Assembly (NCBI GenBank): GCA_900314575.1
Contig: OMVS01000009.1
Location: 1 to 47,614 of the forward strand
DNA from: an uncultured Olsenella sp.
GTDB taxonomy: Bacteria; Actinomycetota; Coriobacteriia; Coriobacteriales; Atopobiaceae
Length of the DNA: 47,614 nt
Direction: 5' to 3'
The position numbers were made by a program, and so were the translations under genes. The notes below the pieces were generated by a model, which worked only from the letters and a program-made list of their open reading frames with translations, did not search any database and was not told the DNA's origin. Below, piece by piece: positions 1 to 47,614 of the stretch (the first letter of the stretch is position 1; each line of letters begins with the position of its first letter).

Positions 1-51
1 AACGATCCGTCCCACACGTCGCGCGCGGACGGCGCCGGCGCGCCGCGCCCG

Positions 52-60
52 TGCGATACT
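52..60 (+). promoter_or_regulatory. Putative extended -10 promoter for the ROK kinase gene
   Basis: TGCGATACT fits an extended -10 (TG-N-GATACT) about 60 nt upstream of the ATG at 121. Similar GATAGT/TATGAT extended -10 elements recur elsewhere in the window. No convincing -35 is visible, so this is tentative. Confidence 0.3.
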
Positions 61-120
61 GGGGCCACGGTTTTTCTCGGCAGGGGCGCCGCGGCGCCCG
101 GCGCAGCGGAGGGAGTCCTC

Positions 121-1062
121 ATGAACAGGGTCTTCGGGATCGACGTCGGCGGGACGAGCATCAAGATCGGCCTCTTCGAGGAGGGCGGGGAGCTCGTCGC
201 GACCGAGGAGGTGCCAACGGGCGCCCTCCTCACGGAGGACGACTTCGCCAAGGTCACCGGCGCGCTCGGGCGCGTGCTCGAGCAGAACGGCGCGGCCCCC
301 GAGGAGGTCTGCGCGATCGGCCTGGACATCCCCGGGCCCGTCGACGCCGAGGGCAGGGTCGGCATGCTCCCCAACATCCAGCTGGACGACAAGGGCCTCA
401 GGGCGGCGATCCAGGACTCCTTCGGCGCGGCGCGGCTCGCCTTCGTGAACGACGCCAACGCGGCGGCGCTCGGCGAGCTGTGGCAGGGCGCCGCACGCGG
501 CGTGGGCAGCGCGGTCCTTGTCGCCCTCGGCACTGGCGTGGGCGCCGGCGTGATCGTGGACGGCAGGGTCGTGGCGGGCGCCTTCGGTGCCGCCGGCGAG
601 ATCGGCCACCTCACGGTCAATCGGTCCGAGACGCGCGTGTGCGGCTGCGGCCGCTGCGGCTGCCTCGAGCAGTACGCCTCCGCGACCGGCGTCGTGAGGA
701 TGTACCGCGAGAGGTGCGAGGCCGCCGGCGCGACCCCGGTGCCCCTCACCGGCCCCACCGACACGCTCTCCGTCTTCCGCGCCGCCGAGCATGGCAACGA
801 GGTCGCGGCGGACGCGATCTTCTCCATGGCCGACTACCTCGGCTACGCGCTCGCGCAGGTCTCCTGCGTCATCGACCCCGAGGTGTACCTGATCGGCGGC
901 GGCGTGGGCAAGGGCTTCGGCTTCTTCGGCGAGAGACTGCGCAGCGCCTTTCGCCACTACTGCCTGGCGACCTCGGCGGGTACGCGGATCGTGCAGGCGA
1001 GCCTCGGCAACGCCGCCGCCATGTACGGCTGCGCCTACCAGGCGCTCATGGCGCGGGCCTAG
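121..1062 (+). CDS. ROK family sugar kinase (glucokinase-like)
   Basis: A 313-residue cytosolic kinase of the ROK family, which phosphorylates glucose or amino sugars such as N-acetylglucosamine or N-acetylmannosamine with ATP. Seen: N-terminal phosphate loop DVGGTSIKIG (residues about 8-17), GLDIPGPVD, the FVNDANAAALGE segment carrying the expected catalytic Asp, LGTGVGAGVI, the GEIGHLTV stretch, and the family zinc site CGCGRCGCLEQYAS (about 178-191). Length is normal for ROK kinases, and the absence of an N-terminal helix-turn-helix argues for an enzyme rather than a ROK repressor. GGAGGGAG lies just before the ATG. It is followed by nagA 156 nt downstream, which makes an amino-sugar role plausible, but sugar specificity cannot be read from the sequence. 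Confidence 0.88.
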   Translation: MNRVFGIDVGGTSIKIGLFEEGGELVATEEVPTGALLTEDDFAKVTGALGRVLEQNGAAPEEVCAIGLDIPGPVDAEGRVGMLPNIQLDDKGLRAAIQDSFGAARLAFVNDANAAALGELWQGAARGVGSAVLVALGTGVGAGVIVDGRVVAGAFGAAGEIGHLTVNRSETRVCGCGRCGCLEQYASATGVVRMYRERCEAAGATPVPLTGPTDTLSVFRAAEHGNEVAADAIFSMADYLGYALAQVSCVIDPEVYLIGGGVGKGFGFFGERLRSAFRHYCLATSAGTRIVQASLGNAAAMYGCAYQALMARA

Positions 1063-1218
1063 CCCCGGCGCCGACGGGGGCGCCGCCGCGGTGCCCGCGT
1101 CCGCCCGGGCCAGGGTGCGCGCGGGCGTCCCGCGGGGTATCCTCTTGGGTCAGGCGGAGAAGCGCCTCCCGGGGCAGGTCCCCGGGCATCCAATAGCTGC
1201 GAGCTCGAGGGGGCTGCC

Positions 1219-2391
1219 ATGTCCACGTTCGCGTTGAAGTCAGACCACGTCATCCTGCCCGGCGGCATCGACGGCTTCGGGTACGTCCTCGTGCGGGACG
1301 GGAAGATCCTCGGCGTGCAGGTCGACGACCCGGCGCCCGGCGTCGAGGTCGTCGACCGCATGGGCTACTGGGTCGCTCCCGGCTACGTCGACACCCACGT
1401 CCACGGCTTCATGGACCACGACGTGATGGACTGCGACCCGGCCGGCATCGAGGCCATCGCCGAGGGCCTCGTCCGCCACGGCACCACCTCGTGGCTCCCC
1501 ACGACCCTGACGGCGAGCGTCGAGGACACGGCGCGCGCCTGCAGGAGCGTCCTCGAGGCGCACGCCCGCCGCGAGCCCGGCTTCGTCGGCGCGCGCGTCC
1601 AGGGCATCTTCCTCGAGGGGCCGTTCTTCACCGAGGAGCACAAGGGCGCCCAGAACCCCAAGTACCTCATGGATCCCTCCATCGAGGCCTACGACGCCTG
1701 GCAGGCGGCGTGCGGCCACCTCATCAAGAAGTCCGCGCTCGCGCCCGAGCGCGACCACACCGCCGAGTACATCCACCACGTGACGGCCGACGGCTGCGTG
1801 GCCGCCATCGGCCACACCTCGGCCACCTACGCCGAGGCCGCCGCCGCGGTGCTCGCCGGCGCCAAGGTCTTCGTCCACACCTACAACGCCATGAGCGGGC
1901 TGCACCACCGCGACCCCGGCGCCGTGGGCTGCGCGATGACGAGCCAGGACACCTTCGCCGAGCTCATCTGCGACGGCCAGCACGTCAACCCCGTCGCCGC
2001 CGACGCCCTCATCCGCGCCAAGGGCTGGGAGCACGTCTTCCTCATCACCGACTGCCTGCGCTGCGGCGGCATGCCCGACGGCGACTACTTCCTGGGCGAG
2101 CTCCCCATCGTGCTCTCCGGCGGCGCCGCCCACCTCAGGGAGGGCGGCAACCTCGCCGGCTCCGTCCTCACCATGGCGCACGCGGTCAAGAACGTCGTGG
2201 ACTGGGGCCTGGTGACGGCCGAGCAGGCCATCCGCATGGCGACCGAGGTGCCTGCCCGCGCCAACGACATCGCCGACCGCTGCGGCTCCATCCTGCCCGG
2301 GCGCGACGCCGACCTCGTCGTGCTCAACGCGGACCTCACTGTCGCGGAGACCTACCTCGCGGGCGAGCCCGTCCTGCCCGAGGGGGAGTGA
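1219..2391 (+). CDS. nagA: N-acetylglucosamine-6-phosphate deacetylase
   Basis: A 390-residue metal-dependent amidohydrolase that removes acetate from GlcNAc-6-P, giving glucosamine-6-P for glycolysis or wall synthesis. Seen: metal-binding DTHVHGFMDHD (about 60-70), EGPFF (about 135), GHTSATY (about 199), the HTYNAMSGLHHRDPG block with the second metal His, the catalytic-Asp region LITDCLRCGG, and a C-terminal LPGRDADLVVL typical of amidohydrolases. Length matches the family. A GAGGGGG ribosome site precedes the ATG. The stop TGA overlaps the ATG of the next gene by one base, so the two are probably translationally coupled. No glucosamine-6-P deaminase (nagB) is in the window. Confidence 0.93.
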   Translation: MSTFALKSDHVILPGGIDGFGYVLVRDGKILGVQVDDPAPGVEVVDRMGYWVAPGYVDTHVHGFMDHDVMDCDPAGIEAIAEGLVRHGTTSWLPTTLTASVEDTARACRSVLEAHARREPGFVGARVQGIFLEGPFFTEEHKGAQNPKYLMDPSIEAYDAWQAACGHLIKKSALAPERDHTAEYIHHVTADGCVAAIGHTSATYAEAAAAVLAGAKVFVHTYNAMSGLHHRDPGAVGCAMTSQDTFAELICDGQHVNPVAADALIRAKGWEHVFLITDCLRCGGMPDGDYFLGELPIVLSGGAAHLREGGNLAGSVLTMAHAVKNVVDWGLVTAEQAIRMATEVPARANDIADRCGSILPGRDADLVVLNADLTVAETYLAGEPVLPEGE

Positions 2392-3251
2392 TGGGCCTCC
2401 TCTCGCGCGTCCTCGGCAAGGGGGCAGGGCGGGGCGAGAAGGACGCGGGGCCGAGGGGTCGCGCCGGCACGCATACGCCCGCAGACGCCGGGCCCGTCTC
2501 GGACGCGCCGGCAGCGCCTCCCGCGCCCGAGCCGCTCGGCGTCCCCGTCGCCCTCGGCCTCGCCGGGGGTGGCGAGGCCGAGGGGCGCCTGCTCGCAGGC
2601 GAGCTTCCCGTCTCGGGCGTGCCCGGCGTCCTGTGGCTCTACGGCGACTCCGTGCCGGGCCGCGACGCGGAGGCCTTCCAGGTCATGCCGCGCCTGCTCT
2701 TCGGCCATCGCCCGTGCGTCGTCCTCGCCCTCGACCACCCGGTCGGGATCGAGGAGTGCCACGCCGCCCTCGTGTGGCTCCAGGACAACGCGAGGCGCTA
2801 CGGCATCGCCGCCGACCAGGTGTTCGTCGGCGGGCAGGCGCTGGGCGCGGACCTCGCCGTCGAGCTGGCCCTCTACGAGCGCGACGAGGGCCAGGCGCCC
2901 GTCGCCTACCTGATGGCGCTCTATCCCACACTCGGCGCCGGCTGGGAGGCGACGCTGCCGGCCTACACCCGCGGCGTGGGCCTCTCGGGCATGCCGGCGT
3001 CGGCCGTGCTCACCGGCATGCGGGACCCCGCGCGCGACCAGACGATCGACCTCGTCGAGCGCCTGCGCGCCGCGGGCGGGGACGTGGACTTCCACATGTA
3101 CCGCTCGCGCCTGCGCGGCACGGGCCTTCTGGGCGAGGGCTCGGACGGCCGCGAGGCCCAGCAGTTCTCCCTGAGGCTCTTCGACAGGGCCGTGGAGGAG
3201 CGCCGCGCCCGCCGGGGGAGCTTCCGCCAGACGGACCTGCCGCGGCTCTAG
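2391..3251 (+). CDS. Alpha/beta-hydrolase-fold protein lacking the catalytic residues (HSL-like pseudoenzyme)
   Basis: 286 residues. After a low-complexity Ala/Pro/Gly N-terminus (about 1-50), the rest follows the hormone-sensitive-lipase-type alpha/beta hydrolase pattern: strand GVLWLYGDS where HGGG is expected, CVVLALDHPVGIEECHAALVWLQ, then VFVGGQALGADLA where active enzymes have GGDSAGGNLA, and AYLMALYPTLG. The nucleophile Ser position is Ala150, the oxyanion HGG is missing, and no clear PHGF-like catalytic His is seen near the C-terminus. I infer a non-catalytic binding or structural protein. It is coupled to nagA by a one-base stop/start overlap, pointing to a role tied to amino-sugar metabolism. 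No signal peptide or membrane segment is visible. Confidence 0.7.
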   Translation: MGLLSRVLGKGAGRGEKDAGPRGRAGTHTPADAGPVSDAPAAPPAPEPLGVPVALGLAGGGEAEGRLLAGELPVSGVPGVLWLYGDSVPGRDAEAFQVMPRLLFGHRPCVVLALDHPVGIEECHAALVWLQDNARRYGIAADQVFVGGQALGADLAVELALYERDEGQAPVAYLMALYPTLGAGWEATLPAYTRGVGLSGMPASAVLTGMRDPARDQTIDLVERLRAAGGDVDFHMYRSRLRGTGLLGEGSDGREAQQFSLRLFDRAVEERRARRGSFRQTDLPRL

Positions 3252-3317
3252 CCTGCCGTGGCCCCATCCTGCCGCGGCCAAGGCTCCGTCGGGCGCGTCG
3301 TTCCGCAGGCCCCGCCG

Positions 3318-4415
3318 CTACGCCCGCGCCTCCTCGTGGCGCACGAAGAAGTCGCGCGCGTTGGAGAAGAACAGCCGCTCGGCGAGGCCTGCGCCGAGCT
3401 CGCGGACGACGCGCTCGTGGAAGGCGGGCACGCGCTCGCAGCCGTCGAGCCAGGCGGGGACCTTGGAGCCGTCGTAGTCGCTGCCGAGGGCGACCGCCGC
3501 CTCCCCGCCGAGGTCGAGCCAGTGCTCGACGTGGGCCATGAGCTCCTCGAAGGTGACCTCGCCGGACTCGGCAACGCCACCGTGGGCGCCGTGGCGGCGG
3601 GTCACGAAGCTGCGGTAGTAATTGAGGCCCACGATGCCGCCGGCGTCGACGATGGCGCGGAACTGGTCGTCCGTGAGGTTGCGCGCGTGGTCGCAGACGG
3701 CGCGCGCGTTGGAGTGGGAGGCTGCGAACGGCCGGCGCGCGACGCGGGCCACGTCCCAGAAGCCCGCCTCGTTGAGGTGGGAGACGTCAACCACGATGCC
3801 GCCCTCCTCGAGGGCGGCCACGGCCTGCCTGCCGTAGGCGGTGAGCCCGGAGGTCCCGTCGTTGCCGCTGCCGATCGCGTTGTGCCCGTTCCAGGTCAGC
3901 GTGAGCATCTTGACGCCGTCGCCGGAAAGCTCGTCGACCACCTCGAGGCCCGAGTCGAGCACGGAGCCGTTCTCGACCGTGAGTAGGGCGGCGACCTGGC
4001 CCGCGTCGAGGGTGGCGTCGAGGTCGCGGGCGTCCCGCACCTGTCTCACGACGCCGTCCTCGGACGAGGTCTGCTCCCTGAAGTAGGCGACGACGGTGCG
4101 GTAGAACTCGAGCGGCGTCACGCCGGCGGCCAGCTCGTCCGGGAGGAAGACCGCGTAGCACTGGCACCAGCGCATCTGGGCCATGCGGTCGGCAGCGAGC
4201 GCCAGGTTGTTGTGGGCGAGGTCGCCCTCGACCCCGCTCCAGGAGAGGCCGAGCCTCTCGCCTGCCCCCTCCTGCGCGAGCGCCAGGGCGTCGAGGGTGT
4301 CGCAGTGCAGGTCGAACACCCCGAAGGGACGCTCGTCCCGGCTCCTTGCGGCTACGTCGCGCTCTGTCGGGCCCTTGCCGGCTATGTCGCGACCGGCCTC
4401 GTCCTTCTCGTCCAT
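3318..4415 (-). CDS. Membrane dipeptidase family M19 (renal dipeptidase-like)
   Basis: A 365-residue zinc dipeptidase of peptidase family M19, which cleaves dipeptides including some with D-residues. Seen: FDLHCDTLDALAL (zinc ligands HxD), the bridging-Glu region LLTVENGSVL, LTLTWNGHNAIGSG, VDVSHLNEAGFWDV and FAASHSNARAVCDHARNLTDDQ with zinc His residues, and a C-terminal ALGSDYDGS. There is no signal peptide, so it is probably cytosolic. GGGAGG precedes the ATG by about nine bases. The first about 30 residues are charged and variable. It is convergent with the hydrolase-fold gene and transcribed away from the AEC-like fragment. Confidence 0.9.
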   Translation of the reverse strand: MDEKDEAGRDIAGKGPTERDVAARSRDERPFGVFDLHCDTLDALALAQEGAGERLGLSWSGVEGDLAHNNLALAADRMAQMRWCQCYAVFLPDELAAGVTPLEFYRTVVAYFREQTSSEDGVVRQVRDARDLDATLDAGQVAALLTVENGSVLDSGLEVVDELSGDGVKMLTLTWNGHNAIGSGNDGTSGLTAYGRQAVAALEEGGIVVDVSHLNEAGFWDVARVARRPFAASHSNARAVCDHARNLTDDQFRAIVDAGGIVGLNYYRSFVTRRHGAHGGVAESGEVTFEELMAHVEHWLDLGGEAAVALGSDYDGSKVPAWLDGCERVPAFHERVVRELGAGLAERLFFSNARDFFVRHEEARA

Positions 4416-4480
4416 CTTCCATCCTCCCCAGGAGCCGCGCCCGCACGTGGGCCGGAGCGCCTCGCTCGCCTCTCGTCACC

Positions 4481-4489
4481 TGCGATAGT
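4481..4489 (+). promoter_or_regulatory. Putative extended -10 promoter (TG-C-GATAGT)
   Basis: TGCGATAGT lies about 25 nt upstream of the small frame starting at 4513 and uses the same GATAGT hexamer as the paired promoter element at 5737 and 14229. It may be the surviving promoter of a decayed transporter gene. No clear -35 is seen. Confidence 0.3.
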
Positions 4490-4512
4490 ATGACAGAGGC
4501 GTTATCGCAGCG

Positions 4513-4692
4513 ATGCCGTGGCAGGACGGCGGCGCGTGGCTGCTCACGGGCGACGCCCGCAAGGTGGGGCCGCGGGCCGTCGTGACCAACTCGGTCCTGG
4601 TTGCGGCCGTGCTGGGCCTCGTCGTCTACCTCGCCGCCGTGCCGCTGCCCGCGTTCGTGACCTCCGGGCTCGACCTGCTCGCCGTGCTGTAA
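4513..4692 (+). pseudogene. Remnant of an AEC-type (auxin efflux carrier-like) transporter
   Basis: A 59-codon open frame beginning MPWQDGG and ending LLAVL-stop. Its second half, VVTNSVLVAAVLGLVVYL followed by VPLPAFVTSGLDLL, looks like the middle of AEC-family permeases (a TNPV-type loop, helix LLGL, then PLPAF...LG), but everything expected before and after is missing. I read it as an internal-deletion leftover rather than a real small membrane protein. A small single-pass protein is the alternative, since a possible extended -10 lies upstream. The family call rests on pattern memory only. Confidence 0.4.
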
Positions 4693-4767
4693 CCTTGACG
4701 TCCGTGCAATCGAAGAGGCTTTCCGGCGGGCGTCCGCGCCCGTCGGCGACGATGGGAGTGGACGCGC

Positions 4768-5580
4768 ATGGTGAAGCTGATCCTTGCCGACATAGACAAC
4801 ACGATCATGCCCAAGGGGTGCGACCAGGTGGGGGAGCGCGTCCGCGCGGCCTTCCACGCGGCGCTCGACGCGGGCATCCGCGTGGGGCCGTGCAGCGGCC
4901 GCGGCAGGGACTGGGTCGCGCCGATCTTCTGCGGCGACGAGACGCTCTTCGCGACCGGCGTCACGACCAACGGCCTGGAGGTCTCCCTCGACGGGGCCAT
5001 GGTGCGCAAGGTGGGCTTCGAGCGCGAGCCCCTGGTCGAGCTCGTGCGCGCCGTCGAGGGCACGCCGCACGCAGGCGTCATCTGCTTCGAGGGCTACACC
5101 CCCTACCTGGTCTGCGGCGAGCGCGCCGACCTTCTCGCCGCCTTCCCGCGCTACGGCGAGGCCTGCGTCGAGGCGGGCGAGGTGCCTCGCGCGCCGATCA
5201 ACAAGGCCAACGTGTTCTCGGCGACCGACGAGGCCACGACCCGTGCGCTCGTCGCCCGCCTCAACCGCGAGGTGGAGGGGCTCGACCTCGACAACGCGCT
5301 GCCGACCTTCTCCAACGTGATGCCGGCCGGCATCAACAAGGCGACGGGCATAGACCTCCTGTGCGAGAAGATCGGCTGCTCGCTGGCGGACGTCGTGGTC
5401 TTCGGCGACGCGGGCAACGACCTCTCGATGCTCTCGCACGTGCCGGACTCCGTCGCGGTCGCCAACGCCACGCCCGAGGCCGCCGCGGCAGCGCGCTGGC
5501 ACATCGGCGCCTGCGCGGACGACGCCGTCGCGGACGCGGTCCTTGCGCTCGCCCGCGGCGAGTGGCCCTTCGTGCGCTGA
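4768..5580 (+). CDS. HAD-superfamily phosphatase, Cof/type IIB
   Basis: A 270-residue cytosolic HAD hydrolase. Motif I DIDNTIMP near the N-terminus carries the nucleophile Asp, followed by the C2-type cap. Late motifs are INKATGIDLL (Lys, motif III) and VVFGDAGNDLSML (motif IV acids), then VAVANATPEAAAAA, the usual end of Cof-type sugar-phosphate or cofactor phosphatases. The substrate cannot be told. The ATG at 4768 follows a purine-rich GGGAGTGGA. It stands alone between the transporter remnant and the TIR/RyR module. Confidence 0.85.
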   Translation: MVKLILADIDNTIMPKGCDQVGERVRAAFHAALDAGIRVGPCSGRGRDWVAPIFCGDETLFATGVTTNGLEVSLDGAMVRKVGFEREPLVELVRAVEGTPHAGVICFEGYTPYLVCGERADLLAAFPRYGEACVEAGEVPRAPINKANVFSATDEATTRALVARLNREVEGLDLDNALPTFSNVMPAGINKATGIDLLCEKIGCSLADVVVFGDAGNDLSMLSHVPDSVAVANATPEAAAAARWHIGACADDAVADAVLALARGEWPFVR

Positions 5581-5664
5581 TGGGCGGCGACACCCGGTAG
5601 CGAAGGCACCGTCCGCCAGCGAGGCGACGTCCCCCTCCAACCTGGCAGACGGTGCGTCCCGGCC

Positions 5665-5749
5665 TCGTTTCTCGTTTCGTCCGCCGCGTTTCATCGGGTC
5701 CGCGCCTCGCCCCTACCTGAAATCTCTCGCGCCCTCGATAGTGGTCCCA
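5665..5749 (+). promoter_or_regulatory. Repeated promoter/leader element, copy 1
   Basis: About 85 bp shared with 14222-14308 on the opposite strand. Both copies sit upstream of a lipoprotein start codon in the same relative orientation. Common features are GTTTC repeats (GTTTC-N2-GTTTCGT, then GTT(T/C)CA), TACCTGAAA, and CGATAGTGGTCCCA. TACCTG (5714-5719) and GATAGT (5737-5742) are exactly 17 bp apart, as expected of -35 and -10 hexamers. The GTTTC repeats just upstream could bind an activator. The spacing is identical in copy 2. Confidence 0.65.
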
Positions 5750-5816
5750 ACGGAAGGCGATTCCGTCGGGACCCGAGGGGGACCCGAGGCGAGAACCCAG
5801 GTGGAAGGTGGGAACG

Positions 5817-7355
5817 ATGAGGAAGCCGTTGAGCCTTGCTGCGATCTCTTCGGTCATGGTCGGCATGGTGCTGATGACGGGGTGTGCGGGCGGGGTGGGC
5901 TCCGCCCCCAGTCGGATGGTCGCGCGCGAGGACGCGCTCGCCCAGGGCGTCGACGACGAGTCCGAAGACGCCAGGGACCACGACGTCGAAGTGAACCTGA
6001 GTGTCGGCTCCGACGATTCCGGCCGCTCCGGCACCGTCGATTCCGGCCGCTCCGGCACCGCCGACTCCGGCCGCTCCGGCTCCGACGATTCCGGCCGCTC
6101 CGGCACCGCCGATGCGGGCGACCGTGCCGACGAGGGCGGCTCTGCGCGTGCGAGCGCCGGTGCGGACGACGGCCGGGCCTCGGGCCGCGGTGGCGCCACG
6201 GACGCGGATCGCGCCTCCGCCGGCCGCTCGAGCGGGAACGACGCCGGCCCCTCTGGCGCCAATGGGACGCAGGACGGCGCGGGCAAGGACGCCAAGCCCT
6301 CCCAGTCCGGGGACGCCCTCAACTCCGCGCCGGTCAAGGACCCCATGGCGGGCATGTTCCACAACAATGCCTCCTACTTCCACTACTACGACCAGCTTTC
6401 CGCCGAGGGGAAGGCCGTCTACGACGCCGCCTACGACGTGGCCCTGCACCCCACGACGGGGGGCTACGTCCGGACCGTCCAGGTCGACGTGAAGCCCGGC
6501 ACCCCCGAGGCCGACACTCTCGTGCAGTCTGCGACCTGCGCCATCGAGAAGGACCACCCCGAGCTGTTCTACCTCCGCAAGCATCCGATCGGATACCGCT
6601 TCAACCAGAACGTGGGGGGCATGGAGACGAGCGTCTCCCTCCAGCTGACCTCCACCTACGACAACTGCAAGCAGGAGATGACGGAGTTCAACAACGCGGT
6701 CGACTCCTTCCGCGAGGACTGCCAGCTCCTGGGCTCCGACCCCTTCGTCATCCTCGACATCCACGACAAGCTCATCGACCTTGTCTCCTACGACGAGGAC
6801 TACGAGGACGCCCCCGCGGACGACTACACCTACACCGCCTACGGCGCCTTCGTGGCGAACTCGAGGGGCGAGCGGAACACCTGCGTCTGCGCCGGCTACG
6901 CCATGGCGCTCCACTACCTGCTCCAGCAGTCCGGCGAGAAGTCCATCTACGTGGTGGGCTACGCCGGCGGGCCGGACGGGCAGCGGGGTCAGCACGCCTG
7001 GAACGAGGTGAAGATCCGCGACAGCTGGTACGTCATCGACGCCACCTGGGACGACGCCCTCGACCCCGAGACCACGGACATGACGGACCGCCACAACCGG
7101 GTGGCCGCCTCCGACGCCAGGTTCGCCGACCGCCTGAGGCACAGGTACTTCCTGCTCACCACCGAGGAGTTCGAGGACTTCCAGCCCGGAGACGCCTACA
7201 CCTACCACTTCGACGACGGCACCTCCGTGTCCTTTGACTCCGGCTCGAGCCACGTGGTGGACGAGAAGGACGAGCGGACCTACGGCTACGTGGTCCCCGA
7301 CGCCCTGGGGACCAAGTACGACTACGAGGAGCTCGCGAGGGAGCTCGGTCGCTAG
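5817..7355 (+). CDS. Lipoprotein with transglutaminase-like (papain-fold) domain
   Basis: 512 residues. A signal peptide ends in the lipobox LMTGC, so it is probably a lipid-anchored surface protein. Residues about 65-110 hold a tandem DSGRSGT-type repeat, followed by an acidic, Ser/Gly/Asp-rich linker to about 175. The C-terminal half contains a transglutaminase-like core: TCVCAGYAMALHYLL (Cys358), GQHAWNEV (His393), WYVIDATWDD (Asp408), in the canonical Cys-His-Asp order. Such domains are proteases, amidases or cross-linkers of cell-surface proteins. The ATG at 5817 is preferred over the in-frame GTG at 5808 because GGAAGGTGGGA lies just before it. It shares its leader element with the operon on the opposite strand and is convergent with the TIR gene. 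Confidence 0.82.
   Translation: MRKPLSLAAISSVMVGMVLMTGCAGGVGSAPSRMVAREDALAQGVDDESEDARDHDVEVNLSVGSDDSGRSGTVDSGRSGTADSGRSGSDDSGRSGTADAGDRADEGGSARASAGADDGRASGRGGATDADRASAGRSSGNDAGPSGANGTQDGAGKDAKPSQSGDALNSAPVKDPMAGMFHNNASYFHYYDQLSAEGKAVYDAAYDVALHPTTGGYVRTVQVDVKPGTPEADTLVQSATCAIEKDHPELFYLRKHPIGYRFNQNVGGMETSVSLQLTSTYDNCKQEMTEFNNAVDSFREDCQLLGSDPFVILDIHDKLIDLVSYDEDYEDAPADDYTYTAYGAFVANSRGERNTCVCAGYAMALHYLLQQSGEKSIYVVGYAGGPDGQRGQHAWNEVKIRDSWYVIDATWDDALDPETTDMTDRHNRVAASDARFADRLRHRYFLLTTEEFEDFQPGDAYTYHFDDGTSVSFDSGSSHVVDEKDERTYGYVVPDALGTKYDYEELARELGR
6015..6110 (+). repeat. Four tandem 24-bp coding repeats
   Basis: Four consecutive 24-bp units start at 6015, 6039, 6063 and 6087, each beginning GA(T/C)TCCGGCCGCTCCGG and encoding DSGRSG plus two variable residues. 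The copies are nearly identical at the DNA level, so the number may vary between strains. They form the start of the flexible linker of the lipoprotein. Confidence 0.93.
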
Positions 7356-7371
7356 AGAGGCCGGTGGTCGT

Positions 7372-7398
7372 GGGTCGTGCCCGTGCCGGGCACGACCC
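7372..7398. terminator. Hairpin between convergent genes (first of two)
   Basis: GGGTCGTGCCC and GGGCACGACCC form an 11-bp perfect stem with a 5-nt loop (7383-7387), just after the lipoprotein stop. There is no long T-run, only TT. It probably acts as a terminator for the plus-strand gene. Confidence 0.6.
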
Positions 7399-7410
7399 TT
7401 GCGCGTCTGA

Positions 7411-7454
7411 GCCGGAGGGAGGTCCCGGGTCCGTGCCTGGGGCCTCCCTCCGGC
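7411..7454. terminator. Hairpin between convergent genes (second of two)
   Basis: GCCGGAGGGAGG (7411-7422) pairs perfectly with CCTCCCTCCGGC (7443-7454) over 12 bp with a 20-nt loop. It lies 17 nt beyond the end of the minus-strand TIR gene and can serve that strand. Confidence 0.55.
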
Positions 7455-7471
7455 CCGGATGCCGTCTGCGC

Positions 7472-10400
7472 TCACCTGCCGGAGGCCTCCCGTCCCAGGG
7501 CGACGAGCTCCTCCCTGGTGTAGATGGGGTACTCCATCAGGCGGCTGGTGCCGTCCAGCCCGAGGCTCGGAGCGAGGCGCAGCAGGCGGCGTCCCTCGGC
7601 GTCGAAGTCGACCACGTCCTCGACCACCGCGGCCACGCCCATGGTGTCGCGGTCGAGCACCAGCAGGGTACCCGTGCCCACGTCGGTGTTCCGGACGAGC
7701 GCGTAGACGCGGCTCCCGTCCGCGCTCGGCTCCACCCTGATGGTGCGGGGAGGTCAAGCTCGTCCGTGGACATGACCTCGTTGGTCTCGAGGTCGCAGAC
7801 CGCGAGGTCCTTCTCGGTGAGGAGCAGGAGCCTGGCGTCGTCGTCGCAGTAGGCGGCCGCGACTACCGACTTCGCCCTGTGGGGGTACTCGATGCCGCGC
7901 GTCTGCCTCCCGCTCTCAATGTCGTAGGAGACGACGCGGCCGTCGTTGGTGACGACCGAGAACTCCGCCGCCCCGTCGGCGACGGCGATGCCGCGAGTGG
8001 GGCTGACGTCCAGGTCGGTCGGTATGGTGCGGCTCTCCCCCGTGTCGAGGTCGACGGCGAGGAAGGAGCGGATCGTCGGATCGCCCTCGCCCGGGTGGAG
8101 GCCGACGACGAGCCACCCGCTGCGGCCCGCGGCGCACAGGGAGGTCCCGCCGACGCCCCCGGTCGCGGGGCGGCCCTCGAGGTCGGGAATCGTGCGTACG
8201 AGGCTGCCGTCCTCGAACACCTCGACGTCGAAGCTGCTGCCGTCGCCGTGCTCGGTGACGTAGAGGTGGCGGATGCTCCCGTCTCGGCCCTCCACGAAGG
8301 TGGTGTAGGGGGAGCGCTCCTCCTCGGCGTACGTGCCCGTCCCGTCGTCCGCGAAGCGAGCGAAGGAGTACGAGTCGGTGAGGACGAGGGAGCCCGCCCC
8401 GTTCTCCGGGGCAGTGACGAAGCCGGGGCCGACCCTCTTGCTGAGCGTGGCCTGCCGTCCGCCCCCGGCGACCGCCTCGAGGGAGCTCGCGTCGAAGGCG
8501 CCGAGTCTGCCGTCCCCGTCGACCGTGAGGATGAGGCTCCCGTCACGGGACCAGCCGGCAGCCACGGGGGAGGAGTCCGTGGCGAGGACCTCCCGCGCCG
8601 CCCGGCTCCTGGCCACCGTCGTGCGGAACAGCCTCGAGTGGTCCTCGTCGGGCACGAGGCAGACGTAGCTGCCCTCCCCGCTGGGGGCGCTCATGAGGAC
8701 CGGCAGGCACCCGTCCGGGAACGTGCCCGGGGCGCAGCCCGCGAAGGAGGGCTTCTCGCCGAGGAGCGTGTAGAGGGAGTAGACCTCGAGGCGGTCGTTC
8801 ACGAGGTCGCTGCCATCGGCCAGCTCCTCGTCGCTCGGGAGCGGGGCGATGAGGAGGCGACCCGCCTCGGTGAAGGCCATGACGTAGTCGACCAAGTCTC
8901 GCACGCGCGATGCGGCGATCACCTGGTCGCCGCAGGAGTCGGCGTCGTAGAGCCGCATGTCGTCGGAGACGAGCGCCACGGTGTCGCCGACCGCGACGGC
9001 GGACCCCCCGTCGCGGACGGGGATGACGCGCGCGTACATCCCCTCCCCCCAGGGGTCCGTGTCGTCGAGCGAGCGCTCCGCGGAGGTGGAGCCGTCCTGT
9101 CCGAGCGCGGCGAGGGCCAGGGTGGAACCCCGCCGTCCGTGCAGCACGAGGAAGGGCGAGCTGTCGCCCTCTGGTCCCGCGTCGCCGGCGATGGCCAGGT
9201 CGAGAATCTCGTCCTGCCCGGGCAGCCCCGTCGGAAGGGGTCCCGAGCAGGCGCCGTCCGGCGTCCCGGATGCCAGGTACCAGCGCTTGGCGCCCGCGCC
9301 GCCAGCGCCCTCGCCCTCATCCTCGGTCAGGGCCGCCACGAGGAAGCGGCCCTGTCCCTGGTCCCAGGCGACCTGGCAGGAGGCGTGACCCTCGGCGTAG
9401 CGGACGAGGGGGCCCGCGGGGACGCCGGTCTCGAACGTGTGCCGCTCCTGGCCGGTCTCGACGTCGACGAGGTGCAGCACCAGCTGACTCGTCCCCTCGT
9501 CGGCCTCGGCGAAGAGCAGCGAGTCGGCTGCGTACGAGGCGTCGAAGGAGCTTCCCGGCAGGCTCGTCCTGGGGTAGAACCACGCGTTCGACCACACTCG
9601 CTCGCCCGTGCCCATGTCGATACCCTCCGAGAAGTTCCTGTCCCCCGTGCAGCACAGTGCGAGGACGGAGCCGTCTTGGGAGAGGTACAGGTCGAGGTAC
9701 TCGTCGGCGCCCGGGGACAGGCTCGCGAGCTCGTGTGCGAGGTCGTGGCTCTCCCAGAGGACGTCTCCGGTCCCGGCGTCGAGGCACCTCACGACGTCCT
9801 CCGCGTCCACCACGACGAGGCGACTGCCGTCGCTGGTCGGGACCATCAGCACGACGTCGGCGGGGAGGTCGGCGAGGAGCTCGAAGGTCATGTCGTCGCC
9901 GTAGGCGCCGGTCGCCTCCGCGAGGGTCCGTTCGGCCCGCGCGCTCGCCGGGCCGTCCGGATCGAGCTCGAGGGACTCGATCGCGGAGGCGGACGCCTCC
10001 CGGAGGTCCAGCGCGTCGAGCTGGAGCCGGGCGTTGCTCGCGGCGGTGGCGGCGTCGTGCTCCTGGATGCTCCGCCTCTGGCTGGCCATGGTCAGGGCGG
10101 CATGGATGGAGGCGACCGCGACGACGAGGAGGATGGCCGCGGCGACGCCTGAGGCCACGGCGAGTCGACGCGCGCGGTAGCGGCGCTCGCGCTGCCAGAG
10201 GGAGTCGAAGCTGACCTGCGACAGGGTGGCGAGGATCCTGACCGCCTCCCTGCGGAAGCTCGCCGGACGGTACCTCCCGGACCCGTCCGTGAGGTTCGCC
10301 GACAGGGGGCTGTGGGCGCGGGCGCCGCGGCCGTCGTGTCCCTGGTCCGCGAGGAGCGCCTCCGGGATGACCTCCTCGGGGTCGCCGGAGACGAGGACGG

Positions 10401-10728
10401 TCAGGACGTGCTTGAGGTCGCGCGTGGCGAGGAAGTGGTCGATCTCCGCGAGGACCCAGGGTGATTTCCTCGTCTCCTCCGAGCAGACGACGATCAGGTA
10501 TTCGCTCTGGTCCAGCGCCGCCTTGAGGCTGGCGTCGAGGTCGCACGAGAGCGAGAGCTCCGTCTCGTCGCGGAAGACGACGTAGCGTGCGGGCGCGGTA
10601 TCGTCCTCGTCCCGTCCGCCGTCGCCGCGCGGCGGACGGGCATGCTCAATCGCGGACTGGATCCGGGCGGCGACGCGCTTGTCGCGCCTGTTGTGGCGAT
10701 AGCTGATGAACGCCTTGTACCGGTACAC
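7472..10728 (-). CDS. TIR domain - transmembrane - beta-propeller protein, frameshifted near its 3' end
   Basis: About 1,085 residues if the frameshift is repaired. Residues 1-150 are a TIR domain: YRYKAFISYRH, VFRDETELS, LIVVCSEETRKSPWVLAEID with a candidate catalytic Glu95. A helix (about 188-212) follows a run of Arg, predicting a cytosolic TIR and an external C-terminus. The rest repeats a beta-propeller pattern (GSRLVVVDAEDVVRCLD, DGSVLALCC, GSLILTVDGDGRLGAFD). The start is GTG at 10728 after GGGAGGC. Near 7747-7750 (GGGG) one base appears to be missing. The main frame reads into an unrelated tail ending at 7537, while the frame at 7472-7735 carries the natural continuation (VYALVRNTD...LLVLDRDTMG). 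It starts 41 nt after the RyR-like gene, so they are probably one operon. Confidence 0.82.
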
Positions 10729-10769
10729 GCATGCCTCCCTGTGGTGGCGGGGTCGGTCTTCGGGGCCGC

Positions 10770-13721
10770 CTACGGGGCGGGGAACCACGCGAGCCTCAGG
10801 ACGTCTGCGGTCGCGAGAATCATGCCCGCGTCGAGGGACTGGAAGAGGTCGAACTCCTCGCTCCGCCTGCGGTAGCGCGCGAAGCGCTCGTCGGGGCGGG
10901 GGGCCTCCCCGTCGCGTGCGCCCGCGTACTCTCCGGCGTGGTACTCGTAGTCGAGCTGGCGCTGCAGCTCCTCGAGCTCGTCCCAGGAGCAGATGCAGGG
11001 GTGGACCTTCGCGATCTGCACCATGTGGCTCGGTGCCCCGTTCCTGATGCACTGGACCGCCTGGTAGGGGTCGGGCCGGCCGTCGCGGCCGCACATGCCG
11101 ACCCAGCCGCGGCTCTGCATGTGCCGCCGCCAGCGGACGTGCTCAAAGCGTTCGAGCTCCTTCAGGAGGAGGCACCTCTCGACCCGACCCCCGCGGGCGC
11201 TTCTGCGCAGCCGGTCCTCGAAGGCCCGGGCGAGGAGCCGCCTCGCGTCGGCGTCCCACCAGGCGCCTGCGTCCTGCACGTACCACGCCTCCGGGAAGAC
11301 GCCCGCGGCGAAGAGCCGGTAGGGGAGGCTCGCCGCGCACGCCCGAGAGCTGTCCCTCTGGTAGAGGCGGCCGAAGTAGCCGTCCAGCTCCTCGTAGCGC
11401 CCGTCCGCCGCGGGCCCGGCCCCGCAGTACACGAGGTGGACGCACTCGGCCGCCCGCTCGATGGCGTCTCGGCCGAGGTTAGACCAGGCGTAGCGCTCCT
11501 CGGGCGAGCCGAACGTGACGAAGCCGTAGTTGTTGAACCACTGGTTGGCGTGCTCCTCGCCCTTGGGGACCATGAGGTTGGCCCCGAGGGACGCGAGCGA
11601 GGGGTCGGAGCACGGCACCGCGATGACGGGCCTCGTGGCGGCGTAGTCCCGGGTCCTCCCCGCGGCGACCGCGCAGCGGACGCTCGTCTCGCGGACGTGC
11701 GCGGCGAGCGAGAGGTTGCCCAGGTCGGAGCCGGTGTCGACGACGTAGTAGAGGAGGTCGCCCGTAGCCTCGAGCCCCTCGAGCGCCCTCGTGAGGGCGG
11801 GGGAGGAGAGGTCGACGTCGCTGTAGGCGAGCTCGATGGGCGCCAGGCCGTCGTCGGCGAAGGGGGGCTCGCCCCCGGTGGCCTCTCCGTCGTCGCGGAC
11901 CGCCCTCCCCAGTGGCCTGAGCCGCGAGTAGGGCGACATGCCGGGGCACTTCGCGCCCAGGGCGGCATAGAGCCCGGAGGCGTGGGGGGAGAGCACGGAG
12001 ACCTTCGTCGTGACCCCCTCGCCGCAGACGGGGAGGGCGAACGCCTCCCGGACGAGCCAGGACGCGAGCGAGGCGTCCGCGTTCGAGCTGAGGACGACCA
12101 CGTGGAGCGTCTGGTCGTCCGCGCTCTCGCGGATCGCCTTGGAGGTGAGGCGGTAGAAGGGCGGGTGGCGCACGAGGAGCCCGAGGGCCGCCTCGTGCGC
12201 GTCGTCCACCAGGAAGACGCGGACCGTGCGAAGCGCGTCGGGGTTGGAGGATCGGACGAGGTTGAGCGCCGTGTCGATGACGGGGGAGGCCAGCTCCTCG
12301 TCGCAGCGGACGACGACCTCGGTCACGGGGGCGTCGGCCTCCGCGCCCCCTGGCGCCTCGGCGTGCTGCACGAGGTCGAGCACGGCGAGGGCGTCGAGGA
12401 CGTTCCTCTCGAGGTCGTCGTCCAGAAGGACGACGCGCAGCCCCCCGTGCGCCCCCGCGTCGAGGGCGCTGGAGAGCGAGGGGCCGGAGAAGGACGTGAG
12501 GACGCGGAGGTCTGTCGTGGCGGGCATGGTCTGCCGCAGGAGGGAGGTGAGGTCGTTCTCGCAGTTGGCGACGCAGGTCCCGAAGTCGTCCGCGGCCTGG
12601 TTCGCGTCCGCGCGCCCCGGGGCGCGGAGGATGTCCGGGGAGGTCACCTGCCGGCGGGCCTCCCCGCAGCCGTGGAAGTACGCCTCGCGGAAGACGTCGC
12701 CGACGGAGAGGAAGGCGCCCGGGACCGGGCAGGCCGCCACGTCGGTCTCGCAGCAGCACCCGAGCACGTAGAGGGCATCGCCCCTGGTCTTGGCCTGCGC
12801 GAAGTAGCAGGTCTCGAGCAGGTCGCAGGCGCTCCGGTAGGCCTCTGCGTACCTGCCCGCGGAGAGCAGCGACCGCGCCCGCGCGAGCTTGGCCGACGCG
12901 ATCCGGTCGTCTTCGAGGAGGTCCTGCTCGCCGGCTCCCTCCCCGCCGCGCGCGTCCTGCGCCCCCGCGAGGGCCCCGTCGGGGGCGCAGGACGCGTCAG
13001 GCCGGCCTGCTCCGACGCCGGGGAGGATCAGGCTCGCGAGGTGGTCGACGGGCGCCGTGCAGCCGGGGGAGTCGTAGTGCTCCCAGAGGTAGTAGGTGGA
13101 GGCGATGAGCGAGAGCGTCGCGAGGAGGTCGGGCAGGGACCTCCCGTCGAAGGGGTCCCTGCCGACGGGAACCGCGTCGAACGTCCCCTCGTCCGGCCCG
13201 GCCGCGCGCACCCCGAGCGCGGCCGGGAGGTCGAGGCCGGGGAGGCTGAGGTCCTCCCCGTAGCTCCAGAGGTGCGCCCCCGTGCTGCGCCTGGCCTCGC
13301 AGGAGGTGTCGGGGACCGCGCCGCTCCTGTCGTCGGAGAGCAGGGTGCGCAGGTGCCGGCGGAAGACGTCGAGCTCCTCGGGTGCCAGGCCGGAGACGAC
13401 CTCCTCCCAGCGCGCGGCGAAGGCCTGCTGGTAGGGGAAGTCCCCGGGGGCGTACGGGAGGCCGGTTCCGGGGTCGAGCGGGCTCCTCAGCAGGAGCTCC
13501 ATGATCTGGGTGCAGCTCCTGCGCCCGGAGTCGCTGCCGCAGAAGAAGCGGGTCCTCGTCGCCCCGCGCGAGATCCGGGAGAGCACGCCCTTGTCGGCGT
13601 CGGTCAGGGGGCCCGAGGACAGGGCGTCGGAGATCATCCGGACCATGTCGCCCTGGCTCAGGTTGGGTGGGACGAGGTTGTTCCAGTGGATGGCGTTCGT
13701 GGTCTGTGACCTCCGGCTCAT
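10770..13721 (-). CDS. Large protein with RyR-like C-terminal domain and degenerate TrkA-N-like core
   Basis: 983 residues, soluble, no signal peptide. The N-terminal third (to about 300) is unrecognised. The centre shows Rossmann-like strands (LRVVLLDDD near 430, TEVVVRCDEELA, VRVFLVDDAHEAALGLL, TLHVVVLSSNADASLASWL near 538) that resemble the TrkA-N-type core of bacterial RyR-domain proteins but lack an intact GxGxxG. Later come YGFVTFGSPEERYAW and a region ending in SSRACAASLPYRLFAAG. The C-terminus (about 858-925) looks like a RyR (ryanodine receptor) repeat: LERFEHVRWRRHM, Trp864, GW, then HPCICSWDELEE. The ATG at 13721 has AAAAGGAGAAA upstream. It is transcribed with the TIR gene. The binding partner is unknown; RyR domains are suspected to bind nucleotide-type ligands. 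Confidence 0.68.
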   Translation of the reverse strand: MSRRSQTTNAIHWNNLVPPNLSQGDMVRMISDALSSGPLTDADKGVLSRISRGATRTRFFCGSDSGRRSCTQIMELLLRSPLDPGTGLPYAPGDFPYQQAFAARWEEVVSGLAPEELDVFRRHLRTLLSDDRSGAVPDTSCEARRSTGAHLWSYGEDLSLPGLDLPAALGVRAAGPDEGTFDAVPVGRDPFDGRSLPDLLATLSLIASTYYLWEHYDSPGCTAPVDHLASLILPGVGAGRPDASCAPDGALAGAQDARGGEGAGEQDLLEDDRIASAKLARARSLLSAGRYAEAYRSACDLLETCYFAQAKTRGDALYVLGCCCETDVAACPVPGAFLSVGDVFREAYFHGCGEARRQVTSPDILRAPGRADANQAADDFGTCVANCENDLTSLLRQTMPATTDLRVLTSFSGPSLSSALDAGAHGGLRVVLLDDDLERNVLDALAVLDLVQHAEAPGGAEADAPVTEVVVRCDEELASPVIDTALNLVRSSNPDALRTVRVFLVDDAHEAALGLLVRHPPFYRLTSKAIRESADDQTLHVVVLSSNADASLASWLVREAFALPVCGEGVTTKVSVLSPHASGLYAALGAKCPGMSPYSRLRPLGRAVRDDGEATGGEPPFADDGLAPIELAYSDVDLSSPALTRALEGLEATGDLLYYVVDTGSDLGNLSLAAHVRETSVRCAVAAGRTRDYAATRPVIAVPCSDPSLASLGANLMVPKGEEHANQWFNNYGFVTFGSPEERYAWSNLGRDAIERAAECVHLVYCGAGPAADGRYEELDGYFGRLYQRDSSRACAASLPYRLFAAGVFPEAWYVQDAGAWWDADARRLLARAFEDRLRRSARGGRVERCLLLKELERFEHVRWRRHMQSRGWVGMCGRDGRPDPYQAVQCIRNGAPSHMVQIAKVHPCICSWDELEELQRQLDYEYHAGEYAGARDGEAPRPDERFARYRRRSEEFDLFQSLDAGMILATADVLRLAWFPAP

Positions 13722-13798
13722 GTGGGTTTCTCCTTTTATTATATGGGGACCGCGGCGGGACTCCCGTGCCCGTGGGGTGGCCGGTGCGGCCGGCCTCG

Positions 13799-14152
13799 CT
13801 ACTTCCGGTCCATCGAGATGGTCTCGCCGCCACTCTCGAGGACGAGGTGCCCGCTCTCGTCGATGTGATACGTGCACGAGAGGTTATCCAGGCCGGCCCC
13901 GAAGGTGAGCACGCCGTCGCTCGCGATGCCCTGGAACGAGGCGGCGTTGTCCTTGCTGTGGTAGGTCATCGTCGCGTCGCTGCCGTCGATGGTGATGGTG
14001 ACGTAGTCATCCGGGCTGCCGGGGACCTCGGTGACCCAGGTGCCGTCCGAGGAGGAGCAGGCGGAGAGCAGGAGGCTCGCGACGAGCGCCAGCACGATCA
14101 GGACGATGGCGGGACGGGTGCGCGTGACGGTCTTCTCGATGGTCTCTTCCAT
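13799..14152 (-). CDS. Small lipoprotein of unknown function
   Basis: 117 residues. A short charged N-terminus (MEETIEKTVTRTR) precedes a hydrophobic segment and lipobox LLLSAC, so the mature form is a lipid-anchored domain of about 85 residues. That domain is beta-rich (DYVTITIDGSDATMTYH, CTYHIDESGHLVLESGG), like small two-sheet lipoprotein domains. I do not recognise a family. The ATG at 14152 has AAAGGAGAAG before it. It is first in a three-gene minus-strand unit with the RyR-like and TIR genes, led by copy 2 of the repeated promoter element. Confidence 0.75.
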   Translation of the reverse strand: MEETIEKTVTRTRPAIVLIVLALVASLLLSACSSSDGTWVTEVPGSPDDYVTITIDGSDATMTYHSKDNAASFQGIASDGVLTFGAGLDNLSCTYHIDESGHLVLESGGETISMDRK

Positions 14153-14221
14153 GGTCTTCTCCTTTCGTCGGGCGTCTTCCCGGCGCCCTGCCTCCCGGCC
14201 CTGCGCCGGTCGGTCTCTGAC

Positions 14222-14308
14222 TGGGACCACTATCGGGGAGGCGGGGCGTTTCAGGTAGGGCGTCCGGGGCGGCGCCGTGGAACGCCGGCGCACGAAACGT
14301 GAAACGCG
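14222..14308 (-). promoter_or_regulatory. Repeated promoter/leader element, copy 2
   Basis: The reverse-strand counterpart of 5665-5749. GATAGT at 14229-14234 and TACCTG at 14252-14257 are again separated by exactly 17 bp, with GTTTC-N2-GTTTCGT repeats just upstream. It drives the small lipoprotein / RyR-like / TIR unit. The stretch 14153-14582 otherwise holds only the sugar-ABC promoter and operators. Confidence 0.65.
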
Positions 14309-14393
14309 AAGCGGGCGAGCGCGCCCGCTCGGGCACCTCCCTCAACCAGGCCTTTTCTCCGCACAGCCAAAGATAACAACCGTCCGCCCGAAC

Positions 14394-14405
14394 TTGTTTG
14401 AACAA
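14394..14405. promoter_or_regulatory. TTGT-N4-ACAA operator, copy A
   Basis: TTGTTTGAACAA is a 12-bp palindrome of the TTGT-N4-ACAA class typical of GntR/HutC regulators. It covers the candidate -35 (TTGAAC, 14398-14403) of the sugar ABC operon. Confidence 0.6.
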
Positions 14406-14426
14406 ATGCTCAGGCGACCGTACCCT
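14398..14426 (+). promoter_or_regulatory. Probable promoter of the maltodextrin ABC operon
   Basis: TTGAAC (14398-14403), 17-bp spacer, TACCCT (14421-14426). The -35 lies inside operator A, and operator B falls about ten bases after the expected start point. This fits repression by a dimeric regulator. The -10 is a weak match. Confidence 0.45.
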
Positions 14427-14442
14427 CTTATCAGCGAGTCGG

Positions 14443-14454
14443 TTGTTCAAACAA
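14443..14454. promoter_or_regulatory. TTGT-N4-ACAA operator, copy B
   Basis: TTGTTCAAACAA is the reverse complement of copy A. The centres are 49 bp apart. Together the 13-base arms form an inverted repeat around the promoter. Confidence 0.6.
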
Positions 14455-14582
14455 GAGGACGCGTCACGCACCCATCCGGGCCGTCCTCCTGGGGGCAGCC
14501 GCGGGGCGGGCGAGGTCGCCCTCCCCGGCTCGGATCGAGGCGGACGGGATGGTCCCGTCCCAGGGCATGAGGGGGAGTATCC

Positions 14583-15893
14583 ATGAACACCAACATCTCT
14601 CGTCGCAACTTCCTCGCGGGCAGCGCCTTCGCCCTCGCAGGGCTGGGCCTCGCCGGCTGCTCCGGCTCGGGCTCCGGCTCCTCCGACTCCTCGGCCGCGT
14701 CCGGGGCCTCGGGCTCGGTCTACTACCTCAACTTCAAGCCCGAGGCCGACCAGGCCTGGCAGGACCTCGCCAAGAAGTACACCGACGAGACGGGCGTCGA
14801 GGTCAAGGTCGTGACGGCCGCCTCCGGTACCTACGAGGAGAAGCTCAAGAGCGAGATGGCCAAGAGCTCCGCGCCGACGCTCTTCCAGGTGAGCGGCTAC
14901 GTGGGCCTGGAGAACTGGAAGGAGTACTGCGCCGACCTCTCCGGCTCCGACGTCTACGGCGAGCTCACCAACCTCGACCTCGTCCTCAAGGACGAGGGCA
15001 AGGTCGACGCGATCGGCTTCGTCGAGGAGGACTACGGCATCGTCTACAACAAGGCGCTCCTGACCAAGGCCGGCTACTCCGCCTCCGACATCACGAGCTT
15101 CGCCGCGCTCAAGAAGGTCGCCGACGACATCCAGGCGCGCAAGGACGAGCTCGGCGTCAAGGGCGCCTTCGTGAGCTCCGGCCTCGACTCCAGCTCCAGC
15201 TGGCGCTTCACCAACCACCTCGCCAACATGCCGCTGTGGTTCGAGTTCCAGGACGACAACGTCACCAACCCCGACACCATCAAGGGCACCTACCTGCCCA
15301 ACTACAAGGACATCTTCGACCTGTACACGACCGACTCGACGGTCGACAAGTCCCAGCTCTCCGCCAAGACCTCCGACGACGCGGTCGCGGAGTTCGTGGG
15401 CGGCGAGGCCGTGTTCTACCAGACCGGCTCCTGGGACTACAAGAACATCAAGGCCCTCGGCGACGACAACCTCGGACTGCTCCCGATCTACATCGGCGTG
15501 GGCGACGAGGCCAAGCAGGGAATCTGCGCGGGCACCGAGAACTACTGGGCCGTCAACGCCGACGCCGCCGAGGAGGACCAGAAGGCCACCCTCGACTTCC
15601 TGAAGTGGGTCGTGACCTCCGACGAGGGCACCGCTGCGCTCGCCGACGACATGGGCTTCAACTGCCCGTTCAAGAGCGCGAAGGAGCCCTCCAACCCGAT
15701 CTACGCCCAGGCCAAGGAGATCACCGCCTCCGGCAAGTCCCCGGTCGGCTGGGCCTTCTCCGTCCAGCCCAACCAGGAGTACCGCGACGACCTGGCGAGC
15801 GCCCTCACCTCCTACGCCTCCGGTGGCTCGTGGGACGAGGTCAAGACGGCCTTCGTCGACAACTGGGCGACCGAGAAGGCGTCCAACAAGTAG
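14583..15893 (+). CDS. ABC sugar-binding lipoprotein (family 1, maltodextrin-type)
   Basis: 436 residues. The N-terminus SRRNFLAGS followed by LGLAGC combines a twin-arginine motif with a lipobox, so it is probably a Tat-exported lipid-anchored binding protein. A Ser/Gly linker leads to the family-1 fold: YLNFKPEADQAWQDLAKKY, GVEVKVVTAASGTYEEKL, EEDYGIVYNKALL, GGEAVFYQTGSWDY. It heads an operon with two MalF/MalG-type permeases and is followed by an MsmX-like ATPase, MalQ and phosphorylase, so maltodextrins or related oligosaccharides are the likely cargo. GGGGGAG precedes the ATG. Two GntR-type palindromes flank its promoter. Confidence 0.9.
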   Translation: MNTNISRRNFLAGSAFALAGLGLAGCSGSGSGSSDSSAASGASGSVYYLNFKPEADQAWQDLAKKYTDETGVEVKVVTAASGTYEEKLKSEMAKSSAPTLFQVSGYVGLENWKEYCADLSGSDVYGELTNLDLVLKDEGKVDAIGFVEEDYGIVYNKALLTKAGYSASDITSFAALKKVADDIQARKDELGVKGAFVSSGLDSSSSWRFTNHLANMPLWFEFQDDNVTNPDTIKGTYLPNYKDIFDLYTTDSTVDKSQLSAKTSDDAVAEFVGGEAVFYQTGSWDYKNIKALGDDNLGLLPIYIGVGDEAKQGICAGTENYWAVNADAAEEDQKATLDFLKWVVTSDEGTAALADDMGFNCPFKSAKEPSNPIYAQAKEITASGKSPVGWAFSVQPNQEYRDDLASALTSYASGGSWDEVKTAFVDNWATEKASNK

Positions 15894-15956
15894 CTAGCGC
15901 TTGGGTGGGGGCGGGGCGCCGGCGCGGCGTCCCGCCCCTCGGCTGAGGGGGTAGCC

Positions 15957-16811
15957 ATGGGAAAGGTACTCAGGAGATGGTGGCCGCTGTTCGTGCTGCC
16001 GTGTGCGCTCTCCTTCACGTTCGGCTTCATCATCCCGTTCGTGCAGGGCGCCTACCTGTCGTTCTGCGAGTTCAAGGTCATCAATAAGGCCAAGTTCGTC
16101 GGCCTGTCCAACTACGTCGCCGCCTTCCAGGACGAGCAGTTCGTGCACGCCTTCTGGCTCACGGCGCTCTTCGCCCTCGTGGTGACGGTCCTCGTCAACG
16201 TGATCGCCCTCGCGATCGCGCTCGCGCTCACGCGCAGCCGTCTCGGGGGTACCAACGTCTTCCGCACCGTGTTCTTCATGCCCAACCTGATCGGTGGCAT
16301 CGTGCTCGGCTACATCTGGAACATCCTGATCAACGCCGTGCTCTCCGTCGCCGGCCAGCAGCTCCTCGCGCTCAACACCACGGCGGGCTTCTGGGGCCTC
16401 GTGATCCTCACCCTTTGGCAGCAGGTCGGCTACATGATGATCATCTACATCGCGGGCCTGCAGTCGATCCCCTCGGACTACCTCGAGGCCGCCAAGGTCG
16501 ACGGCGCCACCGCCTGGCAGACGCTGTGGAAGGTCAAGATCCCCAACCTCATGCCCACGATCACGATCTGCCTGTTCCTGACCATCACCAACGGCTTCAA
16601 GCTCTTCGACCAGAACCTCGCGCTCACCGGCGGCGACCCCAACCACATGAGCGAGCTCCTCGCGCTGAACATCTACAACACGTTCTACTCGCGGGTGGGC
16701 GCCAAGTGGATGGGCATCGGCCAGGCCAAGGCCGTGATCTTCTGCGTCCTCGTCATCGCCATCGCCCTCGTCCAGCTCAAGATCACGAAGTCCAAGGAGG
16801 TGCAGCAGTAA
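15957..16811 (+). CDS. Sugar ABC transporter permease, MalF type
   Basis: 284 residues with about six hydrophobic segments. The first (WWPLFVLPCALSFTFGFI) follows a short basic N-terminus. The EAA-type loop that contacts the ATPase is visible as YLEAAKVDGATAWQTLWKVK. Length is normal for CUT1 permeases. Its stop overlaps the start of the next permease by one base, so the two membrane subunits are translationally coupled. Confidence 0.9.
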   Translation: MGKVLRRWWPLFVLPCALSFTFGFIIPFVQGAYLSFCEFKVINKAKFVGLSNYVAAFQDEQFVHAFWLTALFALVVTVLVNVIALAIALALTRSRLGGTNVFRTVFFMPNLIGGIVLGYIWNILINAVLSVAGQQLLALNTTAGFWGLVILTLWQQVGYMMIIYIAGLQSIPSDYLEAAKVDGATAWQTLWKVKIPNLMPTITICLFLTITNGFKLFDQNLALTGGDPNHMSELLALNIYNTFYSRVGAKWMGIGQAKAVIFCVLVIAIALVQLKITKSKEVQQ

Positions 16812-17650
16812 TGGTGCGCGAGAGAAGGGTCAACCGCGTGCTCTCCGTCGTCTTCACGATCCTGAGCCTCGCGTGGGTCTACCCGATGTTCATGATCTTC
16901 GTGAACTCCTTCAAGCAGGAGAACGCGATCAACACCACGAGCGTGTTCGAGCTGCTCAACGCCGGCAACTTCGACGGCATCGCCAACTACGTCAACGCGC
17001 TCACGCGCCAGGGCTTCGCCTTCGCCTTCGGCTACTCGCTGCTGATCACGGTCACCTCGGTCGTGCTGATCCTGGTGTGCTGCTCCATGTGCGCCTGGTA
17101 CGTGGTGCGCGTGAACGACCGCTTCTGCAAGGCCCTGTACTACCTGTTCGTGTTCTCCATGGTCGTCCCGTTCCAGATGCTGATGTTCACGCTCTCGACC
17201 CTGGCGGACAACCTCGGGCTCAACACCCCGTACAACATCTGCTTCATCTACCTCGGCTTCGGTGCGGGGCTGGCGGTGTTCATGTTCGCCGGCTTCGTGA
17301 AGACCATCCCCACGGAGATCGAGGAGGCGGCCATGATCGACGGCTGCAACCCCGTGCAGACCTTCTTCCACGTGGTGCTGCCCATCATGAAGCCCACCTA
17401 CATCTCCGTCGGCATCCTCGAGACCATGTGGGTCTGGAACGACTACCTCCTGCCCTACCTGGTGCTCGACTCCACGAAGTACCGCACGATCCCGATCTTG
17501 ATCCAGTATTTCCGCGGCGGCTACGGCCACGTGGAGCTCGGTCCCATGATGGCCTGCATCATGATGGTCATCATCCCGATCGTCGTGGTCTACCTGCTCT
17601 GCCAGAAGTACATCATCGACGGCGTCGTCGCGGGCGCGGTCAAGGGCTAG
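16811..17650 (+). CDS. Sugar ABC transporter permease, MalG type
   Basis: 279 residues, six predicted helices, beginning MVRERRVNRVLSVVF. The EAA loop appears as EIEEAAMIDGCNPVQTFFHV, and the C-terminus YIIDGVVAGAVKG is the conserved MalG-type ending. The ATG at 16811 overlaps the previous stop (TAATG). A GC hairpin (CCGGCCC...GGGCCGG, about 17658-17681) separates it from the ATPase gene. Confidence 0.91.
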   Translation: MVRERRVNRVLSVVFTILSLAWVYPMFMIFVNSFKQENAINTTSVFELLNAGNFDGIANYVNALTRQGFAFAFGYSLLITVTSVVLILVCCSMCAWYVVRVNDRFCKALYYLFVFSMVVPFQMLMFTLSTLADNLGLNTPYNICFIYLGFGAGLAVFMFAGFVKTIPTEIEEAAMIDGCNPVQTFFHVVLPIMKPTYISVGILETMWVWNDYLLPYLVLDSTKYRTIPILIQYFRGGYGHVELGPMMACIMMVIIPIVVVYLLCQKYIIDGVVAGAVKG

Positions 17651-17738
17651 GGGCGTCCGGCCCTTCGGGGGAGGGCCGGGGGCATTCAAGGAACGCTTGG
17701 CGCCGGCGGTGCCGGCGAGACACGAGGAGGAACCAACC

Positions 17739-18932
17739 ATGGCCGAGGTGCAGCTCAAGAGCCTGCGCAAGGTGTATCCGCACGAGCGTGGCGCAAGGCA
17801 CGGCATCGGCAAGAAGAGGGCGTCCCAGCGCAAGTCCAACCTCGAGGTCACCGACGAGGGCGTCGTGGCGGTGCAGGACTTCGACCTCACGGTCCACGAC
17901 AAGGAGTTCGTCGTCCTGGTCGGGCCGTCGGGCTGCGGCAAGTCCACCACGCTGCGCATGATCGCCGGCCTCGAGGACATCACCTCGGGCGACCTCCTGA
18001 TCGACGGGAAGCGCGTCAACGACGTGGCGCCCAAGGACCGCGACATCGCCATGGTCTTCCAGAGCTACGCCCTGTACCCCAACATGACGGTGTATGAGAA
18101 CATGGCCTTCACGCTGCGCCTCAAGAAGGTCCCCGACGCCGAGGTGGACGAGAAGGTCCGCGCGGCCGCCAAGACCCTCGGCATCACGGAGTACCTTGAC
18201 CGCAAGCCCAGGGCGCTCTCCGGCGGGCAGCGCCAGCGCGTCGCCATCGGCCGCGCCATCGTGCGCAACCCCAAGGTCTTCCTGATGGACGAGCCGCTCT
18301 CCAACCTCGACGCGAAGCTGCGCAACCAGATGCGCGCCGAGCTCATCAAGCTGCGCCACAAGGTCGACGGCACCTTCGTCTACGTGACCCACGACCAGAC
18401 CGAGGCCATGACCCTGGGCGACCGCATCGTGGTCATGCGCGACGGCTACGTCCAGCAGGTCGGCACCCCGCAGGAGGTCTTCGACCACCCCGCGAACCTC
18501 TTCGTGGCGGGCTTCATCGGCATGCCGCAGATGAACTTCTTCCCCGCCGCGCTCCGCAAGGCCCAAGGCGGCTACGAGCTCGCCACGGACTTCGGCTGCG
18601 TGCCCCTGGCGGAGCGCACCTCCCGCGCGCTCGCCCAGGCGGGCGCGGGCGAGGCCGAGGTCACGGCGGGCGTGCGCCCCGAGCAGATCCAGGTCCACGC
18701 GACCCAGGTCGAAGGCGCCCTGCACGCCGTCATCGACGTCTCCGAGCTCATGGGCTCGACCGTCCACGTCCACGCCCGCGTCGGCGCCAACGACTTCGTC
18801 TTCGTCGTGCCCACGGCAGAGCTCAGCCGCGAGGACGGCAGGGCGTATGCTGACGGCGACGAGATCTGGTTCACCTTCGAGCCCAACGCCGTCCACCTCT
18901 TCGACCGCGCGACCGAGAAGAACCTGATCTAG
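17739..18932 (+). CDS. Sugar ABC transporter ATPase (MsmX/UgpC/MalK type)
   Basis: 397 residues, cytosolic. Walker A GPSGCGKST, Q-loop FQSYALYPNMTVYENM, signature LSGGQRQRVAIGRAIV, Walker B VFLMDEPLSNLDA, and a C-terminal TOBE-type regulatory domain (VTAGVRPEQIQVHA). Compared with usual MalK proteins there is a basic insertion of about 25 residues (YPHERGARHGIGKKRASQRK region, about 11-38) before the first core strand ends. The ATG at 17739 has GAGGAGG upstream. It probably energises the two upstream permeases and could serve other sugar importers, as MsmX does in Firmicutes. Confidence 0.92.
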   Translation: MAEVQLKSLRKVYPHERGARHGIGKKRASQRKSNLEVTDEGVVAVQDFDLTVHDKEFVVLVGPSGCGKSTTLRMIAGLEDITSGDLLIDGKRVNDVAPKDRDIAMVFQSYALYPNMTVYENMAFTLRLKKVPDAEVDEKVRAAAKTLGITEYLDRKPRALSGGQRQRVAIGRAIVRNPKVFLMDEPLSNLDAKLRNQMRAELIKLRHKVDGTFVYVTHDQTEAMTLGDRIVVMRDGYVQQVGTPQEVFDHPANLFVAGFIGMPQMNFFPAALRKAQGGYELATDFGCVPLAERTSRALAQAGAGEAEVTAGVRPEQIQVHATQVEGALHAVIDVSELMGSTVHVHARVGANDFVFVVPTAELSREDGRAYADGDEIWFTFEPNAVHLFDRATEKNLI

Positions 18933-18984
18933 GCGCGCGGCAAGCCGCGCCCAGAGTCGCGCAAGCCAGTCCCCCCTCGTGCCG

Positions 18985-19011
18985 GGGCCCCGGGGACCCT
19001 CCCCGGGGCCC
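18985..19011. terminator. Strong GC hairpin between the ATPase gene and malQ
   Basis: GGGCCCCGGGG and CCCCGGGGCCC pair over 11 bp with a 5-nt loop and no T-run. Located inside the likely operon (18933-19110), it may attenuate or separate transport from catabolic genes. Confidence 0.45.
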
Positions 19012-19110
19012 ACCCCAAGGTCGGCGACGGCGGGGGCGTCCATCCGCCCGACCCGGCGGCGTGCCCCAGGCGGCCGGGCGGGGACGACCAGACAAGGGAG
19101 AGTGATTCGA

Positions 19111-20616
19111 GTGCGTGCAAGCGGAGTGCTGATGCCCGTGAGCGCCCTTCCCGGCCCCTACGGCATCGGGTCCTTCGGCCGGGCGGCCTACGACTTCGTC
19201 GACTTCCTGGTGCGGACGAGGCAGCGCTACTGGCAGATCCTGCCCCTCACCACGACGGGCTTCGGCGACTCGCCCTACCAGTCCTTCTCGGCCTTCGCCG
19301 GCAACCCCAACTTCATCGACCTCGACGACCTTCTCGAGCGGGGCCTGCTCACCGAGGCGGACCTCGCCGGCGCCGACTTCGGTGCCGACCCCGGGCTCGT
19401 GGACTACGGGCGCATCTTCACGGAGCGCCGGCGGGTGCTCGAGCGCGCGGTGCCGCGCTTCTTCGCCGACCCTCCCGCCGACCTCGACGCCTTCCTCGCG
19501 GACAACGCCTCCTGGCTCGATCCCTACTGCGAGTTCATGGCGGTAAAGGAGGCGTTCGGCCTCAAGGCCTACCACGAGTGGCCGCCCGCGCTGAGGAGGC
19601 GCGGCGCGGCGTCCGCGCGGGTGGCCGCGGGCAGGCCGGAGGCCGTGCGCTACCACCGGATGACCCAGTACCTGTTCTTCTCGCAGTGGCGGCGCCTCAA
19701 GCGCCACGCGAACGACAACGGCGTGCTCGTGATTGGCGACATCCCGATCTACGTGTCGCGCGACTCGGTCGAGATGTGGTCCTCCCCGGAGCTCTTCCTG
19801 ACCGACGCCGCGGGCGACCCCACGAGCGTGGCCGGAACGCCGCCCGACCAGTTCTCCAGCACGGGCCAGTACTGGGGCAACCCCATCTACGACTGGCGGG
19901 CCATGGAGGCCGACGGCTTCTCCTGGTGGGTCGGGCGGATGCGCGCGGCGCTTGGGCTCTACGACGTGGTGAGGATTGACCACTTCCGCGGCTTCGAGTC
20001 GTTCTGGGAGGTGCCCTTCGGCTCTGCGACCTCCGCCTCCGGCAGCTGGTCCAAGGGCCCGGGGACGCGCCTGTTCGAGCGGCTCTCCGCCGAGCTGGGC
20101 GAGCTTCCCGTCATCGCCGAGGACCTCGGGTTCCTGACGCCGGAGGTCGTGCGGATGGTGGGGGAGACGGGCTTCCCGGGCATGAAGGTCCTCCAGTTCG
20201 CCTTCGACGGGCGCCACGACTCCTACTACCTGCCGCACCACTACGCCCCCAACACCGTGGCCTACGTGGGGACGCACGACAACCAGACGGCGCGCGGCTG
20301 GTACGAGACGACGGCGACGCCGCTCCAGCGCGAGCAGGCCGACCGCTACCTCCACCGCGCGCCGGGCGAGCCCGCCTCGGCGGCCTTCGTGCGCGGGATA
20401 GCGGCCAGCCCGAGCGACACGTGCGTCTACTGCATGCAGGACCTTCTCGACCTGGGCGACGAGGCGCGGATCAACGTCCCCGCGACGGTGGGCGGCAACT
20501 GGCGCTGGCGCCTGCTTCCGGGCGCCGTCACGCGCGAGGTGGAGGAGGGGTTGGCGCGGCTGACCGAGACCTACTTCAGGGTGCCCGGCGCCCCGGCGCC
20601 GGAGCTGCCCCAGTAG
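19111..20616 (+). CDS. malQ: 4-alpha-glucanotransferase (amylomaltase, GH77)
   Basis: 501 residues. It moves alpha-1,4-glucan segments between maltodextrins and releases glucose. Seen: SGVLMPVSALPGPYGIGSFG at the N-terminus, ILPLTTTGFGDSPYQSFSAFAGN, the IGDIPIYVSRDSVEMW block, VVRIDHFRGFESFWEV with the catalytic Asp, PVIAEDLGFLTPEV with the acid Glu, and YVGTHDNQTARGWY. GTG at 19111 is taken as start because AAGGGAGAG lies 8-9 bases upstream; the in-frame GTG at 19102 overlaps that site. It sits between the sugar ABC genes and phosphorylase, the usual maltodextrin-degradation pairing. Confidence 0.95.
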   Translation: MRASGVLMPVSALPGPYGIGSFGRAAYDFVDFLVRTRQRYWQILPLTTTGFGDSPYQSFSAFAGNPNFIDLDDLLERGLLTEADLAGADFGADPGLVDYGRIFTERRRVLERAVPRFFADPPADLDAFLADNASWLDPYCEFMAVKEAFGLKAYHEWPPALRRRGAASARVAAGRPEAVRYHRMTQYLFFSQWRRLKRHANDNGVLVIGDIPIYVSRDSVEMWSSPELFLTDAAGDPTSVAGTPPDQFSSTGQYWGNPIYDWRAMEADGFSWWVGRMRAALGLYDVVRIDHFRGFESFWEVPFGSATSASGSWSKGPGTRLFERLSAELGELPVIAEDLGFLTPEVVRMVGETGFPGMKVLQFAFDGRHDSYYLPHHYAPNTVAYVGTHDNQTARGWYETTATPLQREQADRYLHRAPGEPASAAFVRGIAASPSDTCVYCMQDLLDLGDEARINVPATVGGNWRWRLLPGAVTREVEEGLARLTETYFRVPGAPAPELPQ

Positions 20617-20659
20617 GGGCGCCGGGCGTCCGCATCGACTTCGACGAGGAGGGACTTCC

Positions 20660-22930
20660 ATGATCGACCTTGAGGGGAGCGCCCGCGAGGCGTTCGGCAG
20701 GGGGCTGGCGGAGCTCGGCGACGACGAGGTCTGCCGGCTGCTGCAGGACCTGGTGAGGGAGCGGGCGCGGGAGCTGCCCGTGGTGCACGGCAAGCGGCGG
20801 CTCTACTACGTCTCCGCTGAGTTCTTGATCGGCAAGCTTCTGACCTGCAACCTCATCAACCTCGGGATCTACGACGAGGTCAGGTCCCAGCTCGCGGCGG
20901 CCGGCCACGACCTCGCCCGCGTAGAGGAGAGCGAGGTGGAGCCGGCGCTCGGCAACGGCGGCCTCGGCAGGCTCGCCGCCTGCTTCCTCGACTCGATCGC
21001 CACGCTGGGGTTGCCCGGCGACGGCGTGGGCCTCAACTACCACTACGGCCTCTTCCGCCAGCGCTTCTCGTACAAGCAGCAGACGGCGGTGCCCGACGAG
21101 TGGCTCGGTCGCCAGGACGTCCTGAACGACGAGGGCACGGGCTTCACGGTGAGGTTCGGCGGCTTCTCCGTCACCTCCCACCTCTACTCCATCGACGTCC
21201 TGGGCTACGGGCGCGGCGCCAAGGACCGCCTGCGCCTCTTCGACCTGGAGGGCGCGGACGACTCGCTCGTGCCCGCCGACTCCATCGACTTCGACAAGAC
21301 CCAGGTCTCGCGCAACCTCACGCTCTTCCTCTACCCGGACGACTCAGACGAGGACGGCAGGCTCCTTCGCGTCTACCAGCAGTACTTCATGGTGAGCAAC
21401 GCGGCGCAGCTCATCGTCGCCGAGGCCCTCGGGCGCGGGAGCCGCCTCACCGACCTGGACGAGTACGCGGTCGTCCAGATCAACGACACGCACCCCACGA
21501 TGGTCATCCCCGAGCTCGTCCGCATCCTCGTGGACGAGCACGGCGTCGCCTTCGACGACGCGGTGGCGGTCGTGCGCCGCATGGTGGCCTACACCAACCA
21601 CACCATCCTCGCGGAGGCCCTCGAGAAGTGGCCGCTCGCCTACCTCGAGCGCGTGGCGCCGCGCGTTGCCCAGATCATCGTGAGGCTCGACGAGCTCGCC
21701 AAGGAGCGCTGCGGCGACCCGGAGGTGGCCATAATCGCCGACGGCGTGGTCCACATGGCCCGCCTTGCCATCCACTACGGCTTCAGCGTGAACGGCGTGG
21801 CGGAGCTGCACACGCGGATCCTCGAGCAGACCGAGCTCCACCCGTTCTTCGAGCTCTACCCCGAGCGGTTCTCCAACAAGACCAACGGCATCACCTTCCG
21901 CCGCTGGCTGATGGCGGCCAACCCCGACCTGACCGACCTGATCGACCGCACGATCGGGACGGGCTGGCACCGGACGGCCGACCTCTCGTCGCTCGCCGCC
22001 CACGCGGACGACGCCGGCGTGCTCGAGGGGCTCGCGCGCGCCAAGGAGGGCGCCAAGGCGCGGATGCGCGACTTCCTCTGGCGGCGCCAGGGCGTGCGCG
22101 TGCCCGAGGACGCCATCGTCGACGTGCAGGTCAAGCGCTTCCATGAGTACAAGCGCCAGCAGATGCTCGCGCTCTACATAATCTGGAAGTACCTCGACAT
22201 CAAGAACGGCAACCGCCCCGCGCGCCCGATCACGATCGTCTTCGGCGGCAAGGCGGCGCCTGCCTACACCATCGCCCAGGACGTCATCCACCTGGTCGTG
22301 ACCCTGGGCGCCTGGATTGCCAACGACCCCGCCGTCGCCCCCTACCTGCAGGTCGTGATGGTCGAGAACTACGACGTGACGGCGGCCGAGCACCTGATAC
22401 CGGCGGCGGACGTCTCCGAGCAGATCTCGCTCGCCTCCAAGGAGGCCTCGGGCACGTCCAACATGAAGTTCATGCTCAACGGGGCGGTCACGCTGTGCAC
22501 CCTCGACGGCGCCAACGTGGAGATTGCCCGGCTCGTGGGGCCGGAGAGCATCTACACCTTCGGGGCCTCCAGCGAGGAGGTGGAGCGCCTCTACGCGGAG
22601 GGCTCCTACGACGCGCACGCCCTCTACCTCAGGCCCGCGACCAAGCTCCTGGTCGACTTCATCACCAACCCCCAGTTCATGGCGACGGGCTGCCCCGACA
22701 GGCTGCGCCGCCTGCACGACGACATCGCCTGGAAGGACTGGTTCATGGCCCTGCTCGACCTCGAGGAGTTCATCCGGGTGAAGGAGGTCGTCTACGCCGA
22801 CTACGAGGACCGCGAGGCCTGGATGCGCAAGTCCCTCGCCAACGTCGCGGCGGCCGGCGCCTTCTCCTCGGACCGCACGATCAGGCAGTACAACGACGAC
22901 ATCTGGCGCCTCGTTCCCGACGAGGAGTAG
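20660..22930 (+). CDS. glgP: Glycogen/maltodextrin phosphorylase (GT35)
   Basis: 756 residues. It releases glucose-1-phosphate from alpha-1,4-glucans using pyridoxal phosphate. Seen: RRLYYVSAEFLIGKLL, EPALGNGGLGRLAACFLDS, NDTHPTMVIPELVRIL, VQVKRFHEYKRQQ, and the PLP-lysine region KEASGTSNMKFMLNGAVT. It is shorter than animal phosphorylases at the N-terminus, as usual for bacterial maltodextrin phosphorylases, so the preferred substrate could be imported maltodextrin as well as stored glycogen. GAGGAGGGA precedes the ATG. It ends the alpha-glucan operon before a 15-bp hairpin. Confidence 0.96.
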   Translation: MIDLEGSAREAFGRGLAELGDDEVCRLLQDLVRERARELPVVHGKRRLYYVSAEFLIGKLLTCNLINLGIYDEVRSQLAAAGHDLARVEESEVEPALGNGGLGRLAACFLDSIATLGLPGDGVGLNYHYGLFRQRFSYKQQTAVPDEWLGRQDVLNDEGTGFTVRFGGFSVTSHLYSIDVLGYGRGAKDRLRLFDLEGADDSLVPADSIDFDKTQVSRNLTLFLYPDDSDEDGRLLRVYQQYFMVSNAAQLIVAEALGRGSRLTDLDEYAVVQINDTHPTMVIPELVRILVDEHGVAFDDAVAVVRRMVAYTNHTILAEALEKWPLAYLERVAPRVAQIIVRLDELAKERCGDPEVAIIADGVVHMARLAIHYGFSVNGVAELHTRILEQTELHPFFELYPERFSNKTNGITFRRWLMAANPDLTDLIDRTIGTGWHRTADLSSLAAHADDAGVLEGLARAKEGAKARMRDFLWRRQGVRVPEDAIVDVQVKRFHEYKRQQMLALYIIWKYLDIKNGNRPARPITIVFGGKAAPAYTIAQDVIHLVVTLGAWIANDPAVAPYLQVVMVENYDVTAAEHLIPAADVSEQISLASKEASGTSNMKFMLNGAVTLCTLDGANVEIARLVGPESIYTFGASSEEVERLYAEGSYDAHALYLRPATKLLVDFITNPQFMATGCPDRLRRLHDDIAWKDWFMALLDLEEFIRVKEVVYADYEDREAWMRKSLANVAAAGAFSSDRTIRQYNDDIWRLVPDEE

Positions 22931-22983
22931 CCGGGAGCGGCTGCCCCGGCACGTCGGGCGTCCCCATTGCCCCCCCTTTCGCG

Positions 22984-23017
22984 GCGCCCCCTCCCCTCGC
23001 CTGAGGGGAGGGGGCGC
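22984..23017. terminator. Bidirectional hairpin between glgP and the GntR gene
   Basis: A perfect 15-bp stem (GCGCCCCCTCCCCTC with its complement at 23003-23017) and a 4-nt loop lie between two convergent genes. No T-run follows on either side. Confidence 0.6.
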
Positions 23018-23073
23018 ACCCTTCGGGCGCGACCGTCCCCGCGAGCGGGCCTGGGGCGCGGCGCCCGGGCGCG

Positions 23074-23793
23074 TCAGCGCCTGGAGACGGCGTTGTAGCG
23101 GAAGGTGTCGGGATGGCTTCTGACCTGCGTGAACTCGAACATGATGCCGTCTGAGTTGAACGACTGGCTCTCGATCACGGCGACGCAGTTGTAGGGGTCG
23201 AGACGCAGGCACTCCCTGTCGGAGTCGCTCGCGAGCTCGACCGTGATCTGGCGCTTGGAGGTCAGGATCCTCATCTTGAGGACCTGCTCGAGGTAGCGGT
23301 AGATCGAGTCCTCCGCGATGGCGGGCGTGATGCCGGGGACGGCGCTCGCGAGCAGGTAGTCCCGGTCGATCTGGCAGGCGAAGCCGTCGAGGCTGCGCAC
23401 GCGCACGATGCGCACGAGCTCGGCGCCCTCCTCGAAGCCGGTGTACTCGGCGAGTCCCCTGCCGCAGGTCAGGTGCTCGAACTCCCGCACGGTCGTGCTC
23501 GGGGCCAGGCCGTTCTGCGCGGCGTACTCGCTGAAGGACTGCAGCCCGTCGAGCGAGCCGATGACGTCGCGGGAGGTCGTGCGCCAGATCACGCGCACGC
23601 CCTTGCCGTGGAGCGGCTGCACCAGGCCCTCGTCCGCCAGCATCTGGAGCGCCCGACGGACGGTGTTGCGCGAGCAGGAGTAGACGCCGACGAGCTCGTT
23701 CTCGGAGGGGAGGAACGACTGGTAGGCGTAGACGCCCTGCTGGATCTTCTCCTTGAGGTCGAGGTAGATGCCCTCGAACATCGCCTTCGGCAT
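23074..23793 (-). CDS. GntR/HutC-family regulator with UTRA domain (TreR-like)
   Basis: 239 residues. The N-terminal winged helix covers about 5-72 (IQQGVYAYQSFLPSENEL, CSRNTVRRALQMLADEGLV), followed by a UTRA ligand-binding domain (IVRVRSLDGFACQIDRDYLL, SIYRYLEQVL). UTRA domains of this class bind sugar phosphates. It is divergent from an alpha-glucoside-type PTS gene, and a perfect 14-bp palindrome lies between them, so autoregulation and control of that PTS are likely. It may also act on the ABC operon, whose operators share the TTGT-N4-ACAA outline. Confidence 0.88.
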   Translation of the reverse strand: MPKAMFEGIYLDLKEKIQQGVYAYQSFLPSENELVGVYSCSRNTVRRALQMLADEGLVQPLHGKGVRVIWRTTSRDVIGSLDGLQSFSEYAAQNGLAPSTTVREFEHLTCGRGLAEYTGFEEGAELVRIVRVRSLDGFACQIDRDYLLASAVPGITPAIAEDSIYRYLEQVLKMRILTSKRQITVELASDSDRECLRLDPYNCVAVIESQSFNSDGIMFEFTQVRSHPDTFRYNAVSRR

Positions 23794-23904
23794 GGCCGTC
23801 CCCCAACCGTGGAATCGCCGTCAGTCGCCCTCGCCCGCAGCCCGCGTGGGCGAGCATCATATGTTATACGACTACCCAGCGCCTCCCGCACGCGGTATCC
23901 TTAT

Positions 23905-23918
23905 CTTGTCTAGACAAG
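23905..23918. promoter_or_regulatory. Perfect 14-bp palindromic operator CTTGTCTAGACAAG
   Basis: CTTGTCTAGACAAG lies in the divergent region between the GntR regulator and the PTS gene. It matches the TTGT-N4-ACAA pattern of GntR/HutC operators and is the most symmetrical of the four copies in the window. Confidence 0.75.
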
Positions 23919-24006
23919 TGTATCGCCTGGGTGGCGCCTCGTGGCGCGTCGTCCGGCGGGCCGTCGCGCCCGCGGGCCGCGCGGGGCGCCGGGGAGGGGT
24001 CGCTCC

Positions 24007-25644
24007 ATGATGCGGCAGGTCCAGAGGCTCGGTGGCGCCCTGTACGCGCCCGCGATGCTGTTCGCGTTCGCCGGCGTGGTCGTGGGGTTGGGGACGCTCT
24101 TCACGACCGAGGCGGTCATGGGCCCCGTCGCCGCCGAGGGCACCGCCTGGCACGACGCCTGGAGCGTGGTCCTCTCCGGCGGCTGGACCGTCTTCAACCA
24201 GCTGCCGCTCCTGTTCGCGGTCGCCCTTCCGATCGGGCTGGCCCGCAAGCAGCAGGGGCGCTGCTGCATGGAGGCGCTCGTCTCCTACCTGACCTTCAAC
24301 TACTTCGTGAACACCATCCTCTCCGCGTGGGGCCCCGCCCTCGGCGTGGACCTCTCCGCCGAGGTGGGCAACGCCTCGGGCCTCGCCCTGGTCGGCGGGA
24401 TCAAGACGCTCGACATGGGCATGGTGGGGGCGCTGGCGATCTCTGCCGTGGTGGTCTGGCTCCACAACCGCCTCTTCGACACGGAGCTGCCCGAGTGGCT
24501 CGGGGTCTTCTCCGGCTCCACCTTCGTCTACATGGTCTCGTTCGCGGCGATGCTGCCGTGCGCCGCGCTGGCGGCCGTCGTGTGGCCCAGGGTCCAGGTG
24601 GCCATGCTCGCCCTGCAGGGGGTGATCGCCGGCGCGGGCACCCTCGGCGTCACGGCCTTCGTGTTCCTGGAGCGTGCCCTCATCCCCTTCGGCCTGCACC
24701 ACCTGCTCTACGCGCCCTTCTACTACGACAACGCCGTGGTCGCGGGCGGCATCTACTCCGCCTGGGCCCGGGCGCTGCCCCAGCTCGCGGCCACGTCCTC
24801 CCCGCTCAAGGAGGCGGCGCCCTGGGCGGCGCTCACGGCGACCGGCTGGTCCAAGGTCTTCGGCATCCCCGGCGTCGCCGCAGCCTTCTACGTCACGGCC
24901 GCGCCGGCGCGCCGCAAGCGCCTGCTCTCGCTGCTCGTGCCTGTGACCCTGACCTCGGTGCTCTGCGGCGTGACCGAGCCCATCGAGTTCACCTTCCTCT
25001 TCGTGGCCCCGCCGCTCTTCCTCGTGCACGCGGCGCTCGCGGCCCTGCTCGCGACCTGCATGAACCTCGTGGGCGTGGTCGGCGTCTTCTCGGGCGGCCT
25101 GATCGAGATGGCCTCCTTCGACCTCGTCCCGCTCGCGGGCTCCCATGGCCTCGAGTACCTGCGCGCGATCCCGGTCGGCCTGGCCTTCACCGCGATCTAC
25201 TTCGTAGTGTTCCGCTTCCTGATCCTGCGCTTCGACTTCAAGACCCCGGGACGGGAGGCTGCGGGCGAGACGACCCTCTACTCCAAGGCGCAGTACCGCG
25301 CCGCCCGCGCGGCGGCGCGGGCGCACGCGTCCCTCGGCGGCGCGAATGCGACGGCGGCCCCGGGCGCGACGGCGGTCTCGGACGGGGAGGGTGCCGACGC
25401 CAGGACGGAGCAGGCGAGGCGCATCCTCGAGCTCCTGGGCGGCAGGGACAACGTCGTGGACGCCCTCAGCTGCGTCACCCGCCTGCGCGTCACCGTGCGG
25501 GACCCCGCGCTGGTGGCGGACGACGCGGCGTTCAGGGAGGCCGGCGCGATGGGCGCCGTCAAGAGGGGCGACGCCGTGCAGGTGGTCGTCGGCCTCTCGG
25601 TCGCCCAGGTGGGCGAGAGGCTCGAGGGGCTTCTCGGCAGGTGA
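24007..25644 (+). CDS. PTS EIICB, alpha-glucoside/maltose type (MalX/GlvC-like)
   Basis: 545 residues. The C domain (about 1-415) has many hydrophobic helices and the glucose-family features FNQLPLLFAVALPIGLA, LIPFGLHHLLYAPFYY and GVTEPIEFTFLFVAPPLF. An acidic, Ala-rich linker of about 45 residues leads to a C-terminal EIIB domain with DALSCVTRLRVTV, where Cys489 should be phosphorylated. The order is C then B. No EIIA is fused or present nearby, so phosphate must come from a EIIA encoded elsewhere. GGGGAGGGG precedes ATGATG at 24007. The substrate is probably maltose, trehalose or another alpha-glucoside, judging from the homologous C domain and the neighbouring glucan genes. Confidence 0.86.
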   Translation: MMRQVQRLGGALYAPAMLFAFAGVVVGLGTLFTTEAVMGPVAAEGTAWHDAWSVVLSGGWTVFNQLPLLFAVALPIGLARKQQGRCCMEALVSYLTFNYFVNTILSAWGPALGVDLSAEVGNASGLALVGGIKTLDMGMVGALAISAVVVWLHNRLFDTELPEWLGVFSGSTFVYMVSFAAMLPCAALAAVVWPRVQVAMLALQGVIAGAGTLGVTAFVFLERALIPFGLHHLLYAPFYYDNAVVAGGIYSAWARALPQLAATSSPLKEAAPWAALTATGWSKVFGIPGVAAAFYVTAAPARRKRLLSLLVPVTLTSVLCGVTEPIEFTFLFVAPPLFLVHAALAALLATCMNLVGVVGVFSGGLIEMASFDLVPLAGSHGLEYLRAIPVGLAFTAIYFVVFRFLILRFDFKTPGREAAGETTLYSKAQYRAARAAARAHASLGGANATAAPGATAVSDGEGADARTEQARRILELLGGRDNVVDALSCVTRLRVTVRDPALVADDAAFREAGAMGAVKRGDAVQVVVGLSVAQVGERLEGLLGR

Positions 25645-25703
25645 CGGCGCCCCCGGTGGCGGCGCCGGGCTTGGTGGGGCAGGTTGTCGACGGGGAGGCG
25701 GAC

Positions 25704-26528
25704 ATGGCGGGCAGGACGGGACGCGCGACGGTGTTCTTCGACATCGACGGCACGCTGGGCTGGAACGACCCCGCGTGTCCGGAGGCCCTCCCCGAGTGGG
25801 AGCGCGGGCTGAGCCCGGGGCCGAGCCCCGCCGTCGCGCGCGCGATCCGCTCGCTCGTCGCCCGCGGCAACCTGGCCTTCCTCTGCACCGGCCGCTCGCC
25901 CCACGACGTCCACCCCGCCCTCAGGGAGCTTCCCTTCTCCGGCATGGTCGCCCTCTCCGGGGCCTATATCACCCTCGGGGGCGAGGTGCTGCGCGACCGC
26001 CCCATGCCGGGCCCGCTCGTGCGCGCGGCCGACCGCGCCCTCGCGCGCGCCGGCTTCGGCATGGTGCTCGAGTGCGTGGGGGGCAAGGCCGAGGTCCGCG
26101 GCGGCGCGCTCGGCCCCGCGGCGGCCGGGGGCGCCCTCGGGCTCGACGAGGCGCTCGCGCAGGCGGGCGGCAACGAGGTCTACAAGCTCGTGCTGCCTAC
26201 GGCGGCGGCGGACCTGCTGCTCGCCGACCCCGCGCTGGGGCCCGAGCTCGCGGCCTCGGCGCTCGAGCTCGGCAACTCCGAGGTGGGACTCGCGGGCAAC
26301 ACGAAGCGCGAGGGGGTGGTCGCGGTGCTCGGGCGGCTGGGGGAGCGGGCGGGGGAGACCTTCGCCTTCGGGGACTCCGAGAACGACCTGCCGCTCTTCT
26401 CGTCCGTGGACGTGCGCGTGGCCATGGGCAACGCCACGCCCGCGGTGAAGGAGCGGGCGGACGTCGTGTGCGGCTCCGTCACCGACGACGGGGTGGCCAC
26501 GGCCCTCGCGCGGCTCGCGCTCGCGTGA
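25704..26528 (+). CDS. HAD-superfamily phosphatase, Cof/type IIB
   Basis: 274 residues. Motif I FFDIDGTLGWND, motif II FLCTGRS, motif III near GNTKREGVVAVL, motif IV FAFGDSENDLPLF, then VAMGNATPAVKERAD. It is a cytosolic Cof-type phosphatase with no clear substrate signature. It begins 59 nt after the PTS gene with GGGGAGGCG before the ATG, so the two are probably cotranscribed. A role in sugar-phosphate detoxification is possible but unproven. A short GC hairpin (CGGCCGGG/CCCGGCCG) follows the stop. Confidence 0.85.
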   Translation: MAGRTGRATVFFDIDGTLGWNDPACPEALPEWERGLSPGPSPAVARAIRSLVARGNLAFLCTGRSPHDVHPALRELPFSGMVALSGAYITLGGEVLRDRPMPGPLVRAADRALARAGFGMVLECVGGKAEVRGGALGPAAAGGALGLDEALAQAGGNEVYKLVLPTAAADLLLADPALGPELAASALELGNSEVGLAGNTKREGVVAVLGRLGERAGETFAFGDSENDLPLFSSVDVRVAMGNATPAVKERADVVCGSVTDDGVATALARLALA

Positions 26529-26650
26529 GGGCTCCGTCCGAGCGCCGGCCGGGTCTCCGGCCCGGCCGCGCGGCACGCCGAGGCCGTCGGCGGGCGCGTG
26601 GTCCTTCTCTGCCAGGGGGCGACTCCTCCCCGCGAGCGGCGTGACTTGTG

Positions 26651-26930
26651 CTAGGATGCTCGAAGGCAACGACGAAGAGGGTTTCGCGTCGCGTGACCAG
26701 GGCACAGAGAGGGGGCTCGCCGGCTGAGAGGCTCCCGCCAGGGTCGACGGGGGACGTTCACTTCACCAGCTGCGACCTCAAAGCCCCTCCGGGGCGAGTA
26801 GGGAAGCCGTCCGCCCCACGGAACGGGGCTCAACGAGTGGGCGCTCGCAAACACATAGCGCGTGGCGTCAATCAAGGTGGTACCGCGGATTCTTCCGTCC
26901 TTGGGCTCGGTCCAGGGACGTTTTTTTGTG
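26651..26930 (+). ncRNA. T-box leader (tRNA-Phe sensing) of pheST
   Basis: An extended -10 (TGCTAGGAT, about 26649-26657) is followed by a T-box riboswitch. Seen: AGAGAGG in stem I, a specifier region containing TTC (26756-26764), the GAGTAGGGA linker, the T-box core TGGTACCGCGG (26878-26888), and a terminator stem 26896-26920 (CGTCCTTGG/CCAGGGACG) ending in seven T. The T-box bulge TGGT fits a tRNA acceptor ACCA, and TTC is a Phe codon. Uncharged tRNA-Phe would favour antitermination and pheST expression. Confidence 0.92.
26896..26927 (+). terminator. T-box regulated intrinsic terminator
   Basis: A nine-pair stem with a 7-nt loop, then TTTTTTT (26921-26927). This is the only hairpin in the window with a long T-run, and its 5' arm follows directly on the T-box core, allowing the antiterminator switch. 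Confidence 0.9.
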
Positions 26931-26946
26931 CCTGGGCGGTCTTCTG

Positions 26947-26966
26947 GGGGCCGGCGCGCCGGCCCC
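26947..26966. repeat. Perfect 20-bp GC palindrome in the pheS leader
   Basis: GGGGCCGGCG directly followed by its complement CGCCGGCCCC, about 13 nt before the pheS ribosome site. It can form a very stable RNA hairpin after the T-box terminator. Confidence 0.8.
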
Positions 26967-26991
26967 GACGAATGCTCGAAAGGGGTTTCAC

Positions 26992-28059
26992 ATGTCGATG
27001 TCCGATGACCTCAAGGCGATCGAGGAGCGGGTGCAGGAGGGGCTCGGCTCCGCCACCTCCCTCGCGGACCTGGAGCGGATCCGCGTCGCGGCGCTGGGCA
27101 AGAAGGGCTCCGTCACGGCCCTCATGCACATGATGGGTAAGGTGCCGCCCGAGGAGCGCCCCGCCATGGGCAAGCTCGCCAACGCGGTGAGGGCCAACGT
27201 GGACGCGGCCATCAAGGAGCGCAAGGTCCAGCTGGCCAAGGAGGCGCTCGAGAGGCGCATCGCCAGCGAGGCCGTCGACGTCACGCTGCCGGGGCGGCGC
27301 CTCTCGCCGGGTACCCAGCACCTCATCAACCAGATCCGCGAGGAGGCCGAGGACATCTTCTGCGGCCTGGGCTACACCGTCGAGGACGGCCCCTTCGTGG
27401 AGACGACCTACTACAACTTCACCGCGCTCAACGCCCCCGAGGACCATCCCAGCCGCTCGGCCAAGGACACCTTCTACGTGGTGGACAACGCGCCCGAGGG
27501 CAAGGAGGCCCACGTCCTGGGCGAGTCCGACGTCCTTCTCCGCACCCAGACCTCCGGCGTGCAGGTGCACGTGATGGAGGAGAAGAAGCCGCCCATCTAC
27601 ATGGTCTGCCCGGGCACGGTCTTCCGCCCCGACACCCCCGACGCCAACCACCTGCCGCAGTTCACGCAGATGGAGGGCCTCGTGGTTGACGAGGGCATCA
27701 CCTTCGGCGACCTCAAGGGCACGCTCGACTACTTCACGCGCGAGATGTTCGGCAAGGACCGCGCCACGCGCTACCGCCCGCACTTCTTCCCCTTCACGGA
27801 GCCCAGCTGCGAGGTCGACGTCTCCTGCGGCGTCTGCCACGGCAAGGGCTGCCGCTTCTGCAAGGGCACGGGCTGGCTCGAGATCCTGGGCTGCGGCATG
27901 GTCGACCCCAACGTCTTCGGGTACGTGGGCATCGATCCCGAGAAGTACTCCGGCTTCGCGTTCGGCATCGGCCTGGAGCGCGTCGCGGCGCTGCGCTACG
28001 ACCTGCCCGACCTGCGCATGCTCATGACCGGCGACATGCGCTTCCTGAAGCAGTTCTAG
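26992..28059 (+). CDS. pheS: Phenylalanine-tRNA ligase alpha subunit
   Basis: 355 residues, the catalytic subunit of the alpha2-beta2 enzyme that charges tRNA-Phe. The N-terminal coiled coil (about 1-95, LGKKGSVTALM) binds tRNA. The class II core shows PSRSAKDTFYVV, LLRTQTSGVQVHVM, GTVFRPDTPDANHLPQF and GFAFGIGLERVAALRY (motif 3). A Cys-rich loop CGVCHGKGCRFCKGTGW (about 279-295) is a zinc-finger-like insert known in several bacterial PheS proteins. The ATG at 26992 is preceded by AAAGGGG. pheT follows after 55 nt. Expression is controlled by the upstream T-box. Confidence 0.97.
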   Translation: MSMSDDLKAIEERVQEGLGSATSLADLERIRVAALGKKGSVTALMHMMGKVPPEERPAMGKLANAVRANVDAAIKERKVQLAKEALERRIASEAVDVTLPGRRLSPGTQHLINQIREEAEDIFCGLGYTVEDGPFVETTYYNFTALNAPEDHPSRSAKDTFYVVDNAPEGKEAHVLGESDVLLRTQTSGVQVHVMEEKKPPIYMVCPGTVFRPDTPDANHLPQFTQMEGLVVDEGITFGDLKGTLDYFTREMFGKDRATRYRPHFFPFTEPSCEVDVSCGVCHGKGCRFCKGTGWLEILGCGMVDPNVFGYVGIDPEKYSGFAFGIGLERVAALRYDLPDLRMLMTGDMRFLKQF

Positions 28060-28114
28060 CCCGGGCGAGACAGATGACCCGCGCGCGCGGCGCGCGAGAA
28101 AGGCAGATGTGGAC

Positions 28115-30583
28115 ATGCGCGTTTCATACGAGTGGCTCAAGACGATGGTCGACGTGCCCGACGACCCCAAGGACCTGGTCGCGGAGTTCGTGCGCACCGG
28201 CACCGAGGTCGAGTCCGTCGAGAGGGTGGGGGCGGACCTCGCCAACGTGGTCACCGCCCGGGTGGTCTCCAAGGAGCGCCACCCCGACTCCGACCACATG
28301 TGGCTGTGCAAGGTCGACGTGGGCGAGCGCAACCTCGGCGCCGACGGTGCCCCCGAGCCGCTGCAGATCGTCTGCGGCGCCCAGAACTTCGAGGCCGGCG
28401 ACCACATCGTCACCGCGCTCGTGGGGGCGGTGCTGCCCGGCGGCGTGAAGATCAAGAAGTCGAAGCTGCGCGGCGTCGAGTCGTTCGGCATGAACTGCTC
28501 GGAGCGCGAGCTCGGCATGGGCAACGACCACGACGGCATCATCATCCTGCCCAAGGACGCCCCGGTGGGCATGGACTACACGGACTACCTCGGCAGCTCC
28601 GACACCGTGATCGACTGCGAGATCACCCCCAACCGCCCGGACTGCCTGTCCATGGTGGGCATGGCCACCGAGGTCGCGGCCGTCCTCGACGAGGACGCCC
28701 ACGTCGAGCTGCCGCGGATCGCCCACGAGGACCCCTCCGTGCGCACGGCGGACCTCGTCGACGTCACCATCGACGACGCCTCGCTCTGCCAGCGCTACAC
28801 GGCGCGCGTCGTGCGCGGTGTGAAGATTGGCCCCAGCCCCGAGTGGCTCGCGCGCCGCGTCATCGCCGCGGGCAGCCGCCCCATCAACAACGTCGTCGAC
28901 GTGACCAACTACGTGATGTACCTCACCGGCCAGCCTCTGCACGCCTTCGACCTGCGCAAGCTCTCCGAGCGCGACGGGAGGCGCCACGTTGTGGTGAGGG
29001 CCGCGCACGAGGGCGAGCACGTGACCACGCTGGACGGCAAGGACCGCGCGCTCACTCCCGACATGGTCGTCATCACCGACGACGGCAGGGAGCCCGTGGC
29101 CCTGGCGGGCGTGATGGGCGGCCTCGACTCCGAGATCGACGAAGGCACCGTCGACGTCCTCCTCGAGAGCGCCGTCTTCGAGCCGGGCCACATCAGCCGC
29201 ACGAGCCGCAACCTCGACCTCATGAGCGAGGCCTCGATCCGCTACGAGCGCCAGGTCGACGCCGCCGGCTGCGCCACCGTCTCCGACGTGGCGGCCGCCC
29301 TCTTCGAGCAGTGCTGCGGCGCCACAGTGTGCGAGGGCATGGTCGACGAGTACCCCGTGCCGCCCGTGCCGGCCAGGGTCTCCCTGCGCCCCGACCGCGT
29401 GCGCGCCCTCTCGGGCGCCCCGATCGAGACCTCGTTCATGGTCGGGCGCCTGCGCCGCCTCGGCTGCGAGGTCGCGGAGGGCGCGGACGAGCACGCCACC
29501 CTCGAGGTCGTGGCCCCCACCTCCCGTCCCGACCTCACGCGCGAGTGCGACCTCGTCGAGGAGGTCCTGCGCCTGTGGGGCGAGGGCGACGTGGAGCCGA
29601 CGCTGCCCGCGGCGCGCAACCACGCCGGCGGCCTCACCGTCGAGCAGCAGCGCCTGCGCCTGGTCGGTCGCACCCTGCGCGCCGCCGGCCTCTCCGAGAC
29701 GATGACCTACAACTTCGCCGACCCGCGCGACCTCGAGCGCCTCGGCGTGCCGGACGAGGGCAGGGGCGTCCCCGTCAAGATCATGCACCCGCTCGTGGCC
29801 GACCAGGGCGAGATGCGCCGCGACCTTCTCCCCGGCCTCTTGCGTTCGGTCGCCTACAACCTCGACCACGGCGTGGGGAACGTCCACCTCTACGAGGTCG
29901 GCCGCCTCTTCTTCGGCCACGAGCACAGGAGCCAGCCGGACGAGCCCACCTACGTGGCGGGCGTCATGTGCGGCGCCTGGGACGACGACCAGTGGAACCG
30001 CAAGTTCGCGAGGCTCGACTTCTTCGACGCGAAGGGCGTCGTGGAGACCCTGCTCGAGGCCCTGCGCCTGACAAAGGTCCGCTTCCGCGTGGCCGACGCC
30101 AAGGCCTACCCGTGGCTGCAGCCCGGCCAGGCGGCCGAGGTCCTGGCCGACGGCGCCCTCCTGGGCTGGGTCGGCAACGTCCACCCCACGTCCCTCAAGG
30201 CCTTCGACATCGACGAGCCCGTCGTCGCCTTCGAGCTCTCCGTCGACGCGCTGCTGCGCAAGGCCAGGCGCGAGCTGCCCTACCAGGACGTGCCGACGCT
30301 GCCGGGCGTCTCGGTAGACCTGGCGCTCGTCGTGGACGAGTCGATGACGGCCGAGCAGGTCATGCAGCGCATCAGGAGCGCCGGCGGCAAGCTGCTCTCG
30401 TCGGTCCGCCTCTTCGACGTCTACCGCGACCCGGCGCGCGTGGGCGAGGGCAAGAAGTCGATGGCCTTCTCGCTCGAGTACCGCGCGGCAGACCACACCC
30501 TCACCTCCGAGGAGGTCGAGAAGGCCCACGACAAGCTGGTGCAGAAGGTCATGAAGTCCACCGGCGGCGAGGTCCGCGGCTAG
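28115..30583 (+). CDS. pheT: Phenylalanine-tRNA ligase beta subunit
   Basis: 822 residues, the partner of PheS with editing activity. Seen: MRVSYEWLKTMVDVP at the start, the tRNA-binding OB-fold (about 40-155, VSKERHPDSDHMWLCKVD, IVCGAQNFEAGD, KIKKSKLRGVESFGM), the B3/B4 editing region (DCEITPNRPDCLSM, NNVVDVTNYVMY, QPLHAFD), B5 domains, and a C-terminal ferredoxin-like anticodon domain (YQDVPTLPGVSVDLALVVDE, EYRAADHTLTSEEVEKAHDKL). ATG 28115 is preferred for its conserved MRVS start. GTG at 28109 is in frame and nearer to GAAAGG, so it remains possible. Confidence 0.97.
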   Translation: MRVSYEWLKTMVDVPDDPKDLVAEFVRTGTEVESVERVGADLANVVTARVVSKERHPDSDHMWLCKVDVGERNLGADGAPEPLQIVCGAQNFEAGDHIVTALVGAVLPGGVKIKKSKLRGVESFGMNCSERELGMGNDHDGIIILPKDAPVGMDYTDYLGSSDTVIDCEITPNRPDCLSMVGMATEVAAVLDEDAHVELPRIAHEDPSVRTADLVDVTIDDASLCQRYTARVVRGVKIGPSPEWLARRVIAAGSRPINNVVDVTNYVMYLTGQPLHAFDLRKLSERDGRRHVVVRAAHEGEHVTTLDGKDRALTPDMVVITDDGREPVALAGVMGGLDSEIDEGTVDVLLESAVFEPGHISRTSRNLDLMSEASIRYERQVDAAGCATVSDVAAALFEQCCGATVCEGMVDEYPVPPVPARVSLRPDRVRALSGAPIETSFMVGRLRRLGCEVAEGADEHATLEVVAPTSRPDLTRECDLVEEVLRLWGEGDVEPTLPAARNHAGGLTVEQQRLRLVGRTLRAAGLSETMTYNFADPRDLERLGVPDEGRGVPVKIMHPLVADQGEMRRDLLPGLLRSVAYNLDHGVGNVHLYEVGRLFFGHEHRSQPDEPTYVAGVMCGAWDDDQWNRKFARLDFFDAKGVVETLLEALRLTKVRFRVADAKAYPWLQPGQAAEVLADGALLGWVGNVHPTSLKAFDIDEPVVAFELSVDALLRKARRELPYQDVPTLPGVSVDLALVVDESMTAEQVMQRIRSAGGKLLSSVRLFDVYRDPARVGEGKKSMAFSLEYRAADHTLTSEEVEKAHDKLVQKVMKSTGGEVRG

Positions 30584-30614
30584 CGCCTCCGACGGGGCCG
30601 GACGGAGCGCATGC

Positions 30615-30650
30615 GAGGGGAGGGGTCGCCTGCGGGCGGCTCCTCCCCTC
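30615..30650 (+). terminator. Hairpin after pheT
   Basis: GAGGGGAGG (30615-30623) pairs with CCTCCCCTC (30642-30650), with further GC pairing inside the loop. No T-run follows. It probably ends the pheST transcript. Confidence 0.55.
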
Positions 30651-30668
30651 ATGGTCGGCCGGCCCGAG

Positions 30669-30707
30669 TTGTTCTCACAAGCGAACGATTTGTTCGACTG
30701 ATATGAT
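30669..30707 (+). promoter_or_regulatory. Operator and extended -10 promoter of the phospholipase/GntR operon
   Basis: TTGTTCTCACAA (30669-30680) fits the TTGT-N4-ACAA class. A second inverted repeat CGAAC-N5-GTTCG lies at 30682-30696. TG-A-TATGAT (30699-30707) is a good extended -10. The overlap of repeats and promoter suggests repression, probably by the GntR protein encoded in the same operon. Confidence 0.55.
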
Positions 30708-30775
30708 TCTGGGACGTAGTGACGTCAGGGACGATGCCGAGCGGGTCGCGTCCTCAAATCCGGAGGGAGCGTGCC

Positions 30776-31732
30776 GTGCCGAGCTGGAACATCCACACAG
30801 CCCACGTCGAGCGGCTCCTGGACGAGCACGGCGCCGAGGCCCTCGGGGTCCGCGACCCCAACGCCTTCCTCTTCGGCAACCTCCTGCCCGACGTCTACGT
30901 GGGCTACATGGTCCCCGACGTCAGCCACAAGATCCGCTACCGCACGACCCACTTCGCCGACCCCGCCTTCATCCCCACGCCTCACTTCAGCTACTTCGCG
31001 GGGATCTACGTGGATGGCAGGGACGCCTCGGACGTCACGCTCGGCGCCTGGGCCCACCTCGTGGCGGACCACATCTACAACCGGGAGACGCGCAGGTTCA
31101 TCGACGCGATCGGCGTGAGGCCCGGAAACGAGACGCGCGTCCGTAAGCAGGGGGACTTCGACCTGTTCGGCCGCACGCTCGAGATCTCGAGCGTGCCCGA
31201 GGTGGACTCGGGGCTGGTCGACCAGGCGGCGGGGTTCCCGCAGTACGCGGTCGCCGCCGCAGACGCGCGGGCCGCCGCGCGGGTCGCCTGCGGGATCGTG
31301 CGCGCCAACGACGAGCGCCACGTCGCGGGCACGCCCACCTACAGCCTCCTCACGCCCGAGTTCTTCTCGCGCACCTTCGACCTGGTGGACGAGGCCATCG
31401 CGGCCGGGCTGATCGCGCACGCGCGCTCGGGCTCCACGGCGCCCGGCATGAGACGGGCGATTCCGGGCTACCGCGCGCTCGACGCGCAGGAGGCCCTCAT
31501 CGCCGTGGCGGACGCCGAGCGCAGGGGCGCCGAGTCCGACGCCAGGCTGCAGGCGCGCGGCCTCGAGGTGCCCTTCGCGGACGAGGTCGTGCCCACGCCC
31601 GTGCTGGTGCCCGCCTCGCCCGGGGCCGTCTCCGCCCCGTCCGCCGCCCACGCGCCCGAGGCCGCGCCTCGCGGCGCCGCACAAGCCCTGTCCGCTCCAC
31701 CGCGCCACGACGGCGCCCAGAAGGAACGATGA
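30776..31732 (+). CDS. Zinc-dependent phospholipase C-like protein
   Basis: 318 residues. Starts MPSWNIHTAHVERLL, then FLFGNLLPDVYVGYM, TTHFADPAF and GAWAHLVADHIYN. The His/Asp pattern resembles the zinc-dependent phospholipase C / S1-P1-like family, in which similar residues bind zinc. There is no signal peptide, so an intracellular phosphoesterase or hydrolase is more likely than a secreted toxin. The last about 50 residues are Ala/Pro-rich and probably disordered. The GTG at 30776 has GGAGGGA seven bases upstream. Its last codons overlap the ATG of a GntR regulator, so the pair is translationally coupled. Confidence 0.7.
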   Translation: MPSWNIHTAHVERLLDEHGAEALGVRDPNAFLFGNLLPDVYVGYMVPDVSHKIRYRTTHFADPAFIPTPHFSYFAGIYVDGRDASDVTLGAWAHLVADHIYNRETRRFIDAIGVRPGNETRVRKQGDFDLFGRTLEISSVPEVDSGLVDQAAGFPQYAVAAADARAAARVACGIVRANDERHVAGTPTYSLLTPEFFSRTFDLVDEAIAAGLIAHARSGSTAPGMRRAIPGYRALDAQEALIAVADAERRGAESDARLQARGLEVPFADEVVPTPVLVPASPGAVSAPSAAHAPEAAPRGAAQALSAPPRHDGAQKER

Positions 31733-32472
31733 TGCCCAAGCTCGAGAAGAGAGCCGGGTCCCTGCTCTACGTGCAGGTCTCCGACTACGTCCGCGAGAAG
31801 ATCTACTCCAAGGAGTGGGGGGTCGACGCGCCCATCCCCTCCGAGCACGAGCTCATGAGCATGCTGGGGCTCTCGCGCGGCACGGTGCAGAAGGGCATCC
31901 GCAAGCTGGTCGACGAGGGGCTCCTCGTGCAGCAGCGCGGCCGCGGCACCTTCGTCACGCAGCCGCTGATCGCGCGGCCCAGCTCCAACCGGCTGCTCTC
32001 CTTCGCCGAGTCCATGAGCGCCCAGGGCATAGAGTTCGAGACTCGCGTCGTGGAGGAGCGCGTGGAGCGGGCCAACCTCGCCTGCGCGGAGAACCTGGGG
32101 ATCGAGGAGGGGGAGGACTACCTCTACCTCGCGCGCGTCCGCTACGCCTACCGTCACCCGGTGATGTTCATCGAGAGCCACCTCAACCTGCGCGCCTGCC
32201 CCGGCATCGAGGACGCGGACTTCTCGCGCGAGGGGCTGTTCGCGGCGGCGGAGCGCACGAGCGGGCAGGCCATCGGCAGGAGCGAGATGGTCTACAGCGC
32301 CCGCACGGCGGGCAAGCGCCGCGGCCAGTGGCTCGAGTGCGACGAGGGGGCGCCGGTGCTCGACCTCGACCAGCTCGTGCGCCTCGCCGACGGCACGCCC
32401 TTCGAGTGGGGCAGCGTCTGGCTGCCGGCCAACCGCTGCGTCATCTCCAACGAGACCGTGCGCGAGGGGTAG
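31729..32472 (+). CDS. GntR/HutC-family regulator with UTRA domain
   Basis: 247 residues. Winged helix about 8-78 (LYVQVSDYVREKIYSKEW, LGLSRGTVQKGIRKLVDEGLL, RGRGTFVTQPL), then a UTRA effector domain (YLYLARVRYAYRHPVMFIESHLNL, LDLDQLVRLADGTPFEWGSVWLP). The ATG at 31729 overlaps the previous stop (ATGA); ATG 31732 is an equally possible start. It probably controls its own operon through the palindromes at 30669-30696. The effector is unknown. Confidence 0.88.
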   Translation: MMPKLEKRAGSLLYVQVSDYVREKIYSKEWGVDAPIPSEHELMSMLGLSRGTVQKGIRKLVDEGLLVQQRGRGTFVTQPLIARPSSNRLLSFAESMSAQGIEFETRVVEERVERANLACAENLGIEEGEDYLYLARVRYAYRHPVMFIESHLNLRACPGIEDADFSREGLFAAAERTSGQAIGRSEMVYSARTAGKRRGQWLECDEGAPVLDLDQLVRLADGTPFEWGSVWLPANRCVISNETVREG

Positions 32473-32572
32473 CGCCAGGCGCCGGAGGGCGCGGGCTTCG
32501 CATGTGGGCGCATGTCGGGTCTGCGGAGCCGGGTGCGTCGGGGTCCGGGCGACCGCCGAGAGCGCGTCGCGT

Positions 32573-32581
32573 TGCTATGAT
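32573..32581 (+). promoter_or_regulatory. Extended -10 promoter of the ferritin gene
   Basis: TG-C-TATGAT, about 55 nt before the ferritin ATG. It is a good extended -10 without an evident -35. No iron-box-like palindrome was noticed around it. Confidence 0.5.
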
Positions 32582-32637
32582 GGGTGGCGTCATCTAATGG
32601 CGACGGCATCGCGCGCGATGCGGAAAGGAGTGTCTCC

Positions 32638-33156
32638 ATGGCACTCGACAAGTCGGTCTCCGAGATCTTGAACACGCAGATCAACAAGGAGCTCTACTCC
32701 GCCTACCTCTACCAGACCTTCGCCGACTACTACGACGACCGCGGCCTCAAGGGCTATGCCAACTGGTACACGATCCAGGTGCAGGAGGAGGTCGACCACG
32801 CCAAGATCCTCCGCCGCTACCTGCTCGACAACGACTTCAAGCCCACGATGGAGGCCATCGACAAGCCGGACAAGACCTTCACGAACGACCTCGAGCCGCT
32901 CGAGGCCGGCCTCGAGCACGAGCAGTACGTGACGAGCCTCATCAACGACTGCTACGCCGCCGCCTACGCCATCCACGACTTCCGCACCATGCAGCTGCTC
33001 GACTGGTTCGTGAAGGAGCAGGGCGAGGAGGAGACCAACGCCAAGGACATGATCCAGGACTACAAGATCTTCGGCTCCACGCCGCAGGGCCTGTTCTCCC
33101 TGGACGCCAAGTACCAGGCGCGCACCTACGTTCCGACCACGACGATGGCGATGTAG
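32638..33156 (+). CDS. Ferritin (non-haem, bacterial Ftn type)
   Basis: 172 residues forming the four-helix iron-storage subunit. Ferroxidase ligands are visible: INKELYSAYLYQ (Glu18), WYTIQVQEEVDHAKILRRY (Glu/His pair) and a later Glu in LEAGLEHEQYV. It lacks the CxxC features of rubrerythrin and the length of bacterioferritin. It oxidises Fe(II) and stores it in a 24-mer cage, which also limits oxidative damage. GGAAAGGAG precedes the ATG at 32638. It is a single gene ending at a large hairpin. Confidence 0.93.
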   Translation: MALDKSVSEILNTQINKELYSAYLYQTFADYYDDRGLKGYANWYTIQVQEEVDHAKILRRYLLDNDFKPTMEAIDKPDKTFTNDLEPLEAGLEHEQYVTSLINDCYAAAYAIHDFRTMQLLDWFVKEQGEEETNAKDMIQDYKIFGSTPQGLFSLDAKYQARTYVPTTTMAM

Positions 33157-33199
33157 CCGGCATCGCACATAGCCGCGCCTGTGGCGGAAGGCGGCGACG

Positions 33200-33238
33200 G
33201 TGCGCGCCCACCCCGGACCTTCCGGGGCGGGCGCGCAC
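33200..33238. terminator. Long hairpin after the ferritin gene
   Basis: GTGCGCGCCC and CCCCGGA pair with TCCGGGG and GGGCGCGCAC, giving about 17 bp with an A/C mismatch and a 3-nt loop. It lies between convergent genes and is suitable for both strands. Confidence 0.6.
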
Positions 33239-33247
33239 TTGCTTTCG

Positions 33248-33272
33248 CCAGGCTACGCCGCACGTAGCCTGG
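33248..33272. terminator. Second hairpin between ferritin and the HxlR gene
   Basis: CCAGGCTACG and CGTAGCCTGG form a perfect 10-bp stem with a 5-nt loop, nearer to the minus-strand HxlR gene and probably its terminator. Confidence 0.5.
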
Positions 33273-33310
33273 CTGTGGCCGCGATGGCTCGCCGCAAGGC
33301 CGGCCTGGTG

Positions 33311-33772
33311 CTAGCCCCGCCCGTCGTCGGCTTCTGCGGACTGGCGCCGCTCGAGGTAGCGAGCGCCCCATGCCTGGATCTGGTCGAGCACGGGCTTGAA
33401 GGACTCGCCCAGATCCGTGAGGGAGTACTCGACCCTCGGCGGCACCTCGGGGAAGATCTGGCGCCGCACCATGCCGTGTCCCTCGAGGTGGCGCAGCTGG
33501 CTCGTCAGCGTGGCGGCCGTGAGCTGCGGCAGGCGCCTGCGGAGCTGGTTGAAGCGCAGCGGGCCGTCCGCGAGGTGGTGCAGCACGAGGATGGACCACT
33601 TGCCCTGCAGGAGCTGCTGCGCCGTGACGAAGGGGCAGGGCGCCCCGGACGGGTCTGCCTCCACGCCCGCGCGGCGCTCGAGCCCCAGGACCGCCCCCGC
33701 GCCGAAGTCGCTCTCACCCTGCGGCTCCCCCACGTCCGCGGCCGACGACCCGGCCACCTTCCCATCGCGCAC
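33311..33772 (-). CDS. HxlR-family transcriptional regulator
   Basis: 153 residues. The HxlR winged helix starts at about residue 46: CPFVTAQQLLQGKWSILVLHHLADGPLRF with the family's conserved Cys near the start of the domain, then LRRRLPQLTAATLTSQLRHLEGHGMV and VEYSLTDLGESF. The N-terminal extension of about 45 residues is longer than usual, so a later start is possible. Proteins of this family often sense reactive electrophiles or redox state through that Cys. It is divergent from an extradiol dioxygenase and a nitroreductase-like gene, its likely targets. Confidence 0.87.
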   Translation of the reverse strand: MRDGKVAGSSAADVGEPQGESDFGAGAVLGLERRAGVEADPSGAPCPFVTAQQLLQGKWSILVLHHLADGPLRFNQLRRRLPQLTAATLTSQLRHLEGHGMVRRQIFPEVPPRVEYSLTDLGESFKPVLDQIQAWGARYLERRQSAEADDGRG

Positions 33773-33812
33773 CTCGCGGCACCCCCGTCCTTCTCGCTTG
33801 GTTTCCTCAAGG

Positions 33813-33884
33813 GTACTAGGTATGGCGAAAGATTGCTCTTGCGCCGCTGTCGGTCCCTGTCACAATTCTTAGTGTACTAAGTAT
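33813..33884. promoter_or_regulatory. Paired HxlR-type sites in the divergent promoter
   Basis: GTACTAGGTAT (33813-33823) and GTACTAAGTAT (33874-33884) are near-identical direct repeats between the HxlR gene and the dioxygenase gene. The second sits in CTTAG-N4-CTAAG, a partial palindrome. HxlR regulators commonly bind TACTA-like sites, so these are candidate operators. Confidence 0.55.
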
Positions 33885-33926
33885 CGAATCAATACCTCGT
33901 GCGGGCGCACGTGAGAGGGGGCCACG

Positions 33927-34721
33927 ATGGCGGACAGGATGCCGGCGGTGTTCATGGGGCACGGCAGCCCCATGCTCGCCTTGGAGGACAGCGACAGGAC
34001 GAGGGCGCTTACGCGCCTGGGAGAGAGGATCGTCGAGCGCCACGGCAGGCCCAAGGCCGCGCTGATGGTCTCCGCGCACTGGTTCACCCCGGGCTGGCTC
34101 GTCCAGACCGAGGAGGAGCCCGAGCAGGTCTATGACATGTACGGCTTCCCCCAGGAGCTCTATGACTTCAAGTACCCCGTGAAGGGCAGCCCCGAGCTGG
34201 GCCGGCGCGTGCTCGAGCTGGCGGGGGAGGGCTTTGCGGTCGAGGAGGACGTGGAGCGCTCCTGGGGCATCGACCACGGCGCGTGGACCACGCTCTGCCA
34301 CCTCTTCCCCAAGGCGGACGTGCCCGTGGTGCAGCTCTCCGTGAGCAGGGCCGCGGGGCTCGCGGAATCCTACGAGGCCGGGCGCCGGCTCGCCGCGCTG
34401 CGCGACGAGGGGTACCTGCTGCTCGCGAGCGGCAACGTCGTGCACAACCTCTACCGCGTGAACTGGGACATTCCCGAGGAGGGCTACGACTGGGCGCGCG
34501 GGTTCGACGGCGCGGTCCGCGACCTCGTGCTCGCCCGCGATGACGAGCGCCTCCTCCACGCCGACGAGCTCCCCGACTACAAGAAGGCCGCCCCGACCCC
34601 CGAGCACTTCCTGCCGCTCGAGTACGTGCTCGGCGCGACCGAGGGCGAGGTGCCCGAGGTCCTGAACGACGTCTGCGACCTCGGCGCCGTCTCCATGACG
34701 AGCTACGCGTTCGGCGTGTGA
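33927..34721 (+). CDS. Class III extradiol dioxygenase (4,5-DOPA dioxygenase-like)
   Basis: 264 residues of the DODA/YgiD family. Seen: MPAVFMGHGSPMLALED at the N-terminus (metal His), LMVSAHWFTPGW (second His), RSWGIDHGAWTTLCHLFPKADVPVVQLS, and ASGNVVHNLYRVNW (third His). Family members cleave catechol rings with Fe(II) or Zn(II). In bacteria without catechol pathways the natural substrate is often unknown. It is divergent from the HxlR regulator, whose possible sites lie in the shared promoter, and upstream of a nitroreductase-like gene, which suggests an aromatic or electrophile response. Confidence 0.88.
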   Translation: MADRMPAVFMGHGSPMLALEDSDRTRALTRLGERIVERHGRPKAALMVSAHWFTPGWLVQTEEEPEQVYDMYGFPQELYDFKYPVKGSPELGRRVLELAGEGFAVEEDVERSWGIDHGAWTTLCHLFPKADVPVVQLSVSRAAGLAESYEAGRRLAALRDEGYLLLASGNVVHNLYRVNWDIPEEGYDWARGFDGAVRDLVLARDDERLLHADELPDYKKAAPTPEHFLPLEYVLGATEGEVPEVLNDVCDLGAVSMTSYAFGV

Positions 34722-34858
34722 GACCGCCTTGGCCCGGGTATAGCAAACCCATGACGCGGGCGGTCCGCGGGGCGCCCGCGACCCAGCGGCAAGGCGCCGG
34801 CGACAAGCCGGCGAGGAATACCGGGAACGACGGAAGTAACAAGGAGAAAGGAACCACC

Positions 34859-35431
34859 ATGGCAATCATCGAATCCCTGGAGCAGAGGCGCTCCGTCTAC
34901 GCTCTCAACAAGGAGCTCCCCGTCCCCGAGGAGCGCGTCGTCGCGGACGTCAAGCGCATCGTCGAGCTCGTGCCCGACGCCTTCAACATGCGCAGCCAGC
35001 GCGTCGTCGTCGCCCTCGGCGAGAAGCAGGACCAGCTCTGGGACGCCGTCTTCGACGCGTTCGGCGGCAAGGTCGCGCGCGAGAAGATCGACGGCTTCAA
35101 GGCGGCCGCCGGCACCGTGCTCTACTTCGTGGATGAGGACGTGGTGAGCGGGCTGCAGAAGCAGTTCGCCGCCTACGCTCAGAACTTCCCCGTCTGGGCC
35201 CAGCAGTCCAACGGCATGCTGCAGTTCTCCGTCTGGGCGGGCCTGAGGGACCTCGGCATCGGCGCCAACGTCCAGCACTACAACCCCGTGATCGACGGCG
35301 CGGTGCGCGAGCTCTTCTCCGTCCCCGAGAGCTGGACGCTCGTCGCCGAGATGCCCTTCGGCGGCATCGTGGCGCCGGCGGGCGACAAGGCCGGGGAGAA
35401 CGTCGACGACCGCGTGAGGGTCGCCCGCTAG
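34859..35431 (+). CDS. Nitroreductase-family flavoprotein
   Basis: 190 residues. The start MAIIESLEQRRSVYALNKELPVPEE is the typical nitroreductase FMN-binding beginning (RRSVY), followed by DAFNMRSQRVVVALG, where many members have SxNxQPW, and WAGLRDLGIGANVQHYNPVI. Such proteins use NAD(P)H and FMN to reduce nitro compounds or quinones. The ATG at 34859 follows AAGGAGAAAGGA. It lies 137 nt downstream of the dioxygenase and may be in the same HxlR regulon. The leader carries a small GC hairpin. Confidence 0.87.
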   Translation: MAIIESLEQRRSVYALNKELPVPEERVVADVKRIVELVPDAFNMRSQRVVVALGEKQDQLWDAVFDAFGGKVAREKIDGFKAAAGTVLYFVDEDVVSGLQKQFAAYAQNFPVWAQQSNGMLQFSVWAGLRDLGIGANVQHYNPVIDGAVRELFSVPESWTLVAEMPFGGIVAPAGDKAGENVDDRVRVAR

Positions 35432-35473
35432 GAAGCGCGACGGGCAGGCGCCCCAGGTGCGCCTGTCTTGCAT

Positions 35474-35525
35474 GACGTGGGCCGGGGCCGCCGGCGTGGG
35501 GAGACCCGCGCCGGCGGCCCCACGT
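35474..35525. terminator. Large hairpin between nitroreductase and MATE genes
   Basis: Imperfect stem of about 20 bp: ACGTGGG and GGCCGCCGGCG pair with CGCCGGCGGCC and CCACGT around a GAGA loop. It sits between convergent genes. Confidence 0.6.
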
Positions 35526-35554
35526 CCTTCTCGGCCAGCGCTGCCTGCCCGGGC

Positions 35555-36952
35555 CTAGCGCGTGGCCGCGGCGCCCTCGCCGAGGCCACGGCCCACCGCG
35601 AGGTAGAGCAGCACGAGCCCCGCCGCGTTGACGCCGAGGCTCACGGGGTAGACCGCGAGCAGGCAGGGGAAGGTGGGGTCGTGCGCGAACACGACTGCGA
35701 CGTAGGCGAGTCGCAGGATCACGATGCTGAAGACGGTGAGGGTGGCCGGCAGGAGCGACATGCCGTACCCGCGCAGGTAGCCCGAGAAGTTCTCGTTGAA
35801 GGCGCAGAAGACTTGGGCGCCGATCACGAACTGCAAGCGGACGTAGCCCTCCCGCACGACGGCGGGGTCGGGGTCGAAGAAGGCGATCAGCTGGTGTCCG
35901 AAGCCGAGCACCAGCGCGATGACGACGCCGCCCGCGGCCAGGCACTCGAGCAGGCAGACCCCGAGCGCCCTGCGACAGCGGTCGGGCCTTCTCGCCCCGT
36001 GGTTCTGCCCCACGAAGGTGGTGCAAGCCTGGCCGAAGGAGTTGTAGACGAAGTAGGTGAGCGACTCGATGCTCGCGCCGGCCGAGCTCGCCGCGATGAC
36101 GGTCTGCCCCAGGCTGTTGATGGCGCCTTGGATCACCACGTTCGCGATGGAGAAGAACGCGCTCTGGATGCCGGCGGGAAGCCCCACCCTGAGGATCTCC
36201 TTGAGCGCCCAGCGGTCCACGCGCAGGTCGGATACGGTGACGCGGATGGCCTTGCCGGCGCGCAGGAGCCGGGCGAAGAGGATGGCGGCGGCCACGGCGG
36301 TCGCGGCCACGGTCGTCAGCGCGACGCCGGCCGGACCCCAGCCGAGCACGCGGGCCACGAGGAGGTCGAGCGCGATGTTCGCGCCGCTCGAGACCACGAG
36401 GGTCCGAAGCGGCGTGAGCGTGTCGCCCACGCTGCGGAAGACGGCCGCCTCGAAGTCGTAGAGGAAGACGACGGGCAGGCCCGCCACGTAGACCCTGAGG
36501 TAGGCGAGGGCCATGCCGAAGATGTCGTCGGGTACGCCGAGCAGCGTGAGGGTCGGCGCCGAGAGGAGCTCCGCAAGGACGGCGAGGATGACGCCGCCGG
36601 CGAGGGCGAAGACGAGGGACGTGTGGACGGCGCGGTGCGCGCGGTCCGGCTCCTCGGCGCCGATGGCGGTGGCGATGGTCACGTTGGCCCCGAGGGAGAT
36701 GCCCTGGAAGAGCGAGACGAGCAGCGAGACGACCGAGGCGTTGCAGCCGACGGCGGCCATGGCCTCGGCGCTCACGAACCGGCCCGTGACGGCGACGTCC
36801 GCCACGTTGTAGAGCTGCTGCAGCATGGCCGTCACGGCGACGGGGACGGCGAAGAGCAGGACCTTGTCCGCGAGGGAGCCCCGCGTCATGTCGATCTGGC
36901 GCGAGGCCGAGGCCCCGTGCCGTCCCCCTCCCGCCGCCGCGCCCTCTGCCAT
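35555..36952 (-). CDS. MATE-family efflux transporter
   Basis: 465 residues with about twelve hydrophobic segments in two homologous halves. Family signatures are VLLFAVPVAVTAMLQQLYNVADVAVTGRFV and MAAVGCNASVVSLLVSLFQGISLGANV at the N-terminus. A cytosolic N-terminal tail (about 30 residues, Gly/Ala-rich) is longer than usual. MATE proteins export cationic drugs or metabolites with H+ or Na+. GGAGG lies nine bases before the ATG at 36952. It is divergent from the amino-acid ABC operon across 463 nt. Confidence 0.9.
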   Translation of the reverse strand: MAEGAAAGGGRHGASASRQIDMTRGSLADKVLLFAVPVAVTAMLQQLYNVADVAVTGRFVSAEAMAAVGCNASVVSLLVSLFQGISLGANVTIATAIGAEEPDRAHRAVHTSLVFALAGGVILAVLAELLSAPTLTLLGVPDDIFGMALAYLRVYVAGLPVVFLYDFEAAVFRSVGDTLTPLRTLVVSSGANIALDLLVARVLGWGPAGVALTTVAATAVAAAILFARLLRAGKAIRVTVSDLRVDRWALKEILRVGLPAGIQSAFFSIANVVIQGAINSLGQTVIAASSAGASIESLTYFVYNSFGQACTTFVGQNHGARRPDRCRRALGVCLLECLAAGGVVIALVLGFGHQLIAFFDPDPAVVREGYVRLQFVIGAQVFCAFNENFSGYLRGYGMSLLPATLTVFSIVILRLAYVAVVFAHDPTFPCLLAVYPVSLGVNAAGLVLLYLAVGRGLGEGAAATR

Positions 36953-37141
36953 GCCGTTAAGCCTCCAACGCGGGCGCGTCGCCTAACGGTCGCGTGCGCC
37001 CCCTCTGCCCGTCGTCCTTGTCCGCCTTTCAGACCTCCCATGGTAGCGCGTCCCTCAGGGGCACGCCGGCGCGGGGGAGCGTCCCGCCTGGCGCCCGCCG
37101 GGCGGGACGCGAGGCGCGCCCTTGTGAAGGAGCTGTGGACG

Positions 37142-37159
37142 TATGCATGGACATGCATA
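37142..37159. promoter_or_regulatory. 18-bp palindrome TATGCATG-GA-CATGCATA
   Basis: A perfect 8-bp inverted repeat with a 2-bp centre in the 36953-37415 intergenic region, between the divergent MATE and amino-acid ABC genes. It looks like an operator for a dimeric regulator that is not encoded here. Confidence 0.5.
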
Positions 37160-37243
37160 TACGGGTGACGGCACCTGTGGCCGCCCTCTGCCTTCTCGTA
37201 CGCCGGACCTTTCCTTTGTGCAGATGAAGGCCGGGAGAAGTCA

Positions 37244-37260
37244 CATTTCGTAATGAAATG
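37244..37260. promoter_or_regulatory. Inverted repeat CATTTC-N5-GAAATG
   Basis: A 6-bp inverted repeat in an AT-richer stretch (37235-37290) about 160 nt before the amino-acid binding protein. It is a possible operator or promoter-proximal site of the amino-acid ABC operon. No firm -10/-35 pair was found. Confidence 0.35.
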
Positions 37261-37415
37261 TAAACGGTTAATCACAGGTACGAAACGTTGGGCGGCAATC
37301 ATGGAATGTGCCATCCATCGGGCGGGGTGGGCGCTTGCCTCGGGCCGCCTCCCGGCGCGCGGCACCAGCCCTCCGACCATGGAAACCTCGCATGAGACCG
37401 CAAGGGGGAAACAAC

Positions 37416-38219
37416 ATGAGCAACTCCATGACCCGGCGCAACTTCCTCGGACTCGTCGGCGGTGCCACGGCGGTGGCCAGCCTCGGCCTCGTCGGCTGCG
37501 GTGGCACCAGCGCCTCGGGCGGCTCCGGCAACGGCGGCTTCTCGAAGGCCTCCTACGTCGTCGCCACCGACACCACGTTCGCCCCGTTCGAGTTCACGGA
37601 CGACGCCGGCCAGTTCGTCGGAATCGACGTCGACATCCTCGCCGCCTGCGCGGAGAAAGAGGGCTTCAAGTACGACCTGCAGTCCCTCGGCTTCGACGCC
37701 GCGGTCGCCGCGCTCGAGAGCGGCCAGGCTGACGCCGTCATCGCGGGCATGTCGATCACCGACGAGCGCAAGAAGAAGTACGACTTCTCGGACGCCTACT
37801 ACGACTCCTACGTCTGCATGGCGGTCAAGGACGGCAGCTCCGTCGCCGGCTACGACGACCTCGGCGGCAAGACCGTGGCGGCCAAGACCGGCACGCAGGG
37901 CGCCTCCTGCGCGGAGGACCTCTCCTCCAAGTACGGCTTCACGCTGACCTACTTCGATGACTCCTCGATCATGTACCAGGACGTCCTCACCGGCAACTCC
38001 GTCGCCTGCTTCGAGGACTACCCCGTCATGTCCTACGGCATCCAGCAGGGCAACGGGCTCAAGATCGTGACCGAGGAGAAGGAGAACTACTCCACGCCGT
38101 ACGGCTTCGCGGTCATGAAGGGCCAGAACCAGGACCTCCTCGAGGCGTTCGACAAGGGCCTCAAGGAGCTCAAGAGCTCCGGGGACTACGAGAAGATCGT
38201 GAACAAGTACCTCGCCTAG
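37416..38219 (+). CDS. Polar amino-acid ABC binding lipoprotein
   Basis: 267 residues. TRRNFLGLVGG followed by LGLVGC gives a Tat-like signal plus lipobox. The mature protein is family 3: VATDTTFAPFEFTDDAGQFVGIDVDI, GFDAAVAALESGQADAVIAGMSITDERKK, YDDLGGKTVAAKTGTQGA, GFAVMKGQNQDLLEAFDKGL. Glutamine- or arginine-type amino acids are likely cargo. CAAGGGGG precedes the ATG at 37416. It is the first gene of a complete importer with permease and ATPase. Confidence 0.93.
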   Translation: MSNSMTRRNFLGLVGGATAVASLGLVGCGGTSASGGSGNGGFSKASYVVATDTTFAPFEFTDDAGQFVGIDVDILAACAEKEGFKYDLQSLGFDAAVAALESGQADAVIAGMSITDERKKKYDFSDAYYDSYVCMAVKDGSSVAGYDDLGGKTVAAKTGTQGASCAEDLSSKYGFTLTYFDDSSIMYQDVLTGNSVACFEDYPVMSYGIQQGNGLKIVTEEKENYSTPYGFAVMKGQNQDLLEAFDKGLKELKSSGDYEKIVNKYLA

Positions 38220-38266
38220 GGGCGAGGCGCGGGCCGCTCGCGGCCTGACTCTGGAGGGAGGGACGT

Positions 38267-38944
38267 TTGAACCCCGAAAGCCTGATTCAGACCCTGCAGG
38301 GGGTGGGGCCGATGCTCGCCAGCGGCCTCGGCACCACCCTGTACGTGACCGTCCTGTCGCTCGTGATAGCGATGGTCCTGGGCATCCTCGTCTGCCTCAT
38401 GCACCTCTCGCACCTGAAGGTCCTGAGGGGCATCGCCAAGTTCTACATCTGGATCATCCGCGGCACGCCGATGCTCGTCCAGGCGTTCTACGTCTACTTC
38501 GCCCTCCCGCAGCTCTTCCAGCTCCTCGGCGCGACCGAGTTCCGCGTGAGCGTTCTCACCGCCTCGATCCTCACCCTGACGCTCAACGCGGGCGCCTACA
38601 TCTCCGAGATATTCCGCGGGTCCATCGAGGCCGTGCCCAAGGGCCAGATGGAGGCCTCCCGCAGCCTCGGCGTGAGCTACGCCACCTCGATGCGCAAGAT
38701 CATCCTGCCCCAGGCGGTGCGCATCTGCCTGCCCTCCCTCGTGAACCAGTGCATCATCACGCTCAAGGACTCGACGATCCTCTACGCCATCGGCCTCGGC
38801 GAGATCATGTACCAGGCGAGAATCTACGTCGGCAGGACCATGGAGTCGTTCGCGACCTACACCTGGGTCGCCGTCGTCTTCCTCCTGATCACCAGCGTCC
38901 TCATGCTCGTCTCGAGGACCGTCGAGAAAAGGATGCGTGCCTAG
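38267..38944 (+). CDS. Polar amino-acid ABC permease (HisM/GlnP type)
   Basis: 225 residues, about five membrane helices. The family EAA loop is visible as AVPKGQMEASRSLGVSYATSM, and IRGTPMLVQAFYVYFALPQ is the conserved N-terminal half. It starts with TTG at 38267 because GGAGGGAGG stands five bases before it and no ATG or GTG fits. The stop is directly followed by the ATG of the ATPase. Confidence 0.91.
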   Translation: MNPESLIQTLQGVGPMLASGLGTTLYVTVLSLVIAMVLGILVCLMHLSHLKVLRGIAKFYIWIIRGTPMLVQAFYVYFALPQLFQLLGATEFRVSVLTASILTLTLNAGAYISEIFRGSIEAVPKGQMEASRSLGVSYATSMRKIILPQAVRICLPSLVNQCIITLKDSTILYAIGLGEIMYQARIYVGRTMESFATYTWVAVVFLLITSVLMLVSRTVEKRMRA

Positions 38945-39742
38945 ATGGACGACAAGACCACGAAGGGCGCCACCACGCCGGCGGGCGCACCTGCGACGGG
39001 CGACAAGGCGGGCCAGCCCAAGATCCGCATCACGGGCCTGTGCAAGAGCTTCGGCGACAACGAGGTGCTGAGCGGCATCGACCTGGACGTCGAGCCGGGC
39101 GAGGTCGTCTGCGTGATCGGCCCGTCCGGCTCCGGCAAGTCGACCATGCTGCGCTGCATCAACCGCCTCGAGGAGCCCACCTCCGGTGACATCGTCATCG
39201 ACGGCGAGAGCATCTGCGCCCCAGGCGCGGACGTCGACCGCATCCGTCGCCACCTCGGCATGGTGTTCCAGCAGTTCAACCTCTTCCCTCACTACAGCGT
39301 GCGCGAGAACCTCACCTACGCCCCCGTGCAGCTCAAGCTCATGGGCCAGGCGGAGGCGGACAAGGTCGCCATGGACCTGCTCGCCCGCGTGGGCATGGCC
39401 GACAAGGCTGACGCCATGCCGCGCTCCCTATCCGGCGGCCAGCAGCAGCGCGTGGCCATCGCGCGCGCCCTCGCCATGCAGCCCGACATCATGCTGTTCG
39501 ACGAGCCGACGAGCGCCCTGGACCCCGAGATGGTCCATGAGGTCCTCGACGTCATGCGCGAGCTCGCCGACGACGGCATGACCATGGTGATCGTGACCCA
39601 CGAGATGGGCTTCGCGCACGACGTGGCCGACCGCGTCATCTTCATCGACGGCGGCGTGATCGTCGAGCAGGGCGACCCCGAGCAGGTCATGAACCACCCC
39701 CGAAACGAGCGCACCAAGAGCTTCCTGAGCAAGGTGCTCTAG
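38945..39742 (+). CDS. Polar amino-acid ABC ATPase (GlnQ/HisP type)
   Basis: 265 residues. Walker [11 protein letters not shown]-loop [16 protein letters not shown], signature [17 protein letters not shown], Walker [20 protein letters not shown], His-switch [18 protein letters not shown] disordered Thr/Ala/Gly tail of about 25 residues precedes the core and is unusual for this family. It completes a one-operon importer. Confidence 0.94.
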
Positions 39743-39747
39743 CCTAA

Positions 39748-39793
39748 GACGCCGTCAGGACCCGTCCTAGCTGCGGCTTGTCCTGGCGGCGTC
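39748..39793 (+). terminator. Long hairpin after the amino-acid ABC operon
   Basis: GACGCCGTCAGGAC (39748-39761) pairs with GTCCTGGCGGCGTC (39780-39793), one G/T position apart from perfect. No T-run follows. Confidence 0.6.
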
Positions 39794-39829
39794 AGAAGCC
39801 CTCATCGCGCCGATAGAATTCTTCTTGCA

Positions 39830-39873
39830 TCTGACATATCTTGTGGTAAAAAGTGAACGTCGGATATCTCAGA
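39830..39873. promoter_or_regulatory. Inverted repeat upstream of the HTH-glycosidase gene
   Basis: TCTGACATATC (39830-39840) and GATATCTCAGA (39863-39873) are inverted copies with one mismatch. The centres are 33 bp apart, about three helical turns. It ends 15 nt before the ATG and spans the likely promoter (TTGCAT at 39826 and A/T-rich TAAAAA near 39848). It is a good candidate operator for the gene's own HTH domain. Confidence 0.5.
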
Positions 39874-39888
39874 CGTAAGGAGAAGCAC

Positions 39889-41574
39889 ATGGCGAAGGAG
39901 AACACCATCGGCTCCATGCAGCGGATCGGCGGGAGCCTCAAGGCCTGGCGCGCCATCTCGGGCATGACGGCGGATGAGCTTGCGGGTGACGTGGGTGTCT
40001 CGCGCGACACCATCTCCCGCGTCGAGCGCGGGGACGCCTCGGTGAGCGTGGGCACGGTGCTCGACGTCTGCGACGGGTTCGGCCTGCTGCACCGTCTCGA
40101 GGAGGCGGTCGACCCCAGCAGGAGCGAGGTGGGCAAGATCGGCCTCTCCCGCGGGGTCCCCAAGCGGGTGCGCAAGCCGCGCGCTCCGCAGGAGCAGCCC
40201 TGGCTCACGGCCGACAACTGGTACGACGGCTGCTTCATGTACCAGATCTACCCGCTCGGCCTCACCGGCGCGCCCTGGAGGAACGACGGGTCCGACGAGG
40301 GCGCCACCAACCACGACGAGCACCGCCTGCTCAAGCTCGTAGACGACGGCTGGGTGGAGCACGTGCGCCGGCTCGGCGCCAACTGCGTGATGCTGAACCC
40401 CGTCTTCGAGAGCGACGCGCACGGCTACGACACGCGCGACTACACCAAGGTAGACGCGCGCCTGGGCACCAACGAAGACCTGCGGGCCGTGGTCGGCGCC
40501 TTCCACGAGGCGGGCGTCCGCGTGATCCTCGACGCGGTCTTCAACCATGTGGGCAGGGGCTTCTGGGCCTTCCAGGACGTCCTCGAGAAGCGCCAGCAGA
40601 GCCGCTACGCCGGCTGGTTCAACATAGACTGGGGTGCCGACGACGAGTACGGCGACGGCTTCGGCTACGAGACCTGGGCGGGCGTGCCCTACCTCGTGAA
40701 GCTCAACCACCAAAACCTCGAGCTCAACGCCTATCTCGCCGACGTGGTGCGCGGCTGGGAGGCGGACTTCGACGTCGACGGCCTGCGTCTCGACGTGGCC
40801 TACTGCCTCGACCTCGGCTTCCTCGGCTACCTGCGCAGCGTCGCCAACGAGCTGACGGACAAGCGCAAGGAGAAGTTCGTCCTCGTCGGGGAGACCATGT
40901 TCGGCGACTACAACCGCTGGATGAACGACAACGCCTGCGACTCCGTCTACAACTACGAGGCCTACAAGGGCCTGTGGAGCTCGATGAACTCCGCCAACAT
41001 GCACGAGATCGCCTACGCCCTGGAGCGCCAGAGCGGAGACAAGCCCTGGGACCTCTACACGGGCAGGCACCTGCTCGACTTCGTGGACAACCACGACGTG
41101 CCGAGGATCGCGACGCAGCTCTCCGACAAGCGCCAGCTGCGCCCGCTCTACGGCCTGCTCTTCGGCATGTGCGGCGTCCCGTGCGTCTACTACGGCAGCG
41201 AGTGGGGCATCGAGGGGGAGCAGCGCTTCGGCGACCACGAGCTCAGGCCCGCCCTCGACGCCCCCGAGTGGAACGACCTCACTGAGTGGATCTCAGCCCT
41301 GGCCGACGCGCGCCTGGCGAGCGAGGGTGCCGAGGCCCTCTGCGAGGGAGACTACCACGAGCTGCTCTGCCAGCCCCAGCAGCTGGTGTTCCAGCGCGCG
41401 GCGGGGGGCCGTCGCGTCATCGTTGCGGTGAACGCCGCCCCCGAGCCCGTCACCCTGCACTTCGACGCCGGCTGCGGCAGGGCCGTCGACCTCATTGACG
41501 GCTCGGACCACGACTTCGGCGCGGGCTCGGAGCTGGGCGCGTTCTCGTGCGCCTACTGGCTCTGCGAGCGCTAG
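39889..41574 (+). CDS. XRE-type helix-turn-helix fused to a GH13 alpha-amylase-family enzyme
   Basis: 561 residues. Residues about 8-65 are an XRE/HipB-like HTH (LKAWRAISGMTADELAGDVG, VSRDTISRVERGD, VGTVLDVCDGFGLL), followed by a basic linker (VPKRVRKPR). From about 105 a GH13 catalytic domain follows: GCFMYQIYPLGLTGAP, ANCVMLNPVFESDAHGYD, VILDAVFNHVGRGFWAFQDV, DGLRLDVAYCLD (nucleophile Asp302), LVGETMFGDYN (Glu335), FVDNHDVPRI (Asp403), and a short C-terminal beta domain. All three catalytic acids are kept, so it should hydrolyse alpha-glucosidic bonds of maltodextrin or cyclodextrin inside the cell. There is no signal peptide. The ATG at 39889 follows TAAGGAG; the in-frame GTG at 39853 lies inside the inverted repeat region. 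Confidence 0.85.
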   Translation: MAKENTIGSMQRIGGSLKAWRAISGMTADELAGDVGVSRDTISRVERGDASVSVGTVLDVCDGFGLLHRLEEAVDPSRSEVGKIGLSRGVPKRVRKPRAPQEQPWLTADNWYDGCFMYQIYPLGLTGAPWRNDGSDEGATNHDEHRLLKLVDDGWVEHVRRLGANCVMLNPVFESDAHGYDTRDYTKVDARLGTNEDLRAVVGAFHEAGVRVILDAVFNHVGRGFWAFQDVLEKRQQSRYAGWFNIDWGADDEYGDGFGYETWAGVPYLVKLNHQNLELNAYLADVVRGWEADFDVDGLRLDVAYCLDLGFLGYLRSVANELTDKRKEKFVLVGETMFGDYNRWMNDNACDSVYNYEAYKGLWSSMNSANMHEIAYALERQSGDKPWDLYTGRHLLDFVDNHDVPRIATQLSDKRQLRPLYGLLFGMCGVPCVYYGSEWGIEGEQRFGDHELRPALDAPEWNDLTEWISALADARLASEGAEALCEGDYHELLCQPQQLVFQRAAGGRRVIVAVNAAPEPVTLHFDAGCGRAVDLIDGSDHDFGAGSELGAFSCAYWLCER

Positions 41575-41639
41575 CGGGGCCCTCGCCGGCCTCGCGGCGA
41601 GAAGGACCGGTCGAGAAGGACCGGCCCTCGAGGGGGGGG

Positions 41640-41670
41640 AGGGGCGCCCGGGCAGAGCCCGGGCGCCCCT
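41640..41670. terminator. Perfect 14-bp hairpin between the glycosidase and pyk
   Basis: AGGGGCGCCCGGGC, loop AGA, then its exact complement ending at 41670, followed by CCTGTTT. It lies between convergent genes and probably stops transcription on both strands. Confidence 0.7.
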
Positions 41671-41759
41671 CCTGTTTCGTGCGCGCGACGCGCGCGTCCT
41701 TATCGGTCCCGCCTGCCCGGCTGGAGGCTCGTCTCCTGCCGGACAGGTGGCCTCGGCCC

Positions 41760-43199
41760 CTACTGGACCTGGGCGATCATCGCCATGTTGGTGGACGTGG
41801 TGTAGTCCCCCTGCGACGGCGAGGTGTGCGGGTCGCCGGCGGTGATGACCACGAGGTCGCCCGCGTCGACGACGCCGTTCTCCTTGGCGACCATCAGCGC
41901 GTTGTAGCAGGTGTCGGAGAGGTTGCCCTGCTCGGACGTCTTGAGGCCCTCGACGCCCCAGTAGAAGCAGGTGCGACGCAGCGCGACCTCGCTGGGGGAC
42001 ATGGCGTAGACGGGCAGGCTCGGGCGGAAGGTGGCGATCAGGCGCGCGGTGCGGCCGGAGTGGGTGGGGGCGAGGATGCACTTGGCGCCCACGCGGTTGG
42101 CCATGGTGACGGCGGCGAAGCCCACGGAGCCGTTGACGTTCTTGATGCCGCCGCGGTCGTGGTACTGGTGGCGCTCCTTGAGGTAGCGCTCGGTCTCGGT
42201 CGCGATGGCGGCCATCGTGCGGACGGCCTCCACGGGGTACTTGCCGGCGGCGGACTCGCCGGAGAGCATCACGCAGTCGGTACCGTCGTAGATGGCGTTG
42301 GCGACGTCGTTGACCTCGGCGCGCGTCGGGCGCGGGTTGCGGATCATCGAGTCGAGCATCTGCGTGGCGGTGATGACCGGCTTGTAGGAGTCGTTACACT
42401 TGTGGATGATGGTCTTCTGGACGTGCGGGACCTGCTCGGCCGGGATCTCCACGCCGAGGTCGCCGCGGGCGACCATGATGCCGTCGGAGTGCTCGAGGAT
42501 CTCGTCGAAGTTCCTGACGCCCATGGCGCTCTCGATCTTGGGGAAGATGAGGACGTTGCTCTCGCCCATCTCGCGGCAGATGTGGCGGATCTCGTCGACG
42601 GCGGCACCGTTGCGGATGAAGGACGCGGCAATCGCGTCGATGCCCAGCTCGCAGCCGAACATGATGTCGGCGCGGTCCTGCTCGGTGACGGAGGGCAGGC
42701 CGACCTCGACGTTGGGGACGTTGACGCCCTTCCTCTCGCCGAGCTCGCCGCCGTTGGTGCAGGTGCAGTGGATGTCGTTGCCCTCGACGTGGTCGACCTC
42801 GAAGCCGAGGAGGCCGTCGTCGATGAGGATGATGGAGCCCTTGGTCACCTCGTTGGGGAGGTTCTTGTAGTCGAGCGAGAAGCGCTCGGAGGTGCCCTCG
42901 ACCTCGTCGGTGGTGATCACGACGTCCTGGCCGGTGGCGAGGGTGACCTTCTCGTGGTCCTTGAGCAGGCCGGTGCGGATCTCGGGACCCTTGGTGTCGA
43001 GCATGATGGCAACGTGCGTGCCGAGCTCCTTGGAGATGCGGCGGACGCGGTCGATGTTGTTGCGGTGGTAGTCGTGGGAGCCGTGGCTGAAGTTGAAGCG
43101 GGCGACGTTCATGCCGGACTCGATGAGCTTGCGCAGGACGTCGTCATCCTCCGTGGCCGGGCCCATGGTGCAGACGATCTTGGTCCTCTTGTTGACCAT
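41760..43199 (-). CDS. pyk: Pyruvate kinase
   Basis: 479 residues. It converts phosphoenolpyruvate and ADP to pyruvate and ATP. Seen: KRTKIVCTMGPATEDDD, GMNVARFNFSHGSH, IMLDTKGPEIRTG, the signature VLIFPKIESAMGVRNFDEIL with the catalytic Lys, GIMVARGDLGVEIPAEQVPHVQK, NDVANAIYDGTDCVMLSGESAAGKYPVEAV, and a C-terminal allosteric domain. No extra PEP-utiliser domain is present. AGGAGG precedes the ATG at 43199. The leader carries a perfect 30-bp palindrome, and a promoter is proposed at 43308-43336. Confidence 0.97.
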   Translation of the reverse strand: MVNKRTKIVCTMGPATEDDDVLRKLIESGMNVARFNFSHGSHDYHRNNIDRVRRISKELGTHVAIMLDTKGPEIRTGLLKDHEKVTLATGQDVVITTDEVEGTSERFSLDYKNLPNEVTKGSIILIDDGLLGFEVDHVEGNDIHCTCTNGGELGERKGVNVPNVEVGLPSVTEQDRADIMFGCELGIDAIAASFIRNGAAVDEIRHICREMGESNVLIFPKIESAMGVRNFDEILEHSDGIMVARGDLGVEIPAEQVPHVQKTIIHKCNDSYKPVITATQMLDSMIRNPRPTRAEVNDVANAIYDGTDCVMLSGESAAGKYPVEAVRTMAAIATETERYLKERHQYHDRGGIKNVNGSVGFAAVTMANRVGAKCILAPTHSGRTARLIATFRPSLPVYAMSPSEVALRRTCFYWGVEGLKTSEQGNLSDTCYNALMVAKENGVVDAGDLVVITAGDPHTSPSQGDYTTSTNMAMIAQVQ

Positions 43200-43221
43200 A
43201 CTTGGGTTCCTCCTATCAAGG

Positions 43222-43251
43222 AGCTGCCCGACGGACGTCCGTCGGGCAGCT
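43222..43251. repeat. Perfect 30-bp palindrome in the pyk leader
   Basis: AGCTGCCCGACGGAC is followed with no spacer by its reverse complement. It ends eight bases before the pyk ribosome site. As RNA it would form a long hairpin; as DNA it could be a regulator site or cruciform. Confidence 0.9.
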
Positions 43252-43307
43252 TGTCGGTGCAGAGACGCTTATGGGTTCGTCCCTAGTATGCCCGAACTGA
43301 TGATACC

Positions 43308-43336
43308 GTATAACAGAAAAATACGGACGTCTACAA
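43308..43336 (-). promoter_or_regulatory. Probable pyk promoter
   Basis: On the minus strand TTGTAG (43331-43336), 17-bp spacer, TTATAC (43308-43313), inside an AT-rich island (about 43290-43380) that stands out from the GC-rich surroundings. The expected leader is about 100 nt. Confidence 0.5.
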
Positions 43337-43403
43337 AATAATTCTTGACATTATCATAATCTTATGAACTCAATCATCTGACCTTTGGCGCTGGCCCAGG
43401 GTT

Positions 43404-43440
43404 CGGGCTTGGGGCGCACGCCGGGCACGCCCCAAGCCCG
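43404..43440 (-). terminator. Hairpin after the D-lactate dehydrogenase gene
   Basis: CGGGCTTGGGGCG (43404-43416) and CGCCCCAAGCCCG (43428-43440) form a perfect 13-bp stem with an 11-nt loop directly after the stop of the minus-strand gene. Confidence 0.6.
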
Positions 43441-43449
43441 GCGTGCTTC

Positions 43450-44454
43450 CTAGCAGACCTGCGAGCGGGGGACGAACTCCTCGCCCTTGGCGAAGTGCTG
43501 CGCGTTGTCGAGCGTGACGCGCGCGATCTCGCTCAGAGCCTCCCTGGTGAAGAAGGCCTGGTGGCTCGTCATCACGACGTTGGGGAAGGAGCACAGGCGC
43601 GCGGTGATGGAGTCGATGACCTCGCCCGCGCGGTTCTGGTAGACGTTGGCGTTCTCCTCCTCGTAGACGTCCAGGCCGGCGGCGCCGATTTTGCCGGAGA
43701 GGACGCCGCGGATGAGGGCCTGGGTGTCGACGAGGCCGCCGCGGCCGGTGTTCACGAAGATGACGCCGTCCTTCATCTTGGCGATGGACTCGTCGTTGAT
43801 CATGTGGTAGCTCTCCTCGTTGAGGAAGGCGTGGAGGCTGATGAAGTCCGCGCGGGCGTAGAGCTCGTCGTAGGTGACGTACTCGTCGACCACGTGCTCC
43901 TCGTCCACGAGCTTCTGGTTGGGATAGAGGTCGGAGCCGAGGACGGTCATGCCGAACCCCTTGCAGATGCGGCAGAGGGCGGCGCCGATGCGGCCGGTGC
44001 CGATGATGCCCGCGGTCTTGCCGTGCAGGGTCTCGCCGACCAGGCCGTCGAGCGCGAAGTTGTTCTCGCGCACGCGGATGTAGCCCTTGTGGATGCGGCG
44101 GTTGGCGCACAGGCCGAGCGCCATGGCGTGCTCGGCGATCGCCTCGGGGGAGTAGGCCGGGACGCGAGTGACCTTCAGCCCGAGCTCCTTGGCCATGTCG
44201 ACGTCGACGGCGTCGAAGCCGGCGCAGCGCATGAGGACGAGCTTGACGCCGAAGCCGGCGAGGATCTCGAGCGTCATGGCGTGGACGTCGGCGTTCACGA
44301 AGGCGCAGACGGCGTCGTAGCCGCGGGCGAGGGCGGCGGTCATGGGAGTCAGGTTCGTCTCGATGAAGTCGACCGAGATCCCCGGGTAGTCCGGGAGCTC
44401 CCTCGAGAAGGAGTCCTTGTCGTAGCTGGCGGTGCCGTAGAAGAGAATCTTCAT
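43450..44454 (-). CDS. ldhA: D-lactate dehydrogenase (D-2-hydroxyacid dehydrogenase family)
   Basis: 334 residues. It reduces pyruvate to D-lactate with NADH. Seen: MRCAGFDAVDVDMA, VPAYSPEAIAEHAMAL, the Rossmann loop GIIGTGRIGAALC, catalytic Arg in FVNTGRGGLVDT, Glu in AAGLDVYEEE, and His in MTSHQAFFTREAL. The GFDAVD and SPEAIAEH segments are typical of D-LDH rather than phosphoglycerate dehydrogenase. GGGGAAGGA precedes the ATG. Next to pyruvate kinase, it fits a lactate fermentation end step that reoxidises NADH. Confidence 0.92.
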   Translation of the reverse strand: MKILFYGTASYDKDSFSRELPDYPGISVDFIETNLTPMTAALARGYDAVCAFVNADVHAMTLEILAGFGVKLVLMRCAGFDAVDVDMAKELGLKVTRVPAYSPEAIAEHAMALGLCANRRIHKGYIRVRENNFALDGLVGETLHGKTAGIIGTGRIGAALCRICKGFGMTVLGSDLYPNQKLVDEEHVVDEYVTYDELYARADFISLHAFLNEESYHMINDESIAKMKDGVIFVNTGRGGLVDTQALIRGVLSGKIGAAGLDVYEEENANVYQNRAGEVIDSITARLCSFPNVVMTSHQAFFTREALSEIARVTLDNAQHFAKGEEFVPRSQVC

Positions 44455-44700
44455 GTTCGTCCTTCCCCGTGCATTCGTGTAGCCATCGCCACACCTACTG
44501 TCCAGATACCTGTAGTTTAGCGCCCCCGGGCGCCCGTGAACCGCACCGGAATATATGTGGGGGTTGACCCCTGATGGGTGCTCAACTTGAGAGGCGCCTC
44601 GCCCGGACCTGCGTCCCCCGGCGATCCGGACGGGGGCGCGCGGCTGACTTGGAGATGCCGTCGAGAGGGTGGCGCGGGCGGCGGCGCGGGTGGCCCCCTG

Positions 44701-44840
44701 TATAATGGTTGGTTCGTAAGGCGTCTGGTATGGCAGCCTTGGTGAGCCCTTGCCCCTCCTGGGGAATTATGATCGGGCATCAATCTACCGGGCGCGGAGC
44801 TTGGCGGAGGACCCCGCCTGAATCCCCGGGAGGAAACACC
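44701..44840 (+). promoter_or_regulatory. Promoter and leader of the Ca2+ ATPase gene
   Basis: TATAAT at 44701-44706 is a consensus -10, with no good -35. The roughly 125-nt leader can form small hairpins (AAGGC...GCCTT, CCCC-TCCT-GGGG). I do not recognise a riboswitch class. The rest of 44455-44700 holds the short promoter region of the dehydrogenase on the other strand and a GTTGA...TCAAC repeat, nothing more. Confidence 0.4.
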
Positions 44841-47531
<2,691 letters not shown>

Positions 47532-47536
47532 CAGAG

Positions 47537-47614
47537 ATGGCCAGGCGCTCCAAGCACCCGCAGGGCCACGCCGCCGGCAAGCCGGGGCGTGCGCCGCGCG
47601 GGGCGGCCGCGGCC
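47537..47614 (+). CDS. Start of a gene cut by the window edge
   Basis: An ATG six bases after the ATPase stop opens a frame (MARRSKHPQGHAAGKPGRA...) that runs off the end. The 26 visible residues are basic and Gly/Ala-rich, like the disordered N-terminal tails of RNA-binding or rRNA-modifying enzymes in high-GC bacteria. The family cannot be decided. Confidence 0.4.
   Translation, partial: MARRSKHPQGHAAGKPGRAPRGAAAA

Follow-up and report, generated by a model that had tools for sequence, protein, structure and literature searches.

A recurring bacterial gene pair of a membrane TIR protein and an RyR-like partner, a candidate route of nucleotide signalling in an uncultured Olsenella

Does a small gene cluster in a gut bacterium, an uncultured Olsenella sp., encode a pathway in which a TIR protein at the cell surface signals to a cytosolic protein related to the ligand domain of ryanodine receptors (RyR), and which of its genes would belong to such a pathway? 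TIR enzymes, with the nucleotides they produce, hold a central place in the immunity of bacteria, plants and animals. The cluster lies at positions 5665–14308 of a stretch of DNA of 47,614 nucleotides (GCA_900314575.1 OMVS01000009.1:1-47614; hereafter the window), which belongs to a 2.1-Mb genome assembly in 144 contigs. The original prediction, made from the sequence of the window, described four clustered genes, and all four were recovered as real ORFs with corrected start positions: a transglutaminase-like lipoprotein on the plus strand, and a small lipoprotein, an RyR-like protein and a TIR protein, in this order, on the minus strand. Since the gaps in the minus-strand series are only 77 nt (lipoprotein stop to RyR start) and 41 nt (RyR stop to TIR start), these three genes probably form one operon. 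The prediction that both transcription units start with the same leader also held. The leader upstream of the transglutaminase lipoprotein (5666–5749, plus strand) is homologous to 14306–14222, that is, to a second copy (14222–14306, minus strand) upstream of the operon, and is a candidate promoter or regulator site. The two leaders share 39 nt at 82% identity, their wider local alignment scores 91 against a maximum of 40 for shuffled sequences, and the core, CCCTACCTGAAA-N14-GATAGTGGTCCCA, which stands at the start of both units, has just two copies in the 2.1-Mb genome, both at these units, even when up to three mismatches are allowed. A terminator-like inverted repeat (7403–7462; arms 7403–7429 and 7436–7462, 81% complementary) separates the convergent units.

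The TIR gene occupies 7473–10728 on the minus strand, with a GTG start at 10728; frame 0 ends at 7537 and the conserved C-terminal frame at 7473. Its product begins with a TIR domain detected by Pfam (aa 1–125; 10354–10728, minus strand), which is predicted to be cytosolic and has a putative catalytic Glu95 in SPWVLAE, followed by a single TM helix (aa 190–208; 10105–10161, minus strand; hydropathy 2.54) with an Arg-rich stretch just before it. The Pfam matches (TIR_2, 3.4e-9; ThsB_TIR, 2.8e-7; PQQ_2, 1.6e-7, in the C-terminal propeller-like part) and the one strong TM helix agree with the TIR-TM-propeller architecture originally proposed, and the PADLOC ThsB models reach only 0.0085 against this protein. 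Because of the positive-inside rule, an N-in/C-out topology is predicted, with the TIR domain inside and the propeller outside. The closest relative of the protein, in genome G052, is 46% identical over 1003 aa. The residues W91 and E95 of the NADase motif (W-x3-E) are invariant in all TIR relatives aligned (sets A3 and A6), and the TIR profile matches TIR structures in the PDB, including that of the NADase AbTIR; with this profile and with the catalytic Glu and its preceding Trp, the window protein has the sequence characteristics of a TIR NADase.

The RyR-like gene (10770–13721, minus strand) encodes a protein of 983 aa (P0002) of the order RCK-RCK-RyR-like, which is soluble and has no TM helix. 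The tandem RCK region, of the TrkA/GsuK/CASTOR gating-ring type (aa 343–750; 11472–12695, minus strand), was located by VIA-align with a structure model of moderate confidence (mean pLDDT 53), which gave Z 13 to GsuK, TrkA and MtDMI1 and Z 12 to LjCASTOR. For the relative at locus L077, modelled with a mean pLDDT of 83, the RCK score rises to Z 14.5 against GsuK and TrkA, with CASTOR and DMI1 slightly lower. The VIA-align lists are dominated by the RCK region and are thus uninformative on RyR or TM parts, so that missing RyR structures in them have no meaning; the model of the RyR region itself is of low confidence. The RyR-like domain (aa 800–983; 10773–11324, minus strand) contains the motifs EHVRW (860–864) and KVHP (905–908), which match the ligand-binding H/W/H of RyDEP, a phage protein whose ligand residues are His75, Trp78, His100 and Asp117 (PMC13232231). 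The HxxW and the second His are kept in the window family; several Asp residues follow, as candidates for the counterpart of the RyDEP Asp.

Searched alone, P0002 gave no usable sequence match in Pfam, NCBIfam, PADLOC or the PDB, and no relatives when used as the sole query against genome contigs. The canonical RyR family PF02026 had no match in it at E ≤ 1 and none elsewhere in its genome; the protein is called RyR-like, or divergent, because it falls below the PF02026 gathering score. A whole-genome search identified distant relatives of about 650–980 aa, with hydrophobic helices at the N-terminus and, after a middle region, a conserved C-terminal part that carries EHxRW and KxHP-type motifs; those named are from metagenome assemblies of Atopobiaceae and other Coriobacteriia, several of them from ruminant gut. 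A broad alignment proved too heterogeneous to serve as the seed of a scan. The profile of the C-terminal family matches RyR chains in the PDB at 4e-11 (RyR1 chimera) to about 2e-4 (bacterial 3nrt group), and hhalign aligns the family to PF02026 at 1.5e-5, or at 1.8e-4 with P0002 excluded, the latter far above the scores of 20 column-shuffled controls. These profile matches, the tandem RCK fold and the missing TM helix bear out the earlier description of an RyR-like/TrkA-like cytosolic partner. Most RCK-RyR relatives, in Coriobacteriia, combine N-terminal TM helices with the gating-ring fold, and two relatives from Bacillota are soluble like the window protein. A canonical K+ selectivity filter (TVGYG-like) was not found between the TM helices of the TM relatives, for which reason 'channel' is a reading suggested by their architecture. 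No obvious channel partner lies near the window RyR gene.

Several searches place RyR genes beside TIR genes. In a class-wide sample of 398 Coriobacteriia genomes, the RCK-RyR family is present in 43 and TIR-TM genes in 42, with both in 19 (4.5 expected), and in 9 of these 19 no more than 1 kb separates the two genes (0.18 expected), which are convergent or on the same strand. A search for PF02026 in 358 Coriobacteriia genomes returned 41 matches, 19 of which have a TIR gene of the window family within 8 kb (0.19 expected). Among 19 Bacillota genomes with RyR, 13 also have TIR (2.2 expected). The Fisher values for co-occurrence (6e-10 for the class-wide sample, 1e-15 for PF02026 in Coriobacteriia and 2e-9 for Bacillota) treat genomes as independent and so overstate the independent evidence; a stronger argument than the counts is that the pair is spread over several families and two phyla. 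Chance co-location was considered and is ruled out by the 9 of 19 and 19 of 41 neighbouring pairs. Because a TIR-TM-propeller protein and an RyR-type partner recur as a gene pair, the functional link predicted from these genomes is far beyond chance. Many members of the RyR family, for example in genera g9 and g16, are found with no TIR neighbour.

The form of the pair varies. In G052, the gene of the nearest TIR relative overlaps a 107-aa canonical RyR gene (PF02026, 5.9e-35); compared with the window, the TIR is kept while the form of the partner changes, and the constant part is the RyR domain. TIR and RyR genes are also near neighbours at five Bacillota loci: in operon-like order at L123 and L124, divergent with a canonical RyR gene at L162, and divergent at L087 and L088, where STAS- and HATPase-like small ORFs were read by eye between them and, at L087, a subtilase gene lies near the pair. 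The STAS- and HATPase-like ORFs, with the L087 subtilase, resemble a partner-switching stress module. On contig C172 of G052 (L018/L156), a TIR-RyR pair and a TM-RCK-RyR gene are separated by the gene of a Tubulin_2 protein, a weak match to VWA and other large uncharacterised genes. At three loci of g35 genomes (L014, L049, L050) the pair adjoins a GntR gene and a gene marked by the peptide MPSWNIHTAH, near pheT where the contig covers it; in the window these two genes are adjacent with no insert (28109–32472), and the pair therefore sits at different sites in related genomes. Other neighbours were observed as well. Some TIR or RyR genes are clustered with protein-kinase-like, PP2C-like or FHA genes (L153, L137, L159), which suggests control by phosphorylation, and at L145 (5525–10058; G415) an Ion_trans channel gene (PF00520, 2e-48) lies 79 nt downstream of a TIR-TM-propeller gene, which likewise hints at ion flux as the output. 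The RCK-RyR genes at L053 and L064 adjoin weak matches to DUF4062, one with TPRs and one with a NUDIX domain, and these neighbours are possible alternative makers of an NAD-derived signal. For ten neighbours of RyR genes elsewhere, PADLOC gave TIR models, a PDC-S31 candidate and a protein resembling type IV restriction; such a small number of matches does not allow the RyR module to be called defence-linked.

The isomers 2′cADPR and 3′cADPR are products of TIR enzymes. In a 2026 preprint, Lopez Rivera, Kranzusch and colleagues reported that RyR-domain proteins of phages bind or cleave 2′cADPR/3′cADPR (PMC13232231), which gives substance to the earlier suggestion that RyR domains bind nucleotide-type ligands. 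Taken with the architecture of the two proteins and the recurrence of the pair, this makes it reasonably probable that the core of the locus is a two-component signalling pair, in which the TIR protein makes a cADPR-type signal and the RyR protein reads it. The TIR protein would span the membrane, with the propeller exposed outside and the TIR domain in the cytosol, and engagement of the propeller, or clustering, would trigger the TIR domain to cut and cyclise NAD+ to a messenger of the ADP-ribose type, for instance an isomer of cADPR. This messenger would bind the RyR-like domain of the partner, and the resulting change would be passed on to the gating ring of tandem RCK domains. Where this ring is joined to N-terminal TM helices, as in most relatives, the protein would work at the membrane as a channel-like effector gated by the ligand; the soluble ring of the window would act on a separate partner, as TrkA and KtrA do. 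The role of such a pair might lie in defence or in the response to stress at the surface. A fuller version, which is on balance somewhat doubtful, is a complete bacterial TIR-to-RyR nucleotide pathway in which a surface receptor produces a cADPR isomer and this opens a membrane channel with an RyR domain and RCK gating. Such a pathway would parallel, in prokaryotes, the action of cADPR through ryanodine receptors, and phages could have acquired their RyDEP anti-defence proteins from it.

The main rival to a TIR signal read by an RyR sensor reverses the part of the second protein: the RyR partner would be a brake, degrading or sequestering the TIR product as phage RyDEP does and thereby restraining a self-toxic TIR. 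RyDEP cleaves 2′/3′cADPR and its sponge homologues sequester them (PMC13232231), and the canonical small RyR genes beside TIRs conserve the His/Trp residues and a C-terminal Asp and have no visible effector part. Most RCK-RyR partners, however, carry a gating ring and TM helices, for which a simple hydrolase or sponge would have no need, and a brake is an unlikely reading.

A separate doubt concerns the window copy, which could be decaying and without function. A one-base frameshift at 7735–7750 (minus strand), either a mutation or an assembly error, which the original prediction did not include in its account, puts the last 86 or so codons of the TIR gene into another frame (ending at 7473), the product of which shares 53% identity with the C-terminal end of an intact relative. 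In the alignment with the G052 relative, the main frame extends to its residue 1002 and the tail from the alternative frame covers residues 1016–1095, and intact TIR relatives exist. Programmed frameshifting was also considered; no slippery site is visible by eye at the junction, and a mutation or an assembly error is simpler. Because the TIR gene is frameshifted and the RyR protein has no TM helices, the window copy may be atypical, and both features speak for decay. Yet both TIR halves encode conserved protein sequence, no break interrupts the 983 aa of the RyR ORF, the frameshift may be an error of an assembly in 144 contigs, and Bacillota also have soluble RCK-RyR forms; loss of function is thus rather unlikely.

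In a further reading the TIR domain would be a non-enzymatic scaffold, and the RyR/RCK protein would, like TrkA and GsuK, sense ordinary NAD(H)/ADP-ribose or adenine nucleotides, the pair being a regulator of metabolism or envelope stress. The closest RCK folds are indeed those of TrkA and GsuK, whose structures include complexes with ATP-gamma-S, ADP and NAD; the two divergent Bacillota pairs have their STAS/HATPase-like ORFs and, in one case, the subtilase gene near; and a reading of the window's gene list brought up no sign of a prophage or defence island. However, the W-x3-E NADase motif is kept in every TIR member aligned, and RyR genes also adjoin genes like DUF4062, a TIR-like NADase family (PMC13174449), which makes a regulator of this kind quite improbable.

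The two lipoproteins stand outside the conserved core. The transglutaminase-like lipoprotein (P0004; 512 aa; 5817–7355, plus strand) has the lipobox LMTGC, a Ser/Gly/Asp-rich linker and the Cys/His/Asp of the transglutaminase core, with matches to Pfam Transglut_core (1.1e-6) and to the NCBIfam MAG6410 transglutaminase-related lipoprotein (2.5e-15, below the family cut-off). The small lipoprotein (117 aa; 13799–14152, minus strand; lipobox LLSAC) is the product of the first gene of the operon. Neither was found at the other TIR/RyR loci examined, except for a weakly similar transglutaminase near the L058 RyR gene, and relatives of the transglutaminase lipoprotein elsewhere are unlinked to TIR/RyR. 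In related genomes, then, the TIR-RyR core is adjacent as expected and the lipoproteins are not its neighbours, so that the four-gene system originally proposed does not stand as such; through the shared leader, the lipoproteins may be co-regulated accessories in the window. That they are obligate partners in a four-gene surface system is very improbable: the leader unique to the two units favours it, and their distribution at other loci speaks against it.

To our knowledge, the bacterial sensors of TIR products are few, namely SLOG, macro and similar domains, and the recurrent TIR-RyR pair provides a specific candidate sensor and suggests a channel-type output. Since many bacteria that are only distantly related share the pairing, it is probably an unrecognised route of nucleotide signalling; no description of bacterial TIR-RyR operons was found in the literature searched, which is not proof of their absence. 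The pair also places in a bacterial setting the RyR domains with which phages counter Thoeris, and the long-debated link between cADPR and RyR becomes testable in simple bacteria.

On genomic grounds the case for the pair is strong, and with its proposed mechanism it would be a variant of the plan of TIR signal and sensor, similar to that of Thoeris. As in Thoeris (ThsB TIR and ThsA effector), a TIR enzyme is paired with a putative nucleotide-sensing effector, and Thoeris effectors include membrane forms such as the TM-macro ThsA (PMC11204291); in contrast, the TIR protein of the window spans the membrane itself and has a propeller predicted to lie outside, and RCK-RyR takes the place of SIR2-SLOG or macro as the sensor. 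No SIR2, SLOG or TM-macro (ThsA) domain was found in the four window proteins with Pfam, NCBIfam or PADLOC, and assignment to a known Thoeris type was rejected, as a ThsB-type TIR is present but a ThsA-type effector is missing. The Swarozyc/DUF4062 TIR-like NADases (PMC13174449) likewise have NAD-cleaving TIR-like domains, and two RCK-RyR genes adjoin DUF4062-like genes, whereas the window has a classical TIR. The tandem RCK gating-ring fold is shared with RCK-gated channels and transport regulators (GsuK, TrkA/KtrA, CASTOR/DMI1, Slo1), from which the window family differs in its extra C-terminal RyR-like domain, its TM relatives in having no canonical K+ filter and the window protein in having no TM part. 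RyDEP and the phage R12/RyR-domain proteins (PMC13232231) have an RyR-type domain with the same H/W/H ligand residues, and RyDEP acts on TIR-made cADPR isomers; unlike the anti-defence protein RyDEP, the window family comes from bacteria, forms a gene pair with a TIR and mostly has a gating ring and TM helices attached to its RyR-type domain. With animal ryanodine receptors, the family shares the R12-type ligand domain and profile similarity to RyR chains, whereas the channel and the overall architecture are wholly different.

Follow-up and report, generated by a model that had tools for sequence, protein, structure and literature searches.

A gene of an uncultured Olsenella sp. encodes, in a single chain, a DNA-binding domain whose sequence points to descent from HipB, the antitoxin of the hipBA toxin-antitoxin system, and a glycoside hydrolase of family GH13 with its catalytic residues in place. 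We consider it probable that this is an autoregulated enzyme, in which a captured hipB came together with its own operators and the fusion protein represses its own promoter in the manner of HipB. The gene occupies positions 39889-41574 on the forward strand of the window, that is, of the whole stretch of 47,614 nt that was analysed. The preliminary description had suggested that such a protein could sense its substrate and control transcription directly; as to the second part, conserved candidate operators in its own promoter make it likely that the fusion controls its own transcription.

The open reading frame is intact from the ATG at 39889 to a stop codon ending at 41574, encodes 561 amino acids plus the stop, and has full-length relatives. 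A search of the protein against Pfam identified HTH_31 at residues 13-68 (E-value 1e-10), HTH_3 at 17-65 (1e-7) and Alpha-amylase at 157-445 (2e-41), so that a DNA-binding domain and a predicted intact enzyme domain share one polypeptide, as in trigger enzymes. Direct reading of the sequence placed a Shine-Dalgarno element, AAGGAG, 6 nt 5' of the ATG (39877-39882, forward strand). An XRE-type (XRE/Cro) HTH in frame with a GH13 enzyme, a junction free of frameshifts and stops, and a ribosome site ahead of the HTH had all been proposed beforehand, and each of these features stands. Homologues without the HTH, together with reads showing an assembly join, had been named as evidence that would speak against the fusion. 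Most of the distant homologues indeed have no HTH, whereas it is present in 12 close ones, which implies a lineage-specific domain gain and not an artefact; an assembly join is ruled out by independently assembled genomes that encode the full-length fusion at 75-82% identity.

The genes on the upstream side, SBP_bac_3, BPD_transp_1 and ABC_tran by Pfam, belong to an amino-acid-type ABC transporter; downstream of the fusion gene, in convergent orientation, is a pyruvate kinase gene. Just 3' of the transporter ATPase gene, a 14-nt inverted repeat at 39748-39793 (GACGCCGTCAGGAC / GTCCTGGCGGCGTC) is probably the terminator of that gene, setting it apart from the fusion gene. A GC-rich inverted repeat at 41635-41675 (ggggcgcccgggc...gcccgggcgcccc), between the convergent fusion and pyruvate kinase genes, is plausibly a terminator common to both.

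The enzyme domain spans residues 110-561 (40216-41571, forward strand) and comprises a TIM barrel and a C-terminal beta domain, as indicated by Pfam, phmmer and Foldseek. The phmmer and Foldseek matches of this part were neopullulanase, maltogenic amylase and CMM hydrolase, with cyclomaltodextrinase also among the nearest solved structures, and it is best described as a putative enzyme of the neopullulanase/cyclomaltodextrinase type. The claim that all GH13 catalytic acids are present was confirmed: the nucleophile D302 (RLDVA; 40792-40794), the acid/base E335 (GETMF; 40891-40893) and the transition-state stabiliser D403 (NHD; 41095-41097), all on the forward strand, are invariant among 21 homologues and match the corresponding regions in alignments with the Thermus maltogenic amylase 1SMA and the Arthrobacter CMM hydrolase 5ZXG. 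The Alpha-amylase domain and this Asp/Glu/Asp triad place the protein in the GH13 alpha-amylase family and predict that the fusion is enzymatically active, as a hydrolase or transglycosylase of alpha-glucans such as starch fragments. With neopullulanase (1J0H), 1SMA and 5ZXG it shares the barrel, the triad and a KLN motif, at about 25% identity over the fold; unlike enzymes of the neopullulanase type, it has no N-terminal accessory domain, and the HTH stands there instead.

The HipB-like module covers residues 1-97 (39889-40179, forward strand) and consists of the HTH (13-68) with the recognition segment SRDTISRVE at 38-46, followed by a HipB tail (73-97) ending in PKRVRK. The HTH_31 and HTH_3 scores exceed the Pfam cut-offs, in agreement with the single Cro/XRE-type HTH of HipB. 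Searches with the HTH yielded standalone proteins of about 100 amino acids in many Coriobacteriia, at 33-51% identity, and in 19 of 27 loci such a relative is followed by a HipA gene, often 0-20 nt away (for L111, L112 and L114, Pfam matches bear out the HipA identity). Aligned HipB proteins are 31-43% identical to the fusion module, which keeps both the HipB C-terminal tail, DP....G.......P(K/Q)RVR, and the SRDTxSR segment; these features argue that the HTH is specifically HipB-derived and not a generic XRE domain. An AF2 model of the isolated domain showed five helices, and its best fold matches included PDB HipB entries (9u9g, 4pu7, 8ezt, 3dnv); as these had weak E-values and were mixed with other XRE proteins, the assignment to HipB is drawn from sequence and not from fold. 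The full-length AF2 model had weak confidence at the HipB tail and linker (80-99) and at about 391-452. HipB is encoded with the HipA kinase, which it neutralises; no hipA adjoins the fusion gene in the window, and none was found in the window genome (96% complete) or in three other fused genomes (G001, G013 and G033), while G002 and G017, also fused, contain HipA. With HipA missing from four of the six fused genomes checked, those steps of the HipB mechanism that depend on HipA cannot be transferred to the fusion as they stand.

Fusions were found in 13 genomes, the window genome and 12 others, all of them Atopobiaceae and carried by gut and rumen bacteria. Full-length fusions are encoded at L001-L007 and L011, and a class-wide search added G262, G336, G353 and G261, the last with a diverged HTH; several of the G genomes represent the same contigs as L loci, and 13 is the deduplicated count. 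A tree of the GH13 genes groups the fused ones in one clade (SH-aLRT 95), in which L087/G030 is the only member without the fusion. Over 70 orthologues that are not fused begin exactly at the junction. In the rest of the Atopobiaceae the orthologues mostly begin with an ATG there (M-N/S-W-Y/F) and have no HTH, and in the unfused genomes no HTH match adjoins the GH13 gene, so that there is no separate upstream HTH gene. An insert after NDGS is common to all fused proteins, including the diverged one, and is also present in G030. Together, the single clade, its one unfused member and the common insert are most parsimoniously explained by one gain and one secondary loss. A search of 396 sampled genomes of the phylum gave no match spanning both domains outside the family, although fusions with unrelated HTH families would escape it.

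Two members of the clade serve as natural controls. In G261 (L166; G261:C1:1051000-1056500), the fused HTH is diverged, a Q/E/P-rich linker replaces the HipB tail and no operator was detectable; its DNA specificity or its function may have changed. G030 starts at the junction ATG and has neither HTH nor operators. These patterns indicate that the HipB module and its DNA site are kept or lost together. G030 shares its genus with G336 and G353, and also their GntR-type gene upstream of the GH13 gene. In the window, a gene for a GntR-type regulator at 31747-32463 is 77% identical to the one beside the GH13 gene in these three genomes; it is probably the older regulator of the GH13 locus, now about 7 kb upstream.

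At the junction, 10 of the 13 fusions read DWR-x-x-M, with GGAGG or GGAGA shortly 5' of the ATG, corresponding to a Shine-Dalgarno element and the ancestral start codon; in L169, an eleventh case, the ATG remains but the ribosome site is weaker. Of these 11 fusions, 10 use AGG or AGA for the junction Arg, when AGR accounts for only about 6-23% of the Arg codons in these genes, a bias that suggests selection for a ribosome site and thus the possible production of HTH-free enzyme. The internal start of those 10 fusions could therefore yield the enzyme without the HTH as well, with which G030 is consistent. In the window, the linker (residues 98-109; 40180-40215, forward strand) reads QPWLTAD, and the ancestral start codon has disappeared along with its ribosome site; the junction start is also lost in G261, which implies that in these two the enzyme can be made only with the HTH.

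An 18-bp palindrome (approximately CGTCnGATATaTCnGACG) is present two or three times in the promoter of each of the 12 fusions with a HipB-like HTH; the copies are usually 30-31 bp apart, a spacing that recurs between O1 and O2 in 10 fused genes. In the window, the candidate operator O1 (CATCTGACATATCTTGTG; 39828-39845, forward strand; leave-one-out PWM score 13.7) is the upstream copy, with a weaker 3' half, and sits between -35- and -10-like boxes placed by eye across genomes. Just downstream, O2 (CGTCGGATATCTCAGACG; 39858-39875, forward strand; score 22.0) is a near-perfect palindrome. A strict sigma-70 scan reported no promoter in the operator region of the window. All of the nine first-found fusions have an operator pair upstream, with leave-one-out sums of 19-46 against maxima of 11-20 in dinucleotide shuffles; the closest margin was that of L005 (21.7 versus 19.5), which had been left out of the training of the PWM. 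Single sites reached at best 7.8 in 96 unfused upstream regions (some loci being counted twice) and 13-25 in the fused ones. The shuffles and the unfused regions show that the palindromes are not due to chance. Among held-out fusions, G262 has a pair at 31 bp scoring 28.5 (null maximum 16.1), and G336 and G353 (upstream regions L170 and L171) have three tandem copies with 19-bp spacing.

The same operator pair, with a spacing of 30 and a sum of 43.0, precedes the canonical hipBA operon of G054 (L114), a member of another family; other hipBA loci have weaker pairs, often at 31 bp, many of them inside the shuffle range. We propose that the operators came along with the HipB HTH from hipBA. Within the fused set the mean identity is 0.68 for the operators, 0.30-0.43 for neighbouring bases and 0.50 for the -35-like box, and since operators and flanks are compared within the same genomes, relatedness is controlled for. 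As the fused genomes are related, inheritance from the hipB promoter that was captured could still account in part for the persistence of the candidate operators. A wider regulon was discarded: by pattern search, the 2.1-Mb window genome matches GTCNGAWATNTCNGAC exactly at O2 alone, and the next best match, with one mismatch on contig 73, falls within long open frames. Extra matches in the other fused genomes looked sporadic when 12 loci were spot-checked, with no second recurrent target.

Pairwise dN/dS ranged from 0.06 to 0.37 for the HTH, from 0.02 to 0.36 for the tail and from 0.06 to 0.19 for the GH13 domain, with the linker under loose constraint in the same comparison; the HTH is under purifying selection and is not decaying. 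The history that we favour is one in which a hipB antitoxin gene, with its promoter and paired operators, would have landed before a cytoplasmic, neopullulanase/cyclomaltodextrinase-like GH13 gene in the ancestor of one Atopobiaceae clade and been joined to it in frame. HipB itself binds operators in its own promoter and represses together with HipA (PMC3920265; PMC8262856). By analogy, we infer that the HipB part of the fusion probably dimerises and probably binds the two 18-bp palindromes 30-31 bp apart, and that this binding would repress transcription of the fusion gene as HipB-HipA does at hipBA, with the GH13 domain as a bulky C-terminal partner in the place of HipA.

Such a repressor might in addition respond to a ligand. 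One sensing step would be added to the autoregulation proposed above: a glucan, maltodextrin or other, bound in the GH13 site would shift the geometry of the HTH dimer and free the operators, so that the substrate induces the enzyme. We regard this as possible but rather doubtful, and an effect of maltodextrin occupancy on DNA binding as a conjecture. The intact, invariant catalytic residues are in its favour, as is a GntR-type gene next to that of the GH13 enzyme in several fused and unfused relatives, which would be in keeping with a gene that has to be controlled; an allosteric path, however, finds no support in a linker that is variable and of low confidence in the model, and pattern scans of the window genome and of other fused genomes found no second recurrent operator target. 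A precedent for a bifunctional regulator exists in BzdR chimeras joining an XRE HTH to shikimate kinase; of these, just the one without catalytic activity answered the inducer in vivo (PMC3602430). More tentatively still, antitoxin and operator may have been exapted as a one-step sensor-repressor, in which the catalytic GH13 domain takes the bridging position of HipA on the two operators, substrate or its turnover controls release, and most relatives obtain enzyme free of the repressor part through internal initiation.

Other explanations give the HTH no regulatory role. It might be mainly a dimerisation or assembly module for the GH13 domain, replacing the N-terminal dimerising domain of maltogenic amylases, with DNA binding being vestigial. 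Dimerisation is reported to affect substrate affinity in one maltogenic amylase (PMC3777949), and the unfused orthologues start directly at the barrel without any N-terminal domain; even so, the joint conservation of the SRDTxSR segment and the operators, and the retention by 10 of the 13 fusions of a site for HTH-free enzyme, make this improbable. We deem it more unlikely still that the HTH is a neutral passenger, a remnant of hipB captured as a promoter donation and devoid of a present role. That hipA is missing in the window genome and in three more with the fusion would agree with a remnant, as would G030, which lost the HTH and kept the enzyme, but the retention of the HTH in 13 genomes, the strong purifying selection that acts on it and on the tail (dN/dS 0.02-0.37) and operators conserved above their flanks all speak for a function. 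The preferred reading is that the fusion represses its own promoter.

Enzyme-regulator fusions are known, and enzymes are thought to turn into regulators by capturing DNA-binding domains; to our knowledge, natural intermediates with apparently intact catalysis have rarely been caught. Here the hipB donor and the operator captured from it can be set beside unfused ancestors, a case of natural loss (G030) and a variant that is diverging (G261), all in a single bacterial family. For toxin-antitoxin parts, this suggests a fate beyond addiction or persistence, as a portable promoter-plus-repressor cassette. The fusion resembles HipB in its HTH fold, recognition segment, P(K/Q)RVR tail and paired palindromic candidate operators in its own promoter, which match those of the G054 hipBA operon; it differs in the attached enzyme and in the frequent lack of HipA, and the E. 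coli HipB consensus, TATCCN8GGATA, differs in sequence from its palindrome. Like the transcriptional regulator BzdR, it combines an XRE-type HTH, a linker and an enzyme fold; in BzdR, however, the shikimate-kinase-like domain is no longer catalytic and has come to sense benzoyl-CoA, whereas the GH13 domain has kept all catalytic residues. The trigger enzymes PutA and NadR, whose ligand coupling is known, unite a metabolic enzyme and a DNA-binding repressor in one chain, as predicted for the fusion, with catalytic families other than GH13. No HTH-glycosidase fusion of this kind was found in the open-access literature, and the new elements with respect to these systems are that the donor is a toxin-antitoxin antitoxin, that its operator was captured with it and that the partner belongs to GH13.
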